Assembly: GCA_014654705.1 (NCBI GenBank)
Contig: JACVZY010000059.1
Span: forward strand, 62,001-126,000
Length of the DNA: 64,000 nt
Reading direction: 5' to 3'
Source of the DNA: Ignavibacteria bacterium
GTDB lineage: Bacteria; Bacteroidota; Ignavibacteria; Kapaibacteriales; UBA4661
Within the stretch, counting starts at the first letter, position 1. Each line of letters opens with the position of its first letter. The position numbers and the translations under genes are program-made. Of this stretch, positions 1 through 64,000 are shown one piece after another. The notes below the pieces were generated by a model that saw only the letters and a program-made list of their open reading frames with translations, had not been told where the DNA came from and searched no databases.

Positions 1-705
1 CTGCATTTCCGCTTCGAGATTGAGCATATCCTCCAGTGAGCTATTCATTGCACGTTGGAGCATTGACTTCACGAGACCAAGTGTTTTGGTCGGTGCAGCA
101 GCAAGGCGTTCACCCATTGTTTTGAGAGCTGCTTCAAACTCTGTTGCCGCTACAACACGATTTACCAAGCCCATTTGAAGCGCTGTCGGTGCATCCATCG
201 GTTCATTGAGCGCGATAAATTCAAATGCCTTGGGGTAGCTCATCATTCGTGCAAAAAAGTACGTGCCGCCCGAATCCGGCACAAGCGCTATTCCCGTAAA
301 ACCTTCCACCAAACGCGCATCGGCACTCATAATGCGCATATCCGCCGCCAGACCAAGTGCCAGTCCAGCGCCTGCCGCTACGCCGTTGATTCCCGCCAAA
401 ATAGGTTTCGGAAGGTCACGCATTGCGCGGATGATTGGATTGTAGCCGTGCTGAATCATTCCTTGAAAATCAATTTTACCATTTTTACTCAGCCCAACTG
501 CTTCTTTCAAATCCTGTCCTGACGAAAATGCTTTGCCGTTGCCCGTCAGCACGACAGCGCGTACGGCATCATTTTTGCCGGATTCCTGAATGGCATGGAG
601 GAGATCTTTTTTGAGTTGCCCATTCAGTGCGTTATACACATCGGGGCGGTTCAGCGTGATAGTTGCCACGCTGTTTTCAATCGAATACGTGAGTGTTTCG
701 TACAT
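1..705 (-). CDS. Enoyl-CoA hydratase/isomerase, PaaG-like (3' end cut off)
   Basis: This is a crotonase-fold enzyme that would hydrate or isomerise a CoA-bound enoyl substrate in the cytoplasm. I translated the minus strand from the ATG at 705; the frame stays open to base 1, giving 235 residues of a usual 255-265. The N-terminus begins MYETLTYSIENSVATITLNR, typical of the family. The oxyanion-hole segments are AFSSGQDLKE and NGVAAGAGLALGLAADMRI. The SSGQDL form and overall length resemble PaaG/PaaB-type isomerases of phenylacetate degradation, but no other paa genes are in view, so a role in fatty-acid oxidation is equally possible. The FadN-like protein at 34.4 kb is a plausible pathway partner. 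The last 20-30 residues lie outside the window. Family assignment is secure; substrate is not. Confidence 0.9.
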   Translation of the reverse strand, partial: MYETLTYSIENSVATITLNRPDVYNALNGQLKKDLLHAIQESGKNDAVRAVVLTGNGKAFSSGQDLKEAVGLSKNGKIDFQGMIQHGYNPIIRAMRDLPKPILAGINGVAAGAGLALGLAADMRIMSADARLVEGFTGIALVPDSGGTYFFARMMSYPKAFEFIALNEPMDAPTALQMGLVNRVVAATEFEAALKTMGERLAAAPTKTLGLVKSMLQRAMNSSLEDMLNLEAEMQ

Positions 706-819
706 ACAAATTGGTCTCCTTGCCTTGGGAAAAGAAGGTCGGAAAATGGTGGATAATGAGACGGGAAAATTAGAGAAAAGCCACATCAATTCCAACGGTC
801 ATCATCGAAAAGCCAAAAA

Positions 820-1479
820 TCACTTTTCACCGAGAACAAGCGACACATTCAGTGCCACAAAACTACGGCTGATTTCGTTGGGGTCGCGTAGGAGCACATT
901 TGCCCAGTAATACCGCATTGACACGTCCGCACCAACGCCGAAAATAGTCGCTTCGACGCCGAGTGCCGCACTGCCACCTATTCTGCCGAGGGTGGCTCTG
1001 TTACTCGTTAGTCCGCTTGGCTGCCCGTAATCGTTACCTGCGAGAATGAGGTTGTAGCTTGCCTCTCCGGCAACGTAGGCGTGAAGAATAAGCAAGGATA
1101 AAAAGCGATATTCAAATCCGATACCAAGCGGAATGAAGGTTTGGGAGACCTTCACGGAAGTAGGGATGGTGGGCTGTGAGGGGTCATAGACAGAAAAAAT
1201 TGGCGTTTCAAACTGATGCAGTCCGCCCGAAAGTGTGATTCCACGCCCTTTGTCCAGCGAAAGCAGATAGCGAGCCGAAATATGATAACCAACATTTTGT
1301 GCCTGCGAGACGGGATAGATAAACACTCCGCCCTGTGGCAGAGCAAAGCGTACTGCCACAATCTGTTCGTACGGTGCAGAAATACCACCACCAATGCGCA
1401 AACTTTGTGCGGGGGCGAGGAGTGGTAAAAGTGCGAACGAGAGAACTAATGCGGTCTTGAGAGCGAGAGAAATTTTCAT
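820..1479 (-). CDS. Secreted protein, probable outer-membrane beta-barrel
   Basis: I do not recognise a named family. The 219-residue product starts with a clear Sec signal peptide (MKISLALKTALVLSFALLPL, cleavage probably after APA in LAPAQS). The mature part alternates polar and hydrophobic residues with many Gly, Tyr and aromatic positions, for example YHISARYLLSL, IGFEYRFLSLLILHAYVAGEA and VGADVSMRYYWA. It ends in SFVALNVSLVLGEK. This is the look of a small outer-membrane beta-barrel. It lies between the partial enoyl-CoA hydratase and a divergent ABC ATPase and shares about 100 bp of upstream DNA with the latter. No ligand or partner can be inferred. Confidence 0.6.
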   Translation of the reverse strand: MKISLALKTALVLSFALLPLLAPAQSLRIGGGISAPYEQIVAVRFALPQGGVFIYPVSQAQNVGYHISARYLLSLDKGRGITLSGGLHQFETPIFSVYDPSQPTIPTSVKVSQTFIPLGIGFEYRFLSLLILHAYVAGEASYNLILAGNDYGQPSGLTSNRATLGRIGGSAALGVEATIFGVGADVSMRYYWANVLLRDPNEISRSFVALNVSLVLGEK

Positions 1480-1580
1480 CTGGTTTATCCTTTGCGGCTT
1501 GTGGAAGAAAATCCGATATTTGTGCCGGGTATTCTAAGAAAGCCCGTGGAATTGTTTTCGTTACAAACCGAGCAAGAATC

Positions 1581-2300
1581 ATGCCTACGCTTCTTTATGC
1601 AGAAAACCTTATCAAATCATATTCCTCAAACACCAATGGTGAGAAAACGCCCGTTCTGCGGGGTGTTTCGCTGGCGATTGAGCAAGGCGAGATATTAGCT
1701 ATTGTTGGCTCTTCGGGTGCAGGCAAAAGTACGCTTTTGCATTTACTCGGAGCGCTGGATGAGCCGGACGAGGGGAGCATTACGCTGACGTATCATCTGG
1801 AGGCGCAAGAGGGCACGACGAAAAGTCCCATTCGGCATAATTACGGTCAGTTGAGCGATACGGGTTTGGCGGGTCTGCGTAACTCCATGCTTGGCTTTAT
1901 TTTTCAATTTCATCATCTCTTGCCCGAATTTACGGCTCTGGAAAATGTGATGATGCCCTCACTCATAGCGGGAGAATCGCACGCCAAAGCCCGTGAGCAA
2001 GCCTCTCGGCTGCTTGACCGTGTAGGACTGTCACACCGCCTTCAGAACAAGCCCGATGCGCTTTCCGGCGGCGAACAGCAGCGAGTCGCCTTTGCCCGTG
2101 CGATGGTGAATAGCCCCGTTCTCGTCTTTGCCGACGAACCGACTGGCAATCTTGATGCTGTCAACAGCGCAATGCTGCTGGATTTGATGAAAGAGTTTCG
2201 CACTGAAAGCGGGCAAACATTTGTGATCGTGACTCACAGTAGCGAGATAGCTGCGGGTGCTGATAGAACCTTGCGTTTGCATGAGGGGAAGTTTGTGTGA
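1581..2300 (+). CDS. ABC transporter ATP-binding protein, LolD/MacB-NBD type
   Basis: This is a stand-alone nucleotide-binding subunit of 239 residues that would sit on the cytoplasmic face and power a FtsX-like permease. Visible motifs in order are Walker A GSSGAGKST (about residues 43-51), the ABC signature LSGGEQQR, Walker B VLVFADEPTGNLD and the switch His in VIVTHS. The DEPTGNLD form and the QFHHLLPEFTALENVMMP segment are typical of the LolD/MacB/FtsE group. No permease gene adjoins it. The only matching permease in view is the MacB-like gene at 5927-7279 on the opposite strand, which lacks its own ATPase domain, so the two could work together; this is inference. The start is the ATG just before the first beta strand (LYAENLIKSY). 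Confidence 0.9.
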   Translation: MPTLLYAENLIKSYSSNTNGEKTPVLRGVSLAIEQGEILAIVGSSGAGKSTLLHLLGALDEPDEGSITLTYHLEAQEGTTKSPIRHNYGQLSDTGLAGLRNSMLGFIFQFHHLLPEFTALENVMMPSLIAGESHAKAREQASRLLDRVGLSHRLQNKPDALSGGEQQRVAFARAMVNSPVLVFADEPTGNLDAVNSAMLLDLMKEFRTESGQTFVIVTHSSEIAAGADRTLRLHEGKFV

Positions 2301-2607
2301 GTGCCTACAGTACGAAGGCAGGCTGGATTATTTTCACTATTGTTGTTGCATGTTGCCCAAAAATGTTATAGATTCTATACAGTTATTTCACGCTACTGCT
2401 TCGACAAAAGATTGCTACTACCACAATCTTTTTACTGTTATCGACGCGCTATTCAAATAAGCACCATGTAGTGTTGCTCTAAAGCAAAGTGGGGCTACTG
2501 GGCATTCTTGCCACCAAATATCACCACAAGATGTTGTGGTGTGTACAGGTTGTGTGTTTTCTTTTTTCTAACCACTCATTACTTTTCTCTCGAAACGGAG
2601 TTATTAT
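2301..2607. other. 307-bp intergenic region with one hairpin
   Basis: No convincing gene is seen between the ABC ATPase and the next gene. A short frame at 2257-2460 overlaps the ATPase 3' end and has no family features. The only clear structure is the 8-bp perfect inverted repeat at 2522-2541. Confidence 0.5.
2522..2541. promoter_or_regulatory. Perfect 8-bp inverted repeat upstream of 2608 gene
   Basis: CACCACAA (2522-2529), a 4-base spacer GATG, then TTGTGGTG (2534-2541). No T-run follows, so it is more like an operator or RNA hairpin than a terminator. It lies 66 bp before the start of the next gene. Confidence 0.4.
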
Positions 2608-3144
2608 ATGGCTGAAGTGAAAAGCAAATTTATTATGCTGGCAGGAAGTCTTATGACCCTGTACAAAGATGGCTTGGCAGAAGCAAACAAAGGGCTTGTC
2701 GCAAAGACGGGCAAAACGTTTAGTGAGCTTGAACCGGAGGGATGGTACGACACAAGCCTTTTCAATCTGTTTATGGAAACATATGCGCGGTATTCAGTTT
2801 CCGGCGATAGAGCAATCGTAACGCTGGGACGCAACGTCTATCCGACTATCAAAAAAAGCGCCGGACTGCCGCCACATCTGAAGACACCTCTGGATTTTAT
2901 CAAATTTGAAGCTGAAGGATTTCTCGCTAATCATCGTGGAAGCGACGTACAGCCACGAAAGTTTATCTCCGCGAAGGACGGCGATGTCGTTGTACAAGCT
3001 CCTGCACCAGGCTATAATCCTAAACTTTATGAAGGCGTATTCCTTGGTATTTTGGAGATGAGTGGTGTAAAAACCGGTAATGTCGTGCAAACAAAAGCAC
3101 GGGCAAAAGGTGACTCAACCGATGAATTCCATATTACGTGGTGA
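2608..3144 (+). CDS. Conserved-looking cytoplasmic protein, unknown function
   Basis: The 178-residue product has no signal peptide or membrane segment. It begins MAEVKSKFIMLAGSLMTLYK and ends in DSTDEFHITW. A central stretch, EPEGWYDTSLFNLFMETYAR followed by a GDRAIVTLGRNVYPTIKK helix, and the closing pattern of a small beta sheet loosely recall heme-NO-binding/V4R-like or DUF2378 proteins, which share an alpha-beta sensor fold. The resemblance is by eye and weak, and no conserved His or Cys ligand is obvious. The gene is monocistronic: 307 bp of non-coding DNA precedes it and a strong terminator hairpin follows. The ATG at 2608 has a purine-rich stretch upstream (GAAACGGAG). Confidence 0.7.
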   Translation: MAEVKSKFIMLAGSLMTLYKDGLAEANKGLVAKTGKTFSELEPEGWYDTSLFNLFMETYARYSVSGDRAIVTLGRNVYPTIKKSAGLPPHLKTPLDFIKFEAEGFLANHRGSDVQPRKFISAKDGDVVVQAPAPGYNPKLYEGVFLGILEMSGVKTGNVVQTKARAKGDSTDEFHITW

Positions 3145-3169
3145 AAAACATTGCAAAAAAAATTGAACA

Positions 3170-3212
3170 AAAGAGAAGCCGCTCCACATCAGATGTGAAG
3201 CGGCTTCTCTTT
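3170..3212. terminator. Bidirectional terminator between 2608 gene and leuB
   Basis: The two arms (about 3170-3190 and 3192-3212) form a roughly 20-bp stem with one mismatch, containing GAAGCCGCT/AGCGGCTTC. Read on the minus strand the right-hand arm is followed by a TTTTG and an eight-T run (3157-3164), so it is a strong terminator for leuB. It also lies just past the stop of the plus-strand gene. Confidence 0.85.
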
Positions 3213-3228
3213 GAGATACGCAGTAAAT

Positions 3229-4314
3229 TTACAATTTTGCAACGATACTATCTGTCATCTGCACCGTCGAAAGTGCGTCCGTTTTCGTCAGGTCTGCCGT
3301 TCGTGCGCCTGCTTTCAAAGCAGATTCCACAGCGCTTTCGATGGCATCAGCCTCTGCCGTTAGCCCAAGGGAATGGCGCAAGAGCATAGCACCACTCAAA
3401 ATCGTGCCGACGGGGTTCGCAATGCCTTTTCCCGCAATGTCAGGCGCAGAGCCGTGTATGGGTTCGTACAAACCAAGCGGCAAGCCCTTACTATTTTTTA
3501 CTTCGCCAATGGAAGCAGACGGTAGCAAGCCCATCGAACCCACGAGCACAGCCGCCTCATCCGTTAAAATATCACCAAAAGTATTTTCTGTCACGAGCAC
3601 GTCAAAATGCGAAGGCGACATCACAAGGCGCATGGCAGCTGTATCCACAAGGACGTGTTGAAGCGTTGCGGCGGGATAATTTTTTGCCAATGCCGTTGCG
3701 TATTCGCGCCAGAGCCGTGAGGTTTCCAGCACATTCGCTTTGTCAACACTTGCCACAAGATTGCGCCGTGAGGCGGCAAGCTCGAAAGCAAGTTTCAAAA
3801 TACGCTGCACTTCGTAGTCGTGGTATTCGAGCGTATCGACAGCCGTTGTGCCGCCGTCCGCACGGGTGCGGCGCTCTTTGGGTTGCCCGAAGTACAAACC
3901 GCCCGTTAGCTCCCGCACAACAAGAAAATCTACTCCGGCGATGATCTCCGGTTTCAAGGGCGAAGCGTATGCGAGTTCGGGATAGACCTTCACAGGGCGG
4001 AGGTTTGCATACAGTTTTAGTGCTTTGCGAATAGCCAGTAAGCCGTCTTCGGGGCGTGTTTTTGCTTTGGGGTCGTCCCACTTCGGACCGCCGACAGCGC
4101 CCAAGAGAACTGCGTCCGCAGTCTCTGCTGCTTTGACGGTGGCTTCGGGTAAAGCAGAACCAGTTGCATCAATCGCGCAACCGCCTATTAAGCCTTCGCT
4201 AAAAGTAAAAGTATGCGAGAATTTTTGAGCAACGTGCTCTAGCACCCGCTTTGTGGCTTGTGTTACTTCAGGTCCAACACCGTCTCCGGCGAGAATGAGA
4301 ATACGTGCGTCCAT
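3229..4314 (-). CDS. leuB: 3-isopropylmalate dehydrogenase
   Basis: LeuB oxidises and decarboxylates 3-isopropylmalate to 2-oxoisocaproate with NAD+, the third dedicated step of leucine synthesis in the cytoplasm. The 361-residue length is normal. Motifs seen are the N-terminal [12 protein letters not shown], the substrate-binding [30 protein letters not shown], and the metal and adenine-binding C-terminal part [20 protein letters not shown] followed by [21 protein letters not shown]. All are textbook IPMDH signatures. It is the last gene before a terminator on the minus strand. Only 56 bp separate it from the TolC gene upstream, so it may be read together with the efflux genes rather than with leuC and leuD. 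Confidence 0.97.
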
Positions 4315-4370
4315 GGGAAATGTGCTAAAAGAAAAATTGAAAAGGTATAGATTTTTGTCCGAAATTAAAA

Positions 4371-5897
4371 TTACGGCGGCGTAAGGCGCAAATTCCGCTC
4401 AAAATCGAAGAGCGTCAAGCGCCGTAAACGATAATACGCCACCCAGTAATTACGCAGCGTTTGGAGGTAGTTTTGCCGCGCAGCATCTTTATCGTTTTGC
4501 CCGATGAAAAAATCATTCAAGGCAATTTTACCAATAATATAACGATTTTTTGCCACCTCGAAGCGCTTTTGTCCGATAGTGTCTGCCTTTGCCGAGAGAA
4601 CAACTTGCTGTTCCAGAAGCAGTAGTTCGGCGGCTTGGAAATATGCCTCCTGCCCAAGCGTCAGCCCATCGGCGATGATGAGCTGTTCGGTTTGCGCTTC
4701 GTTTGCTTTTGCCGATTCCACCTGTGCCGCACCGCCACCCCATTGCAAAATCGGCATTTGGAAGGTGATATTTGCGCGGCTTTGCGAAAGAAGATTTTGA
4801 TAGGCAAGCGGCAAATCTCCATTGGTTTGGTTATAGCCCAAACTTGCCAAGAGCGTCGCATTAAAGCCATTAGTCAGCCGCGCTTGTTCCAAAGTGCGAG
4901 CGGCATTCAGGCGACGGCTATCGAAATTGGTCGTTTCGCTTCTGTTTGCCAGCGCTTGTGCTCGCGCTCGCTCCGGTATGACCTTCACGGGTGGCAACTG
5001 CACGGGCGGTACGAGGGAAACTTTGTCGTCAGGTGAGCGCCCAAGAGAAATTTGCAACGTGTATTGCGCTCGCCGAAATGCGAGTTCGGCGCGAACTTTA
5101 TTCACTCGTGCGTTCATCGTGGCAAGTTCGCTTTGCAGAAGTTCATTTTCGCTAATTTTCCCAACCTCAAACCGTCCCTTGGAAAGCTGATAGAGCGTGT
5201 CGTTGATGGCGCTGTTCAGATTAGCATTCTCAAGATTCAATTCTGCAATATACGCATCAAAAAATGCATTGGTGATATTCATTGCAAGGTTTTCCAGCGT
5301 TTCCACATACTGCCGTTCGGCAATAGTGCGCTGCAAGGCGCGTGATTGCTGGTCGAAAGCGTAAGAGTTAAACTGGAAAATCGGCTGCCGTATGCCAATT
5401 TGAAAAGGAATTGATTGCCAGAGAGCCGTAGAGCGGGTGTCGCCAAAAAGGTCAATGCGGCTCAAGCCAGTGGACAAAGACAGGTCGCCACCAGTGAAGG
5501 GAATGCGCTGCGTTGCGGTGAGTGAAAGATTAGAAAACATCTGGCTTTGCGGTACGAACTGCACTGTGCCGTCGGGCTGCGTGATGGGGTTAATGGACTG
5601 TACAAAATTTGGTACATTGCCATTCAAACTCACCTGCGGCAGCAAACTTGCCTCAAACGCCCGATAATCAAACATAGAGCTTTCGTAGTCTCGACGCGCT
5701 GCTATGCCGAGTGGGCTTTCCTCGCGAGCAATACGGACGCACTCTTGGAGCGTCAGTGCGGGCGCATTTGTGGAAGCCTTCTCGGAAGTACCTGCCGATT
5801 GAATCGTTGTTTGGGCACTCAGTATCGGCGCGATAAGGAGTGCGTACAGAAAAGCGCACCGTAGGCAGGCGAGAAGCATTGAAGAGTATTGCTGCAT
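4371..5897 (-). CDS. TolC-family outer-membrane efflux protein
   Basis: This is the outer-membrane channel of a tripartite export system. The 508-residue product has an N-terminal signal peptide (cleavage near ILSAQT) and the two-fold repeated OEP architecture: long amphipathic helices rich in Ala/Glu/Gln/Arg around residues 200-290 and 395-470, alternating with short beta segments. The conserved start of the mature domain, [20 protein letters not shown], fits the family, as does the closing [20 protein letters not shown]. It follows the MacB-like permease by 29 bp and the adaptor lies before that, so adaptor, permease and channel appear to form one minus-strand operon. The exported substrate cannot be told. 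Confidence 0.92.
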
Positions 5898-5926
5898 ACA
5901 AAAAAGTTCTTGAAGTCAATAATTTG

Positions 5927-7279
5927 TTATTCGTACCGTAGGGATACAACAGGGTCTTGCTGTGCGGCTTTGCGAGCGGGAATAAATCCGAAGATTAAAC
6001 CCACTGCGAGCGACACAATGAAGGAAAGCAGCGCCGACCAGAGAGAAATTATCGTTTTAATATCTGTCAAGCGCTCGACTGCGAAACTGGCAATAACGCC
6101 CAACACTACGCCCGCAAGACCACCCAAAACGCTGATGGTAATAGACTCACTCAGAAACTGCATCGTGATGTCACGCGGCGTAGCGCCGAGTGCCAGACGC
6201 ACGCCAATCTCTCGGATGCGCTCCATCACAGAGGCAAGCATGATGTTCATAATGCCAATGCCGCCCACCACAAGCGAAATGGAAGCAATCGCACCCAGCA
6301 CAATACTGAAGATAGATTTCGTGCGCTTTTCTTGTTGCAAGAGAAGTTCCGGCACGGTGATTTCTACGTCAATAACATCATTGTGTCGCCGTTTCAACAT
6401 TCGGCTCAGTACTTCAGCCGCACCCGCGCTGTACGCCGACGAAGACATCTGCACAACGATTCGGTCTAGCTGATGATAATTTTTTGCTTCTTCGGTGAGT
6501 TCTTTGTTCTTGTTGGCTTCGTCGTCGTCCGATTGCCCCGCAATGCGCATTTCTTCTTGCGTTACGACCGAGCGATTGCGGTAACGAAGGAGCATGGTCG
6601 TAATGGGCGTATAGACATCCATATTGACGTTTCGAATGCCGAGGCGTTGTAGTGTTTGTGCCGCCACGAAACGCTCTTTCAGCACCCCGACCACCGTGAG
6701 CCATGTCGAGCCACATTTAATCGTCTTGCCAATAGGGTCTTCATTGGGAAAAAAGCGTGATTTTATGCCGTGTCCAATCAAGCACACCGGAGCAGAAAGT
6801 CGGAAATGGTCGTCTGTGAAATTACTGCCTTCAGCGACAGGCATGGCAGCAACGGTGCAGTACGCCGAATCTACGCCGACGAGTTTAATCGTGCGTTGCA
6901 ATGCTGTCCGCATGACGGTTGTTTCGATAACGGTTTCCACGCTTAGGCGAGCAACATTTGGAACCGCGGCTTGAATAGCGGCAGCGTCAAGCAGCGTCAG
7001 CCCCGGCGAGAAGCGCTTCTTTTCTTGCTTTGCCGGATTGCCCGCTTTTTCCATATCGCCTTCGTCTTGCTTGACAATCGGTTTGATAATCACGTTCTGT
7101 GCGCCCAGAAGCTGCATCTGCTCAAGGATTTCCTGTTCCGCGCCTTTGCCAATGGCAAGCATGGTGATGACCGAAGCCGTGCCGAATACAATCCCAAGCG
7201 ACGTGAGAAACGAGCGCAAGCGATTGTAGGAAAAGGATTCGAGGGCAATGGCGAAATTGAAAAGAAGGCGTTTCAGCAT
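5927..7279 (-). CDS. MacB-like ABC transporter permease (no ATPase domain)
   Basis: This 450-residue inner-membrane protein belongs to the FtsX/MacB permease class. It starts with a first membrane segment around LTSLGIVFGTASVITMLAIG, followed by a large periplasmic core (about residues 45-290, containing VIIKPIVKQ and CLIGHGIKSRFF). Three membrane segments close it, including GGIGIMNIMLASVMERIREI and the RLALGATPRDI loop typical of the family. E. coli MacB carries an N-terminal ATPase; here that domain is absent and the operon has no ATPase gene. The nearest candidate is the LolD-like subunit at 1581-2300. It lies between the adaptor (52 bp upstream) and TolC (29 bp downstream). Likely job: mechanotransmission-type export with a TolC channel. 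Confidence 0.93.
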   Translation of the reverse strand: MLKRLLFNFAIALESFSYNRLRSFLTSLGIVFGTASVITMLAIGKGAEQEILEQMQLLGAQNVIIKPIVKQDEGDMEKAGNPAKQEKKRFSPGLTLLDAAAIQAAVPNVARLSVETVIETTVMRTALQRTIKLVGVDSAYCTVAAMPVAEGSNFTDDHFRLSAPVCLIGHGIKSRFFPNEDPIGKTIKCGSTWLTVVGVLKERFVAAQTLQRLGIRNVNMDVYTPITTMLLRYRNRSVVTQEEMRIAGQSDDDEANKNKELTEEAKNYHQLDRIVVQMSSSAYSAGAAEVLSRMLKRRHNDVIDVEITVPELLLQQEKRTKSIFSIVLGAIASISLVVGGIGIMNIMLASVMERIREIGVRLALGATPRDITMQFLSESITISVLGGLAGVVLGVIASFAVERLTDIKTIISLWSALLSFIVSLAVGLIFGFIPARKAAQQDPVVSLRYE

Positions 7280-7331
7280 ACAAAAGGAGACCGAAAGAGG
7301 ATAAAACGAGTTAGGATTACTGTTTTGGGGA

Positions 7332-8642
7332 TTACTGCTTTTGTTTTTGCGCAGGCTGATTGTTGGAAGCGGTTTGCAAATACTTCACGGCAAGATTACC
7401 GCTTTCGGGGGGGAGGGAGAGATAGAGCACATCATCAGTCGTGATGCCGTCTTCGATAACGACTTCGTTGTCGTTCATCGCGCCAATGCGAACTTCTTGC
7501 TTCACAAGCCCCGTGCGTACTTTTTTATAGACAAACTGTTTGCCATTTTCGCCGTGCAGCGCGTCGAGCGGGATAAAAACAACATTTTCCAGCGTAGAAG
7601 CAATAATTTCGTTACCCGTCGTCATGCCAGGACGCAAGGTCGTGTCTCGCTGCATCACAGAAATAAGAATTTCAAAGACTTTCGCATTCGAGTTTGGGCG
7701 CTGCTCGCCGACGTTGGCAATGGTTGCCACCGTGCCGCTCAGTTTTTTGGTCGGGTCGGCATCCAAATGAATCTGCACCTGCTGTCCGGTACGAATTTTC
7801 TGCACATCAATTTCGTTGATGTAAGCGAGCGATTCCATTACGCTCAGATCTGGGAGCGTGGCAACGGTAGGGTTCCACGTTGAAATTGAGGAACCAGATG
7901 TGATTTTTTTGCCACTCCATTCCTTGGTGTAAATCACCATTCCTCCTGCGGGCGAGGTAATAACAAAGCGCTTTTGGAGGGAATTGAGAGCATCCAGTTT
8001 TTGTTGCTCTTTTTCGACATCAGTGTAGGAGGATTGCATCTTTGCAATCGCCTGCTGCACCTTGGTTTGGTAGTTGATAAGTCCCTGTTTTTGCGCCCGT
8101 TCGGCTTTTTCGTAATCAATTTCCGCTTGTCTCTTGATGGAAGGTGCTTCGTAAACGGCTTGTTCCTTCGCAAGACGCTTCTCTTCGAGTGCAAAGCGTT
8201 GATTGTTCAAGTCCTCACGCGCCGTGGCAAGGGAGAGCGTTGTGTCGAGACGTGTTTGCGTGTATTGGGCATTGGCTTTTTGAAGTGCTAATTCCGCAGC
8301 CTTGATTTTTTCATCCAGTACGGATTTATCAAGCGTCGCAACGGTTTCCCCTTCCTTAATCACCGTGCCTTCCGGCACAAGCGAACTGATTTTCATCTGG
8401 TAAATTCCCACCGACATTCCATCGGTAGGTCCTTGTATGGCAACAAACTTTTTGGCTTTGAGTTCGCCTGTGGCGGTAATCGCAACGCGAAAGGTGCCAC
8501 GCTTTGGGCTGATGACTAAATCATTTTGCTCTTTTGCTTGAGAACGGAGTAAAAACCAGCCCGATAGAACAATGCACAAAACCACAGCACCAAGAGCAGC
8601 ACGTTGGGTATTTTTATGTTTGAGGAACGCAGGAATATTCAT
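7332..8642 (-). CDS. MacA/HlyD-family periplasmic adaptor
   Basis: This is the membrane-fusion protein linking the MacB-like permease to TolC. The 436-residue product has an N-terminal membrane anchor (AALGAVVLCIVLSGWFLL), a lipoyl/barrel-sandwich half (VAITATGELKAKKFVAIQG), a long coiled-coil hairpin rich in Glu/Lys/Gln between about residues 110 and 215 (TRLDTTLSLATAREDLNNQR region), then the second lipoyl half and beta-barrel and MP domains (ITSPAGGMVIYTKEW, TLRPGMTTGNEIIAS). The frame can be extended to a GTG at 8663, but the ATG at 8642 gives the usual short cytoplasmic lead before the anchor, so I prefer it. It is the first gene of the export operon. Confidence 0.92.
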   Translation of the reverse strand: MNIPAFLKHKNTQRAALGAVVLCIVLSGWFLLRSQAKEQNDLVISPKRGTFRVAITATGELKAKKFVAIQGPTDGMSVGIYQMKISSLVPEGTVIKEGETVATLDKSVLDEKIKAAELALQKANAQYTQTRLDTTLSLATAREDLNNQRFALEEKRLAKEQAVYEAPSIKRQAEIDYEKAERAQKQGLINYQTKVQQAIAKMQSSYTDVEKEQQKLDALNSLQKRFVITSPAGGMVIYTKEWSGKKITSGSSISTWNPTVATLPDLSVMESLAYINEIDVQKIRTGQQVQIHLDADPTKKLSGTVATIANVGEQRPNSNAKVFEILISVMQRDTTLRPGMTTGNEIIASTLENVVFIPLDALHGENGKQFVYKKVRTGLVKQEVRIGAMNDNEVVIEDGITTDDVLYLSLPPESGNLAVKYLQTASNNQPAQKQKQ

Positions 8643-8798
8643 CGAAGATTCTAAAAAGTACACAAAAGCACAGTGGATAGATGCAAATCTAGGGAAAATT
8701 TGGCAAAAACCCGCTCAATTTCGTTTGTCTTTTCGATTATTCCGCAACCCGCCCCCGTCCTACGGCTTTTTGACCGTAGAACGGGTTTGTTCGCACTC

Positions 8799-9383
8799 TC
8801 ACGCCGCCTGCTCATACGCCTGAATAGCACTCTCTTGCTGCAAGATATATCCCAACTCGTCCACACCATTCAGCAAACAATGCTTGCTGAAAGCGGCAAT
8901 CGGAAACGTCAGTGCCGTTCCGTCGGGCAAGGTGAGCGTTTGTGCTGCTAAGTCCACGCTGAAGGACGCATCGGGACTTGCTTCCACGATACTGAAAATG
9001 CGCTTCAGTTCTGCCTCGCCGACTACAATAGGCAGCAAGCCATTCTTGAGCGAATTGTTCTGGAAAATATCCGCAAAGGACGATGAAACCACCGCCCGAA
9101 AGCCGAAGCCCCGCAACGCCCACGGCGCGTGTTCGCGCGAAGAGCCGCAACCGAAGTTGTTCCCCGCCACAAGGATTTGTGCGGTATTGGCGGGTGCTTG
9201 GTTCAAAACGAAATCTGCTTTCGGCGAACCGTCGTCATTGTAGCGCCAATCTTGGAAGAGATGATTGCCGATGCCGATTTTATCGGTGACTTTTAAGAAT
9301 CGCGCCGGAATAATTTGGTCGGTATCGACGTTCTCAACCGCAAGTGGTGCGGTGTGGGATTGGAAGGCAGTGTATTTGTCCAT
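8799..9383 (-). CDS. leuD: 3-isopropylmalate dehydratase small subunit
   Basis: LeuD pairs with LeuC to isomerise 2-isopropylmalate to 3-isopropylmalate. From the ATG at 9383 the product is 194 residues, normal for the family (E. coli about 200). The start MDKYTAFQSHTAPLAVENVD leads into TDQIIPARFLK, and the swivel-domain signature NNFGCGSSREHAPWAL is present, followed by SSFADIFQNNSLKNGLLP. An upstream in-frame extension reaches 9497 but carries Pro/Ser/Arg-rich sequence unlike the family, so I reject it. Its partner leuC lies 4.5 kb away at 13848-15251, separated by unrelated genes, which is unusual because leuC and leuD are normally adjacent. Confidence 0.97.
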   Translation of the reverse strand: MDKYTAFQSHTAPLAVENVDTDQIIPARFLKVTDKIGIGNHLFQDWRYNDDGSPKADFVLNQAPANTAQILVAGNNFGCGSSREHAPWALRGFGFRAVVSSSFADIFQNNSLKNGLLPIVVGEAELKRIFSIVEASPDASFSVDLAAQTLTLPDGTALTFPIAAFSKHCLLNGVDELGYILQQESAIQAYEQAA

Positions 9384-9411
9384 AGTTCTGTGTAAAATTG
9401 GGGAATGGAGT

Positions 9412-10458
9412 TTATCGAATGTTGAGATACTTTTTCTGCTCCGCTTCGGAAAGCGAGGCGAATTTGGGGTTGATGGTGGTAATGAGTTCTGCCGCAAACT
9501 TACGCGCCAGAGGTGTCATTGCCCGAAGGTGCGCAAGTAGTAAGAGGCGTGAGTGCTCGGTCGTGAAAATTTCGCGGAAATCCTTCTCTGTGGGTTTGCC
9601 TAAGCTAATCAATTTCATTACTTCGCCATACGCAAACAGATTTGCTCCATTGACTAATGTGCGTAAATCCTTGTATAGCGGGGGCAAGAGAATCTGATTT
9701 TTTCGATGTTTCATAATAAATGAGAGGCTTTCTTCGGCTGGTATAACTGAAGCAGAAGAAACTGCAATGTCAAGAAGACCATGAACGACGCTGGCAAGAC
9801 ACGTATCATTATCTGGCAAACCAGACATTGCTAAAATGGCAACTCCACGAGAGTACGGATTCCAAGAAGTGTGTACAATTTTTGATAAGTTTTTGACATT
9901 GACAGGATTGGTGCGCAGGAGTGTGCGGATTTCGCGGAATATAGCGGTATCAATCTTGATTCTTTGAGCTCGCTTTACAAATTGCTCTAATTCAATGTGT
10001 GCTGAATCGTCTGTAAGTAACCTCGTACGTTGTGCTAGAGTTCTCTCATAGTTATATTTGCGGTATTTATCGGAAAAATCATACCATTCAGATTGTAAAT
10101 CATTCTCTCCCTCAAACAAAGCATTTCGTTTCACCAAGAGACTATCTTGAGGTTCAATGACTGTAATGACTCCGTCATATGTTGTGTCATTTCGATAATA
10201 ATAAATTACGGACGCATCACAAAATTTCAATTCAGATTTCAGTGTTGCGGCACAAAAACTCAGTTTACCTTTCGGGTCATGCTTCCGCACGGAATCCTGC
10301 AATTGCTTGACCGTCCATTTCTTCAAGCCGATAAATTCAATCGTTTCGCCATCTTCCTGCACAACATTTTGCGCAAAGGAAGGGAGCGTAAAGACAGCCA
10401 AAGCAACGAGAAAACTTGCGCGGAGAGCCAAGGCACGGAAACGAGATATGTTCTTCAT
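9412..10458 (-). CDS. Secreted protein of unknown function
   Basis: I do not recognise the family. From the ATG at 10458 the product has 348 residues and a clean Sec signal peptide (LALRASFLVALAVFTLPSFA, then QNVVQ). The mature N-terminal part (EDGETIEFIGLKKWTVKQLQ and a DPKGKLSFCAATLKSEL stretch) looks like a small folded domain. The C-terminal two thirds is helical with repeats such as VKNLSKIVHTSWNPYSRGVA and ILAMSGLPDNDTCLASVVHG, which suggests HEAT-like helical pairs. The frame is open to 10566, but that extension would bury the signal peptide. It is 28 bp upstream of leuD on the same strand. Probably periplasmic. Confidence 0.7.
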   Translation of the reverse strand: MKNISRFRALALRASFLVALAVFTLPSFAQNVVQEDGETIEFIGLKKWTVKQLQDSVRKHDPKGKLSFCAATLKSELKFCDASVIYYYRNDTTYDGVITVIEPQDSLLVKRNALFEGENDLQSEWYDFSDKYRKYNYERTLAQRTRLLTDDSAHIELEQFVKRAQRIKIDTAIFREIRTLLRTNPVNVKNLSKIVHTSWNPYSRGVAILAMSGLPDNDTCLASVVHGLLDIAVSSASVIPAEESLSFIMKHRKNQILLPPLYKDLRTLVNGANLFAYGEVMKLISLGKPTEKDFREIFTTEHSRLLLLAHLRAMTPLARKFAAELITTINPKFASLSEAEQKKYLNIR

Positions 10459-10582
10459 AGATCGTAGAGAAAATTGAAAAAAGGGGGATTTTGGAAATTC
10501 AAGAAAGATAACTATTGATAGTCTGCTTGGCAAGTCATAGATTTGAAGAAAATATGGTTTTCGCAATCATTATGCAACCGTT

Positions 10583-10810
10583 ATGTCACTATTGTCATCA
10601 GCCACCTTTACCGCCGTTATCGAACGCTGCATAGCGACAAATTTGTATGTCGGTTATGTGCCGGGCTTTGTCGGCGCACATTCTCAAGGCGCATCTATTC
10701 AAGAATTGATGGAAAACCTGCGCGAAGTTTGTGCGATGCTTGTGGAAGACGGATTGCCGGCTCAGGAATCCGAGTTTGTCACAACTGAGCAGTTTGTTCT
10801 CGAAGCCTGA
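10583..10810 (+). CDS. hicB: HicB-family antitoxin
   Basis: HicB is the antitoxin of a type II pair; it binds HicA and normally represses the operon. The 75-residue product has the partial RNase-H-like HicB fold: a beta strand FTAVIERC, the hallmark YVGYVPGFVGAHSQGASIQE stretch, and the helix ELMENLREVCAMLVEDGLP. It is at the short end for the family and no separate DNA-binding domain is seen. Its stop overlaps the start of hicA by one base (TGATG), so translation is coupled. The order antitoxin then toxin is the reverse of the classical hicAB but is common in this subtype. The pair is the only plus-strand unit inside a long minus-strand block, which fits later insertion. Confidence 0.9.
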   Translation: MSLLSSATFTAVIERCIATNLYVGYVPGFVGAHSQGASIQELMENLREVCAMLVEDGLPAQESEFVTTEQFVLEA

Positions 10811-11034
10811 TGGCAAGCGGTATTCCTATACTCAAGCCTCAAGAAGTCATTGCAATACTCATTCGTTTGGGTTTTGTGGAAGTGCGTCAGCGCGGCTCAC
10901 ACAAGCAATTTCGCCATTCAGACGGTCGCGGAACAACAGTGCCGTTTCATCAAGGGCGGGATATTTCGCCCATTCTTCTCCGGCAAATTGCGAAGGATAT
11001 TCAAATGAGTATGGATGCTTTTTTGCAATCGTAG
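10810..11034 (+). CDS. hicA: HicA-family mRNA interferase toxin
   Basis: HicA is a small double-stranded-RNA-binding-fold toxin that cleaves mRNA when free of HicB. The 74-residue product matches the YcfA/HicA pattern: KPQEVIAILIRLGFVEVRQR, then the catalytic GSHKQFRH with the expected His, then GRGTTVPFHQGRDISPILLRQI and a closing helix. Its start ATG shares one base with the hicB stop. Only 6 bp separate its stop from the stop of the convergent S9 peptidase gene. All key residues look intact, so the toxin should be active. Confidence 0.93.
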   Translation: MASGIPILKPQEVIAILIRLGFVEVRQRGSHKQFRHSDGRGTTVPFHQGRDISPILLRQIAKDIQMSMDAFLQS

Positions 11035-11040
11035 TCAACA

Positions 11041-13101
11041 TTACGGCTTCAGATATTGATTAAACCACTTCAAATACCGTTCAAAACGGTCTTTGTTGTA
11101 GCTGGGCATAGTCAGTCCGTGAAACTGTCCGGGATAAATTACGAGTTGCGTCGGCACGTTTTGTGAGCGCAGCGCCTGATAGAGTTGTTCGCTGCCTGCC
11201 GCGGGAACGTTAAAATCTTTTTCGCCCGCCATGAACAGCGTTGGCGTTTTGATGCGGTCTGCTTTCAAGAACGGCGAGGAAATTTGAAGCCATTTGTCAA
11301 GATTTTTCCACGGCGTACCGAGTTCGACCTCATACTGACGGATGTACTGGTCAGTGCCGTAGGTGGCTATGTGCAGAGCCGTTCCCGCGCCACTGGCGGC
11401 AGCTTTGAAGCGTGTGTCGGCGGCTATGAGATAGTCCGTCAAAATCCCGCCGTAACTCCATCCACCTACGCCAAGTTTTGCGCTGTCGGCAATACCCTGT
11501 GCTACAAGGTAATCCACCGCGCCGTGCAAGTCCAGCACTTCTTTATTGCCCCAATTGCCCGAAATTGCTTTGCAATACGCCAAGCCGCGCCCGTTGCTAC
11601 CACGATAATTCACCGCCGCCACAGCATAACCGCCCGCGGCAAGCATCTGGCGCGTGAGGTCAAAACCCCATTCGTCCTGAGCAACGGGACCACCATGTAT
11701 GAAAAGAATGAGCGGCAATTTCTGCGTTTTTGCTACGCCCGCCGGACGGAAAAGTAAGCCTGATGCTTCTACGCCGTCTTTGCTTTTTGAAGTAAAACCT
11801 TCCACGCTTGCAAGCGCAAGTGGCGCAAGAAACGCTTCTTGATGCTTTGTCAAACGGCGCAATTTTCCTTGTTCTTTACCACTTTGCTCAAAAGCAAAAA
11901 TTTCGCCCGGCATTTGCGGTTCGCTCACGATGGCTGCCCAAAGTTGGGTCTTTGTCTGCCCTGAAGTTTGTACTGCCACAAGGTCGCTGATGCTGCGGTT
12001 TTCTTCGGCAATCTTCACGGGCGCTTTGGGGCTGCTTGCGGAGAACTGCCCGATGTATCGGCGGCGGTCGTCAGTGATGAGCGCATAGACTGATTGCCCG
12101 TCCGCAGACCAAACGGGGCGCGCAACTGGGCGGTCAAGAGCGAGTGAAAGCGGTGTTGGTTCGCCGCCTTTGGCAGGGATGACCACAAGCACAGGCTGAT
12201 CGTACATGATGTAGTCGGGCGAAGTGGAGCGTGTGTAGGCAATCTTCGTGCCGTCGGGACTCCAGCGCGGATTGTCGTCGCTGCCTGTCCACGTGGTGAG
12301 TTGTTTTTCTTTTGCGCCTGGCTTTGCTTCGATAGTCCAAATATCGGTATTGCTGTTATAATCAGGGTCGGGGGTACGATTGCTCACAAAGGCAATCATC
12401 GTGCCGTCGGGCGACCACACAGGCGAACGGTCATCGTAACCGCCCCGCGTGAGAGTGTCGAGTTTTTTGGTGGCAAGGTCAAAAAGGTACAAATGCGTTT
12501 TTTCCGTTCGCCAGAGATAGCCCTCAATATCTTGCTTGAAGTGGTAACGCTCAGTAACAATCGGCGGTGCAGTTTTTGATTTTGCGGTATCAAGCGGGTT
12601 TGCGTCCTTTATCGTCAGAACCATTTTTTTGCCGTCGGGCGACCAAGCGTACTCGCTTAAATCCCCTTTTACGTCCGTGAGTTTGTATGCTTCGCCGCCA
12701 CGTCTGTCCAGAAGCCAGACTTGGCTTTTTTTCTCGCCATTCCGTGCCGAGACAAACGAAAGAAATTTCCCGTCGGGACTCCAGCGCGGTGAGCGTTCGC
12801 CTTCGTCTTTTGTGTGCGTCAGTTGCAGAGTTTCTTGTCCGTCCCAGCTTACCATCCAGAGGTCGCTATTGCGCTTGTCTTGTGCCGAATCAATGCTGGA
12901 AAGCGTGTAAGCAACCCATTTGCCATCGGGCGAGATTTGTGGGTCGGCGACTGTTTGCAAACGGTAGAAATCGGAAGGCTGTAAGGGGCGTTTGCTTGTG
13001 CCTTGTGCCACAGGTGGAGTCTGCGCTGTAAGCGTTTGCCAAGAAAATAGTTGCAAAAGAGTAACTGCGAAAGCAATAATCGTCGTCGTAGGTGTGCGCA
13101 T
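11041..13101 (-). CDS. S9-family prolyl oligopeptidase / acylaminoacyl-peptidase
   Basis: This secreted or periplasmic serine peptidase has 686 residues. A signal peptide (IIAFAVTLLQLFSWQTLTAQ) precedes a beta-propeller of PD40/WD-like blades, visible as repeated SPDGKWVAY, SPDGKFLSFVS, SPDGKKMVLT, SPDGTMIAFVS and SPDGTKIAYT motifs. The C-terminal alpha/beta-hydrolase domain runs from about residue 430. The nucleophile is Ser549 in GGWSYGG; the likely Asp is in FMAGEKDFNVP and the His in YPGQFHGLTMPS. The domain order and the LILFIHGGPVAQDEWGFD segment are typical of acylaminoacyl-peptidase or dipeptidyl-peptidase-like members. It probably trims imported peptides. A 41-bp gap separates it from the phosphatase gene upstream. 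Confidence 0.95.
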   Translation of the reverse strand: MRTPTTTIIAFAVTLLQLFSWQTLTAQTPPVAQGTSKRPLQPSDFYRLQTVADPQISPDGKWVAYTLSSIDSAQDKRNSDLWMVSWDGQETLQLTHTKDEGERSPRWSPDGKFLSFVSARNGEKKSQVWLLDRRGGEAYKLTDVKGDLSEYAWSPDGKKMVLTIKDANPLDTAKSKTAPPIVTERYHFKQDIEGYLWRTEKTHLYLFDLATKKLDTLTRGGYDDRSPVWSPDGTMIAFVSNRTPDPDYNSNTDIWTIEAKPGAKEKQLTTWTGSDDNPRWSPDGTKIAYTRSTSPDYIMYDQPVLVVIPAKGGEPTPLSLALDRPVARPVWSADGQSVYALITDDRRRYIGQFSASSPKAPVKIAEENRSISDLVAVQTSGQTKTQLWAAIVSEPQMPGEIFAFEQSGKEQGKLRRLTKHQEAFLAPLALASVEGFTSKSKDGVEASGLLFRPAGVAKTQKLPLILFIHGGPVAQDEWGFDLTRQMLAAGGYAVAAVNYRGSNGRGLAYCKAISGNWGNKEVLDLHGAVDYLVAQGIADSAKLGVGGWSYGGILTDYLIAADTRFKAAASGAGTALHIATYGTDQYIRQYEVELGTPWKNLDKWLQISSPFLKADRIKTPTLFMAGEKDFNVPAAGSEQLYQALRSQNVPTQLVIYPGQFHGLTMPSYNKDRFERYLKWFNQYLKP

Positions 13102-13142
13102 ATTGGGTAAGGTGAATCGGGTGAAAAGAAGATAAAGTATGG

Positions 13143-13841
13143 TTACGAAAATTTATAATCGACGAGCCGCGATGGAAGAATAAAGGTTTCCAAGACTGTT
13201 CCCTCAAGAGATAGGTGGAGAGCGGTGAGATTCAGACCAAAGACTGCGGCAGTATCAATGTTCCAGCAGTTCTCGGCTTCGCGGAATTCGGGTGCGCCTG
13301 TTTCACGAGGAGTATGACCGATAATTTGCACTTTACCGAGGTTTTTGAGCCGGGAGCGCGTCCAGAGAATGTTCTCCTCGTGGTCTGGCGTAAGCGCTTC
13401 TTCCACGCTATTCCAAATGTGCGAAATTCCTGCATGGCTCACAAATACGTGGTCGTTTTCCCAGAAAAGCGGGCGTTTGCGTAGCCATTCCATATCGTCC
13501 GGCAGACGCTCAAGCAGTTCCGGTAGGGCATAGTATTGCGACATCGTAGAATTTTCTCGACTATAGCGTTTTGCTATTGGAGGAATCGCATCCCGCATGA
13601 CATTCCAGTATTCCAGCACCATAGCTTCGTGATTACCCTTCAGGAACGTAACATTTTCGGGATACTGCTCCTCCAGCTGCCGCGCAAATTCTATGGTTTC
13701 AGGAACGTATTTCCCTCTATCGGTCAGGTCTCCAAGCTGGATAAGGCGCATGCTTTCAGGCTGCCAGTACATTTCCACCAAAGAGCGAAAAGTATAAAAG
13801 CAGCCGTGAACGTCGCCGATGATGAGAAGGGTTTCGGGCAT
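13143..13841 (-). CDS. Metallophosphoesterase (PPP-type protein phosphatase / Ap4A hydrolase-like)
   Basis: The 232-residue product carries the full dinuclear-metal motif set of calcineurin-like phosphoesterases: GDVHG near residue 9, GDLTDRG near 37, KGNHEA near 68, a later His in FVSHAGIS and IIGHTPRE near 175. The GDVHG..GDLTDRG..GNHE spacing is that of small bacterial PPP phosphatases (PrpA/PrpB) and of symmetrical Ap4A hydrolase. The two cannot be separated by eye. It lies 6 bp after leuC on the same strand, so it is probably co-transcribed, though no functional link to leucine synthesis is known. Confidence 0.88.
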   Translation of the reverse strand: MPETLLIIGDVHGCFYTFRSLVEMYWQPESMRLIQLGDLTDRGKYVPETIEFARQLEEQYPENVTFLKGNHEAMVLEYWNVMRDAIPPIAKRYSRENSTMSQYYALPELLERLPDDMEWLRKRPLFWENDHVFVSHAGISHIWNSVEEALTPDHEENILWTRSRLKNLGKVQIIGHTPRETGAPEFREAENCWNIDTAAVFGLNLTALHLSLEGTVLETFILPSRLVDYKFS

Positions 13842-13847
13842 AAATTG

Positions 13848-15251
13848 TTAATGTAAAAATTCCCGTGCATCCGCCACCCGCCCGACAACAGCCGTCGCAG
13901 CAGCCGTAAGCGGCGATGCCAAGAGCGTCCGTGCGCCCTTGCCCTGACGACCTTCAAAATTGCGGTTGGATGTGCTGACGCAGTATTCGCCTGCTTTCAC
14001 GTCATCGCCGTTCATGGCAATACACATCGAACAGCCCGCAGAACGCCATTCTGCACCCGCTTCACGGAAAATGGTGTCCAGTCCTTCCGCTTCTGCTTGA
14101 CGCTTCACTTGTTCCGAACCCGGCACAACAAGCGTTCGCACACCGTCGGCAATCTTACGACCTTTCAGCACTGATGCTGCTTCGCGGAGGTCGGAAATAC
14201 GGGCATTCGTGCAAGAGCCGATAAAGACAACGTTCACTGCCTGACCTAGTATTGGTGCGCCCGGCGTGAGGTTCATGTACGCCAGTGCTTTTTCGAGTGC
14301 CGCGCGGTCGCCTGAGCTTGTGGCGTGTGCGGGGTCGGGTATGCGTTGGGTAATGCCCATGCCCATTCCGGGGTTTGTGCCATAGGTTATCATCGGCTCA
14401 AGCGCGTGTGCATCCAGCGTAACGGTGTGGTCGTAGCTTGCGCCGTCGTCGGTCGGAAGGGTTTTCCAGTAGGCAAGTTTTTTGTCCCATTCCGCGCCTT
14501 TGGGTGCAAATTCGCGTCCCGCGACATATTCAAAGGTCGTGTCGTCCGGCGCAACCATGCCCGCCCGTGCGCCGCCTTCGATGCTCATGTTGGAAATCGT
14601 CATGCGTCCTTCCATCGAAAGCGCACGAATCGCAGAGCCGGCGTATTCATACACGTACCCCGTGCCGCCTTCGGTGCCGGTTTTGGCGATAATGGCTAGG
14701 ATGATATCTTTCGCGGTAACGCCTTTTTTGAGCGAGCCGTCAATTTGAATGAGGCACGTTTTGGATTTGCGCTGCAAGAGGCACTGCGTCGCCAGTACGT
14801 GTCCGACTTCGCTTGTGCCAATCCCGAACGCCAATGCGCCAAATGCGCCGTGCGTGGAGGTGTGGCTGTCGCCGCAAACAATAGTCATGCCGGGCTGCGT
14901 CGCGCCGAGTTCAGGTCCAATCATGTGCACGATGCCTTGTTTGTCGCTTGTAAGGTCGTAGAGCCTGATTCCATGCTCTTTTGCGTTGGCGTAGAGCGTT
15001 TGCACTTGCTTCACCGCCATTGCGTCGGCGACGGACAAATCCCGTGAGATGGTCGGTGTGGAGTGGTCGCAGGTAGCAAGCGTGCGGTCTGGGCGACGCA
15101 CCTTCAGCCCGCGCGACTTCAATTCCGAAAATGCTTGCGGCGAGGTTACTTCGTGGATAAGGTGCAGGTCTATGTACAGCACTGCGGGGCAGTCGGGTTC
15201 TTGTGAAACGACGTGTGCGTTCCAGACTTTTTCAAAGAGAGTTTTGGGCAT
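13848..15251 (-). CDS. leuC: 3-isopropylmalate dehydratase large subunit
   Basis: LeuC is the [4Fe-4S] catalytic half of isopropylmalate isomerase. The 467-residue length equals that of typical LeuC. The start [20 protein letters not shown] is canonical. The three cluster cysteines are visible in [13 protein letters not shown] (near residue 347) and [10 protein letters not shown] (near 406 and 409). [20 protein letters not shown] and the closing [22 protein letters not shown] are also diagnostic. It should assemble with the leuD product encoded 4.5 kb further along the same strand. It is followed after 6 bp by the phosphatase gene. Confidence 0.98.
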
Positions 15252-15309
15252 AATCTTGGGAAATGTTGAGTTGTGAATGATGAGTTTTGAGTTTGTTTCG
15301 TTTGAGAGT

Positions 15310-15843
15310 TTAAGGCATCCAGCCGAGGTGTACAGTTAGCATATACCGTACCTCACTTTGACGTAAATTAAGATTTCCAAGCACCGTTAAGCCAAACCCA
15401 ATGGCGTATGCTTTTATAGCAGCGTGTACTTCCCACGCAAGTCCAATTGTATTAAACTGCATTCCCGTTAGATTGTTTTGTGCCGGAATGGTGCCGTAGG
15501 TATAGCCCAAGCCTACCGAAGCAGTGGCAAACGCCCAGTTGCCCCGTTCAATCACGCCATAGAGTAGGCTTATATCGTATGTTTGCGGTGTAAAGGGTGC
15601 GTAGGAGGTTGTTCCCATGCCCGCATGACGTAGTTTGAAAAGATGATGCTCTGCAGCGACCGAAGCCGCCACTTCGTATCCAACAAAAAACCAGCCGCCA
15701 TGCAGCCAATACCAATTCTCACGCGGCTCCTGCATACTATCTGCTTTTGTGGAATCTAGTGTTTGTGCGCGTAGTGGCGCATAGCATAACGCACAAACCA
15801 TGGGAAGTGCGAGAAAAATATGGGTGGACGGAAAGTTTTTCAT
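15310..15843 (-). CDS. Secreted protein of unknown function
   Basis: The 177-residue product has a signal peptide ([18 protein letters not shown]) and a mature part with alternating hydrophobic and aromatic residues, for example [36 protein letters not shown] and [20 protein letters not shown]. This suggests a small beta-barrel or membrane-associated protein; I recognise no family. Its ATG overlaps the stop of the DUF433 gene by four bases (ATGA), so the two are translationally coupled. This is odd because DUF433 antitoxins normally precede a PIN-like toxin. Confidence 0.65.
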
Positions 15844-16061
15844 AAAGCGTCTCCAGTTGTTAGCTTAAAATCCTTATCATACTCCAAAGCCTCTCGAATA
15901 CTTGCTTCGCTCAATTCAGGAAAATCCGCGCAAATTTCCTGTACACTTATTCCCGCCGCCAGCCAGCCCAGAATATCTTGGACAGCAATCCGTGTACCGA
16001 TGATACAAGGCTTCCCGCAGCGAATGTCGGGATTGATGGTGATGATATTTGTATAGTTCAT
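15840..16061 (-). CDS. DUF433 protein (VapB45-like antitoxin)
   Basis: From the ATG at 16061 this is a 73-residue DUF433 protein. The hallmark pattern is complete: ITINPDIRCGKPCIIGTRIA, then VQDILGWLAAGISVQEICAD, then FPELSEASIREALEY. DUF433 is a winged-helix-like domain usually acting as antitoxin with a DUF5615/Mut7-C PIN-like nuclease. No such nuclease follows; the next gene encodes a secreted protein. The frame continues upstream of 16061 into sequence that matches the end of a Uma2 protein, so a GTG at 16100 is not needed as a start. Confidence 0.85.
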   Translation of the reverse strand: MNYTNIITINPDIRCGKPCIIGTRIAVQDILGWLAAGISVQEICADFPELSEASIREALEYDKDFKLTTGDAL

Positions 16062-16238
16062 CGTAAAGCCTTTCAATTCCAGCACAAAATCTGGCAACAC
16101 ATCTTCACCCGAAACTGTATTATCAAAGCCGTGAACTTACGACGTAGAGCCGTCTTGACGGTACACGTACACGATGTCCTCAAATGGTTCTATGAGCCAT
16201 GCGAGACGGCGGCAGTGCGTGAGCTTGTCGGTTGTCAT
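16062..16238 (-). pseudogene. Remnant of a Uma2-family (DUF820) gene, C-terminal part
   Basis: On the minus strand, in the same frame as the DUF433 gene, I read DKLTHCRRLAWLIEPFEDIV then YVYRQDGSTS, a TAA stop at 16137-16139, and then VHGFDNTVSGEDVLPDFVLE ending LKGFT. The pattern of RLAWLIEP, VYVYR and SGEDVLPDFVLEL is the C-terminal signature of Uma2 restriction-endonuclease-like proteins. The in-frame stop and the loss of everything before DKLT mark it as a decayed gene. There is no stop between the remnant and the DUF433 ATG. Confidence 0.75.
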
Positions 16239-16340
16239 TCCGATAACTCGGTTGATGGGATAGCCACTGGTTGATACAAATTTACTCAAATGTCTATTGA
16301 AACCACCGCCTAGAGTTTTGCATCATCCCCGCAGAATTGA
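16239..16340. other. Short gap upstream of Uma2 remnant
   Basis: I see no Uma2-like sequence in any frame here, so the N-terminal two thirds of that gene appear to be deleted rather than frameshifted. Confidence 0.4.
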
Positions 16341-18059
16341 TTACTGCTTGCCTTGCAAGCGGAGAATATCCGTTTTGATTGCGTCGAGTTGCCATTCGGT
16401 TTCCTCGCGCTCAATTGCGCCGAGTTGTGTGCGGACGGTAATTAGCGGCGATGCTCCGCCCAGAAGCCCCAGAGCAGGGTGCGTCAACCCAAACAAACCA
16501 AGTGGCGAAAACTGCACGTCCGTGTGGCGGGCAGTGCGCACAGCAAGGCTTTCCAGCCATGAATTTGTAATACCTCCTTCAGGCACTATTTCCGATGGAA
16601 ATGAGTTCGCGCCCGTACTTCCGCGACGCGCTTTGTCGTTCGTTTCGGCTTGTTTTGCGGTGTTCAAATATGCAATGGTGAAGCCGACCCCGCCGCCGAC
16701 CGCTGCCAGAAGCGGCGCATAAAGTGCAATACCGCCCGTACGGACTGCGTACAGCGGTATCAAACCAACGGTAGCACCAAGCGAAGCAGCTTGATTGATT
16801 TGTTGCCCTTGGTCGAAGGTGAAATCTTTATCACGAATGAGTTCGTTGCCAAGCACGTAACCAAGAGCTTGTGCGCCGATGGTCAAGCCCGAAAGCAATC
16901 GAAAATCCGGCAGTGTTTGCTGGCTTTGCAGTGAAGTCAAGCCAATCGAAAGCGGTATAAGGCTCATAAAACCGGCAGGATTCTCAAAGACAATCGCATC
17001 GCCCGGAGCGATATTCTGGCTTTGTCCAATTCGATACCCCAAGAAATACCCACCCGCCGACCCCAGCAACGATGCGGCTGCCGTCAGACGCAGCGCGTTA
17101 GGGCTGAGATTGCCCTGCGTATCTACGCTAAACGCTCCAAGTGCCACCGCAGCCAGCGCTCCGGTGAAAATTGTGCTGCTGCCCATGTTGGTCAGTATGG
17201 AGGTTTGACCGTAATTAAGATTCAACGTTTCCGGCAGACGGAGCGTAAAACCTGATTCTATCAAACTTCCCAGTATGCCGGAAATGCCAAGCGTACGCCC
17301 TTCGATTTGTTGCTGGTCAGCGACGGCAAGGTATCCGGCTATTCCGTGAAAAAAGCCTGCCGTAATGCTGTTTGTAAGCATTTGTGCTGATGAGCGCGTG
17401 AACCACGGCTGCGAAACCGCCCAAATCGCACCGCCGCCAAAGGCTAATGGTGCGGCAACGGTTGTTACGCCGATGTTGGGAGCAAAGGACGGATTACTTG
17501 TACCGCTTGAAAACGAAAAAGCGTCCGCAAGAATTCCATACGACAAACCCAGCGTTGTAGCGCTAATAACGATGGTGGTTTTCTCCCAATCGTTCAAATT
17601 TCGTTCGTCAAGCGGACGGGCAAAACCACCGGAAAACCCGCCTTGTGAGGAACCACCTTGCGGAAAACCGTTCTGCGGCTGCAACATTTGCCCGCGCTGA
17701 AGTGCATTGCTGACAGCACTGCGCAAATCAATCAATTCTGCCAGCGAGAGACGAATACGTGTGTTTTCGGGTGTGCTATTCAAAAGCTGCGTCAGTTCCA
17801 GCACAAATGAAGAGTCGGGCAACTGAAACAGTCGTGCGTCAATGACATTCCGATACTTCGGGAAAAAGTTAAACTGCCGCTCCATATCTTCGGTGATAAT
17901 CCAGAGTTTGCCTTCTTTGTCGAAGGGGGCTTGGATTTCGGCGGAAGTTTTTGCGGGTGCTGCTGCTGTCGGAGTGGGCTGCGTTTGTGAAAGAGCAACA
18001 CTCACGCTGCCGAGCAGCAGATAGACAAGCGTGAGAGCGAGATTGCGAGCGATGTTCAT
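16341..18059 (-). CDS. Secreted/membrane protein of unknown function, paralogue A
   Basis: The 572-residue product has a signal peptide (LALTLVYLLLGSVSVALSQ), then a charged domain of about 100 residues (GKLWIITEDMERQFNFFPKY to ELIDLRSAVSNALQ), then a long region of small-residue-rich hydrophobic helices (for example GALAAVALGAFSV, LLGSAGGYFLGYRIGQ, LLAAVGGGVGFTIAYL). The C-terminus contains TDVQFSPLGLFGLTHPALGL and SPLITVRTQLGAIE. The protein at 18099-19721 repeats this design point for point, so they are paralogues. I recognise no family. The mixture of a signal peptide with glycine-rich hydrophobic segments could mean an outer-membrane protein or an unusual inner-membrane one. The 39-bp gap to its paralogue suggests one transcript. 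Confidence 0.7.
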   Translation of the reverse strand: MNIARNLALTLVYLLLGSVSVALSQTQPTPTAAAPAKTSAEIQAPFDKEGKLWIITEDMERQFNFFPKYRNVIDARLFQLPDSSFVLELTQLLNSTPENTRIRLSLAELIDLRSAVSNALQRGQMLQPQNGFPQGGSSQGGFSGGFARPLDERNLNDWEKTTIVISATTLGLSYGILADAFSFSSGTSNPSFAPNIGVTTVAAPLAFGGGAIWAVSQPWFTRSSAQMLTNSITAGFFHGIAGYLAVADQQQIEGRTLGISGILGSLIESGFTLRLPETLNLNYGQTSILTNMGSSTIFTGALAAVALGAFSVDTQGNLSPNALRLTAAASLLGSAGGYFLGYRIGQSQNIAPGDAIVFENPAGFMSLIPLSIGLTSLQSQQTLPDFRLLSGLTIGAQALGYVLGNELIRDKDFTFDQGQQINQAASLGATVGLIPLYAVRTGGIALYAPLLAAVGGGVGFTIAYLNTAKQAETNDKARRGSTGANSFPSEIVPEGGITNSWLESLAVRTARHTDVQFSPLGLFGLTHPALGLLGGASPLITVRTQLGAIEREETEWQLDAIKTDILRLQGKQ

Positions 18060-18082
18060 AGCATTAAAAAAAGTGAAAGGTG

Positions 18083-18112
18083 TTATCGTTGTTCGTTTTT
18101 ATCGTTGTTCGT
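18083..18112. repeat. Direct repeat spanning the stop of the 18099 gene
   Basis: TTATCGTTGTTCGT occurs at 18083-18096 and again at 18099-18112, with TT between. The second copy encodes the last residues and stop (NEQR-stop on the minus strand), so a small duplication at the 3' end is the simplest reading. Confidence 0.6.
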
Positions 18113-19721
18113 TGATTTCATTGTCAGGGATTGGCTTCGGAGCAGGGCTTCCAAGTACGGTGCGGATGCTCATTATCGGCAGCCCCATGCCCACAGCACC
18201 CAAGCCAAGCCCTGAAGCACTTACAGGACTCAACAATGGCAGCAAACCAAGCGGTGAGAATTGTACATCGGTATTGGCGGCAAGGTTTTCCCACCACGTT
18301 ACTTCGTGTGGAATGGCGCGGGGGGCAAAAGCCTGTGCGCCTGTGGCAGTGAGGCGGCGCTGGTGTTGTTCTTCGGCTTCTTTGGAGTAGATGAGATAAG
18401 GAATGGTGAAACCGACAATACCGCCGATAATTCCGGCAATAGCAGAAATTTGCAGCAGTGTTTCAACCTGAGCCGATTGACCGTTAAAAGATGCCTGAAT
18501 AGCAATATTATTCAAAAAATATCCCGGTAGAAAACCACCTAAACCACTGGCAAGATTGATAATCCGTCCCTGCAAAAAGGAAAAATCCTTCTCCTGTACC
18601 AAGAGGCTTCCCAGAAAATGTCCACCTATACTTGTTCCAATACTTATGCCAGCAATAATTGGCGTGGGGCTGCTAAATCGAACGGCGTTCAGGAATACCA
18701 ATGATGTCGCACTTAACGCATTAGAAGGTGTCGTTAAAACGATAGCATCACCACCTGTTAGTGTGGGCACCTTTCCAACTTCCGCACCAATCCATATTCC
18801 AGCCGCTGAACACGCAAGAACAGTCCCGCCGACAGAACGTGCCAAATCATTTGTAGCAAATGATGTAGGGAAAGTGAGGATTTGTGCCAGAACCCCAGCG
18901 TATAAGCCTGTTGAACTGAAAGATGTAATCAGATGTGATTGTGCTATACTGAGATTGAGAAAATGCGAGAGTGCCAAGCCAATACCTGCCTCAACGCCAC
19001 CCATGACTGTTCCTGCAAGAAGAAAATCGCCAACCTGTAGTGCTTGCGGCACAGTCAGTAAATATATCGCCCATCCATGCACAGTTCCTTGGAGTAAGCC
19101 ATTTCCCCACATTATTGCACTGGAGCGATTGTACCACGGCTGATTTGCAGCCCAAATGTGCGCACCTGTCGCAGCAAGTGTCGGTATCCACCAAATATTA
19201 GATTGTCCTCGCAAGGGACTACTACTTTGACTTGCAGAAAAAGCGTCAACGCCAATACCACTAACTAAGCCCCATCCAAATGTCCCTGCGCCAAGCGTCC
19301 AATCTTCCCACACAGCAGTCCGCTCTTCGTTGCCCCACATAGCAAAACTACGGAGTGCATCCGATGTTTCGTAGCGAATGCGCGAGACTTCCTGCATTGT
19401 GAGCGGCTTACGTTCGCGTTCTACTTTGCCGTCCACGATGTGCGTGGCTTCCAGTGTGAAGGCGGTATCGCCCGCTTGAAACAAGCGTGCTTCGTGGAGA
19501 TAGGGATACGAGCGGAGAATGGCAAATTGCTTCTCAAACTCCCACGTTAGGCGCATGAGCTTGCCGCTGTAGTCGAAGGAGACTTGCTGCTGCTGAGACA
19601 GCGCGGGAAAAGCAGTTGCTGTGCCCGTTGTGGCAGGCTCTTGGGCAACGATAGGAAATGCTAGAATACTATTACAAAGAAGTGCCAGAAGCGCTACGGC
19701 AAGGCGACGGTGCATACTCAC
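18099..19721 (-). CDS. Secreted/membrane protein of unknown function, paralogue B
   Basis: The 540-residue product has a signal peptide (AVALLALLCNSILAFPIVAQ) and the same plan as the gene downstream. The charged N-terminal domain reads FDYSGKLMRLTWEFEKQFAI then YPYLHEARLFQAGDTAFTLE, matching FDKEGKLWIITEDMERQFNF then YRNVIDARLFQLPDSSFVLE in paralogue A. The glycine-rich hydrophobic half includes IWWIPTLAATGAHIWAANQP (paralogue A: FGGGAIWAVSQPWFTRSSAQ) and YNRSSAIMWGNGLLQGTVHG. The C-termini share DVQFSPLGL and a closing IRTVLG/VRTQLG. I recognise no family for either. It follows asnB by 92 bp on the same strand. Confidence 0.7.
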   Translation of the reverse strand: MSMHRRLAVALLALLCNSILAFPIVAQEPATTGTATAFPALSQQQQVSFDYSGKLMRLTWEFEKQFAILRSYPYLHEARLFQAGDTAFTLEATHIVDGKVERERKPLTMQEVSRIRYETSDALRSFAMWGNEERTAVWEDWTLGAGTFGWGLVSGIGVDAFSASQSSSPLRGQSNIWWIPTLAATGAHIWAANQPWYNRSSAIMWGNGLLQGTVHGWAIYLLTVPQALQVGDFLLAGTVMGGVEAGIGLALSHFLNLSIAQSHLITSFSSTGLYAGVLAQILTFPTSFATNDLARSVGGTVLACSAAGIWIGAEVGKVPTLTGGDAIVLTTPSNALSATSLVFLNAVRFSSPTPIIAGISIGTSIGGHFLGSLLVQEKDFSFLQGRIINLASGLGGFLPGYFLNNIAIQASFNGQSAQVETLLQISAIAGIIGGIVGFTIPYLIYSKEAEEQHQRRLTATGAQAFAPRAIPHEVTWWENLAANTDVQFSPLGLLPLLSPVSASGLGLGAVGMGLPIMSIRTVLGSPAPKPIPDNEINEQR

Positions 19722-19813
19722 TCCTCAAAGGTTACGGATAAAAATGGAGATAAAGCCATACAAAATGATTTCATTCAAACTTCTTCGCGGCAGCATCACA
19801 ACCACAACGCAAT

Positions 19814-21742
19814 TTAACCAATAAATTGCTTATGCCATAGCGCAAGATTGAGCAAGGTGTAGAGCGATTTGCCGTCATTGCGTTTACCGCTTGCATGGCG
19901 CTGCATCACACTTTCGAGTGCCTTTCGGTCAAAAATACTGTCCTTGACGAGGCGGGACGACAGCACTTCGCTTTCCCAATAGCTTTTGAGCGGTTTGCGG
20001 AACCATTCGTTGACGGGCGCTACAAATCCTTGCTTAGGGCGATAGATAATGTCGTGCGGCAGTAAATTTTTTACCGCGCATTTGAGTAAATGCTTGGTTT
20101 CGCCACCCTCGTGCGCCAAACGCGGCACTTTGACGCTTTCGGGTATCATCATTGTGTACTCTACCAGGCGGTGGTCAAGAAAGGGAACACGAGCTTCTAA
20201 GCCATGAGCCATTGTAACTTTGTCAATACGCATGAGCAATAATTCCGGTAAACGATGGCGAAACTCAAAATATGCCATTTGCGCTAAGAAATCCGCATCT
20301 GGCTTACGGTCGTGCAGGTCAGATTGGATAAGCCCTGCAAGGCTATCGGAACTTTCGTATAAATGGCGAAATCTCCTCGTAAAAAGGCGCTCCTGCAAGG
20401 TAGCAACGACATCTACACCGCCGCCCCGATAGAGCGAAACGCCGCGCCGTGAGCCGCGCCGGAGATAATCCAATGCCAAAAATTGTCCTTGCGAGGCAAA
20501 AAGCGGCTTTGCCATAGCATAACTCAAAGAGCGCACCGCCTCTGGCATAGCAGCATACCATTTCCACCACGAGCGGTAAAATCGCATCTCGCGGTGCATC
20601 CAGCCATAGCCCGCAAACTGCTCATCACTGCCCTCGCCTCCTTGAACAACGATTGTCCCGCTTTGGCGAACAAGTTTGCTCACAAAATGAAGCGGTATGC
20701 ACGTTGGGTCGCCATTTGGCTCGTCCTCGTGCCACGCCAAGCGTTCCATCACGTCGAGCGCGTCGGTGTGATCAATCTGGACTTCGTGATGATTTGTCTT
20801 AAAAATACCTGCTACTCGCCGTGCATAGTGCATTTCGTTGTACTTTTCAAGTTCTTTGAATCCTACCGAGAACGTATCCACCGGACGATTCATCAATTCC
20901 GCCATCAGTGCCACGTTCAGACTGGAATCTATGCCGCCGCTCAGAAACACGCCAAAGGGAACATCACTCATCATGCGGTCTTTTACCGATTGCCGGAGAA
21001 GGCGTATAATTTCTTGCTCAATGTCGCTCTGGGAGGCTCTGTTTTCGCAGTTTGCCTGCATCGGGTTCCAGTATTCTTCCGTATGCAAGTCACCGTTGCT
21101 CGTAAGACGCAAATAATGACCGGGTGCAAGTTTGTGAATGCCCTCAAAGAGCGTCGTAGCGCCTGTCATGGAGTATGTCAGGTAATTCGGCAGTTCTGCT
21201 ATATTCATCGAAGCGCTTATTTGCTCATGCTGAAGCATGGACTTAATTTCCGAGCCAAAGAGAAAGCGCCCACCCTGAAGTGTGTAATAAAGCGGCTTAA
21301 TGCCAATGCGGTCGCGGGCGCAGAAAAGCTCATGTGTGTGGTCGTCCCAAATAGCTAGTCCCCACATCCCGACCATTTTCCGAAGCACCTCTGCACCCCA
21401 TTCGGCAAAGCCGTAGAGAATCGTTTCGGTGTCGCTTTGGGAGCGGTATTGATAACCTTTTGCTTCGAGTTCGCTGCGGAGCGCACGGTGATTGTAGATT
21501 TCGCCATTGAATACAATCGTAAAACGCCCGTCGGGAGTGGTCATCGGCTGGTGTCCGTTAGCAGACAAATCAATAATGGCGAGACGGCGAAAGGCAAAAC
21601 CTGCTTTACGATTGGGCGACATCCACTGCCCGTCATCATCGGGACCACGGTGAGCAATGGTATCGCTCATCCGTTTGAGAAGTGCTTCGCTGATTGTTGG
21701 TTGGGAGGCTGAATACTCGACGATTCCTGCTATTCCACACAT
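19814..21742 (-). CDS. asnB: Asparagine synthase (glutamine-hydrolysing)
   Basis: AsnB makes asparagine from aspartate, ATP and glutamine. The 642-residue product has the class II glutamine amidotransferase domain first, with the catalytic Cys2 in MCGIAGIVEY, HRGPDDDGQW, and the NGEIYNHRALR segment. The synthetase domain follows from about residue 220 with the ATP-pyrophosphatase loop FLSGGIDSSLNVAL near residue 265 and LEARVPFLDHRLVEY further on. It is longer than E. coli AsnB (554) and nearer to Bacillus AsnO-type proteins, some of which act on cell-surface polymers. No such cluster surrounds it here, so general asparagine synthesis is the default reading. Two tall hairpins lie in its upstream region. 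Confidence 0.94.
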   Translation of the reverse strand: MCGIAGIVEYSASQPTISEALLKRMSDTIAHRGPDDDGQWMSPNRKAGFAFRRLAIIDLSANGHQPMTTPDGRFTIVFNGEIYNHRALRSELEAKGYQYRSQSDTETILYGFAEWGAEVLRKMVGMWGLAIWDDHTHELFCARDRIGIKPLYYTLQGGRFLFGSEIKSMLQHEQISASMNIAELPNYLTYSMTGATTLFEGIHKLAPGHYLRLTSNGDLHTEEYWNPMQANCENRASQSDIEQEIIRLLRQSVKDRMMSDVPFGVFLSGGIDSSLNVALMAELMNRPVDTFSVGFKELEKYNEMHYARRVAGIFKTNHHEVQIDHTDALDVMERLAWHEDEPNGDPTCIPLHFVSKLVRQSGTIVVQGGEGSDEQFAGYGWMHREMRFYRSWWKWYAAMPEAVRSLSYAMAKPLFASQGQFLALDYLRRGSRRGVSLYRGGGVDVVATLQERLFTRRFRHLYESSDSLAGLIQSDLHDRKPDADFLAQMAYFEFRHRLPELLLMRIDKVTMAHGLEARVPFLDHRLVEYTMMIPESVKVPRLAHEGGETKHLLKCAVKNLLPHDIIYRPKQGFVAPVNEWFRKPLKSYWESEVLSSRLVKDSIFDRKALESVMQRHASGKRNDGKSLYTLLNLALWHKQFIG

Positions 21743-21791
21743 AAAATGGGGGATTGGTGAGGAAGGAAATTTTTTCTAAAATAACCATAGA

Positions 21792-21842
21792 AAATCAAAG
21801 GCGCAAAAGCCTTTCTATTTCGTGCTTTTGCGCCTTTGATTT
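21792..21842 (-). terminator. 19-bp perfect stem-loop upstream of asnB
   Basis: Arms 21792-21810 and 21824-21842 are perfectly complementary over 19 bp, with a 13-base loop. On the minus strand a TTTTCTATGGTTATTTT stretch follows, which is terminator-like. It sits 50 bp before asnB, so it could end tRNA read-through or attenuate asnB. Confidence 0.7.
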
Positions 21843-21846
21843 GAAA

Positions 21847-21889
21847 TGAGTCTGTCTATTCGGATTTGTAACCGGAATAGACAGACTCA
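21847..21889 (-). repeat. 15-bp perfect stem-loop upstream of asnB
   Basis: Arms 21847-21861 and 21875-21889 (TGAGTCTGTCTATTC and its complement) form a 15-bp perfect stem with a 13-base loop. It is immediately next to the 19-bp hairpin, and its sequence is unrelated. No T-run follows it in either direction. Confidence 0.65.
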
Positions 21890-21935
21890 AATGGAAGTAT
21901 CCTTGTTTGTGCCGGTACTATTGCCAGTATAAAAG

Positions 21936-21972
21936 AAAAGCCGCTCAGAATATAAGATTCTAAGCGGCTTTT
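21936..21972 (-). terminator. Terminator of the initiator tRNA gene
   Basis: AAAAGCCGCTCAGAAT (21936-21951) pairs with ATTCTAAGCGGCTTTT (21957-21972) with one mismatch. On the minus strand the second arm ends CTTTTCTTTT, a good T-run, 14 bp after the tRNA 3' end. Confidence 0.88.
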
Positions 21973-21985
21973 AAGACTTTGTTTG

Positions 21986-22058
<73 letters not shown>

Positions 22059-22136
22059 GTTTTGAATAGAATGTCAATTTACTGCTTTTAATGGTAGTAT
22101 CCAAATTATTTCTTTTGATTGCAGGAAGCGCGGTGT

Positions 22137-22152
22137 CAGAAAGCGCTTTCTG
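22137..22152. promoter_or_regulatory. 16-bp perfect palindrome upstream of pruA
   Basis: CAGAAAGCGCTTTCTG is its own complement over all 16 bases. It lies 110 bp before the pruA start and 79 bp beyond the 5' end of the divergent tRNA gene, a position that suits an operator. Confidence 0.45.
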
Positions 22153-22261
22153 TCTTGCCTTTCGCCCCTGGCGAAACTCGCAGTTGGATGTTCCCCGAAT
22201 TTCTGGTAGTTTTGTATCAAATCACAGTGTCCATGTTTTCCTCACTTTTTGGTACTTTTTT

Positions 22262-23815
22262 ATGAGCCGTCCGCCGTATAAACCCGAAGCATACTTGAAT
22301 TTTGCTGACCCTGCCATCGCTGCCCAACAAAAAGCCGCATTGGATAAGGTTCGCTCTCAGTTTGGGAAGGAATACCCGAACTTTATTGGTGGCAAAGAAG
22401 TAGTTACTGCGCAAAAACTGACTTCGCTGAATCCGTCCAATCTTAGCGAGACCATCGGCACGTTCCAGCTTTCATCGAAAGCAGAAGCAGAAGAAGCGTT
22501 GAACGCTGCATGGACGGCGTTTGAGTCGTGGAAAAAGGTTGGTGCTGCCGAGCGTGCTGAATATCTCTTCAAAGCTGCCGATGTGATTCGCAAGCGTCGC
22601 CTTGAAATCAATGCATGGATGATTTCCGAAGCCGGAAAAAACTTTTTGGAAGCCGACGCAGACACGTGCGAAGGAATTGACTTTTTGGAGTTTTACGGAC
22701 GTGAGGCGCTTCGTTATGCCCAAAAGCAGCCATTAACCGCCATTGAAGGCGAAGATAATTCGTATTTTTATATTCCTCTGGGCGCAGGCTTTGTGGTTAC
22801 GCCGTGGAATTTTCCCTTTGCTATTTTGGTCGGAACAGCTGCCGCGCCTATTGTGGCGGGCAACACGGTTGTGCTGAAGCCGGCTGCGGAAACGCCCATG
22901 ATGGGCTGGCTTTTTGCGGATATTATGCGTGAAGTAGGCTTACCACCGGGTGTACTGAACTTCCTTTCTGCCGATCCGCTCGAAGTAGGTGATTTTCTTG
23001 TGCAGCACCCTAAAACTCGCTTCATTACGTTCACCGGTTCCATGCAAATCGGTCTTCGCATCAATGAACTTGCCGCAAAAGCGCAGCCGGGGCAGCTCTG
23101 GATGAAGCGCGTTGTTGCAGAAATGGGTGGCAAAGATGCGACGATTGTTGCTGATGATGCTGATATTGACGCGGCGGTAAAAGGCACGGTTGCTGCGGCA
23201 TTTGGCTTCCAAGGGCAAAAATGCTCGGCGTGTTCGCGCGTGATTGTAGATGAAAAAATCCATGCAGAATTTGTCGAAAAACTTGTGGCTGCCACAAAGG
23301 CGCTTACCATCGGCGACGCAAAGGACGATGCTATTGCAGGACCGGTCTGCTCGCTCAAGTCTGAAACCAAAATTTTGGAGTACATCGAAATCGGCAAAGG
23401 CGAAGGTAAATTGCTTACCGGTGGTAAGAAAGTAGCGGATTTGAACGGCTACTACATTGAACCAACAATTTTTGACGACGTACAGCCCACAGCCCGCATA
23501 GCACAAGAAGAAATCTTCGGTCCCGTGCTGGCAGTTATCAAAGCCAAAAACTACGACCATGCGCTTGAAATTGCGAATGGAACAAAGTTTGGCTTGACCG
23601 GTGCGGTGTTTAGCAAAAGCGAAGAGCGTTTGGAACGTGCGCGCAATGAGTTTTTTGTGGGTAATTTGTACCTGAATCGCAAGTGCACAGGCGCTCTTGT
23701 GGATGTACACCCTTTCGGTGGCTTTAATATGAGCGGCACAGATTCCAAAGCCGGAAGCCGTGATTATATGCTGCTCTTTATGCAAGGGAAAAGCGTAACG
23801 AAGAAAATCTCGTAA
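22262..23815 (+). CDS. pruA: L-glutamate gamma-semialdehyde (P5C) dehydrogenase
   Basis: This NAD-linked aldehyde dehydrogenase converts glutamate semialdehyde from proline breakdown to glutamate. From the ATG at 22262 it has 517 residues, matching Bacillus RocA-type enzymes (about 515). The catalytic Cys321 is in GFQGQKCSACSR and the general-base Glu287 in VVAEMGGKDA. The cofactor region VTPWNFPFAI, and the closing VDVHPFGGFNMSGTDSKAGS, are diagnostic of P5C dehydrogenases. The frame stays open upstream to 22091, but that part (57 residues with hydrophobic, non-family sequence) is rejected. No proline dehydrogenase gene is seen here, so this is the separate rather than the fused (PutA) form. 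It ends at a strong terminator. Confidence 0.95.
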   Translation: MSRPPYKPEAYLNFADPAIAAQQKAALDKVRSQFGKEYPNFIGGKEVVTAQKLTSLNPSNLSETIGTFQLSSKAEAEEALNAAWTAFESWKKVGAAERAEYLFKAADVIRKRRLEINAWMISEAGKNFLEADADTCEGIDFLEFYGREALRYAQKQPLTAIEGEDNSYFYIPLGAGFVVTPWNFPFAILVGTAAAPIVAGNTVVLKPAAETPMMGWLFADIMREVGLPPGVLNFLSADPLEVGDFLVQHPKTRFITFTGSMQIGLRINELAAKAQPGQLWMKRVVAEMGGKDATIVADDADIDAAVKGTVAAAFGFQGQKCSACSRVIVDEKIHAEFVEKLVAATKALTIGDAKDDAIAGPVCSLKSETKILEYIEIGKGEGKLLTGGKKVADLNGYYIEPTIFDDVQPTARIAQEEIFGPVLAVIKAKNYDHALEIANGTKFGLTGAVFSKSEERLERARNEFFVGNLYLNRKCTGALVDVHPFGGFNMSGTDSKAGSRDYMLLFMQGKSVTKKIS

Positions 23816-23838
23816 GCGATTATCTGGTTTTTTGCTGC

Positions 23839-23881
23839 AACGTGTAGTTCATTCTGAAGATGAGCTACACGTTTTTTTTTG
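23839..23881 (+). terminator. Rho-independent terminator of pruA
   Basis: The arms starting AACGTGTAG (23839) and ending CTACACGTT (23873) extend to about 14 pairs with one G-T wobble, and are followed by a nine-T run. Nothing else is recognised in the 312 bp between pruA and leuA; I found no leucine-rich leader peptide. Confidence 0.93.
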
Positions 23882-24127
23882 AGTTTTTATGAATTTTCGA
23901 TGAATCTCAGATGAAGAAATGAGGTGTTTCGTGTCGATAACATTCGCACCATTGACTTTGAAGCGTAAAGTTTGTATATTCTTTTTCGTACTTATTGTGT
24001 GAGCACTCAACCTTTCGATTTTCAAACCATTACTTAAATGGCAGTCGAAACACAATATAAATCTCAAGCGCGTAGCGAATTCAGAGAACGTTATGCTGTT
24101 TATTTTTCACAGTTTAGAGAGTTGTGT

Positions 24128-25774
24128 ATGAACATTGTCCTGAATGATGTCAATGCCGACGATAAGGTGTTGATATTTGATACTACGCTCCGCGACGGCG
24201 AACAGTCGCCCGGAGCATCAATGACGAGCGTTGAAAAACTCGAAATTGCCCGCCAGTTAGCAGTACTGGGAGTGGATGTAATCGAAGCTGGCTTTCCGGC
24301 TGCCTCGCCGGATGATTTAGAAGCTGTACGCCGTATTGCTATTGAGGTTGGTAATCCGGCTCCGGGTGAGCAGATTACTTTGCATACGCCTGTTATTGCG
24401 GGCTTAGCGCGGGCAACAAAGGGTGATATTGACAAGTGCTGGCAGGCAGTTCGCCATGCCGCAAAGCCGCGTATTCACACGTTTCTAGCCACAAGTGATA
24501 TTCACTTGCAATACAAACTGATGATGACCCGCGAGCAAGTTCTGGCAAAGGTGAGCGAAATGGTCAGCTATGCCGTGCAGCACTTTACCAATGCGGGAAT
24601 CAAGCCGGATGTGGAGTTTTCGCCTGAAGATGCCGGGCGTTCGGACAAAGAATTTTTGGTTCACGTCCTGAAAGCTGCTATTGAAGCGGGTGCTACGACG
24701 CTCAACATTCCCGATACGGTCGGGTACTGCACTCCCGAAGAATACGGTTTTCTTATTGCCTATCTTCGCGAAGAAACGCCTGGCGCGAAAAACGTCATTT
24801 TTTCTACGCACTGCCACAATGATTTGGGTTTAGCGACCGCCAACACGCTTGCAGGCGTTCGTAATGGCGCACGGCAGGTGGAAGTGACTATTAACGGCAT
24901 CGGAGAACGTGCCGGAAACACGTCGTTGGAAGAAGTGGTCATGGCTATTCAAACGCGCTCACCGCAGTATGGCGTGTTTACTGGTGTCAATACGCAGCAT
25001 ATCGCTCGCACGTCGCAGATGGTTTCGCACTACACAGGCTTGAATATTCAGTTCAACAAAGCTATTGTGGGCGCGAATGCGTTTGCCCACGAAGCAGGAA
25101 TCCATCAAGACGGAATGCTGAAAAATTGGCAAACCTACGAAATTATGAAGCCGGAAACGGTCGGCTGGACAGCTTCTCGTCTGGTCTTGGGTAAACACTC
25201 CGGTCGTCATGCGTTCAAAATGCGCTTGAAGGAAATGGGCTATCCGCTCCATGACGAAGAACTTGATAAAGCCTTTGCCCGCTTTAAGCAGCTTGCCGAT
25301 AAGAAGAAAACCATTACCGATGCGGACTTGGAGGCTATTGTGTCCGATGAACTTTATCAGCCACGCGAATTCTTCACGTTGGAAGATATGCAGGTGATTT
25401 GTGGCAAAACAGGTATGCCGACGGCTACGGTTTGTCTGCGCGATATGGCAGGGCGAAAAACGACCGTCGCGGCTCTTGGCTCTGGTCCTATTGATGCGGC
25501 GTTTAAGGCGATTGACGATATTATCAAAACGCCGTGTAATCTGCTTGAGTTCGCTGTTCACGCTATCACCGAAGGTATGGATGCTTTGGGCGAAGTAACG
25601 GTGCGCCTAGAAACGCTGGAAGAAAATCCACGTACTTTCGGCGGACACGGTGCAGACCTTGATATTATCGTTGCTTCGGCAAAAGCATATTTGTCCGCTA
25701 TCAACCGAATGCTTGCCGCGCATGGCACGAATAAGCAAGATGTTACGTCCGCCCTCGAACTCAAAGCTGCTTAA
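24128..25774 (+). CDS. leuA: 2-isopropylmalate synthase
   Basis: LeuA condenses acetyl-CoA with 2-oxoisovalerate, the committed and usually leucine-inhibited step of leucine synthesis. From the ATG at 24128 it has 548 residues. The HMGL-like TIM barrel opens with [16 protein letters not shown] and contains the metal-binding [16 protein letters not shown] and the [18 protein letters not shown] segment. The linker shows [14 protein letters not shown] and [20 protein letters not shown]. The C-terminal regulatory LeuA dimer domain (about residues 430-540, with [20 protein letters not shown]) is complete, so feedback control is expected. A 30-residue in-frame upstream extension to 24038 looks unlike the family. 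It stands apart from leuB, leuC and leuD, which are on the other strand. Confidence 0.96.
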
Positions 25775-25805
25775 GAGGCACTGAAATTTTTTCTTTCGCG
25801 TCCTT

Positions 25806-25871
25806 ACTGTGAGCAAGACTCTTACCATTTTCACCATTCTGACCATTTCGGTCTTGCTCACGGTATTTTTT
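25806..25871 (+). terminator. Stem-loop with T-run after leuA, overlapping the next ORF start
   Basis: ACTGTGAGCAAGAC (25806-25819) pairs with GTCTTGCTCACGGT (25851-25864) over 14 positions with one wobble, and six T residues follow at 25866-25871. The 31-base loop is built of three ACCATT-type units with a 9-base period. It fits a leuA terminator, although the loop is long. Confidence 0.55.
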
Positions 25872-26105
25872 ACTGTCCACGAATCCCTTCCGCGCCTAGT
25901 GCGCAGTCTGACTTCACTGTTGCTTATGCCAGTAGCGATTGCCTCCGGCATCAGTCGTTACGCGAGTCTTGGCATACCAGTCTATGACTCAATTGGAATT
26001 GTTTGTGTTGTAAATTTGATTGGCGTTATTATTGCCTTTAGCCTTGTTCGGCTTGTTATTCTGAGGTGGAAAACCCGAAAATTGAGAGAGAGTTTGATGC
26101 GCTAG
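25809..26105 (+). CDS. Small hydrophobic membrane protein (uncertain gene)
   Basis: This would be a 98-residue protein starting at a GTG, with hydrophobic stretches TIFTILTISVLLTVFFTV, SLTSLLLMPVAIASGIS and SIGIVCVVNLIGVIIAFSLV followed by a basic tail RWKTRKLRESLMR. The composition is convincing for a two- or three-segment membrane protein with an inward basic tail. I know no family. Against it, the GTG start and the first 17 codons lie inside a strong stem-loop that could be the leuA terminator. It may be a gene translated at low level or a chance frame. Confidence 0.45.
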   Translation: MSKTLTIFTILTISVLLTVFFTVHESLPRLVRSLTSLLLMPVAIASGISRYASLGIPVYDSIGIVCVVNLIGVIIAFSLVRLVILRWKTRKLRESLMR

Positions 26106-26344
26106 AGTTGTTATCACTACCCCGAACAATCGCTATCTCGGTTATCACATTGTTGCGCTAAGTGCGTTGTTATGCTTTTTGTGTGTTCGTAGTTCTATTT
26201 TATCATCTTCTACCTTTCTGTGACGCTTATCTGGAGTTGCGTGCTTATGCGGCTTCAACAGGCTTTTCAATCCATTGTGTGTTCACCCAAATTTTTTTTG
26301 GTAGCAGTTTTTCACGTGGCTGCGCCAAACCAAGGAGCTTTTTT

Positions 26345-28825
26345 ATGGTATATTCTCGACGCGAATCCCTTCGCGCCGTATGGCAACGTATCGTTGCAAT
26401 CATCACGGTCGTATTTTTTCTGACATCGGCTGCCGCGCAGCTTTCGGCACAGCCGAAAAAGGTGGTCTTACAAGCCTTCTGGTGGAATTGTAAGAATAAC
26501 AATTACAACAACGGTTGGTGGAATTATTTGGCAGACTTAGCACCACGATTGAAAGCAATGGGTATTGATGCGGTGTGGATACCCTCAGCACCAAAAGGCG
26601 CTAACGGCGGCACAGACCCGCAGGGATTTGTGTACGAAATGGGATACAGTACCTTTGACCATTATGACCTCGGCGACAAGTATCAACGCGGTACGCTCAA
26701 AACGCGCTTTGGCACCAAAGACGAGTATTTGCGCATGATTGCGGTGCTACACGCTAACGGTATAGAGGTTATTCAAGACATCGTGCTGAACCACATCGAT
26801 GGTGCAGGCTCGGCAAACGGGGCAGGCGGACAAGACCCGTATGCTATTGCTAACTTTAACGACAGTAGGACATCCGGCTACAAAAACTTCCGCTACGTCA
26901 GCTATGCTACACCCGCCACAGATGAAACGGCGAACAATTATCTTGCGCGTTCAGGTCGCTGGCACAAAAACTGGGAAAATTTCTATCCGAACCAGTTTAA
27001 TAACCAGGTGAACACGAATGATATTAACACCGTACTCTTTGGTCCCGATGTCAGCTATGAGAACAACGCCTACGGAACAAGCTCAAATGCGCTCTACAAC
27101 CCTGCACAAGCCTCGAACTATATGTACGACGGCGCTCGTAATTGGGGTGTATGGCTCAAAAAGCAAGCTGGTTTCGACGGTGTGCGCTTGGATGCTGTCA
27201 AGCACTTCCCAACGTGGCTCACCGACGCTTTTCTGAACGATTTGCAAAATAATGCAGGTTGGGCAAGCGGCACATCGAATATGTTTGCCGTCGGCGAATA
27301 TGTCGGTGGAGCTAGCCAGCTTGACACATGGTGCGCAAACGTCAGCAACCGTTCGGGTACGTTTGATTTTAGCTTGCGTGGCGCAATCTATGGCATGGTA
27401 TCCGGCGGTGGTGGTTATTACATGGCTGACATCAAAAACGCACAGCAAGTAAATCGCTCTCGTACGGTCCCGTTTGTGAATAATCACGACACCTTTCGTC
27501 CGCAAGTTGATGCAAATGGTAACTATATCGGTTGGAACACTAGTGAAGAGCTTGCTGCACACATTGATCCCTTCGATCCGCGTCTAGCGGCGGCGTATGC
27601 GATGATGTGTGCCGTGGACGGCTCACCACAGGTGTTTTTTGAAGACCTCTTCAATGTGGGTGGCACAAGTAAACGCTTCACACACCAGCCGACCAATACG
27701 ACTGATTTACCCGTCCGTGACGATATTGCTAATATCATTCGTTGTTTCAAAAAGTTCGATTTCCAATCAGCAGCCTACAAAGTCCGCACTGCAAGCAATG
27801 GTGAGTTCTTCGTACAAGGAAACAACGGCGATGCGTTGGTGATTGAGCGGAGCGCAAAGGCAATCATTGCGGCTTCAGATGCGTTTGCCACCGAGCAGCA
27901 AGTCTGGGTGAACAGTGATTTCCCTGCAGGAACGGTGCTGAAAGATTACGGTGGAAGCTATGCAGGGTTCACAACGACCGTGCAAGGCGACCAGCGTGTT
28001 CTCATCAAAATTCCGCCATGCAATGGTTCACTCACGCGCCGTGGGTACTCCATCTGGGCACCGACGAGCCAGCAAGCGAATTTTGATGCTGCCTTTGCTC
28101 CGGCAGTCCGCACAACCAGCCATGAATGGGATATGTCGAATGACCTCGGAGACAGCCACCCCAGTTCACTCAAGCAGGGCGGCGCTCTTCCGGCAAATTC
28201 TACTTCTCCGCGTACCGTTGGACGCATCTATAATCAAGGTGGTAAATCAATTACGCTCAACACCTATCCGACCAATTTGACGCAGAGTTTGACGGTGTAT
28301 ATCAACAACAGTGCCGGTACGCAAGTTTCCAGCAAAAACGGCACCGGCAATCAAACGCTGACCTATACGCCCACAAACTCCGGTTGGTATACCATTCGTA
28401 TCAAAAATGCCAGTACAACTAATCCCGCACAGCGTGTGGTAGTGAAAGCTACGTACACGAGCGTACAGACTGCCGCTGCCGGTACTACCCCGCCACCGGC
28501 TCCGGAAGCACCACAGCAGGATGAGGACTTTACGATTGCCCAAGAGGTGAGCGTAGAGAACTTCAATACCTCATTTAGCGGTATTATGCCGAATCCCGTT
28601 GCGAACACAGCATCCGTGAATTTCTCAATTGGCGACGATATGCCGGTCAAAATCACGATGGTAAACGCTATGGGACAAACCGTGATGACAATAACCGACA
28701 CGCAGCTTTCGGCGGGTGAGTACTCACTGCCTGTAGATGCAAGCGCACTTTCTTCCGGTGTATATGTGGTTCACATTCAACTCCCCAATCGCCGTTTTGT
28801 TCAAAAAATGGTCGTTGCCAGGTAA
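26345..28825 (+). CDS. Secreted alpha-amylase (GH13) with T9SS sorting domain
   Basis: This enzyme hydrolyses alpha-1,4-glucans outside the cell. From the ATG at 26345 it has 826 residues: a signal peptide (IVAIITVVFFLTSAAAQLSA), a GH13 TIM barrel and C-terminal accessory parts. Catalytic residues are the nucleophile Asp283 in GVRLDAVKHF, the acid/base Glu318 in AVGEYVGG and Asp382 in VNNHDTFR; DIVLNHIDGAG is conserved region I. After the barrel a beta-rich stretch (about 620-710) and a Pro-rich linker (GTTPPPAPEAPQQDEDF) lead to residues about 740-826, PNPVANTASVNFSI to RRFVQKMVVAR, a typical type A sorting domain of the type IX secretion system. The frame is open to 26162, but only the 26345 start places a signal peptide at the N-terminus. 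Confidence 0.93.
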   Translation: MVYSRRESLRAVWQRIVAIITVVFFLTSAAAQLSAQPKKVVLQAFWWNCKNNNYNNGWWNYLADLAPRLKAMGIDAVWIPSAPKGANGGTDPQGFVYEMGYSTFDHYDLGDKYQRGTLKTRFGTKDEYLRMIAVLHANGIEVIQDIVLNHIDGAGSANGAGGQDPYAIANFNDSRTSGYKNFRYVSYATPATDETANNYLARSGRWHKNWENFYPNQFNNQVNTNDINTVLFGPDVSYENNAYGTSSNALYNPAQASNYMYDGARNWGVWLKKQAGFDGVRLDAVKHFPTWLTDAFLNDLQNNAGWASGTSNMFAVGEYVGGASQLDTWCANVSNRSGTFDFSLRGAIYGMVSGGGGYYMADIKNAQQVNRSRTVPFVNNHDTFRPQVDANGNYIGWNTSEELAAHIDPFDPRLAAAYAMMCAVDGSPQVFFEDLFNVGGTSKRFTHQPTNTTDLPVRDDIANIIRCFKKFDFQSAAYKVRTASNGEFFVQGNNGDALVIERSAKAIIAASDAFATEQQVWVNSDFPAGTVLKDYGGSYAGFTTTVQGDQRVLIKIPPCNGSLTRRGYSIWAPTSQQANFDAAFAPAVRTTSHEWDMSNDLGDSHPSSLKQGGALPANSTSPRTVGRIYNQGGKSITLNTYPTNLTQSLTVYINNSAGTQVSSKNGTGNQTLTYTPTNSGWYTIRIKNASTTNPAQRVVVKATYTSVQTAAAGTTPPPAPEAPQQDEDFTIAQEVSVENFNTSFSGIMPNPVANTASVNFSIGDDMPVKITMVNAMGQTVMTITDTQLSAGEYSLPVDASALSSGVYVVHIQLPNRRFVQKMVVAR

Positions 28826-28845
28826 GAACGTGAAAAGTATTTTTC

Positions 28846-28885
28846 TCCCCGATGTGCCGTTTGAAGCAGTGCGTCGGGGATTTTT
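28846..28885 (+). terminator. Terminator of the amylase gene
   Basis: TCCCCGA (28846-28852) pairs with TCGGGGA (28874-28880), followed by TTTTT. The loop is 21 bases. Confidence 0.7.
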
Positions 28886-28970
28886 GTTCAGAGCGCTACC
28901 ATTTTATTGCAAAAATCAGTATCTTCTTGTCCATGCCTCTTGGCACATTGTTGAACATCAATTAAAAATA

Positions 28971-30236
28971 ATGACTTCCACTCCGACCATTTTTATCCCT
29001 CGTCTTGAAGCCGTCAAAGCTGCCGAACTCGCTATGCGTGGCGTGGCACGGCAGACGCCGCTTGAGCAAAATGCGAATCTTTCCGAAGAGTTTAGCGCAA
29101 ATATCTTTTTGAAACGCGAAGATTTACAAATTGTGCGCTCCTACAAGATTCGTGGGGCGTACAACAAGATTTCAAGCCTTTCGCAGGATGAACTGGCGCG
29201 AGGCGTGGTCTGCGCTTCGGCGGGTAATCACGCGCAAGGTGTGGCGTTTTCGTGTCAAAAATTACGGATTCATGGTAAAATTTTTATGCCCGCACCAACA
29301 CCGAATCAAAAAGTACGACAAGTGAAAATGTTCGGTAAGGAATTCGTCGAAGTGGTGTTGACGGGCGATACCTTTGACGATGCCTACAAAGAAGCGCTTG
29401 CGGACTGCACCCACAACGGCAAGACCTTTATCCATCCCTTCGACGACCCGAAAGTAATAGAAGGGCAGGCAACAGTAGGATTGGAAATCCTTGACGATAC
29501 GGAAGAGCAAATTGACTATGTGTTTATGCCGATTGGCGGTGGCGGCTTGTCTGCGGGCGTGTCAAGCGTCTTCAAGACACTCAGCCCCCGCACGAAGCTG
29601 ATAGGTGTGGAGCCACTCGGTGCACCTGCCATGCACACATCGCTGAAAAACGGCGTGAACACAACGCTAGAGAAAATTGATAAATTTGTGGATGGAGCAG
29701 CCGTGAAGCGCGTAGGTGATTTGACGCTTGCTATCTGCAAAGAATTTTTAGATGATGTTGTGCTGGTGCCGGAAGGACAAGTCTGTGGGCGAATTCTGCG
29801 GCTGTACAATGAAGAAGCAATCGTTGTCGAACCCGCCGGGGCGCTTTCTATTGCGGCATTGGAGCATTATCGGGAGGAAATACGGGGTAAAAATATAGTG
29901 TGTATTGTCAGTGGCAGCAACAACGACATTACACGCACCGAAGAAATCAAAGAGCGCTCCATGCTCTACGAAGGGCTTAAACACTACTTCATTGTCCGCT
30001 TCCCACAGCGAGCCGGTGCGCTCAGAGAATTTTTGTCTGAGGTGCTGGGACCAACCGATGACATTGCGTATTTTCAGTATTCCAAGAAAACCAGTCGTGA
30101 AAGGGGTCCGGCGGTGGTGGGATTGGAACTGCAACGGCGTGAGGATTTCGATTCGCTTTTGGAGCGCATGAAAGCACGAAACATCACCTATGAGTATTTG
30201 AACGACCGACCTGATTTATTGCAGTATGTGGTCTGA
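28971..30236 (+). CDS. ilvA: Threonine dehydratase (biosynthetic type)
   Basis: IlvA deaminates threonine to 2-oxobutanoate for isoleucine synthesis. From the ATG at 28971 it has 421 residues, the length of the short Bacillus-type enzyme. The PLP lysine is Lys59 in RSYKIRGAYNK, preceded by FLKREDLQIV. The phosphate-binding glycine loop is PIGGGGLSAGVSS, and SAGNHAQGVAFSCQK and EPAGALSIAALEHY are conserved. The C-terminal part (about residues 330-421, KHYFIVRFPQRAGALREFLS) is one ACT-like regulatory domain, so isoleucine feedback is likely. A longer frame to 28737 overlaps the amylase and is rejected. It lies near leuA but with the amylase between them. Confidence 0.95.
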   Translation: MTSTPTIFIPRLEAVKAAELAMRGVARQTPLEQNANLSEEFSANIFLKREDLQIVRSYKIRGAYNKISSLSQDELARGVVCASAGNHAQGVAFSCQKLRIHGKIFMPAPTPNQKVRQVKMFGKEFVEVVLTGDTFDDAYKEALADCTHNGKTFIHPFDDPKVIEGQATVGLEILDDTEEQIDYVFMPIGGGGLSAGVSSVFKTLSPRTKLIGVEPLGAPAMHTSLKNGVNTTLEKIDKFVDGAAVKRVGDLTLAICKEFLDDVVLVPEGQVCGRILRLYNEEAIVVEPAGALSIAALEHYREEIRGKNIVCIVSGSNNDITRTEEIKERSMLYEGLKHYFIVRFPQRAGALREFLSEVLGPTDDIAYFQYSKKTSRERGPAVVGLELQRREDFDSLLERMKARNITYEYLNDRPDLLQYVV

Positions 30237-30259
30237 GGAGACTATTTGAATTCAGGCTC

Positions 30260-31423
30260 TTAGACAAGCAGGGCATACAGTAATATCGCTCCAAGCGAAA
30301 AGCGAATACCCTTGCGAATAGGATGGGAGTGGCGTTGATAATAGTCGAGAATGTACGCACTGACAAGAGTAAACGCAACAACCGCAAGTGCGACCAATGC
30401 ACCTTCTGCAAGCGTCATCGAACGGTAGGTAACCCCACGGGCAAGCCCACCAAACCATGGTGTACCAAAGAGTAAAATAAGATGCGCCGTGTAAATGTAG
30501 AGCGATTTTTTGCCCAAGCGAGAGTAGTATTCCTCGAAGCGACGAGTGAAGCGGTAGAGATAGGTGAGTACGCCCATAAACACAAGGACACAGCCAATAC
30601 GAATGAGAGCAAAGTGAGGGCTGGTCAGATAGTAGTCGTGCTGCGGATAGAGCGTCATCGGAAAATATGTGCCGATAAACCCAAAGAGAAGGCATAATGC
30701 GCCAACTCCAAAAGCATAGACCGGGAAACGACGCTCACGCTCATTGGCAGGAATTTCTGCAAGAAGCGTTCCCACGCCTACGCCAACAAACATATATGCA
30801 GCAAAAGGCAAAAGCGTGAAGAGCGAACCATGCTTGAATGAGAAATATGCACCCAGCCATTCAGGCATAAACGCAAACCAATTTATCGTGTCGGCAATAG
30901 GCGCGAAGGCAAGAATACCAGCAGCAATCATCAGCGAGGCGATTGCAAACGTGCGGTTATTGGTCGTGGCTTTCATTAGCAGCATCGTTGCAATAAGCGT
31001 GACACCGGAGACGTGCAGAATATTGGTCTGGAAGAACGCACGCCAGCCGTCAGCCGGAACAAACGGCAAATCAAAAATGCGATTTGCCGGAAAAACTAGC
31101 AAATAGGCAATCGCAATGAGCATCAACCCCCACTCAATACGCTTTCGGAAGACATCGAAGGCGATGGAGCCATAGGCGTCACGCTTGGTGGCGAAGACTT
31201 GGACAGCACCGGAAATCATCAAGAACGTTGGTGCAGTCAAGCCACGCAGAAAATGCCAGATGTTCCACGGAAAATCAGCAAGATTGAGGTATTGCGCGGA
31301 CACCATTGCATCCAGCGTATGTCCCTGCATCATCATTATCATCGCCACGAGACGAACAAGGTCAAGAATATAAAAGCGCTGCGGCTTTACGGCGGAGGGA
31401 TTTGCTATTTCTGCGGTTGACAT
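30260..31423 (-). CDS. Membrane acyltransferase, DUF1624/HGSNAT-like
   Basis: From the ATG at 31423 this 387-residue protein has about ten hydrophobic segments. The N-terminal signature RFYILDLVRLVAMIMMMQGH followed by WHFLRGLTAPTFLMISGAVQ is the pattern of the heparan-alpha-glucosaminide N-acetyltransferase catalytic (DUF1624) family and of the wider acyltransferase-3 group. The His after MMMQ is the likely acetyl-transfer residue. The substrate is probably a cell-surface sugar, but nothing around it shows which. A 36-residue upstream extension has no family character. It converges on ilvA (23 bp between the stops) and diverges from the histidine kinase. Confidence 0.85.
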   Translation of the reverse strand: MSTAEIANPSAVKPQRFYILDLVRLVAMIMMMQGHTLDAMVSAQYLNLADFPWNIWHFLRGLTAPTFLMISGAVQVFATKRDAYGSIAFDVFRKRIEWGLMLIAIAYLLVFPANRIFDLPFVPADGWRAFFQTNILHVSGVTLIATMLLMKATTNNRTFAIASLMIAAGILAFAPIADTINWFAFMPEWLGAYFSFKHGSLFTLLPFAAYMFVGVGVGTLLAEIPANERERRFPVYAFGVGALCLLFGFIGTYFPMTLYPQHDYYLTSPHFALIRIGCVLVFMGVLTYLYRFTRRFEEYYSRLGKKSLYIYTAHLILLFGTPWFGGLARGVTYRSMTLAEGALVALAVVAFTLVSAYILDYYQRHSHPIRKGIRFSLGAILLYALLV

Positions 31424-31496
31424 TGGGAAGATTATGCGTACCAAAAAGTGGTAAAAAGAGTGAAGGCTTACGATGCGTGCAGAGCATTTTGTAGAA

Positions 31497-31524
31497 CACA
31501 CAAAATTATGCCAAATTTTGTGTG
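31497..31524. promoter_or_regulatory. 11-bp perfect inverted repeat in a divergent promoter region
   Basis: CACACAAAATT (31497-31507), spacer ATGCCA, AATTTTGTGTG (31514-31524). It lies 74 bp before the acyltransferase start within a 364-bp divergent region in which I see no gene. No T-run is present, so an operator is more likely than a terminator. Confidence 0.5.
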
Positions 31525-31787
31525 CGTTCAATGTATAAATGGTTAATTTTTATTCATTTTCGATGTCTCTGTGGTGAAAATTATGAACAGCAACAAAATC
31601 AACGAAACGCTAACGTATGACAAGCTCAAGTCCCTGTTTTCCGTTTCGAGACAAAATCATCGTTTGTTTAATCGCAAATTAAGTGCTAGATTCAGGTTTG
31701 CTAGAAAAACGGCAATAAACTCTTCCCCACTCAAGCATCGGTGAAGTACACGACGCACCAGACAAGGCTTCCGAAGGTTAACAGGCT

Positions 31788-33680
31788 ATGGCAAAGAAAA
31801 CATCATTGCCCGCTACAACTGAACAAGTGCTATCGGATACATTCCGGCAGCCAGGCGCTTTCACTGAGAATTCTCTTGAAAGTGCCAGTGAGCGCATTGC
31901 TCAGTTGGAACAGCGCCTAGCTGAAGAAACAAATCATAGGCTGGATATAGAGTCGCGCCTTCATCGCACCACGCAAGAATTTGAGTACCTTTTGCGCCAA
32001 CGCACCGAGCTTTTACAAGAGCTTGTAATGCAGTTGCAAGCCGAAATAGGTCAGCGTGATGGGGTCGAGCATCAGCTCCGCAAGCGGACAGACGTGATGC
32101 ACGATTTTATCAAGCAACTGGAGCGAGAGATGGAAGACCGCCGCTCGGTAGAGTCCAGTCTCCGTCGAAGTGAGGAGCGGTTTCGCAATGTTATTGAGAA
32201 GTCGCCGGTCGGGATTTGTATTACAAATCAGCAAAGTCTCTTTGAGTACGTAAACCCAGCCTATTGCGCCTTATTCGGCTACGATGCAAAAGAATTACAG
32301 GGTAAACCGTTTTCAATGCTCTTTAGCACCGAAGAGCTGCCACAAGTAGAATCGCTCTACCGTCGTATCTTCAGTGGTCAGGCGGAGATGCGGGGTGAAC
32401 GGACGCTGCTGACCAAATCCGGTCAGCCGATTACCGTGCTTACGGATTCCGTTCACAGCACCAACGACAGTGCGTCCAATGAAGATGACGGTAAAAAACT
32501 CATCGTTTTTGTGCTGGACATCACACGCCGCAAGCAAGCAGAAGATATGCTCCGGCGAGCAAAAGTTATCATTGACAAAAGCCCGGCTGTTATTTATCAG
32601 TTCTCTCTCAAGCCGAGTTTTCCGTTAGAATTTGTTAGTGAAAATATCAACCAATTTGGATTTACGGCTCAAGACTTTACATCGGGCGCAATTTCATTTT
32701 TGCACCATGTTCACCAAGCCGACCGCGATAAGGTTTTCGATAGTTTCCGGCACCTTTCCAAGACAAAATCAGACCACCTGCGCCGCGAATATCGCTTGAT
32801 TACGCCCAAAGGTCGTACTTGCTGGGTGGAAGACAGTCTTATGGCAGTTCGTGATGCTGATGGCGTTGTGATTGGCTATCAGGGTGTTCTCTTGGACATA
32901 GACGAGCGCCGCCGCGCCGAAGAGGAAATGAACAAGGCACTTTTGAAAGAAAAAGAGCTTATCGAACTCAAAACCCGCTTCGTTACCATTGCATCGCACG
33001 AATTTCGCACGCCGCTAACGTCCATTCTTCTTTCGGTCGGTATTTTGCGAGATTTTGCACACGTTATCAACGAAGAGGAGCGTTTGGAAAGCCTTGGACG
33101 CATCAGCAACGGAGTGCACCATATGACGGGACTTCTGGACAATTTGCTGATGTTTGGACGGGCAGCAGCCGGAGAGATTCGCCCTAAGCGCTCTTCCATG
33201 AAGATTCGCTCATGGTGCGCAGACTTCGCTGCCAACGTGCAGGAACGCTACGGGCAAAAACACACCTTGCTCTACGCGCCACCGGTACGCGAACAAGACT
33301 ATATTGTGGATGAAGGAATGATGCGTCAAATCCTTGACCATCTGCTTTCCAATGCCGATAAGTACTCACCCGACGGCTCGCCGGTCTATTTTAATGTCAA
33401 TCTGAACGACGAACAAATCGTATTCAATATACAAGATAGCGGCATCGGGATTCCGCATGACGACTTGCCACGCATCTTCGAGCCGTTTCATCGCGGAACA
33501 AATATCGGCAATATCGGCGGTACGGGTATGGGGTTGGCAATTGTACAAAAAATGGTCGAATATCTGAACGGGACTATTTCGGTGCAGAGCGACCTAGGCA
33601 AAGGTACAACCTTTACAGTCACGTTACCCCTTGCCTCGCCGTTTGAGCAAGATTCTCATCTTATACACGATGTATCGTAA
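31788..33680 (+). CDS. Soluble PAS-domain sensor histidine kinase
   Basis: The 630-residue kinase has no membrane segment. Residues about 25-115 are a Glu/Gln/Arg-rich coiled coil (SERIAQLEQRLAEETNHRLD). Two PAS domains follow: one near 120-250 (FRNVIEKSPVGICITNQQSL) and one near 255-375 with a PAC motif (GRTCWVEDSLMAVRDADGVV). The HisKA domain has the phospho-acceptor His404 in IASHEFRTPLTSIL. The ATPase domain near 505-625 has the N box LLSNADKYSPDG, the G1 box DSGIGIPHDDL and G2 GGTGMGLAIVQ. A response regulator gene follows 149 bp downstream on the same strand and is the natural partner. The signal sensed must be cytoplasmic; no PAS ligand can be named. Confidence 0.94.
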   Translation: MAKKTSLPATTEQVLSDTFRQPGAFTENSLESASERIAQLEQRLAEETNHRLDIESRLHRTTQEFEYLLRQRTELLQELVMQLQAEIGQRDGVEHQLRKRTDVMHDFIKQLEREMEDRRSVESSLRRSEERFRNVIEKSPVGICITNQQSLFEYVNPAYCALFGYDAKELQGKPFSMLFSTEELPQVESLYRRIFSGQAEMRGERTLLTKSGQPITVLTDSVHSTNDSASNEDDGKKLIVFVLDITRRKQAEDMLRRAKVIIDKSPAVIYQFSLKPSFPLEFVSENINQFGFTAQDFTSGAISFLHHVHQADRDKVFDSFRHLSKTKSDHLRREYRLITPKGRTCWVEDSLMAVRDADGVVIGYQGVLLDIDERRRAEEEMNKALLKEKELIELKTRFVTIASHEFRTPLTSILLSVGILRDFAHVINEEERLESLGRISNGVHHMTGLLDNLLMFGRAAAGEIRPKRSSMKIRSWCADFAANVQERYGQKHTLLYAPPVREQDYIVDEGMMRQILDHLLSNADKYSPDGSPVYFNVNLNDEQIVFNIQDSGIGIPHDDLPRIFEPFHRGTNIGNIGGTGMGLAIVQKMVEYLNGTISVQSDLGKGTTFTVTLPLASPFEQDSHLIHDVS

Positions 33681-33829
33681 GGATAATCTTCGGACGAGAA
33701 TCTGTCCAAATTTCAAATAATCGTAAATAAATCTCATTTCTTGACAAAAGTGTGCAGTATTCGTTTGCACAGATACCCAATGACTGTTAATTTTACGTGT
33801 TTCCTCATTATGTTTCATTTCACAGCGCT

Positions 33830-34201
33830 ATGAAAAAAATCCTTGTTATTGAAGATGACGAATCAATTCGCCGCAGTGTCGGAATGATGCTGCGTATATC
33901 TGGCTTTGAAGCATTCTACGCAGAGAACGGCTCGATTGGCTTGCAAATGGCGACCCAGAGTATGCCGGATGTCATTATTTGCGATATTGCTATGCCTGTT
34001 TTGGATGGCTACGGCTTCATCCAGGAACTACGCAAGAATGCAGCGACAGCGAAGATTCCGGTAATTTTCCTCACGGCGAAAGCATCGGAAGAGGACGTTG
34101 CGAAGGGCAAAGCGCTCGGTGCGAATGCGTATCTGACGAAACCAATCTGGCCAGCTGACCTGCTCAAAATTGTGCAAGAGCAGCTTGGGCAGCAAGCGTA
34201 A
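33830..34201 (+). CDS. Single-domain response regulator (CheY-like)
   Basis: From the ATG at 33830 this is a 123-residue receiver domain with nothing attached. It has the acidic pocket EDD (residues 8-10), the phospho-acceptor Asp52 in IICDIAMPVLDG, the Thr/Ser position in PVIFLTAKA and the conserved Lys in AYLTKPIWPADLL. With no output domain it must act through protein contacts, for example in a phosphorelay, or feed back on the kinase. An 11-residue upstream extension (to 33797) is rejected because receivers start at MKKILVIEDD. It probably shares a transcript with the kinase and ends at a 10-bp hairpin. Confidence 0.93.
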   Translation: MKKILVIEDDESIRRSVGMMLRISGFEAFYAENGSIGLQMATQSMPDVIICDIAMPVLDGYGFIQELRKNAATAKIPVIFLTAKASEEDVAKGKALGANAYLTKPIWPADLLKIVQEQLGQQA

Positions 34202-34236
34202 AAAGCCTGAATCAAAGACAAAATCTACTCTGCTTA

Positions 34237-34273
34237 GGCAAGCGTTTCATATTGATATAGTGGAACGCTTGCC
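34237..34273 (+). terminator. Hairpin after the response regulator
   Basis: GGCAAGCGTT (34237-34246) pairs perfectly with AACGCTTGCC (34264-34273), with two extra pairs inside. No T-run follows, so termination is not certain. Confidence 0.55.
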
Positions 34274-34422
34274 GCGCTATCACAAACTCTGCATTGACTT
34301 CTTTTTTCGTTATCTTCCTGCGTTCAAATAGTTGATATGCAAACGGTTGATACCGAGCGATTAAAAAAACTGGCTTTAACCCAATAGATTTATTTCACTT
34401 CATCCAGACAACGAGGTTTTCA

Positions 34423-36723
34423 ATGTCCCACAAAATCCGCCGCGCTGCCGTTATCGGCTCAGGTACTATGGGCGCAGCAATCGCTGCACATATCGCTAAT
34501 GCCGGTATTCCGGTGCTGATGCTTGATATTCCTGCCAAAGAGGGCAACGACCGCAACGCTATCGGAAAAGCCGGTCTCGACCGCGCTACCAAAGCCAAGC
34601 CTGCGTCGTTTATGAGTAAAGACCGCGTACGGCTGATTACCGTTGGCAACACCGAAGATGATATTGCCAAACTTGCTGAAGCGGACTGGATTGTCGAAGC
34701 AGTCTTGGAAGACCTGACTATTAAACGACAATTGTGGGAAAAGGTTGAAAAACACGTCTCCCCGACGGCGATTATCAGCAGTAACTCAAGCGGAATACCG
34801 ATGCACCTCCAAATTGAAGGTCGCTCCGAAGCATTTCGAAAACGCTTTATCGGCGCACACTTTTTCACCCCACCACGCTATCTGCACCTGCTGGAACTCA
34901 TCCCCACCAACGAAACCGCACCGGAAGTTATCGAAGAACTCAAGCATTTCGGCGACCACGTTCTTGGCAAAGGCATTGTGATTGCAAACGACGTACCGGG
35001 CTTTGTGGCGAATCGCGTCGGCGTGTTCTCTATGGTGAAGGCAATGAATATCATGATTGAACTTGGATTGAAGCAAGATGTCGTGGACGTTTTGACGGGT
35101 CCGATTCTGGGACGTGCCTCCAGCGCTACCTTCCGTACAGCTGATTTGAGCGGCATCGACATCATCTTTCACGTTACCAAAGGTCTGAAAGACTCCACGG
35201 GCGAAGAATTTGATATTCCGGCGATTGTACCAAAGATGATGGAAGCAAAATTGCTTGGAGATAAGACCAAATCGGGCTTTTACAAAGCAACACGCGATGA
35301 AAAAGGCAAACGCAAAATCCTTGCCCTTAACTTCGACACGCTTGAATACGAAGACCGAGGCAAAGTAAAAATTGCCGAACTGGAAAAGGTAAAAGAAAAA
35401 CCGCTTGCAGATCGCATTAGAGCTGCTTTTGCATTGCAAGATGTCAATGGCGAGTTTATCCGCCGCACCACATTCGAGATGATTCACTACGCTGCAAGCA
35501 AAGTCGGCGTTGTTGCTAATTCGTACTTGGAGATTGACAACGGCTTGTGCTGGGGTTTCGGCTGGCAGGTCGGTCCCTTCGAGACGTGCGATATTTTGGG
35601 CTTGGAATATGTTATTGGTGAACTCAAAAAAATGGGTAAAGATATTCCGGCAATTCTCCAAGAGTATGCCGCAAAGGGTGCAAAATTCTACCCGGATGAT
35701 AAACCAATGCCACGTCCCGCGGGCGTTATCCATATCCCTGACGTTCGCCGCGATGACAAGCGAATCATCAAAGGTATGGACAATGCAAGCCTTGTGGACA
35801 TCGGCGATGGCGTTCTCTTGCTTGAGAAGCACACAAAGATGAACGTGCTGACGCAAGACGTGACTGCACTTATGGAGCTTGCCGTTGAGATTATCCCGAA
35901 AAACGGCTATACGGGCTTGGTTATTGGTAATCAAGGCGATAATTTCTGTGCCGGAGCGAATGTACTCGTGATGGCAATGGCAGCACAATCCGGTATGTTC
36001 GATGCCATTGATGCAGAAATGATTCGCTTCCAGACTGCTATTCGTGCTCTACGCTATGCGCCATTCCCGATTGTAACTGCTCCTTTCAATATGACACTCG
36101 GCGGTGGCGTGGAAATGACCATGATTGCCGATGCCCGCGTCGCTGGTGCGGAAACCTATATGGGATTGGTAGAAGCAGGCGTAGGCTTGATTCCTGCTGG
36201 CGGCGGCTGTACGGAACTGCTGTGGCGTTTCAATCAGCAATTACACCCCGAGGCAGAACCGTTTGAAGCTGTCAAACGCGCTTTTCAGCTTATCTCTATG
36301 GCAAAAGTTTCAACTTCGGCATACGAAGCGCAAGAAATGGGCTTGCTCTTGCCAACCGATATCATCACCATGAACCGCCAGCGTGTTATTGCCGATGCCA
36401 AGCGCCGCGTACAGGAATTGGCTGTGGATTACCTTCCGCCGCTTCCGCGCCGCATCAAGGTTCTGGGCGAGGCTGCATACGCAAACCTTTCTATGGCAAT
36501 TTGGGGTATGCGCGAGGCAAACTACATCAGCGACTACGATGTACATCTCGCAAAGGCGCTTGCTCGCGTTCTTTCCGGTGGCACGCAAAACTTCGTTACC
36601 GAAGTCAGCGAAGAATATATGCATGATTTAGAGCGCGAAGTTTTTGTTGACCTTTGGAAGCAGCCCAAAACACAAGAGCGTGTTATGGCGATGCTGACCA
36701 CGGGCAAGCCGCTTCGCAACTAG
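34423..36723 (+). CDS. 3-hydroxyacyl-CoA dehydrogenase / enoyl-CoA hydratase fusion, FadN type
   Basis: This bifunctional beta-oxidation enzyme of 766 residues has the dehydrogenase part first. The NAD-binding loop is VIGSGTMGAAIAAHIANAGI near residue 10, followed by SSNSSGIPMHL, GAHFFTPPRYLHLLELIP with the catalytic His, and NDVPGFVANRVG. The crotonase part comes last (about residues 470-700), with NFCAGANVLV and LGGGVEMTMIADARVAG forming the oxyanion hole and GLVEAGVGLIPAGGG. This order is opposite to E. coli FadB and the same as Bacillus FadN. FadN genes usually lie with a thiolase and acyl-CoA dehydrogenase; neither adjoins it here. The enoyl-CoA hydratase at the left end of the window could act in the same pathway. 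Confidence 0.94.
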   Translation: MSHKIRRAAVIGSGTMGAAIAAHIANAGIPVLMLDIPAKEGNDRNAIGKAGLDRATKAKPASFMSKDRVRLITVGNTEDDIAKLAEADWIVEAVLEDLTIKRQLWEKVEKHVSPTAIISSNSSGIPMHLQIEGRSEAFRKRFIGAHFFTPPRYLHLLELIPTNETAPEVIEELKHFGDHVLGKGIVIANDVPGFVANRVGVFSMVKAMNIMIELGLKQDVVDVLTGPILGRASSATFRTADLSGIDIIFHVTKGLKDSTGEEFDIPAIVPKMMEAKLLGDKTKSGFYKATRDEKGKRKILALNFDTLEYEDRGKVKIAELEKVKEKPLADRIRAAFALQDVNGEFIRRTTFEMIHYAASKVGVVANSYLEIDNGLCWGFGWQVGPFETCDILGLEYVIGELKKMGKDIPAILQEYAAKGAKFYPDDKPMPRPAGVIHIPDVRRDDKRIIKGMDNASLVDIGDGVLLLEKHTKMNVLTQDVTALMELAVEIIPKNGYTGLVIGNQGDNFCAGANVLVMAMAAQSGMFDAIDAEMIRFQTAIRALRYAPFPIVTAPFNMTLGGGVEMTMIADARVAGAETYMGLVEAGVGLIPAGGGCTELLWRFNQQLHPEAEPFEAVKRAFQLISMAKVSTSAYEAQEMGLLLPTDIITMNRQRVIADAKRRVQELAVDYLPPLPRRIKVLGEAAYANLSMAIWGMREANYISDYDVHLAKALARVLSGGTQNFVTEVSEEYMHDLEREVFVDLWKQPKTQERVMAMLTTGKPLRN

Positions 36724-36748
36724 TCTTCAGGCTCATTACAGATACAGC

Positions 36749-36785
36749 AAGGGCAAGAAAGAATACTCTTTCTCGCCCTTTGTTG
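36749..36785 (+). terminator. Terminator of the FadN-like gene
   Basis: AAGGGCAAGAAAGA (36749-36762) pairs with TCTTTCTCGCCCTT (36767-36780) with one mismatch and a 4-base loop; a T-rich tail TGTTGTTGTC follows. Confidence 0.8.
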
Positions 36786-37086
36786 TTGTCTTTCTAATAC
36801 CATTTTTATTCCCTCTTGAATTCAAGGTTGAAGAATAACGGGCTGCAAGTGAAAAAACGCGAGAGGAGAGAGGCTTGTACCCGATACGATGAGAGAAAAT
36901 GTTGCGCACATTTTCGGAGAACCCAAATGTACAAAAAAGGGCAATACCGCACAAATCCAACAGCCGAGAGCAAATACCTGATACCCGAAGGCGTGAGACT
37001 GTTATGGAAAGATAAAACGGCGGCAATACAGACAACATATTCATCATTGGCAAAGTCTCATAATTTCCGTATTTTGTACGCCTGTG

Positions 37087-37115
37087 TGCTAGGGCGTAAC
37101 GCCCGCGCTCTAGCA
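37087..37115 (+). promoter_or_regulatory. Two-part hairpin in the carA leader
   Basis: TGCTAG (37087-37092) and CTAGCA (37110-37115) close a stem that contains an inner GGGCG/CGCCC hairpin. It ends 44 bp before the carA start. A role in carA control is only a guess. Confidence 0.3.
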
Positions 37116-37159
37116 ATACGACAGCTCAATAGTGGCGAATTTTGCCCTATACTACATAC

Positions 37160-38314
37160 ATGACACCAGCACTGTTAGCGCTTGAAAATGGAATGACCTT
37201 TCGCGGTTTTGCTTTTGGGGATACCGAAGCCGAGGCACAAGGCGAGGTAATTTTTAACACCGCCATGACCGGTTATCAAGAAGCACTTACCGATCCCAGT
37301 TACTACGGGCAAATCCTGACCTTTACCTATCCCCACATCGGCAATTATGGAGTGAACATTCACGACGTGGAGTCCGGCATTATGCAGGCTGGGGGCTTGA
37401 TTGTACGCGAGTATTCCAAAATATACTCGAATTGGCGGGCATCGCACTCATTAGCGGAATTTTTGCAACTCAATCACAAAATTGGTATTGAGGGGCTGGA
37501 TACGCGAGCTTTAGTGCGGGTGCTCAGGAGTGAAGGCGTGATGCGGGGCATTGTCTCGGCTAAGGAGACAAATACGGATGTACTCATAGACCGTGCCCGC
37601 GCTATCCCAAGCATGGACGGGCTTGACTTGACGGGCTATGTGACGTGCAAAGAAGCACATTTGTACCAAGAAGCCGACGAACCATACATTCTCAATGTCA
37701 ATGGTTACCGTTCGCCCAAGAAATTACGGGTGGCAGCGATTGATTATGGCATCAAAAAGAACATTCTGCGCCGTCTGGCAAGCTATGGTTGCGAAATTAG
37801 GCTGTTCCCATCGAACGCAACAGCAAGTGACATTCGCGCCTACAACCCTGACGGTATCTTTCTTTCCAATGGTCCCGGCGACCCTGCTGCGGTAAACATT
37901 GATGCGGTGCGCGAACTTCTCGCCGAAAAGCCCGTTTTTGGTATTTGCTTGGGTCACCAAATCTTGGGTTTGGCGTTGAAAGCAACCACTTACAAAATGA
38001 AATTCGGGCATCGTGGCGTGAACCATCCGGTGAAAAATCTTCTCACGGGAGGAATTGAAATTACGTCGCAAAATCATGGTTTTGCCGTAGATGCAGCATC
38101 GATGCCGCCGGAGATTGAGCTAACGCACATCAATCTGAACGACAATACCGTGTCGGGATTCCGGCACCGCACTTTGCCCATCTTTTGTGTGCAGTACCAC
38201 CCCGAAGCAGCACCCGGCACGCACGATTCCGACTATCTTTTCCGTCAATTTGTCGAAGCTATGAACGCTGAGGCTGTGAATGCCAATAGACGTTCATTTG
38301 CAGCCGTTGCATAA
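37160..38314 (+). CDS. carA: Carbamoyl-phosphate synthase small subunit
   Basis: CarA is the glutaminase half of carbamoyl-phosphate synthetase and supplies ammonia to CarB for arginine and pyrimidine synthesis. From the ATG at 37160 it has 384 residues, the normal size. The N-terminal domain shows LENGMTFRGFAFGD, GEVIFNTAMTGYQEALTDPS and the LDTRALVRVLRSEG motif. The class I amidotransferase domain has the nucleophile Cys in FGICLGHQILGLAL and the His-Glu pair in VQYHPEAAPGTHDS. carB is not in the window. The GNAT gene starts 31 bp downstream and probably shares the transcript, which ties the pair to arginine synthesis. Confidence 0.96.
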   Translation: MTPALLALENGMTFRGFAFGDTEAEAQGEVIFNTAMTGYQEALTDPSYYGQILTFTYPHIGNYGVNIHDVESGIMQAGGLIVREYSKIYSNWRASHSLAEFLQLNHKIGIEGLDTRALVRVLRSEGVMRGIVSAKETNTDVLIDRARAIPSMDGLDLTGYVTCKEAHLYQEADEPYILNVNGYRSPKKLRVAAIDYGIKKNILRRLASYGCEIRLFPSNATASDIRAYNPDGIFLSNGPGDPAAVNIDAVRELLAEKPVFGICLGHQILGLALKATTYKMKFGHRGVNHPVKNLLTGGIEITSQNHGFAVDAASMPPEIELTHINLNDNTVSGFRHRTLPIFCVQYHPEAAPGTHDSDYLFRQFVEAMNAEAVNANRRSFAAVA

Positions 38315-38345
38315 TTTTCTCCATCGTTCTTTCGTTATTACGCTC

Positions 38346-39113
38346 ATGTCTAACAGTAGTGATACCGCACCTGTCCTCGAACCTCCGGTCAATTCATCTC
38401 CCGAAACACTCCTACCGCTTCCTGTTCTTCAGCCAGCCGACGACCGCTTCAGGGTGCAGGTTGCCAGCGAAGAACACACGCGCTTTGCTGAGGAAATCTG
38501 TGCTGAAATGGAGGCATCAGCAAAAGTGCGTGGTACGGGGATTGCCAAGCGCAAACCGGAATATATCATCAACAAAATGCACGAAGGCAAGGCGGTCATT
38601 GCCCTGACGGACGACAATCGTTTTGCGGGTTTCTGCTATATTGAGACATGGAGCGGCAAAGAATTTGTTGCCAATTCGGGATTGATTGTCGTGCCGGAAT
38701 TTCGCAAAGATGGTTTGGCAAAGCGCATCAAACAGCGTATTTTCGAGCTTTCGCGCGAAAAATTTCCTGATGCAAAAATTTTCGGTATTACCACCAGTCA
38801 TGCGGTAATGAAAATTAATACCGAGCTTGGTTATGTGCCGGCTCCTTTCTCCGAATTGACGCAAGACGAAACCTTTTGGAATGGCTGCAGTTCTTGTCCG
38901 AATTACGATATTCTGTCTCGAACACAGCGTAAAATGTGCCTGTGTACCGGTATGCTTTTCGACCCCAACGACCCACATCCCATCGTGGAGCGTGTTGCGG
39001 AGCACCTTAGCCCAGAGATTGCGGCGCAACTTCTGAACGGGGAACCTCTCGACAACAACGCTTCTGAAAATGATGGTATAGAAAACAGAGAAGCCAAAAA
39101 CAAGGATGAATAG
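38346..39113 (+). CDS. GNAT acetyltransferase, probable N-acetylglutamate synthase
   Basis: From the ATG at 38346 this 255-residue protein has a Ser/Pro-rich N-terminal 30 residues, then a GNAT domain. KPEYIINKMHEGKAVIALTD and NRFAGFCYIETWSGKEFVAN lead to the acetyl-CoA loop VVPEFRKDGLAKRIKQRIFE. A cysteine set (Cys181, Cys184, Cys198, Cys200; NGCSSCPNYDIL and MCLCTGML) suggests a bound metal. From memory, the same sequence pattern occurs in the acetyltransferase that sits beside argG in Bacteroidetes and is thought to replace ArgA as the first enzyme of arginine synthesis. Here it follows carA by 31 bp, and argG is in the same window. A charged tail (NNASENDGIENREAKNKDE) closes it. Confidence 0.8.
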   Translation: MSNSSDTAPVLEPPVNSSPETLLPLPVLQPADDRFRVQVASEEHTRFAEEICAEMEASAKVRGTGIAKRKPEYIINKMHEGKAVIALTDDNRFAGFCYIETWSGKEFVANSGLIVVPEFRKDGLAKRIKQRIFELSREKFPDAKIFGITTSHAVMKINTELGYVPAPFSELTQDETFWNGCSSCPNYDILSRTQRKMCLCTGMLFDPNDPHPIVERVAEHLSPEIAAQLLNGEPLDNNASENDGIENREAKNKDE

Positions 39114-39284
39114 TAAAAATTCCGCGAATAGCGAAGAAATTTTTTGCTGAACAGCATTTTTTGCAAATCGCACTTGCAATTAACGCTCTAATACGCTATG
39201 TTGTGCTTCAAAAGCCGATGTGTTGGCGAAAGCCCCATCGTTCTCCCTCCATCCTACTTCTTGCCTCTCATGGTGGGGTGTTCA

Positions 39285-39782
39285 ATGAAAACCATTCCAA
39301 ACGCATTTTGCACGCACGGGAAGCGACAGCCTCATATTCTCGTTCTTCCTTTTCTTTTTTTGTTGTTCGTCTTTGGCACTTTATGGCTTACGGGGTGTAG
39401 TGACGATATACTTAATCCTCCGGTGGATATTCCTTCGGGTGAGTACCAAGGTCAGTATGCGCTTTCGCATGCCAATCCTGCCGATACCCTTGGTTTACGA
39501 AGTGGTGTGAGCGAAATAACCTTGTCAATAAACTCAACCCTCAAAACATACAGCCTGACACCCTTCGGCGACAGTTCACGAATTCTTTCCAGCCAGGGTG
39601 CGTACAAGCTGGCGTACCGGAAGATTACCTTTACTGACCGCTCTATGAAAACAGTATCTGATACGGCGCTTTTGCTCAATGGTGAATTTACGTACACCTT
39701 CGATGGTGTAAATCTCGTTATCACACAAAGCGATGCCGTCACGAAACGTGAGAAGTCGTTTTTTCTCTTGCGAGCACGGTAA
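39285..39782 (+). CDS. Small lipoprotein of unknown function
   Basis: From the ATG at 39285 this 165-residue protein has a long basic N-terminal stretch, a hydrophobic segment (HILVLPFLFLLFVFGTLW) and the lipobox LTGC followed by SDD. The Asp after the lipid-bearing Cys hints at inner-membrane retention under E. coli rules, which may not hold in this lineage. The mature part (GEYQGQYALSHANPADTLGL to FTYTFDGVNLVITQSDAVTK) looks like a small beta-sandwich or lipocalin-like barrel. I recognise no family. It stands alone between the GNAT gene and eno. Confidence 0.7.
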   Translation: MKTIPNAFCTHGKRQPHILVLPFLFLLFVFGTLWLTGCSDDILNPPVDIPSGEYQGQYALSHANPADTLGLRSGVSEITLSINSTLKTYSLTPFGDSSRILSSQGAYKLAYRKITFTDRSMKTVSDTALLLNGEFTYTFDGVNLVITQSDAVTKREKSFFLLRAR

Positions 39783-39812
39783 AGGAACGTTCGGGATAAA
39801 GTACCACAATAA

Positions 39813-41174
<1,362 letters not shown>

Positions 41175-41341
41175 ATGCGTACGCAGTGTTCCCAAAACTG
41201 CCTGTTTTTAATACTCACAGCATAAATTTCTATATTACCGGGACGTAAGAACGGCAGCGTGTGTGAAGAAAAAGTCGATACCCCGGAAGAAGTCGTCATC
41301 CTTAACTTACCGATATGTTTCATTTTTAATGGTGTACCGAT

Positions 41342-42739
41342 ATGATAGTTTTTGGTACGGATGGTTGGCGCGGACTGATTGCCCGCGACTTTACCTTTGA
41401 AAACGTACAGATTGTTGCCCTTGCAACTGCGCTGTATGCTCTAAAAGTTGACAAAAAGAAAGCAAGTGTCGTCATCGGCTACGATGCTCGTTTCCTCTCC
41501 AGAGAATTTGCCGAAGAAGCAGCGTGTGTTATGGCTTCCAAGGGGGTTGTGGTGCATATCACTGAAGCGATTGCTTCCACGCCTCAAGTATCTTTTGCGA
41601 CGAAACAAAAGAAAGCGACCATTGGCGTCGTTATCACGGCAAGCCATAATCCAGCCGAATATAACGGATATAAGCTCAAAAGTAGCACAGGTGGTCCGGC
41701 TTTCCCAGAAGTCATCGCGGAAGTAGAAAAAGAATTAGCGGCACTTGAAAAGAAGCGTCCAGCTATTAAGTTCAAGACTTTTGATGAGTATGTAAAAGAG
41801 AAGTTGGTTCGTCCTTTCGGCTCGAAAGAATCATATTTGCGCTATGTGAAGCGTAAAATTGACATGCCACTCATTATCAAATCCGGCGTAAAAGTGCTGT
41901 TCGACCCGATGCACGGTGCGGGCATCAACACGATTAAAGACCTTTTGCCCAAAGCTGACGAGATTCATGGCGAATACAATCCGTCCTTTGGCGAAATTGA
42001 CCACCCAGAACCAATGGCGGAATACCTGCCGACGCTTATCGAAAAGGTCAAAGAAGGCAAGTACGACGTTGGTTTGGCAACCGATGGCGATGCAGATCGC
42101 TTGGGTGCTGTGGATGAAAACGGTCACTTTGTGGATTCGCACAAAGTATTCATGCTGCTATTGAAGTATTTGTACGAAGACAAAAAGAAACGCGGCGCTG
42201 TGGCGAAAACCATTGCGCTAACGTCGATGGTAAACAAATACTGTGATAAATACGGCATCAAATTGCACGAACTTCCGATTGGTTTCAAGTACGTCAGCAA
42301 GCTGATGGCAACCGATAAAATCCTTATTGGCGGCGAGGAATCGGGTGGCTTGGGGACGATTATCCATATCCCAGAGCGCGATGGTATTTTCAATGGAATG
42401 TTGCTCTTGGAGATGATGGCAAAGCGCAAGAAGAAACTGAGCGAGCTGGTGGAAGAACTCGAAGACGAGTTTGGCGTACACCGTTACCGTCGGCGCGACG
42501 TGCGCACAACCGATAAAATCAAGCAAGACATCCTTAAAGCCTGCGCAAAAAAGCCAAAGCAACTCGGTCGCTACAAGGTTACCTCTATTGATACTACCGA
42601 CGGCTACAAGTTCTTTATTGACAAGGGTTGGTTGCTCGTTCGCGCCTCCGGCACAGAGCCACTTTTGCGGTATTACGCCGAAGCCGATTCGATGAATAAA
42701 GTAAATGAGCTTTTAGAAGAAGGCTTGAAAATGAAGTAA
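41342..42739 (+). CDS. Phosphoglucomutase/phosphomannomutase family enzyme
   Basis: This alpha-D-phosphohexomutase of 465 residues moves phosphate between C1 and C6 of a hexose. The phosphoserine is Ser101 in VITASHNPAEYNG. The metal-binding loop DGDADRLGAVD, the sugar-binding GGEESGGLGT and the phosphate-binding RASGTEPLLRYY are all in place. The start MIVFGTDGWRGLIARDFTFE is typical of the archaeal/Bacteroidetes-like branch rather than E. coli Pgm. The sequence alone does not show whether glucose, mannose or glucosamine phosphate is the substrate. It ends at a clear terminator. Confidence 0.93.
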   Translation: MIVFGTDGWRGLIARDFTFENVQIVALATALYALKVDKKKASVVIGYDARFLSREFAEEAACVMASKGVVVHITEAIASTPQVSFATKQKKATIGVVITASHNPAEYNGYKLKSSTGGPAFPEVIAEVEKELAALEKKRPAIKFKTFDEYVKEKLVRPFGSKESYLRYVKRKIDMPLIIKSGVKVLFDPMHGAGINTIKDLLPKADEIHGEYNPSFGEIDHPEPMAEYLPTLIEKVKEGKYDVGLATDGDADRLGAVDENGHFVDSHKVFMLLLKYLYEDKKKRGAVAKTIALTSMVNKYCDKYGIKLHELPIGFKYVSKLMATDKILIGGEESGGLGTIIHIPERDGIFNGMLLLEMMAKRKKKLSELVEELEDEFGVHRYRRRDVRTTDKIKQDILKACAKKPKQLGRYKVTSIDTTDGYKFFIDKGWLLVRASGTEPLLRYYAEADSMNKVNELLEEGLKMK

Positions 42740-42776
42740 AGGGCAACAATAAAACGTAGATTGTATGCGTCATTTG

Positions 42777-42810
42777 GGCAGAGTTTCCTTTATCGAACTC
42801 TGCCTTTTTT
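42777..42810 (+). terminator. Terminator of the phosphohexomutase gene
   Basis: GGCAGAGTT (42777-42785) and AACTCTGCC (42796-42804) pair perfectly, followed by six T residues. It ends only 22 bp before the DUF971 gene, so that gene needs its own promoter or read-through. Confidence 0.88.
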
Positions 42811-42832
42811 ATCTCTCAACTCCAGCAACTCT

Positions 42833-43210
42833 ATGATGACGACAAGCACCTTTCCAACAAAGATTTCTCGACCGAAGCCATATTTGCTTTCTATCGAATG
42901 GTCGGACGGCGTGACAACAACCATCACGCTCCGTACCTTTCGCGACGAGTGCCCATGCGCTGCCTGCAAGGGGGAAACCATCATGGGAACGACGTATTCG
43001 TTCGGGATGCAGGTAATGACGCCGGGCAAGTACGAACTATCAAGTATTCAAGCGGTGGGAAATTACGCTATCCAAGCTGATTGGAAAGACGGACACAATA
43101 CAGGACTCTATTCGTGGGATATATTGCGGCGCATAACCGATGATTTTGCCCTCTCCTCACAACAACGTGAAGAAATAGAGCGTCAGGCTGCAAACGAAGG
43201 ACTGGCATAG
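42833..43210 (+). CDS. DUF971 protein (gamma-butyrobetaine hydroxylase N-domain-like)
   Basis: From the ATG at 42833 this 125-residue protein is a single DUF971 domain. The markers are YLLSIEWSDGVTTTITLRTF, the conserved DECPCAACKGE (Cys-Xaa-Cys-Ala-Ala-Cys-like set), AVGNYAIQADWKDGHNTGLY and SWDILRRI. DUF971 proteins have been linked to iron-sulfur or zinc handling and occur as the N-terminal domain of gamma-butyrobetaine hydroxylase; the single-domain form has no settled function. The gene converges with the membrane protein at 43233, with 22 bp between stops. Confidence 0.88.
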   Translation: MMTTSTFPTKISRPKPYLLSIEWSDGVTTTITLRTFRDECPCAACKGETIMGTTYSFGMQVMTPGKYELSSIQAVGNYAIQADWKDGHNTGLYSWDILRRITDDFALSSQQREEIERQAANEGLA

Positions 43211-43232
43211 AACTGTGTCGGCAAAGATGGCA

Positions 43233-44852
43233 TTAAATCTCAATTTTCTCCAGAAGCATGAATTGCAACTCTGGAATTTGTGCTTTGTGAGGCGTGTAAT
43301 AGATATTATTATTGCCTCGGTCGGTGTCTTCCCAGAAGGTTGGCTCCGCGCTTTCGATGCGCTTGCAGATAACATCTACCATGCCAGCGGCTTTCATGGG
43401 GTCAACGCCTACGATGTCATCGGAAATGTCGTCCACGACCATTGCAGCGAGTTCGTAATCCTGCTGAAAGATGTAAAAAAGTGCCAAACCTGCTTGCAAG
43501 GTGCGCACACCGGAAGTGAAAACGGTATCACTTGTGGCGTTGGGAGCTTTTACGAGTAAATCATCCATTTCGAGGAGCTCACAGAGAAGTTGGCGCTGAG
43601 TATCGCGTTCCCAGCCGAGTTCGCTAATCAATATCAAGACTTCTTTCATCTCGAAGGTGAATACGTCGTTGATAAAGGCGAGTGTCTGCTGAGTCTGGCT
43701 GTTGCGGAAGATTTCGGAGCCATACATTTTGAGGTAGCGCATGGCTTTTTTGACCAGCTCTTTGCGGTCATTGAGTGCCAGCTGCTTGATGTAGGTGCTG
43801 TAATGGAAGGCGAGATTGTAGAGATTCCGTGCCTCAAGATTGGAAACACCGTGCTTGAAAGCAGAGCGCATCATGGTATTGAATCGGACGAGCATATATT
43901 CCATGAGTACATCGTCGCCAAGTTCCATCACGCTTTCGGCAACGAGATTAAGCTCTGAGCCGCAAAGGGAAGCGAGGTCAAAGGCATTTTCATACAAGCA
44001 TTTATTGTAAGCATCGCCGAGAATGCGCAGACACTTGAGTTCGTAGAAGGTCTGTGTGTCTTCAATTTCTTTGAACTGTACTTCAAGCGTTTGGAAGGAA
44101 ATATCAGTTGCTACCTGAAGGCTCATTTTGAAAAAGTCAGGATGAAGCAGTTCTTTCACTCTGAGATATTCGCGTATGATGGAGCAGATATTGATAATAA
44201 TCTGTGCTTGCAGTTCTTTGAAGGTTACAAAAAAGAGGATGTTATCTAGTTGATTCAAATATCGAAACAGCTCCTCTTGTGTCAGCGATGTGTTTTCGCG
44301 TAGGCGTAGCCAACGGCGAAGATTAGGCGAGGCAAGGCTTTGAAGGAGGGTAATATTTTCATTGTAAATCTTGCGAATAATCGTCGAAGGTTTGGTCATC
44401 GCAAGAATATAGTAAATATAGGGAAACGCCAAAATAAGGCTCAGGGGCAGGAGAACGAAGGTATTGTACAGTCCGCTTGAGGGGCGAATTTCCATCAATT
44501 TCTGGATAATAATGGCGTGTAGAGCAGACAAAACTAGAAACCACGCATAAAGCAAGCTCCGCCAGTCATTCATATAAACGTCAATCATACGCGGAACGAC
44601 TTGGGAAGCAATGGTGATAATGACCACCAGTGTCCCGATAATCATGCTCACCACTCCAAGCCACGTCTCGGGCGCAAATGACATATCCATCAGAACGCTC
44701 TGTCCTATCGGCAGAGTAATGAAAGGCATGAAGAGCCATGCTCCAATGTCTCCCGCAATGATACATGAAGCGACAAAAACAAATGCTATCCAGAAACGGT
44801 TTCTTCGTGTAAAAAGGACGCTGGCGTAATAGACGTTAAATAACTGCATCAT
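43233..44852 (-). CDS. DUF2254-like membrane protein
   Basis: From the ATG at 44852 the product has 540 residues. The N-terminal third has four hydrophobic segments: FWIAFVFVASCIIAGDIGAW, LGVVSMIIGTLVVIITIASQ, LYAWFLVLSALHAIIIQ and FVLLPLSLILAFPYIYYILA. The SMIIGTLVVIITIASQVVPR segment followed by a NDW and a fourth helix resembles DUF2254 membrane proteins. The remaining 350 residues are soluble, helical and acidic, with a TPR-like feel (YNLAFHYSTYIKQLALNDRK, LISELGWERDTQRQLLCELL). The function is unknown. It diverges from rimP across a 354-bp region. Confidence 0.75.
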   Translation of the reverse strand: MMQLFNVYYASVLFTRRNRFWIAFVFVASCIIAGDIGAWLFMPFITLPIGQSVLMDMSFAPETWLGVVSMIIGTLVVIITIASQVVPRMIDVYMNDWRSLLYAWFLVLSALHAIIIQKLMEIRPSSGLYNTFVLLPLSLILAFPYIYYILAMTKPSTIIRKIYNENITLLQSLASPNLRRWLRLRENTSLTQEELFRYLNQLDNILFFVTFKELQAQIIINICSIIREYLRVKELLHPDFFKMSLQVATDISFQTLEVQFKEIEDTQTFYELKCLRILGDAYNKCLYENAFDLASLCGSELNLVAESVMELGDDVLMEYMLVRFNTMMRSAFKHGVSNLEARNLYNLAFHYSTYIKQLALNDRKELVKKAMRYLKMYGSEIFRNSQTQQTLAFINDVFTFEMKEVLILISELGWERDTQRQLLCELLEMDDLLVKAPNATSDTVFTSGVRTLQAGLALFYIFQQDYELAAMVVDDISDDIVGVDPMKAAGMVDVICKRIESAEPTFWEDTDRGNNNIYYTPHKAQIPELQFMLLEKIEI

Positions 44853-45206
44853 AGCAAATTCATCGGAAAATCTGAAACATCTGTTGGTTGATGTGGTTGA
44901 TGGAAAACGACGAGACCGCCACGACATTGCCGCATACTAGCAAGTAGTCTGCTATGGCGTGTGCGCATTGTGATACATGAGTGCCTACCCAAGCAAAGAT
45001 AAACACTCATTAGCACTCGCCCAAACATTTGTTCATCCAATAGCAAGAAATGCACGTTTTGTATTTATGTGCTGCCTTGTGCTTCTTTGGGAAAATTTTT
45101 GGAAAGGATAAGTTTTTTCACTAATTTAGTGGCTTGTTCAAACCAACGGTTCTTGTTGTGATGGGCTTTCGTCAGAAAAGCCCATTTTTTGTATATCCAC
45201 TTTGCT
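44853..45206. other. Divergent 354-bp region between 43233 gene and rimP
   Basis: No gene is recognised. In E. coli the rimP-nusA-infB operon begins with an initiator tRNA; here I find no tRNA fold in this stretch. The one strong structure is the terminator-like hairpin at 45161. Confidence 0.5.
45161..45190 (+). promoter_or_regulatory. Terminator-like hairpin in the rimP-nusA-infB leader
   Basis: ATGGGCTTT (45161-45169), a 7-base loop, AAAGCCCAT (45177-45185) and a six-T run. It has every feature of a rho-independent terminator, yet it lies 16 bp before the rimP ATG and no plus-strand gene precedes it. An attenuator governing the operon is the natural explanation. Confidence 0.7.
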
Positions 45207-45770
45207 ATGAAAGACTTGGCAAAAGATTCGGCGAAAGATATAGCACAGCTACATTCTCGACTGCATCCCATTGTTGCAGAATGCTGCTTGCAAGGCGGAG
45301 CATATTTGGTTGCGTTAGAGATACGCGGCAGCCGCGAACGTCGCATTGTCGAGATTTTCGTAGATAAGCCCGAAGGTATTTCGCTTGACGAATGTGGCGA
45401 GTTATCGCATATGCTTGGCGAGATGTTGGAAGAAATGAACGCATTTCCGATGGCTTATCGACTCGAAGTTTCCTCGCCGGGCGTGGAAAGACCCCTTCAG
45501 TATATTTGGCAGTTTGAGCGGAACGTTGGACGACTACTCTCGGCAGAGCTTGCCGATGGAACAAGTCTAAAAGGACGCATCAGTGCTGTGGAGGGCGACG
45601 TAATTACACTCGAAAGCCCAGCAAAAAATGGTACGAAAAACGGCAAACAGACAAAAACGCCCAACGCTCTTTCAAATCAAGCTGCTCCAGAAGTAAGCGC
45701 AGTACCGATTTTTCCCCTAACATTGCCGCAAGGCACAATAAAACGGGCAGTGGTAGAGTTGGAGTTCTAA
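45207..45770 (+). CDS. rimP: Ribosome maturation factor RimP
   Basis: RimP helps assemble the 30S subunit. From the ATG at 45207 it has 187 residues, against about 150 in E. coli. The N-terminal domain shows LHPIVAECCLQGGAYLVALE and RIVEIFVDKPEGISLDECGE, followed by the family signature YRLEVSSPGVERPL. The C-terminal SH3-like domain carries an insertion of about 35 residues (SPAKNGTKNGKQTKTPNALS region) before its last strand, which accounts for the extra length. The gene opens the rimP-nusA-infB cluster and sits directly behind a terminator-like hairpin. A 6-codon longer start (45189) would fall inside the hairpin tail. Confidence 0.93.
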   Translation: MKDLAKDSAKDIAQLHSRLHPIVAECCLQGGAYLVALEIRGSRERRIVEIFVDKPEGISLDECGELSHMLGEMLEEMNAFPMAYRLEVSSPGVERPLQYIWQFERNVGRLLSAELADGTSLKGRISAVEGDVITLESPAKNGTKNGKQTKTPNALSNQAAPEVSAVPIFPLTLPQGTIKRAVVELEF

Positions 45771-45884
45771 AAAGAAACTGCAGTTCTGTTTTACAGTTGC
45801 TACGCAATTTGACATTATACTCGTTATTCGTTCAATACTACATAGAACCTCGTAATTCCTAATTCCTCATTCGTAATTTCTACT

Positions 45885-47351
45885 ATGGCACGGAAAGCAA
45901 AACCCAAATTCGACAAAAGTATCATCGTTGAGGCATTTGCTGAGATGGCGCGCGATCGCGGAATTGACCGAGACGCGCTTCAAAATATCATCAAAGAAAC
46001 ACTGTCGATGCTCGTGCGTAAGAAATACGGTGAGCGGGCTGAGTTTGATATTGTCGTGAATATGGATAAAGGCGATATTGAGATTTACCGTATTATGAAG
46101 GTTGTCGAAACAGTGGAAGACCCTGTGCTTGAACTTGCTCAAAGCGAAGCAAATCAAGGCGTAGAGCAGTATGATATCGGAGACGAGTTTCTGGAAGAAA
46201 TTACGCTCGACAATATCGCAGAAAACTTTGGTCGTCGCCTTGTCAACACTGCCGGTCAGACGTTGAATCAGCGAGTACGCGATGTGGAACGTGAAAACAT
46301 CAACACATACTTTGCCGACAAAGCCAATGAAATCATTGTTGGCGAAGTCCATCATGTGCGGCGCTCAGATGTATTTGTCATGCACAATAATGTCGAAATG
46401 CGTCTGCCGCGTGAAGAGCAGATTCCCCGTGAGCGTTATCGCAAAAACGAACCAATTCGGGCAATTATCAAAGAAGTACGGAAGCAGAGTCCATCAGGCG
46501 GACCCGATATTATTTTGTCCCGCGCCGATAATGCATTTTTGGCAAAACTTTTTGAAATTGAAATCCCTGAAATTTACGACCGACTTATTGACATTAAAGC
46601 AATCGCCCGCGAACCCGGTGAGCGCGCAAAAGTTGCCGTGCAGTCGTATGATGACCGCATTGACCCCGTTGGTGCGTGTGTTGGTATGAAGGGAATTCGT
46701 ATCCACGCCATTGTCCGCGAACTCTCGAACGAAAATATTGATGTTATTAACTATTCCGAAGACCCCGCTACGTTTATCGCACGTGCGCTCTCTCCGGCAA
46801 AAGTGAAAAACATACAGGTTTCATCGGAAACACGATCTTGTACTGTACTTGTAGGCGATGACCAAGTATCGCTTGCTATTGGCAAAAATGGTCAAAACGT
46901 GCGTCTGGCATCGCGCTTGACAGGGTATTCAATTTCACTTGTCAAAGAAGGTATCGAAGATATAGAACTGATTGAGTTCCGTGATGAGCTTGGTAAAGAT
47001 CTCTATCTGCGTATTATTGAGGCAGAAATAGACACTGCCCGCGAATTCTTGAATGCTGACCCCTCGCGTATTCTTTCTATCCCGGGCATGACGAAAGAAT
47101 TGCTTGTGGAAATGCGCGGTATTATTCTTGAAGAATTCGAGGAGCGTGAAAACCCAGATGTCCGCAACTACATCCTTTCACTTGATTCTATGCCAGTCGC
47201 TATTTCTGCTGAGAATGCAGAAGTACATCATGTGGACATGAATCAAGTAGGTAATGTAATAGCACAAGAAGCGCCAAACGGCAATGCACACAATGGTCAT
47301 GCACACGCCGAAACGCCCGTTCATACGCCCGACCACGACGATAATCTCTAA
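45885..47351 (+). CDS. nusA: Transcription termination/antitermination factor NusA
   Basis: NusA binds RNA polymerase and nascent RNA and modulates pausing, termination and antitermination. The 488-residue product has the N-terminal polymerase-binding domain (about 1-125, AFAEMARDRGIDRDALQNII), an S1 domain (about 135-205, VGEVHHVRRSDVFVMHNNVE), then two KH domains (REPGERAKVAVQSYDDRIDP, VGACVGMKGIRIHAIVREL and VSLAIGKNGQNVRLASRLTG). A helical region near 385-430 is followed by an acidic, His-rich tail (NGNAHNGHAHAETPVHTPDH). It is downstream of rimP and upstream of infB, as in most bacteria. Confidence 0.97.
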   Translation: MARKAKPKFDKSIIVEAFAEMARDRGIDRDALQNIIKETLSMLVRKKYGERAEFDIVVNMDKGDIEIYRIMKVVETVEDPVLELAQSEANQGVEQYDIGDEFLEEITLDNIAENFGRRLVNTAGQTLNQRVRDVERENINTYFADKANEIIVGEVHHVRRSDVFVMHNNVEMRLPREEQIPRERYRKNEPIRAIIKEVRKQSPSGGPDIILSRADNAFLAKLFEIEIPEIYDRLIDIKAIAREPGERAKVAVQSYDDRIDPVGACVGMKGIRIHAIVRELSNENIDVINYSEDPATFIARALSPAKVKNIQVSSETRSCTVLVGDDQVSLAIGKNGQNVRLASRLTGYSISLVKEGIEDIELIEFRDELGKDLYLRIIEAEIDTAREFLNADPSRILSIPGMTKELLVEMRGIILEEFEERENPDVRNYILSLDSMPVAISAENAEVHHVDMNQVGNVIAQEAPNGNAHNGHAHAETPVHTPDHDDNL

Positions 47352-47417
47352 AATTTACTTTCGGCACACAGCGCGGAGCAAAGCGCCCTCTCGGATATAT
47401 CACTTTACAATCTTTCT

Positions 47418-50400
47418 ATGGCAAGTATCGGAACAAAACTTTTCAAAATCGCCTCGCAGATAAATGTCGGCAAGGAAACTATCGTTGCATTTTTGCAGGC
47501 GAAGGGCTTTGCTATTGAGAACAAGGCAACCTCAACCCTCACGGGTGACATGGTTGATCTTGTATTGGGGAATTTTCAGAAAGAGGCTGCTGCTGCATTA
47601 AAGCAGCGCGAGAAAGATGCACCTCAAGAAACGCATCATGAGGTTCGCCACGACGAGCAAGCACAAAGTGCTCCTGCGCCGCCGATTCAAATCCCAGAAT
47701 CTTCTGTTACCTCTGATAACCGAGATGCTGAACCAGTCGAACCCAAAAACACATCTCAAAATGATGTTCTTTCTGCTTCTTCTTCGCCATCTGTTACCGA
47801 AGAGTTACCATCTGCTGAAAAGCAGACACGCAACGGGGAGACAAAAGTTGATAATGGTGCGGCAGTCGGGACGGTAATTCAGCTTGATGATTCCTCTTCG
47901 CGCAGAAAATCGAAAAAGACCAAAATCGAAGAACAGCCTCGACCAAGTGCTGAAAAGGCAATTGAAGCAGAAAAGAAAAGCAAAAACACCACTACCGAAA
48001 AATCTGCTGTGCCAGATGTAGTAGCAAATGTTCCTTCAGAAGAGCACTTTCAAGAGAATATCGCCCCGGCAGTCATTGCAGCGGAGACCTCGCAGCCGAG
48101 CACTGAGCCTCAAGGAGCGGTCTTGGGAGAAGATACCCCTTTATTAGGAGCGAAAGACGAGGGCACTCTTGGCGCTGAAGAAGAATTATTAGACGACACC
48201 CATGAAGACCATAGTGAAGAAGGCAAACGCAAACGCAAAAAACGTATAGGTGAAGTGGAATACTTTGTCGATAATGCGCCATATGCGACTCCTATGCCCA
48301 CAGGATTAACAATCCTTGGAAAAATTGAACTTGGTGGTCGTCGTGGCGATGGCAGTAGTAAAGACGGCAACAAAGCTCCAGAGCGCGGTGGTAAGCCTGC
48401 CGAGCGTGGCGGTGGACGTAGTGGGGATGGTAGAGCACCTCGTGCAGGCGGTGAGGCGCGCCCCAAACCAGGCGCTCCGGCAGCAGCAAAACCAAAAGAC
48501 TGGACAAAACCCGGTAGTCCGGCACCTGTGAAAAAATTCGGTACAGTCGGTGGTGTCGCCGCTGGTGCTGCGGGTAGTGCAGCAAATAAGAAAAAACGCA
48601 AAAAGGGCAAGCGCGAACAGGTAAGCGCTGTCGAGGTGGATAAAGCAATCCGCCGTACATTGTCGGGACAGGAAGAATCCCAACTTGCAATGCGTAGCAG
48701 ATTGCGCCGAAGCCGCAAGCAAGAACGTGCCGATGAAATGGCACATCAAGCAGAACTTCGTGAATTAGATGATGCAATTCTGCGCGTTACAGAGTTTATA
48801 ACGGTTGCTGAGCTTGCAGACAATATTGGCGTTCCCACGAACGAAATTATTCTCAAGTGTATGAGTCTTGGACTCATGGTATCTATTAACCAGCGCCTAG
48901 AGAAGGATACCATTACACTTGTGGCTGCTGACTACGGTTTGGAAGTGGAATTTGAGGACGCTTTTGCCGAAGAGTCACTTGAGGAAGATGATGAGGACGA
49001 TGAAGAATTCCTTGAGCCCCGCGCTCCGATTGTGACCGTCATGGGTCACGTTGACCACGGCAAAACATCACTTCTGGACTATATTCGCCAGACAAGCGTT
49101 GTCAGTGGCGAGTCCGGTGGCATCACGCAGCACATCGGTGCGTACAGTGTGAAGATGAACGATGGGAAGTTCATTACATTTCTTGATACTCCGGGACACC
49201 AAGCATTTACGGCTATGCGTGCGCGTGGAGCGCAGCTGACAGACCTTGTGGTGCTGGTGGTGGCGGCGGATGATAACGTCATGCCACAAACCATTGAAGC
49301 TATTAGCCATGCTCGCGCAGCTAATGTGCCGATGGTAGTGGCAATCAATAAAATTGATAAACCCGATGCTAATCCTGACAAGGTACGTCAGCAACTTTCT
49401 GACCACAACGTTCTTGTAGAAGAATGGGGCGGTAAGTATCAGTCAGCAATGATTTCTGCAAAAAAAGGCACGAACATTGACCAACTTCTTGAGAAAATTC
49501 TTCTTGAGGCAGAAATCCTGAATCTTCGTGCCAATCCGGATCGTTACGCTCGTGGTACGGTTGTCGAATCAAAAATTGATAAAGGCAAAGGTACCGTGGC
49601 AACGGTCGTTGTACAAAAAGGTACACTTCGTGTGGGCGATCCGTTCCTCTGCGGTATTCATTCCGGTCGCGTCCGAGCGATGTTTAATGAAAACGGCGAA
49701 CGCATTGAAGAGGCAATTCCTTCTTCGCCCGTACAGATTCTTGGTTTTGACGGTGTTCCGCAGGCGGGCGACTCATTTGTGGCTATGGAAAGCGAAGTAG
49801 AAGCACGAGAAATCGCTACGACGCGCCAGCAAATCAAGCGTGAGCAGGACTTCAAGCGTGTTCGCCACGTTACGCTCGATGATATTGCAAGCCGCATCAA
49901 AGCAGGTGGCGTGCAGGAACTCAAAATCATTCTCAAAGGTGATACAGACGGTTCTGTGGAAGCTCTGACGGATTCACTCCAAAAACTCTCCACCGAGGAA
50001 GTTAAGGTTTCCATCATTCACCGCGCTGTCGGTTCGATTTTGGAGGCAGACGTGATGTTGGCTGCAGCTTCTGAGGCTATTATTGTAGGCTTCCACGTGC
50101 GCCCAAATCCGCAGGTGTCCAAACTGGCTGAGAACGAAGGCGTGGATGTGCGCTTATATCGCATCATCTACGACTGTATCAACGAAGTCAAACTGGCACT
50201 TGAGGGAATGCTTATGCCGGAAATCAAGGAAGAAGTTGTCGGCGTGGCAGAGGTTCGTGAGGTATTCAAAATTAGCAAACTTGGCAATATTGCTGGTTGC
50301 TATATGCTTGAAGGCAAGATTAACCGTAACGATACTATTCGCGTCCTTCGCGATGGCTTTGAGGTCTTCACCGGTCGTTTAGCATCGCTCAAGCGTATGA

Positions 50401-50525
50401 AAGAAGATGTGAAAGAAATTGATGCTGGTTTCGAGTGCGGGATGTCAGTGGACGGCTTCAACGATATCCAAAACGGTGACCTCATTGAGGCAGTTCGCAA
50501 AACAGAAATTAAGCGGAAGCTCTAA
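47418..50525 (+). CDS. infB: Translation initiation factor IF-2
   Basis: IF-2 places initiator tRNA on the 30S subunit and promotes subunit joining. The 1035-residue protein has an IF2_N-like helix at the start ([20 protein letters not shown]). A charged low-complexity stretch of nearly 400 residues follows, including a Gly/Arg/Ala/Pro-rich piece near 305-385. A second IF2_N motif ([20 protein letters not shown]) precedes the G domain near residue 535. G1 is [16 protein letters not shown]3 DTPGHQAF and G4 NKIDK. Domains II, III and IV follow, ending KTEIKRKL. It lies 66 bp after nusA. Confidence 0.98.
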
Positions 50526-50541
50526 ATCTATTGAAGGGTTT

Positions 50542-50592
50542 AAGTGTTGGGTGTTGAATGGCGCTTTGGTGTTCATTTGGCGTCCAACACTT
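50542..50592 (+). other. Long-range hairpin between infB and rbfA
   Basis: AAGTGTTGG (50542-50550) pairs perfectly with CCAACACTT (50584-50592) around a 33-base loop. There is no T-run after it, so it looks like an RNA structure or processing site rather than a terminator. Confidence 0.45.
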
Positions 50593-50658
50593 CCCATTTG
50601 TAGCCAATAGCTTTTCTTGAGTTCTATTTTTTCGGTAGCAATTTTATTCTCAAAAATT

Positions 50659-51063
50659 ATGTCTATTCGTACTGAAAAAGTTAGCAGTGAACTTCGTCAA
50701 GCACTGGCGCGCCCTCTAGCGGATATTGCTTCAGAAATATCCGCAGGATTTATTACCGTTACGCACGTGCGGATGTCTCCCGATTTACGCATTGCACGGG
50801 TTTATTTGAGCGTTTTTGGCGGAAAAATTTCACCGGAGCAAACAGTAGCAAAGGTGAGCGAGCGAGCCGGAAGCCTGCGCAAACACGTGAACACAAAAGT
50901 ACGTCTGCGCTTCTCGCCGGAACTGCATTTTTATCTGGATGATACGCTGGACGCAATAAGCCATATAGAAACACTGCTTAAAAATGTCCCTCCTCCGGCA
51001 AAAGAGACTGACGAAGAGACAGGTAATAAAGATGCAAACAGCAATGAGGATTCAGAGGCATGA
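50659..51063 (+). CDS. rbfA: Ribosome-binding factor A
   Basis: RbfA is a KH-fold protein that binds 16S rRNA during 30S maturation. From the ATG at 50659 it has 134 residues. The family pattern is clear: RTEKVSSELRQALARPLADI, ISAGFITVTHVRMSPDLRIA, RVYLSVFG, and the closing RLRFSPELHFYLDDTLDAIS. An acidic tail (PPAKETDEETGNKDANSNED) follows. A 14-residue upstream extension (to 50617) is hydrophobic and not family-like. Its stop overlaps the truB start by four bases (ATGA), so the two are translationally coupled. Confidence 0.95.
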   Translation: MSIRTEKVSSELRQALARPLADIASEISAGFITVTHVRMSPDLRIARVYLSVFGGKISPEQTVAKVSERAGSLRKHVNTKVRLRFSPELHFYLDDTLDAISHIETLLKNVPPPAKETDEETGNKDANSNEDSEA

Positions 51064-51806
51064 GAGCAACCGATGGAAAAATTCTTACCCGCGAAGTCCT
51101 CACCGATAGCGCCGCCTACGGTGCATGGCTTTCTGCGCTATCGGAGACGGGTGGCGCTGCACTGGTGGACAAAGATAAAGATTGGACATCATTTGATGTG
51201 GTCGCAAAACTGCGTGGCATTGTGCGGATGAAGAAAATTGGTCATGCCGGTACGCTCGATCCGCTTGCGACCGGACTTTTAATCGTGTGCTTTGGAAAAA
51301 TGACAAAATCCATTAATGATTTTCAAGAACAAACCAAAGCATACCGAGCTGTCGTCAAACTTGGAGCGACCACCAAGACGGACGATGCTGAAGCACCCGA
51401 AGAAAACATCGCAGCCACCGACGGGCTGACAAGTGCACAGATTCAAGATGTTTTGAATGGCTACATTGGCGACATCAAACAAATTCCGCCGATGTTTTCC
51501 GCAATCAAGAAAAATGGCGTTCCGCTCTACAAACTGGCACGAAAAGGTCAAGAAATCGAGCGTGAGCCGAGAAGCGTGAGCATTTATAACCTTGAAATTG
51601 AATCACTCGCGCTGCCATTGTGTACGCTTCATATTACTTGTTCCAAAGGAACGTATATTCGCTCATTGGCACGGGATGTGGGGGCGGCGCTGGGTGTGGG
51701 CGGCTATCTGGCAGATTTACGCCGGACAAGTATTGGCGATTTTTCTGTGGATGATGCGCTGAGAATAAATGAAATCTCTCAACTTCAGACGCAGTTACAG
51801 GCATGA
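51060..51806 (+). CDS. truB: tRNA pseudouridine(55) synthase TruB
   Basis: TruB makes pseudouridine 55 in the T loop of tRNAs. The 248-residue enzyme has the catalytic Asp67 in GHAGTLDPLATGLLIVC, preceded by LVDKDKDWTSFDVVAKLRG, and later GDIKQIPPMFSAIKKNGVPL and CSKGTYIRSLARDVGAALGV. E. coli TruB has about 314 residues with a C-terminal PUA domain; here that domain is missing, and there is an extra 30 or so residues at the N-terminus. The short form is common in the Bacteroidetes side of the tree. It overlaps rbfA by four bases. Confidence 0.96.
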   Translation: MRATDGKILTREVLTDSAAYGAWLSALSETGGAALVDKDKDWTSFDVVAKLRGIVRMKKIGHAGTLDPLATGLLIVCFGKMTKSINDFQEQTKAYRAVVKLGATTKTDDAEAPEENIAATDGLTSAQIQDVLNGYIGDIKQIPPMFSAIKKNGVPLYKLARKGQEIEREPRSVSIYNLEIESLALPLCTLHITCSKGTYIRSLARDVGAALGVGGYLADLRRTSIGDFSVDDALRINEISQLQTQLQA

Positions 51807-51871
51807 CAGAACCCTTGTTCGCAAGAAATAGCTATCAAATTATTCTCCAAGTTTTTACGAGTCTTGTTGTT

Positions 51872-52462
51872 ATGAAAATTACTGTTTTTGTCGTAGCGCT
51901 GCTGGTTTTGACAACTCAAACGATCGCTTTTGCACAAGGAACCTCTGCAACCTTGACTACAGGTAGCGTCATGGTTAGCAGCAGCACAACATCGGCAACG
52001 CAAAAAGTGAAAGAAACGGTTAAAGCCAAGCCAAGCAAGGCGCTGCGTGTTTTTTTTGAATCGCGTAATGTGGTTGCACGTCCTGAAGGCTATGAAACAT
52101 TGCTTACGATAGAAGAAAACGGCGCTGTTCATTTTGCGTTTCACACCGTTTCCGGTCGGCGCGATAGTATTCTGACACAACTCAAACCCAAAGAACTTCA
52201 AGCACTGAGAAAAGCCTTAAACTTTCCCAAAATGCTTGCCGTAGAACCCGCACAACGCCTTGTCTATGCGGACTGGATGCAGAGTCTGACGGTAGAAAAA
52301 GACGAAAAAAGCAAAACCATTCGCTTCATGGTTGACATCCAAAAAAAGACAAAAGAGAACGTTGAAAAGCACATACAGGAACAGTTCGGTAAAGAAATGG
52401 CCCGCGAGGTCTGGGAATTTGTCAGGTTAGTGCGTTCAATCAATGATCGCTTTCGATTCTGA
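51872..52462 (+). CDS. Secreted protein of unknown function in the truB-ribF interval
   Basis: From the ATG at 51872 this 196-residue protein has a signal peptide (ITVFVVALLVLTTQTIAFAQ). A Ser/Thr-rich linker follows (TSATLTTGSVMVSSSTTSAT), then a basic and mixed domain with VARPEGYETLLTIEENGAVH, then VSGRRDSILTQLKPKELQAL, and a closing helix near the C-terminus. I recognise no family. The same frame extends back to an ATG at 51803 that overlaps the truB stop by four bases, but the extension would bury the signal peptide. Whether the upstream ATG is used is unsettled. It interrupts an otherwise universally conserved set of translation genes. Confidence 0.65.
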   Translation: MKITVFVVALLVLTTQTIAFAQGTSATLTTGSVMVSSSTTSATQKVKETVKAKPSKALRVFFESRNVVARPEGYETLLTIEENGAVHFAFHTVSGRRDSILTQLKPKELQALRKALNFPKMLAVEPAQRLVYADWMQSLTVEKDEKSKTIRFMVDIQKKTKENVEKHIQEQFGKEMAREVWEFVRLVRSINDRFRF

Positions 52463-52693
52463 GGCGAAAAGAAAAACAGGTGCTTCAGGATAAAAAGCGG
52501 CAGGAAAATTAACTGGTAATTTTTGTTGCGCCCTCAAAGCATCTATGTAAGACATTCGCAAATAACGAATTTTTTTTTCGCTGGAAAATTTCGTAACTAT
52601 TCGTAGATTCGTAGCTTTGAAAAATTGTACGCGCTGCTTTGAGTTTTGGTGCAGCGTTTGTCCAACGCCTTTTCCGAAAGATAGCTTTTGGCT

Positions 52694-53650
52694 ATGGTCG
52701 TCTATCATTCATTCGACGATGTTCCGCAAAATCAAGCCACTGTGCTGACTATCGGCACATTTGACGGCTTGCACAAAGGGCATATAGCGCTTATCAATCT
52801 GCTCAAGGAACGCGCAAAGACGTTGAACGCAAAGACACTGTTGCTTACGTTCCATCCACATCCGCAAATTGTCTTACAAAAGCCTAATCGCCCGCCGGTG
52901 GAGCTTCTGACGACCATACGTGAGCGGACGCAGCTTTTGAGTCAGCTTGGTATAGATGGTGTTCTTGTTATTCCTTTTACCAAAGAGTTTTCGCAGATAG
53001 GTGCAGAGCAGTTTGTACGGGAATATCTGGTAGCGAAGCTCAATATGAAGCATATGGTCATTGGCTATGATCATGCTTTTGGTAATAACCGCCAAGGAAC
53101 TGAAGATTTGCTAACGACATTGAGCGGCGAATTGCGGTTCAGTGTTGAGAAAGCACCTATTGTTGATTTAGACGGCGAGACCATCAGCAGCACCAAAGTT
53201 CGTAAAGCAATCGCCGCAGGCGATATTGCACGGGCAAATACACTTTTAGGCTTTCCATACCTAGTGGGCGGTAAAGTAGTCGAAGGCGACGGACGCGGCA
53301 GAAAACTTGGGCTACCGACGGCGAATATTGAGCCAAGTGAGCCGCAAAAATTGTTGCCGAAAAATGGTGTGTACTTTGTCTCGGCATATATTGACGGCAA
53401 AAATGTTTATGGTATGGCGAATATCGGCACCCGACCGACCTTCACCGACGACATCCATCCGCGTTTGGAAGTTCATTTTTTCGATTGGAACAAAATGCTC
53501 TACGACCGCGAAATTATGGTTGCCTTCTTGAAGTTCATTCGCAACGAACGCAAGTTTGAAAGCACCGGACTCTTTTTTGAGCAAATTGTCGCCGACCGCG
53601 ATGAATGTATGCAAGCAATCGAAAATATCAAACAAGGAAAATCACTTTAA
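52694..53650 (+). CDS. ribF: Bifunctional riboflavin kinase / FAD synthetase
   Basis: RibF phosphorylates riboflavin to FMN and adenylates it to FAD. From the ATG at 52694 it has 318 residues. The FAD synthetase half has [20 protein letters not shown] with the nucleotidyltransferase G-Xaa-H-Xaa-Gly-H-type motif, [19 protein letters not shown] and [15 protein letters not shown]. The riboflavin kinase half has [20 protein letters not shown], the [13 protein letters not shown] metal-binding segment and [17 protein letters not shown]. In many bacteria ribF lies beside truB and rpsO, as here. Confidence 0.96.
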
Positions 53651-53690
53651 TTATCACTGTTACAATACTTTAATCCACATCGGAGAAATA

Positions 53691-53957
53691 ATGGTTACTT
53701 TAGAACGCAAAGCCGAAATCGTTAAGCAATTTGGCGGCGCAGCAGCAAATACCGGCAAGCCGGAAGTACAAGTTGCTCTTCTCACAGAGCATATCAATGC
53801 ACTTGCCGCACACCTCGACAAACATAAAAAAGACAACCACTCTCGTCGCGGCTTGCTGAAACTCGTCGGTCAGCGTCGTAAGATGCTCAGTTACTTGCAG
53901 TCAAACGACATCACGCGCTACCGCGCTGTCGTTGCTGCGCTCTCGCTGCGTAAGTAA
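53691..53957 (+). CDS. rpsO: 30S ribosomal protein S15
   Basis: S15 is an early 16S rRNA-binding protein. From the ATG at 53691 (preceded by CGGAGAAATA, one of the few clear Shine-Dalgarno-like sites here) it has 88 residues, the family length. The markers are [40 protein letters not shown] and [20 protein letters not shown]. It is placed before pnp, as in E. coli, and a hairpin lies between them. A frame reaching back to 53556 overlaps ribF and is a chance extension. Confidence 0.97.
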
Positions 53958-53976
53958 ATTGATGTCAAACGTTGCA

Positions 53977-54010
53977 AGCCCGCTTTGAGAAGAAGCGGGC
54001 TGCGCGTTTT
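53977..54010 (+). terminator. Hairpin between rpsO and pnp
   Basis: AGCCCGCTT-type arms (AAGCCCGCTT from 53976, AAGCGGGCT 53993-54001) form a 9-bp GC-rich stem with a 7-base loop, followed by GCGCGTTTTG. It could terminate rpsO transcription partly and leave some read-through to pnp. Confidence 0.7.
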
Positions 54011-54182
54011 GATAGTTGAAAAACCGAAACTCAATTCTTCCCCCGCACTGTTGCCAGAAACGCCCCGCGTTCCGACTGTTCTGTGAAATGGCTTTCTTGC
54101 TAAAGCCGATAGTCGGTACGCGGTTCGTTTTATGTCAAAGGTGTGGGGAATTTGTATTAATACTTCTTTATTTCCCCCAGTT

Positions 54183-56522
54183 ATGGCTCAACATACTGTC
54201 TCTATGGAGATGAACGGCGCTACGCTCTCGCTTGAAACCGGACGTTTTGCGCAGCTTGCCGATGGTGCCGTTATGGTACGGCACGCCGATACGATGGTGC
54301 TTGTCACCGCAATCGCTTCCGGCAAAGATTCCCCGCTTGATTTTATGCCGCTCACGGTAGAGTATCGCGAAAAAGCTGCTTCCGCAGGCAAAATTCCCGG
54401 TGGTTTCCTGAAGCGCGAAGGCCGCCCTTCCGACCGCGAAATCCTTTCTGCTCGCCTTATTGATCGTCCTATTCGTCCGATGTTTCCCGAAACATGGAGA
54501 CGCGAAACGCAAATTATTGCGACCGTCTTTTCCTACGATATGGAATACGATAGTGATGCAATCGCGATGGTCGGTGCATCGGCAGCACTGATGCTGTCTT
54601 CGGTTCCGTTTGCCGGTCCTGTTTCTGAAGTGCGCGTTTGCCGCAAAGATGGTGTGTTTATTGCGAACCCGACTAAATCACAGCTAGAAGGCGCAGAGCT
54701 TGAAATCATGGTTGCCGGTACGGATGCTTCTATCGTCATGGTGGAAGGCGAAGCAAAAGAAATCTCTGAACAAGTGTTTATCGAAGCTCTTGCTTTCGGA
54801 CACGATGCTATCAAGCAACTGAACGATTTGCAAAATAAACTCTATGCGCTCGTTCACAACGAAAAAGTAGAGTTCACACCCCTAGAGCGCCCGCAAGAAC
54901 TTACGGACTTCGTAGAGAAACACGCCCGCGAACTTGTTCGCAAGCAAATGCGTGATTTTGCCTCGAAAGAAGACCGCACTACGCGCCGCAAAGAATTGAT
55001 GACAATGCTGACCGAAAAAGCGGCAGAAGAATTTCCTGAAGAAACCCGTGCTGAAAAATTCCCAGGCTTCGATGTCGGCAAAGTTATGGGCGAAATCGCC
55101 AGCGACATTGAATATGCCGAAATGCGCGAGATGATTCTTTCGGATAATAAACGTCTCGACGGACGCAACACCACGCAAATTCGTCCTATCACGGTTGAAG
55201 TCGGCGTACTGCCCCGCACACACGGTTCGGCGCTCTTCACTCGCGGTGAGACGCAAAGTCTTGGTATGGTCACGCTCGGCACGAAGTCTGACGAGCAGAT
55301 GATAGACGGTCTTATGCCGAAGTATGACAAAAAATTCCTTTTGCACTACAACTTCCCGCCGTACAGCACTAACGAAGTAAAGCGTATCATGGGCACAAGT
55401 CGCCGCGAAATCGGACACGGCAACCTTGCAGAGCGTTCTTTCTATCCGCTTCTGCCGGACGAAAATGAGTTCCCCTACACCATCCGTATCGTTTCGGATG
55501 TGCTTATGTCCAACGGCTCGTCGTCAATGGCGACCGTTTGCTCCGGCACACTCGCTATGTTCGATGCCGGGGTACCGCTCAAAAAGCCCGTTTCCGGTAT
55601 TGCTATGGGTTTGATTAAAGAAGGCGACCGCGTTGCTATTCTGAGCGATATTTTGGGTGACGAGGATTTCTTGGGCGATATGGACTTCAAAGTCTGCGGT
55701 ACGAAAGACGGCATCACGGCTTGCCAGATGGACATGAAAGTACAAGGCATTTCGTTCGATGTTATTCAAAAAGCTCTTGAGCAAGCCAAAGAAGGACGCT
55801 TGCACATTCTCAGCAAAATGAACGAAGTGATTTCCGAAGCTCGTCCTGACCTTTCCCCTTACGCACCGCGCTTTACGGTTATCGAGATTCCTGTTAGTGC
55901 TATCGGTGCAGTTATTGGTTCGGGCGGCGAGACGATTCGTCAGCTTACTAAAGACACCAACACGGAAATCGAAATCGAAGACGACGGCAAAGTGCGCATT
56001 GCGGCTACCTCGCAAGAAGATGCGGACAAAGCAATTGCTGCTATCCGTCAACTCACGCGCAAGCCGGAAGAAGGCGAAGTCTATAACGCGAAGGTCGTCG
56101 AAATCCGTGAAGGCTTGGGCGCAATCATTGAGTTCTTGCCGAAAACCAAGGGCTTGCTCCATATTTCCCAGCTTGATTACAACCGCGTAGAATATGTCGG
56201 TGATCTCCTCAAAGTAGGCGACCGTGTTGACGTTAAACTGCTCGAAATCCAACCGGACGGTAAATTCCGTCTGAGCCGTAAAGTCCTTTTGCCGGCACCG
56301 GAAGGTTACGTCGAAGAACCACGCCGTGAACGCAGCAGCGATGGCGGCGGCTACCGAGGTGGTGGCGGCGGACGTGACGGCGGTGGCTACCGAGGCGGTG
56401 GCGGCGGACGTGATGGTGGTGGTTACCGAGGCGGCGGCGGCGGCGGACGTGATGGTGGCGGTGGTGGACGTGATGGCGGTGGCGGCGGACGTGATGGCGG
56501 CGGCGGTGGTTATCGCCGATAA
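54183..56522 (+). CDS. pnp: Polynucleotide phosphorylase with Gly/Arg-rich tail
   Basis: PNPase degrades RNA from the 3' end using phosphate. From the ATG at 54183 it has 779 residues. Two RNase PH domains are visible (first with GGFLKREGRPSDREILSARL, second with FTRGETQSLGMVTLGTKSDE and DILGDEDFLGDMDFKVCGTK). The KH domain (IGAVIGSGGETIRQLTKDTN) and the S1 domain (YNAKVVEIREGLGAIIEFLP) follow. Residues from about 715 are almost pure Gly, Arg, Asp and Tyr in repeated GRDGGG and YRGGGG units. E. coli Pnp is about 711 residues and lacks this tail. The start at 54183 avoids a 17-residue upstream extension to a less likely start at 54132. The gene follows rpsO with a hairpin between. Confidence 0.95.
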   Translation: MAQHTVSMEMNGATLSLETGRFAQLADGAVMVRHADTMVLVTAIASGKDSPLDFMPLTVEYREKAASAGKIPGGFLKREGRPSDREILSARLIDRPIRPMFPETWRRETQIIATVFSYDMEYDSDAIAMVGASAALMLSSVPFAGPVSEVRVCRKDGVFIANPTKSQLEGAELEIMVAGTDASIVMVEGEAKEISEQVFIEALAFGHDAIKQLNDLQNKLYALVHNEKVEFTPLERPQELTDFVEKHARELVRKQMRDFASKEDRTTRRKELMTMLTEKAAEEFPEETRAEKFPGFDVGKVMGEIASDIEYAEMREMILSDNKRLDGRNTTQIRPITVEVGVLPRTHGSALFTRGETQSLGMVTLGTKSDEQMIDGLMPKYDKKFLLHYNFPPYSTNEVKRIMGTSRREIGHGNLAERSFYPLLPDENEFPYTIRIVSDVLMSNGSSSMATVCSGTLAMFDAGVPLKKPVSGIAMGLIKEGDRVAILSDILGDEDFLGDMDFKVCGTKDGITACQMDMKVQGISFDVIQKALEQAKEGRLHILSKMNEVISEARPDLSPYAPRFTVIEIPVSAIGAVIGSGGETIRQLTKDTNTEIEIEDDGKVRIAATSQEDADKAIAAIRQLTRKPEEGEVYNAKVVEIREGLGAIIEFLPKTKGLLHISQLDYNRVEYVGDLLKVGDRVDVKLLEIQPDGKFRLSRKVLLPAPEGYVEEPRRERSSDGGGYRGGGGGRDGGGYRGGGGGRDGGGYRGGGGGGRDGGGGGRDGGGGGRDGGGGGYRR
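56338..56519 (+). repeat. GC-rich tandem repeat encoding the PNPase tail
   Basis: About 180 bp of repeats in the pnp 3' end. A 36-bp unit encoding YRGGGGGRDGGG recurs first, then a 21-bp unit encoding GRDGGGG recurs about three times. The composition is far more GC-rich than the rest of the gene. Confidence 0.85.
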
Positions 56523-56573
56523 ACGCTGCTCCGTCTGAATTGACGACACATATTGATTGATGATAATTTGGTA

Positions 56574-56662
56574 TCGTCGCACACAATTCACCACGCAATG
56601 CCGCTTCAGAACTCTGTTCGTGATAGCGGCGGCTTGTGGAATGATGTGCGACGATTTTTTTT
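56574..56662 (+). terminator. Long-range branched terminator after pnp
   Basis: ATCGTCGCACA (56574-56584) pairs perfectly with TGTGCGACGAT (56645-56655), followed by a T-run to 56662. The enclosed 60 bases contain further complementary pieces (CCAC/GTGG and GCCGC/GCGGC), so the RNA can fold as a branched structure. It ends 134 bp before hflX. Confidence 0.7.
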
Positions 56663-56701
56663 AAGCATATTGCTTTCAATAGTCTGGACATTTCCAGGAC
56701 T

Positions 56702-56722
56702 GCACAGACAGGAGGTCTGTGC
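56702..56722. repeat. Small hairpin repeat, copy 1
   Basis: GCACAGAC-AGGAG-GTCTGTGC: an 8-bp stem with 5-base loop. A reverse-complement relative lies at 56749-56768. Confidence 0.65.
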
Positions 56723-56748
56723 TACGGCATAAAATCTGGCTTTTGTGG

Positions 56749-56768
56749 CACAGACGCTCCTGTCTGTG
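56749..56768. repeat. Small hairpin repeat, copy 2 (inverted)
   Basis: CACAGAC-GCTCCT-GTCTGTG. Its reverse complement (CACAGACAGGAGCGTCTGTG) differs from copy 1 by one extra base, so the two copies form an inverted pair 26 bp apart. Confidence 0.65.
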
Positions 56769-56796
56769 ATTATCAAAATTCCGCTTCAGATTCCTT

Positions 56797-58104
56797 TTGA
56801 TTCACCCTTTTTTGCTCTATCCTTTGCACGAACTTATCAATATCCCCCGCGAACGCGCCATTGCTATTGGCGTGGGCAATCGCACCTATTCCCGCGAAGA
56901 ATCACTCGAACACCTCGAAGAACTTGCCTTTCTTGCCGAAACAGCAGGCGCAGAGGTGATGTGTAAAATCTATCAAGACCGCGCCAAACCAGACGGCGCA
57001 ACGGCTGTCGGGCGCGGCAAGCTGGAAGAAATCAAGGAAATGGTACAAGAAGACAATATCGTGCTGGCTATTTTCGACGATGAACTCACGCCCGCGCAAA
57101 CCCGCAATCTAAGCCGCGAATTGGAAATCAAGGTGATTGATAGAACGGGCTTGATTCTCGACATTTTTGCTTCGCGGGCGCGAACAAGCGAGGCGCGATT
57201 ACAAGTCGAACTGGCGCAGCTTCAATACTTGCTTCCCCGCCTGTCACGGATGTGGACGCACCTTTCCAAGCAGTTCGGCGGCATCGGCTCGAAAGGTCCG
57301 GGCGAAACGCAGATTGAAACCGACCGCCGCTTGGTACGCGACAAAATAGCATTCCTGAAAGAAAAACTGGCGAATGTTGCCGTTCAAAAAGCCGAGCAGC
57401 GCAAGGGGCGTGACACCATGCAGCGTTTCGCGCTTGTGGGCTACACCAATGCCGGAAAATCTACGCTAATGAACGCAATTTCCGGTGCAGAAGTGCTCGT
57501 GGAAAACAAACTTTTTGCCACGCTGGACACAACCGTTCGTTTGGTTGAGCTTTCCAACGGCGACCACACTTTGCATAAAAACGTGCTTCTTTCCGACACC
57601 GTTGGTTTTATTCGGAAACTGCCCACAGAGCTTGTGGCATCCTTTCGCGGTACGCTGGCAGAAACGCTGGAGGCGGACGTGCTGCTGCACGTGGTGGACG
57701 TATCGCACCATCAGTTCCGCGATCAAATTCGCGCTGTCTCGGAGACGCTGACCGCAATCGGTGCCGGCGATAAGCCCGTCATCATGGTCTTTAACAAAAT
57801 TGATATGCTGCCCGACCTTGACCTTTTACACGCACTTCAGGCGGATTATCCGCAGAGTGTGGGCGTTTCAGCGCAGCGTGGCATCAATATCTCGACCCTG
57901 CAAGAAATCATGCTGGAAATGGGCGATGCGCGGCACGAAGTCGTGCATCTGCTTCTGCCGTACAGCGCCATGCGCGAACTGGCGCAGATTTACCGCACGG
58001 GGCAAGTGATGGAGAGGCGTGACGGCGATGACGGTATCGAACTGACTGCCCGTATCACGACGGAGGAAGCGGGAATCTTTAAGGACTGGGTTGTGGCAGC
58101 GTAA
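56797..58104 (+). CDS. hflX: GTPase HflX
   Basis: HflX is a ribosome-associated GTPase that splits stalled ribosomes. The 435-residue product has the N-terminal HflX domain (TSEARLQVELAQLQYLLPRL, then FGGIGSKGPGETQIETDRRL) and a Ras-like G domain. G1 is VGYTNAGKSTLMN near residue 210, G3 DTVGFIRKLPTEL, and G4 MVFNKIDML. No ATG is available near the start: TTG codons at 56797, 56812 and 56824 are the options, while the first in-frame ATG (56956-56958) would cut into the conserved domain. I give the longest frame; the true start is one of the three. The inverted hairpin pair lies just upstream. Confidence 0.9.
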   Translation: MIHPFLLYPLHELINIPRERAIAIGVGNRTYSREESLEHLEELAFLAETAGAEVMCKIYQDRAKPDGATAVGRGKLEEIKEMVQEDNIVLAIFDDELTPAQTRNLSRELEIKVIDRTGLILDIFASRARTSEARLQVELAQLQYLLPRLSRMWTHLSKQFGGIGSKGPGETQIETDRRLVRDKIAFLKEKLANVAVQKAEQRKGRDTMQRFALVGYTNAGKSTLMNAISGAEVLVENKLFATLDTTVRLVELSNGDHTLHKNVLLSDTVGFIRKLPTELVASFRGTLAETLEADVLLHVVDVSHHQFRDQIRAVSETLTAIGAGDKPVIMVFNKIDMLPDLDLLHALQADYPQSVGVSAQRGINISTLQEIMLEMGDARHEVVHLLLPYSAMRELAQIYRTGQVMERRDGDDGIELTARITTEEAGIFKDWVVAA

Positions 58105-58156
58105 TGAACCTGCGATGTTCAAGCGTTTTCGCGCGCGAATAGGGCGAATGAAAACA

Positions 58157-58219
58157 GATGAAGAAGGATTTTTCAAAAGGTAATATATTGCACAAGATTC
58201 TTCGGCATCCTTCTTTATC
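58157..58219. promoter_or_regulatory. 13-bp inverted repeat upstream of argG
   Basis: GATGAAGAAGGAT (58157-58169) and ATCCTTCTTTATC (58207-58219) pair with one mismatch over a 37-base loop. It ends 78 bp before the argG ATG. It may be a leader structure or a weak terminator of hflX. Confidence 0.35.
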
Positions 58220-58297
58220 CGCTCCAATCAATATCATCCGCGTCCCAAAAATCACAACATAAATTCATCTTCACCTATCTTTCAATTCTTCTATACC

Positions 58298-59482
58298 ATG
58301 TCCAAACTCGTTGTTCTCGCCTATTCGGGCGGCTTGGATACGTCTTACTGCGTAAAATACTTCTTGGCGCAAGGCATGACCATTCACTCAGTAATTGTCA
58401 ACACGGGCGGTTTTTCTGCTGATGAGCTAAAGGAAATCGAAGCGCGTGCATATCGCCTCGGCGTACAGAAACACGTGACGCTCGACGAAACTGCCAATTA
58501 TTACGCTAAATGTATCAAATACCTTATCTTCGGCAATGTACTAAAAAACAACACCTATCCGCTTTCGGTGAGCGCCGAGCGCGTGTTTCAGTCGCTTGCC
58601 ATTGCAGGATATGCGAAGGAAGTGGGGGCAGATTTCGTTGCGCATGGTTCCACAGGCGCTGGCAATGACCAAGTGAGGTTTGATGCGGCTTTTACGGTGC
58701 TTATTCCGAATGTTGCTATTCTCACGCCTATCCGCGACAACAAACTTTCGCGCGAGCAGGAAATTGAGTTTTTGATTCAGAACGGCGTGAGCCAAGACTG
58801 GACAAAAGCGCAATACTCCATCAACAAAGGGCTGTGGGGAACGACCGTCGGCGGCAAAGAAACTCTCACCTCCGATGAATACTTGCCTGAAAGTGCCTTT
58901 CCGACGCAGCTTTCCAAGCACGAACCGGAAGAACTGACGCTGCACTTCACCAAAGGCGAGCTGACAGGGCTAAACGGCGAAACCATGCCGCCCGTGCAAG
59001 CAATACAGCGCATTGCGGAGCTCGCGCAGCCGTTTGCCATCGGGCGTGATATTCACGTCGGTGACACGATTATTGGCATCAAAGGGCGCGTGGGATTTGA
59101 AGCCGCCGCGCCGCTCATCATTATCAAGGCGCATCACACGTTGGAAAAGCACACACTCACCAAAGCGCAACTTGCGCTCAAAGAGCAAGCCGCTACGATG
59201 TACGGTTCGCTCTTGCACGAAGGGCAATTCTTGGAGCCGGCTATGCGCAACTGCGAAACGCTGCTGGAAAGCACACAAGCGACCGTGAGCGGCACGGTGA
59301 AGGTGTATCTAGCGCCATATCGTTTCCACGTTATCGGTATTTCCTCGCCGCACGACCTCATGCAAGCGAAATTCGGTAAATACGGCGAGATGAATAATGC
59401 GTGGTCAGGTCAGGACGTGCGCGGCTTTGCGAAGATTGTCTCGAATCAGGCAATGATGTTTAATTCGGTGAATCAAGAGTAA
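58298..59482 (+). CDS. argG: Argininosuccinate synthase
   Basis: ArgG joins citrulline and aspartate using ATP in arginine synthesis. The 394-residue product starts MSKLVVLAYSGGLDTSYCVK with the PP-loop SGGLDTS. It also has FVAHGSTGAGNDQVRFD, TPIRDNKLSREQEIEFL, SINKGLWGTTVGGKE and GRDIHVGDTIIGIKGRVGFE. The sequence belongs to the Bacteroidetes-like branch (short linker, KNNTYPLSVSAERVFQSLAI). The other arginine-related genes in view are carA and the GNAT gene, 20 kb away; here argG stands alone behind hflX. Confidence 0.97.
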   Translation: MSKLVVLAYSGGLDTSYCVKYFLAQGMTIHSVIVNTGGFSADELKEIEARAYRLGVQKHVTLDETANYYAKCIKYLIFGNVLKNNTYPLSVSAERVFQSLAIAGYAKEVGADFVAHGSTGAGNDQVRFDAAFTVLIPNVAILTPIRDNKLSREQEIEFLIQNGVSQDWTKAQYSINKGLWGTTVGGKETLTSDEYLPESAFPTQLSKHEPEELTLHFTKGELTGLNGETMPPVQAIQRIAELAQPFAIGRDIHVGDTIIGIKGRVGFEAAAPLIIIKAHHTLEKHTLTKAQLALKEQAATMYGSLLHEGQFLEPAMRNCETLLESTQATVSGTVKVYLAPYRFHVIGISSPHDLMQAKFGKYGEMNNAWSGQDVRGFAKIVSNQAMMFNSVNQE

Positions 59483-59525
59483 TAGCCATTCAAATAACGT
59501 TCTCCTCATTTTTTCGTGTTTTTCT

Positions 59526-61298
59526 ATGAAACGTCTTCTTTTTTGTCTTGCGGTTGCTTGCCTTTTGCTTCCGTGCTTTGTTACGCCAGCATTCACCCAA
59601 AATAATGCGTCCTATTCTCCAGAAGAACCGCGCTGGGGCGATACGCTTACTATTCGCTATAACTGTAACGGAATTAAGGCATCACTGACGCCACGTGATG
59701 AAATCTATGCTCTGCTCCGTTTATGGAAAACTGACGGCGGCAGGAAGGACACGTGTATTAAACTTCGTGTCGTTGATAGCATCGCTATTGGGCATTATGT
59801 GTTGGAGGATTCTCTTGTGCGCGGCAGCTTTAGTATTCTTTCGCCGGAAAAAATAACACGAGAAGGTCGCGGATTTTCATTCAAACGGCGAGACGGTGTG
59901 GCGGCTCGTGGTGTAACAGCCGATATGATTATGGTGGATAAAGATGCATTAGCCAAAGAATTTGCACTCTATCCGGATAACTTTGCAGCATATATCACAA
60001 AATGGAATGCTCTTGAGTATGACAAAAAACTTGATGAGGCGAAAAGACACCAAGAAATCAACAATGATCTTGTTGCACTAAAACGAACTATAATAGTAAA
60101 TCCTGAGCGGTATGCAGCATTTGCAACAGCGTACAAAATGCTTGGTAAAACTACGGAATACGTTGATATGCTAAAGCGTTTGGGTAATGAGTTTCCTTTG
60201 TCGCCTTATACTGAAGAGCAGCTTAATTACTTTGTGAGAAACCGTACAAAGGATACTGCAACAAAAGAAATTCGTGCTTTGAGTCGCTCTATTGCTCTCC
60301 GGTTCCCATGGAGTTCCTTTGCCAAAGAATATCTTAGCCGTGCTTATTATATTGATACTATTTTAACAGCATCAATAGTAAAGCCGATTTTTGATGCTTG
60401 GACTCAGATAGAGCCAAACAACTATGAACTATACTCAATCTATCTCTATCTATCGAAGCAGTCCAATATCGTGTCGGACACGACGGTAATGTTTGCACAA
60501 CGTCTGATGGACTTAACAGCAAACCGAGAGACAATGACACGATTTTTTATGAATAATCCGCGTAGCAAAGCTTTTGCCTATCGTAATGCGGCACAAGCGT
60601 TTGTGCTCGCAGGACGTTTAGGTCAGGCATTTGCTGCCATCAAAGCAGCACAGGCACTCGCTCCTGATGCAGATATGCAAGGTGAGTTGTTTGCCTTGGA
60701 AGGCAGTGTGTGGAAGCAGAGCGGTCAGTACGCACTTTCCGAAGCAGCATTTATCAATGCACAAGCGATTGGCTCAAAAACAGCAAAAGACTCTGCACTT
60801 GCGGTGTACAAACAGATTCGTGGTACAGATTCAGGCTTCGCAGCGTTTCTGAAGCAAAAATCCGATAGCATTGCGGGTACAAAGAAGACACCGGCGATTC
60901 CCTTCACAGTAAAAGGTCTGGATGGCAAAACTTACGACATTGCGGCTTTGAAAGGTAAAGTGGTTGTCTTAAACTTCTGGTTTGTTGATTGCCCGCCGTG
61001 TCGTGTTGAAATCCCCGGATTAAACACGCTTGTGAAGGAATTTGCTCAAAAAGATGTCGTGTTCCTTGCCCTCGCGCTTGACGATGAAAAAGACTTGAAA
61101 GAATTTCTCAAAAAATCACCGTTCACGTACACCATTGTACCAAAGGCACGGGAAATCTCGCAGAAGTATGGCGTAGAAGGTTATCCGACCCACATTGTCA
61201 TTGACCGCAACGGCATGAACGTTGGGCGGCTTATGGGCGGTTCAGAAAAACGTCATGAAGACCTTCGACCTTTGATAGAAAAAGCCCTAGGGCTATAG
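59526..61298 (+). CDS. TlpA-like thioredoxin-fold protein with helical repeats, copy 1
   Basis: The 590-residue product has a signal peptide (LFCLAVACLLLPCFVTPAFT), so it acts in the periplasm or is surface-exposed. Residues about 25-120 form a beta-rich N-terminal domain (SPEEPRWGDTLTIRYNCNGI). A long helical middle with TPR-like pairs follows (YAAFATAYKMLGKTTEYVDM, then ALAVYKQIRGTDSGFAAFLK). The last 150 residues are an AhpC/TSA-TlpA domain: PFTVKGLDGKTYDIAALKGK, then the redox motif Cys489-Pro-Pro-Cys492 in WFVDCPPCRVE, and GVEGYPTHIVIDRNG with the cis-Pro loop. It probably reduces disulfides or moves electrons to a periplasmic target. A near-copy follows directly. Confidence 0.88.
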   Translation: MKRLLFCLAVACLLLPCFVTPAFTQNNASYSPEEPRWGDTLTIRYNCNGIKASLTPRDEIYALLRLWKTDGGRKDTCIKLRVVDSIAIGHYVLEDSLVRGSFSILSPEKITREGRGFSFKRRDGVAARGVTADMIMVDKDALAKEFALYPDNFAAYITKWNALEYDKKLDEAKRHQEINNDLVALKRTIIVNPERYAAFATAYKMLGKTTEYVDMLKRLGNEFPLSPYTEEQLNYFVRNRTKDTATKEIRALSRSIALRFPWSSFAKEYLSRAYYIDTILTASIVKPIFDAWTQIEPNNYELYSIYLYLSKQSNIVSDTTVMFAQRLMDLTANRETMTRFFMNNPRSKAFAYRNAAQAFVLAGRLGQAFAAIKAAQALAPDADMQGELFALEGSVWKQSGQYALSEAAFINAQAIGSKTAKDSALAVYKQIRGTDSGFAAFLKQKSDSIAGTKKTPAIPFTVKGLDGKTYDIAALKGKVVVLNFWFVDCPPCRVEIPGLNTLVKEFAQKDVVFLALALDDEKDLKEFLKKSPFTYTIVPKAREISQKYGVEGYPTHIVIDRNGMNVGRLMGGSEKRHEDLRPLIEKALGL

Positions 61299-61437
61299 TG
61301 ATAGTCCTTATCTATCCTCTGATTTAACCGAATAAGTTTGCAAACCCTGATGAACAGCGCATAATGTTTTTATAGTCTTGTGATTCGTTATACCTTAGAA
61401 TTCACGTACTATTTCCTCCTCATTTTTCGTGTTTTTT

Positions 61438-63207
61438 ATGAAGCGTCTTCTTTTTTGTCTCTTCGCCAGTTATGTGCTGGTGTACTTGTGTTTGCCTTCC
61501 GCCTCAGCCCAGCAACAAGTGGCATGGTGTTCCCCCAAAGAGGTGCGTTGGGGCGACACGTTGACCGTTTACTACAATACCAAAGCAACAAAAGCAACCC
61601 TGTCTGTTCGAGATGAAGTGTATGCTAATTTTTACTTCACGATGACCGATGGATCCTTCAAAGAGACGAGTATCAAATTGACATTAGCCGATAAAATGTT
61701 CATCGGAAAATACGTGATAGAAGATTCGTTATCAGAAGGACATCTTGCCATTCATACACCAGAAAAATGGGTACGTGTGGGTGATGACTTTATTGCCCTT
61801 CGTAAAGACGGCATACCTGCTCGTGGAGCAACAGTAAGCAAAATCTGGAGCGACAGTACAGCATTCTCGAAAGAAATAGCGCTGTATCCTGATAATTTTG
61901 CCGCATATCCTGCCAAATGGGAGTATCTTCAGTATGCTAAAAAATTTGATGAATCCAAGCTCAAGCAAGTAATTCTCAACGACCTCACGGCATTAACACG
62001 GAATAATACAGCGAATCCCGGGCGATATAGTGCTTTGGCTTCAGCATACAAACAGCTTGGCAAGATGTCTGATTATTACGATATGTTGAGGCGCTTGGGC
62101 AAGGAATTTCCGTTATCACCATACACAGGGCAGCAACTTATCCGCTTTTCTTTGCAACAATACAACGATTCGACAAAATGGGAGATTCGTGCGCTGATTC
62201 GTTCCATTGCCTCACGGTTTCCAACAAGCTCCATTGCAAGAGAAATGGTAAAACATAGTTTTGCCGACACAACATTAACGATTTCAACGACAAAAAATAT
62301 CTTTGATGCATGGATTGCGCAGGAATCAAACAATCTCGAAGCGTACATGGAGTTTCTGCGTTTAGCCAAGCGGACAAAGCCTGTTCCTGAGAACACTGCT
62401 CTTTTTGCTCAGTATGCGCTTGAACTCATGATGAAACCTGAAGTTCGGGTACGCTACCAAATGAATAATAATTACTCCATCGGTGACCTGTATCGTCAAG
62501 TGTCAGACGCATTGATTGCGGCTGGGCGCACGGGGCAAGCACTGGTTGTGCTCAAAGCAGCACATACGTTTGAGTTTGATGCTGACACGCAAAGTGAACT
62601 CGTTGCTAAGGAAGGCTCTCTGCTCCTGCAAAGTGGTCAGGTCTTGCTTGCGCAGGAGGCATTTGTAAAGTCATATACTCTTGGCTCAAAAACAGCAAAA
62701 GACTCAGCACTTTTGGTATACAAACAGATTCGCGGCACAGATTCAGGCTTTGCGGCGTTTCTAAAGCAAAAATCCGACAGTATTGCAGCACTGAATAAGA
62801 AGCCTGCTCCCACTTTCATGGCAAAAGGTTTGGACGGTAAAACGTATGATATTGCAAAGTTGAAAGGCAAAGCTATTGTGCTGAACTTCTGGTTTATCGG
62901 ATGCCCACCATGCCGTCAGGAAATTCCGAGCCTGAATACGCTTGCGAAGGAATTTGCCAAAAAAGATGTCGTGTTTCTCGCCCTCGCGCTCGACGATGAA
63001 AAAGACTTAAAAGAATTTCTCAAAAAAACACCGTTCACCTACACCATTGTACCAAAGGCATCAGAAGTCTCGCAAAAATACGGCGTGGAAGCCTTCCCGA
63101 CCCACATTGTCATTGACCGCAACGGCATGAATATCGGTCAGCTTGTGGGCGGCTCGGAAACACGCCATGAAGACCTTCGACCTTTGATTGAGCGGGCATT
63201 GGAGTAA
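61438..63207 (+). CDS. TlpA-like thioredoxin-fold protein with helical repeats, copy 2
   Basis: From the ATG at 61438 the product has 589 residues and the same design as copy 1: signal peptide (LLFCLFASYVLVYLCLPSAS), N-terminal domain (SPKEVRWGDTLTVYYNTKAT), helical middle and C-terminal TlpA domain. The redox cysteines are again Cys489 and Cys492 (WFIGCPPCRQE). The N-terminal leader and the last 150 residues are nearly the same as in copy 1 at the DNA level, while the middle has drifted. A GTG at 61429 gives a 3-residue longer form; I prefer the ATG because it matches the start of copy 1. It is followed after 5 bp by the esterase gene. Confidence 0.88.
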   Translation: MKRLLFCLFASYVLVYLCLPSASAQQQVAWCSPKEVRWGDTLTVYYNTKATKATLSVRDEVYANFYFTMTDGSFKETSIKLTLADKMFIGKYVIEDSLSEGHLAIHTPEKWVRVGDDFIALRKDGIPARGATVSKIWSDSTAFSKEIALYPDNFAAYPAKWEYLQYAKKFDESKLKQVILNDLTALTRNNTANPGRYSALASAYKQLGKMSDYYDMLRRLGKEFPLSPYTGQQLIRFSLQQYNDSTKWEIRALIRSIASRFPTSSIAREMVKHSFADTTLTISTTKNIFDAWIAQESNNLEAYMEFLRLAKRTKPVPENTALFAQYALELMMKPEVRVRYQMNNNYSIGDLYRQVSDALIAAGRTGQALVVLKAAHTFEFDADTQSELVAKEGSLLLQSGQVLLAQEAFVKSYTLGSKTAKDSALLVYKQIRGTDSGFAAFLKQKSDSIAALNKKPAPTFMAKGLDGKTYDIAKLKGKAIVLNFWFIGCPPCRQEIPSLNTLAKEFAKKDVVFLALALDDEKDLKEFLKKTPFTYTIVPKASEVSQKYGVEAFPTHIVIDRNGMNIGQLVGGSETRHEDLRPLIERALE

Positions 63208-63212
63208 TTATC

Positions 63213-64000
63213 ATGGCTCGTCCCTGCAAGCGAGTAATCGCTACCGTGATTGTTCTGACGTTTATCGCGTCGGCATTGTCGCTTCCTGCCCAAACGCTTC
63301 TTCTCACCGACAGCGCCTACTCAAGCGTCTTGCAGCGCATGAAGACGTTTGGCGTGATGCTGCCGCAGGGCTATGACACGGCGCGGCGGTATCCGGTGCT
63401 GTATCTGCTGCATGGTTGGGGCGGTGGCTATCAAGATTGGTCGTCGAAGACGCGGCTCCAAGACTACATTTCGTGGTACGATATCATCGTTGTTATGCCT
63501 GACGGGGAAAACTCGTGGTACGTCAATAGTGCCGTGAATCCGCTTGGGCGCTATGAAGACTATGTTGCCACTGAACTCCCTGCGCTTGTTGCCAGTCGCT
63601 ACGCCGCCGATACAAGCAAACAAGCTATTGCAGGGCTTTCGATGGGCGGGTATGGAGCAGTGCTTTTGGGAATGAAATATTCTGCGCGGTATGGCGTTAT
63701 CGGCTCTTTTAGTGGTGCGCTCACAATGCCGCGCGACCTTCGTGTGCGCGAAGGATGGAATCGTGCTGCAAAGGGCAACAACGGCGATTTTGCGCTGCCG
63801 AGCCTACAAGAAGCATTTGGTAAGGAAAACAGTCCTGCACGTGAGAAAGAGAGCGTTTTTACGGCACTCCACACCGTGTCAGCCTTTGATTCAGCACGAA
63901 AGCAACATCTTCCTTACGTTTATCTCGCAACGGGCATCCAAGACCCGCTTTCGCACATCGTTCCGGGCAATCGTGAATTCCGCGATTCGCTGTATGCAGC
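63213..64000 (+). CDS. Secreted esterase, alpha/beta-hydrolase (esterase D-like); 3' end cut off
   Basis: The frame opens at the ATG at 63213 and runs off the window after 262 codons. A signal peptide (VIATVIVLTFIASALSLPAQ) precedes an esterase domain of the putative-esterase/FrsA-EstD-like group. Markers are VMLPQGYDTARRYPVLYLLH, then the oxyanion segment GWGGGYQDW, VVMPDGENSWYVN and the nucleophile Ser143 in AGLSMGGYGAVLLG. A likely Asp is in YLATGIQDPLSH; the catalytic His is expected beyond the end. It begins 5 bp after TlpA copy 2, so it is co-transcribed. The substrate is unknown. Confidence 0.9.
   Translation, partial: MARPCKRVIATVIVLTFIASALSLPAQTLLLTDSAYSSVLQRMKTFGVMLPQGYDTARRYPVLYLLHGWGGGYQDWSSKTRLQDYISWYDIIVVMPDGENSWYVNSAVNPLGRYEDYVATELPALVASRYAADTSKQAIAGLSMGGYGAVLLGMKYSARYGVIGSFSGALTMPRDLRVREGWNRAAKGNNGDFALPSLQEAFGKENSPAREKESVFTALHTVSAFDSARKQHLPYVYLATGIQDPLSHIVPGNREFRDSLYA

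Follow-up and report, generated by a model that had tools for sequence, protein, structure and literature searches.

A GNAT-family acyltransferase of the ArgA2/BT3761 type as the probable N-succinylglutamate synthase of a Kapabacteria-like bacterium

How does a bacterium in which neither of the known enzymes ArgA and ArgJ is detected begin the synthesis of arginine? The question is raised by the window analysed here, a stretch of 64,000 nucleotides from a Kapabacteria-like Bacteroidota genome (5.7 Mb, 99% complete), and by one gene within it, at 38346..39113 on the forward strand. The gene encodes a protein of 255 aa that, judged from its sequence, is a GNAT-family glutamate N-acyltransferase (ArgA2/BT3761 family) and a probable N-succinylglutamate synthase. 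It starts 31 bp after the end, at 38314, of carA, which encodes the carbamoyl-phosphate synthase small subunit (37142..38314, forward strand; NCBIfam TIGR01368, 471 bits); an alternative in-frame ATG is present at 38280, but the three closest (Kapabacteria) relatives share the start at 38346. A first-pass annotation, made from the letters alone, had proposed a non-classical N-acetylglutamate synthase at this position, and the open reading frame and NCBIfam (TIGR01368) analyses confirm the frame, the 31-bp distance from carA and the cysteines at residues 181, 184, 198 and 200 on which that proposal drew.

The assignment to the GNAT superfamily comes from several kinds of comparison. As a single sequence the protein gives a weak match to Pfam Acetyltransf_1 (E = 0.0016, under the gathering score), no Pfam match to the ArgJ domain (PF01960) and no match in NCBIfam, hence no name; a profile of 44 family members, by contrast, retrieves the PDB GNAT PA4794 at 2.7e-07. 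The AlphaFold model has a core at approximately residues 35-210, most of it with pLDDT >90, and N- and C-terminal tails of low confidence. Three N-acetylglutamate synthase proteins are among the best matches to the modelled fold, namely Neisseria 2r8v, Rv2747 (5yo2) and ArgA (5yge, a structure with acetyl-CoA and glutamate); overall, the fold most resembles those of known N-acetylglutamate synthases and other GNATs. Residues R120-K-D-G-L-A125 (38703..38720, forward strand), the predicted CoA-binding loop, fit the published motif (R/Q)xxGx(G/A) (PMC4490483), with R120 invariant in the family comparison; the acetyl-CoA loop described at first pass is thereby recovered, in agreement with the profile and fold matches. 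The protein shares the GNAT fold with the short N-acetylglutamate synthase Rv2747 and with the NAT domain of classical ArgA, but is only 12-17% identical to them over that fold; it has no amino-acid-kinase domain, and it possesses an invariant four-cysteine C-terminal segment. At 255 aa, GNAT only and with no NCBIfam match, it is not a classical ArgA (TIGR01890).

A marked association with arginine genes is evident in the neighbourhoods of its relatives. The family is compact, with the host protein 53-88% identical to 43 relatives that are mostly argG-linked, which bears out the resemblance, noted at first pass, to an acetyltransferase found beside argG in Bacteroidetes. The named relatives are nearly all Bacteroidota, and the nearest (77-86%) come from metagenome genomes labelled Candidatus Kapaibacterium. 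Among 80 relatives, argG begins no more than 500 bp downstream of the GNAT gene in 70 and lies inside the flanking sequence retrieved (at most 8 kb) in 73; argC is near in 64, argD in 59, a carbamoyltransferase gene in 57 and argB in 45, counts taken over a set in which some contigs are short and with the identities of neighbouring genes checked with NCBIfam at sampled loci. The gene adjoins carA in only three of the 80, the three nearest (L034, L035 and L036), so the move next to carA looks like a local rearrangement in the lineage of the window, and the placement is by itself weak evidence for a role in arginine synthesis. The same counts bear on whether we are dealing with a carA-linked protein of pyrimidine or carbamoyl-phosphate metabolism: the 31-bp spacing and the shared gene order in those three relatives would suit such a protein, but the preponderance of argG within 8 kb (73/80) over carA (3/80), and the fact that CarA also serves arginine synthesis, make this reading exceedingly improbable. 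The first-pass annotation had derived its arginine link from both family and neighbour; the family half is upheld by the argG synteny (70/80) and by the fusions described below, while the carA neighbour contributes little.

The window also contains an argG of its own (argininosuccinate synthase, 58298..59482), overlooked in the first-pass annotation, which lies 19 kb downstream of the GNAT gene on the same strand; it scores 253 bits against a curated cut-off of 268, and the ArgG proteins of the relatives tested likewise fall below. Adjoining this argG, at 59526-63207, are two tandem, related proteins of ~590 aa, an apparent duplication; a thioredoxin-like CPPC motif (WFxxCPPCRxEIP) is present in the C-terminal part of both.

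In two species the two genes have become one. In-frame GNAT-ArgG fusions of 623 aa (L002:289-2160, reverse strand, genome G023) and 592 aa (L038:7986-9764, forward strand) both carry the GNAT as their N-terminal part, and since they are 80% identical to each other over 588 aa, an assembly error is unlikely to lie behind them. Fusion of a glutamate acyltransferase to an arginine-pathway enzyme recalls H-NAGS, the ArgH-NAT fusion of Moritella (PMC4490483), though these two proteins have ArgG as the partner and the acyltransferase at the N-terminus.

These features place the protein in a family with a short published history. In a review of 2015 the glutamate succinylase had yet to be identified (PMC4490483). 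A role for the GNAT family was proposed from Caldithrix, for Cabys_1732 (PMC5317091); it is supported by mutant fitness in Bacteroides thetaiotaomicron, where BT3761 (Q8A1A5), to which Cabys_1732 is >50% identical, is needed for growth without arginine (PMC7311316), and work on gut Bacteroidetes introduced the name ArgA2 and proposed N-succinylglutamate synthase activity (PMC9026213). On the evidence of its argG-linked relatives, and with BT3761 and Cabys_1732 compared by their published descriptions, the window protein most likely belongs to this ArgA2/BT3761 family. It is thus of a known type, a non-orthologous first enzyme published in 2017-2022, and the window gene adds a member from Kapabacteria. 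It shares with ArgA2/BT3761 (PMC7311316, PMC9026213) the character of a stand-alone GNAT found in arg operons, in genomes that lack ArgA and ArgJ and have a succinylornithine-type carbamoyltransferase; it differs in that the gene of the window's lineage adjoins carA with argG 19 kb off, and in its long tails. Cabys_1732 of Caldithrix abyssi, of the same family according to PMC7311316, lies in a locus with the order argAGCBEH.

The remaining gene content of the host is that of an arginine pathway with its first enzyme missing from the known types. The first-pass annotation had seen no ArgA or ArgJ in the window and had suggested a search of the genome for argA, argJ, argB and argC; genome-wide, there is no ArgJ and no ArgA above the curated cut-off, whereas argB (above cut-off) and argC are found. 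The argC gene lies just beyond the window end and, like argH, on the same contig as the GNAT gene and argG. Of two carbamoyltransferase genes in the host, one (in L115) has a product that looks like an aspartate carbamoyltransferase by sequence, and the other lies directly upstream of argB. An M20 deacylase is 62% identical to one encoded between argB and argH in the relative G023; its gene begins no further than 105 bases into contig C93, and argB ends ~80 bases before the end of contig C25, which fits, and does not prove, that the two genes are neighbours across these contigs. The pathway genes shown here for the host are thus argB, argC, argG, argH and those of the carbamoyltransferase and the M20 deacylase.

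Across the Bacteroidota surveyed, the GNAT protein and ArgJ exclude one another. In 148 genomes the GNAT protein is found in 61, ArgJ in 63 and both together in none, while classical ArgA (TIGR01890) is above cut-off in 0 of the 148; argB is above cut-off in all 61 GNAT genomes and in 61 of the 63 ArgJ genomes. Fisher's test on the GNAT/ArgJ 2x2 table gives p = 4e-22, a value to be read with the genomes being related and not independent events. The exclusion is partly clade-structured, yet a switch is seen inside one order, where G109 has ArgJ and the other eleven sampled genomes (host included) have the GNAT, and also within one family (f24), where genus g70 has ArgJ. A match in genome G081 (E = 0.001) was dropped from the family, being 24% identical over a partial stretch of a 492-aa frame, and was treated as an unrelated GNAT.

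Because of family membership, argG synteny, the ArgG fusions, the absence of ArgA and ArgJ and the exclusion with ArgJ, we consider it very probable, as far as sequence comparison can tell, that the GNAT protein catalyses the first committed step of arginine synthesis in the host. The single-sequence family matches, weak and generic as they are, might instead suggest an arginine-linked accessory acetyltransferase, active for example in regulatory protein acetylation. That would leave an otherwise missing essential step whose sole candidate found is this GNAT, and it sits poorly with the fact that GNAT and ArgJ co-occur in no genome and that arginine rescues BT3761 mutants; we hold it to be highly unlikely.

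If the protein is the first enzyme, which acyl group does it transfer? The carbamoyltransferase encoded upstream of argB matches the Bacteroides fragilis enzyme (1js1) with E = 2.7e-114 and, by this sequence comparison, belongs to the N-succinylornithine type of that species; its residue at the specificity position, that of B. fragilis Pro90, is Val. In 93 related carbamoyltransferases this position is V, A, T, S, Q or I, and Glu in none; S, P, A or V there goes with a preference for the succinylated substrate, according to the summary given in PMC7311316, and most Bacteroidetes use succinylated intermediates (PMC7311316). The succinylornithine-type carbamoyltransferase (ArgF3) is found in 59 genomes, and every one of them also has the GNAT (59 of the 61 GNAT genomes). 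In the other two, G030 and G135, the carbamoyltransferase is Xanthomonas-like and more distant, yet the residue at the key position is Ala. We had considered 14 such more distant carbamoyltransferases as acetylornithine-specific and dropped this, Ala occupying the key residue in 9 of 9 aligned; the one distant enzyme tested has the Xanthomonas enzyme as its best match.

Since the host carbamoyltransferase is of the N-succinylornithine type and carries Val as its specificity residue, succinyl-CoA is the more likely donor, and the cap is probably succinyl rather than acetyl, with N-succinylglutamate rather than N-acetylglutamate as the predicted product. The same step could be run with acetyl-CoA, by a true N-acetylglutamate synthase feeding acetylated intermediates. 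In line with this, Cabys_1732 has been described as an N-acetylglutamate synthase (unpublished results, PMC5317091), N-acetylglutamate synthases are among the fold matches of the model, and two family members co-occur with the Xanthomonas-like (acetylornithine-type) carbamoyltransferase; because of the Cabys_1732 description, the family may use either acyl-CoA. The present host differs from that report in its succinyl-type carbamoyltransferase, with Val and not Glu at the specificity position, and the family tracks this carbamoyltransferase in 59 of 61 genomes, so we regard acetyl transfer as unlikely here, if appreciably less so than the other alternatives. Of the original proposal of a non-classical N-acetylglutamate synthase, then, the first-step role is retained, on family, synteny, fusion, ArgA/ArgJ absence and ArgJ exclusion, and the acetyl group is disfavoured by the Val residue and the succinylornithine-type carbamoyltransferase.

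We infer both the reaction itself and its succinyl specificity, and the pathway would run as follows. The GNAT protein would transfer an acyl group, most likely from succinyl-CoA, to the alpha-amino group of L-glutamate, a cap that would prevent cyclisation of the later semialdehyde. The capped intermediates would then be processed by ArgB, ArgC and an ArgD-type aminotransferase, N-succinylcitrulline would be made by the succinylornithine-type carbamoyltransferase, the cap would be removed by the M20 peptidase-family deacylase, and ArgG and ArgH would carry out the final steps.

The cysteines form a CxxC-x13-CxC set (Cys181/184/198/200; 38886..38945, forward strand) that is conserved in all 106 members compared; C97, N186 and T201 are likewise invariant. 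AlphaFold models the cysteine segment at high confidence. From the pattern, a putative metal site at the four cysteines can reasonably be proposed. A bolder combined reading, which we put forward tentatively and as somewhat doubtful, is that of a dedicated GNAT glutamate N-succinyltransferase with a metal site (zinc or iron-sulfur) of structural or regulatory function at the invariant CxxC...CxC, forming in some relatives a single polypeptide with argininosuccinate synthase. Biochemical work has two concrete handles here, the cysteines that never vary and the fusion to ArgG. As the protein has no NCBIfam name, genomes such as the host's can be scored as having no first arginine step; naming the protein closes this annotation gap for Kapabacteria and predicts succinylated intermediates there.

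Some Bacteroidota in the survey have argB yet none of the known first enzymes. In 12 of the 148 genomes argB is accompanied by the more distant Xanthomonas-like carbamoyltransferase, while neither ArgJ nor the GNAT is present and no ArgA is above cut-off. In all seven of these twelve that were examined, a conserved P-loop protein of ~350 aa (52-92% identical) is encoded in or near the arg genes, as at L156:13797-14840 (reverse strand) and L165:5100-6164 (forward strand), and its gene lies between argG and argC in G013 and G131; the protein is also present in L155, L157, L158, L159, L160 and L163. It has a sub-threshold match to the DUF1611 P-loop and no NCBIfam name, and its model matches for the most part GTPases of the SRP/FtsY type, along with other P-loop proteins. 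By elimination, the P-loop protein is a candidate first arginine enzyme, a further replacement, and perhaps an ATP-dependent one. DUF1611 includes DgcN, a D-glutamate N-acetyltransferase; a literature search on DUF1611/DgcN and arginine found no support for the candidate role, one paper mentioning only the DgcN-DgcA route. One genome, G030 (L163, L164), has both the GNAT and the P-loop candidate along with a Xanthomonas-like carbamoyltransferase, and its GNAT match reads through one TGA.
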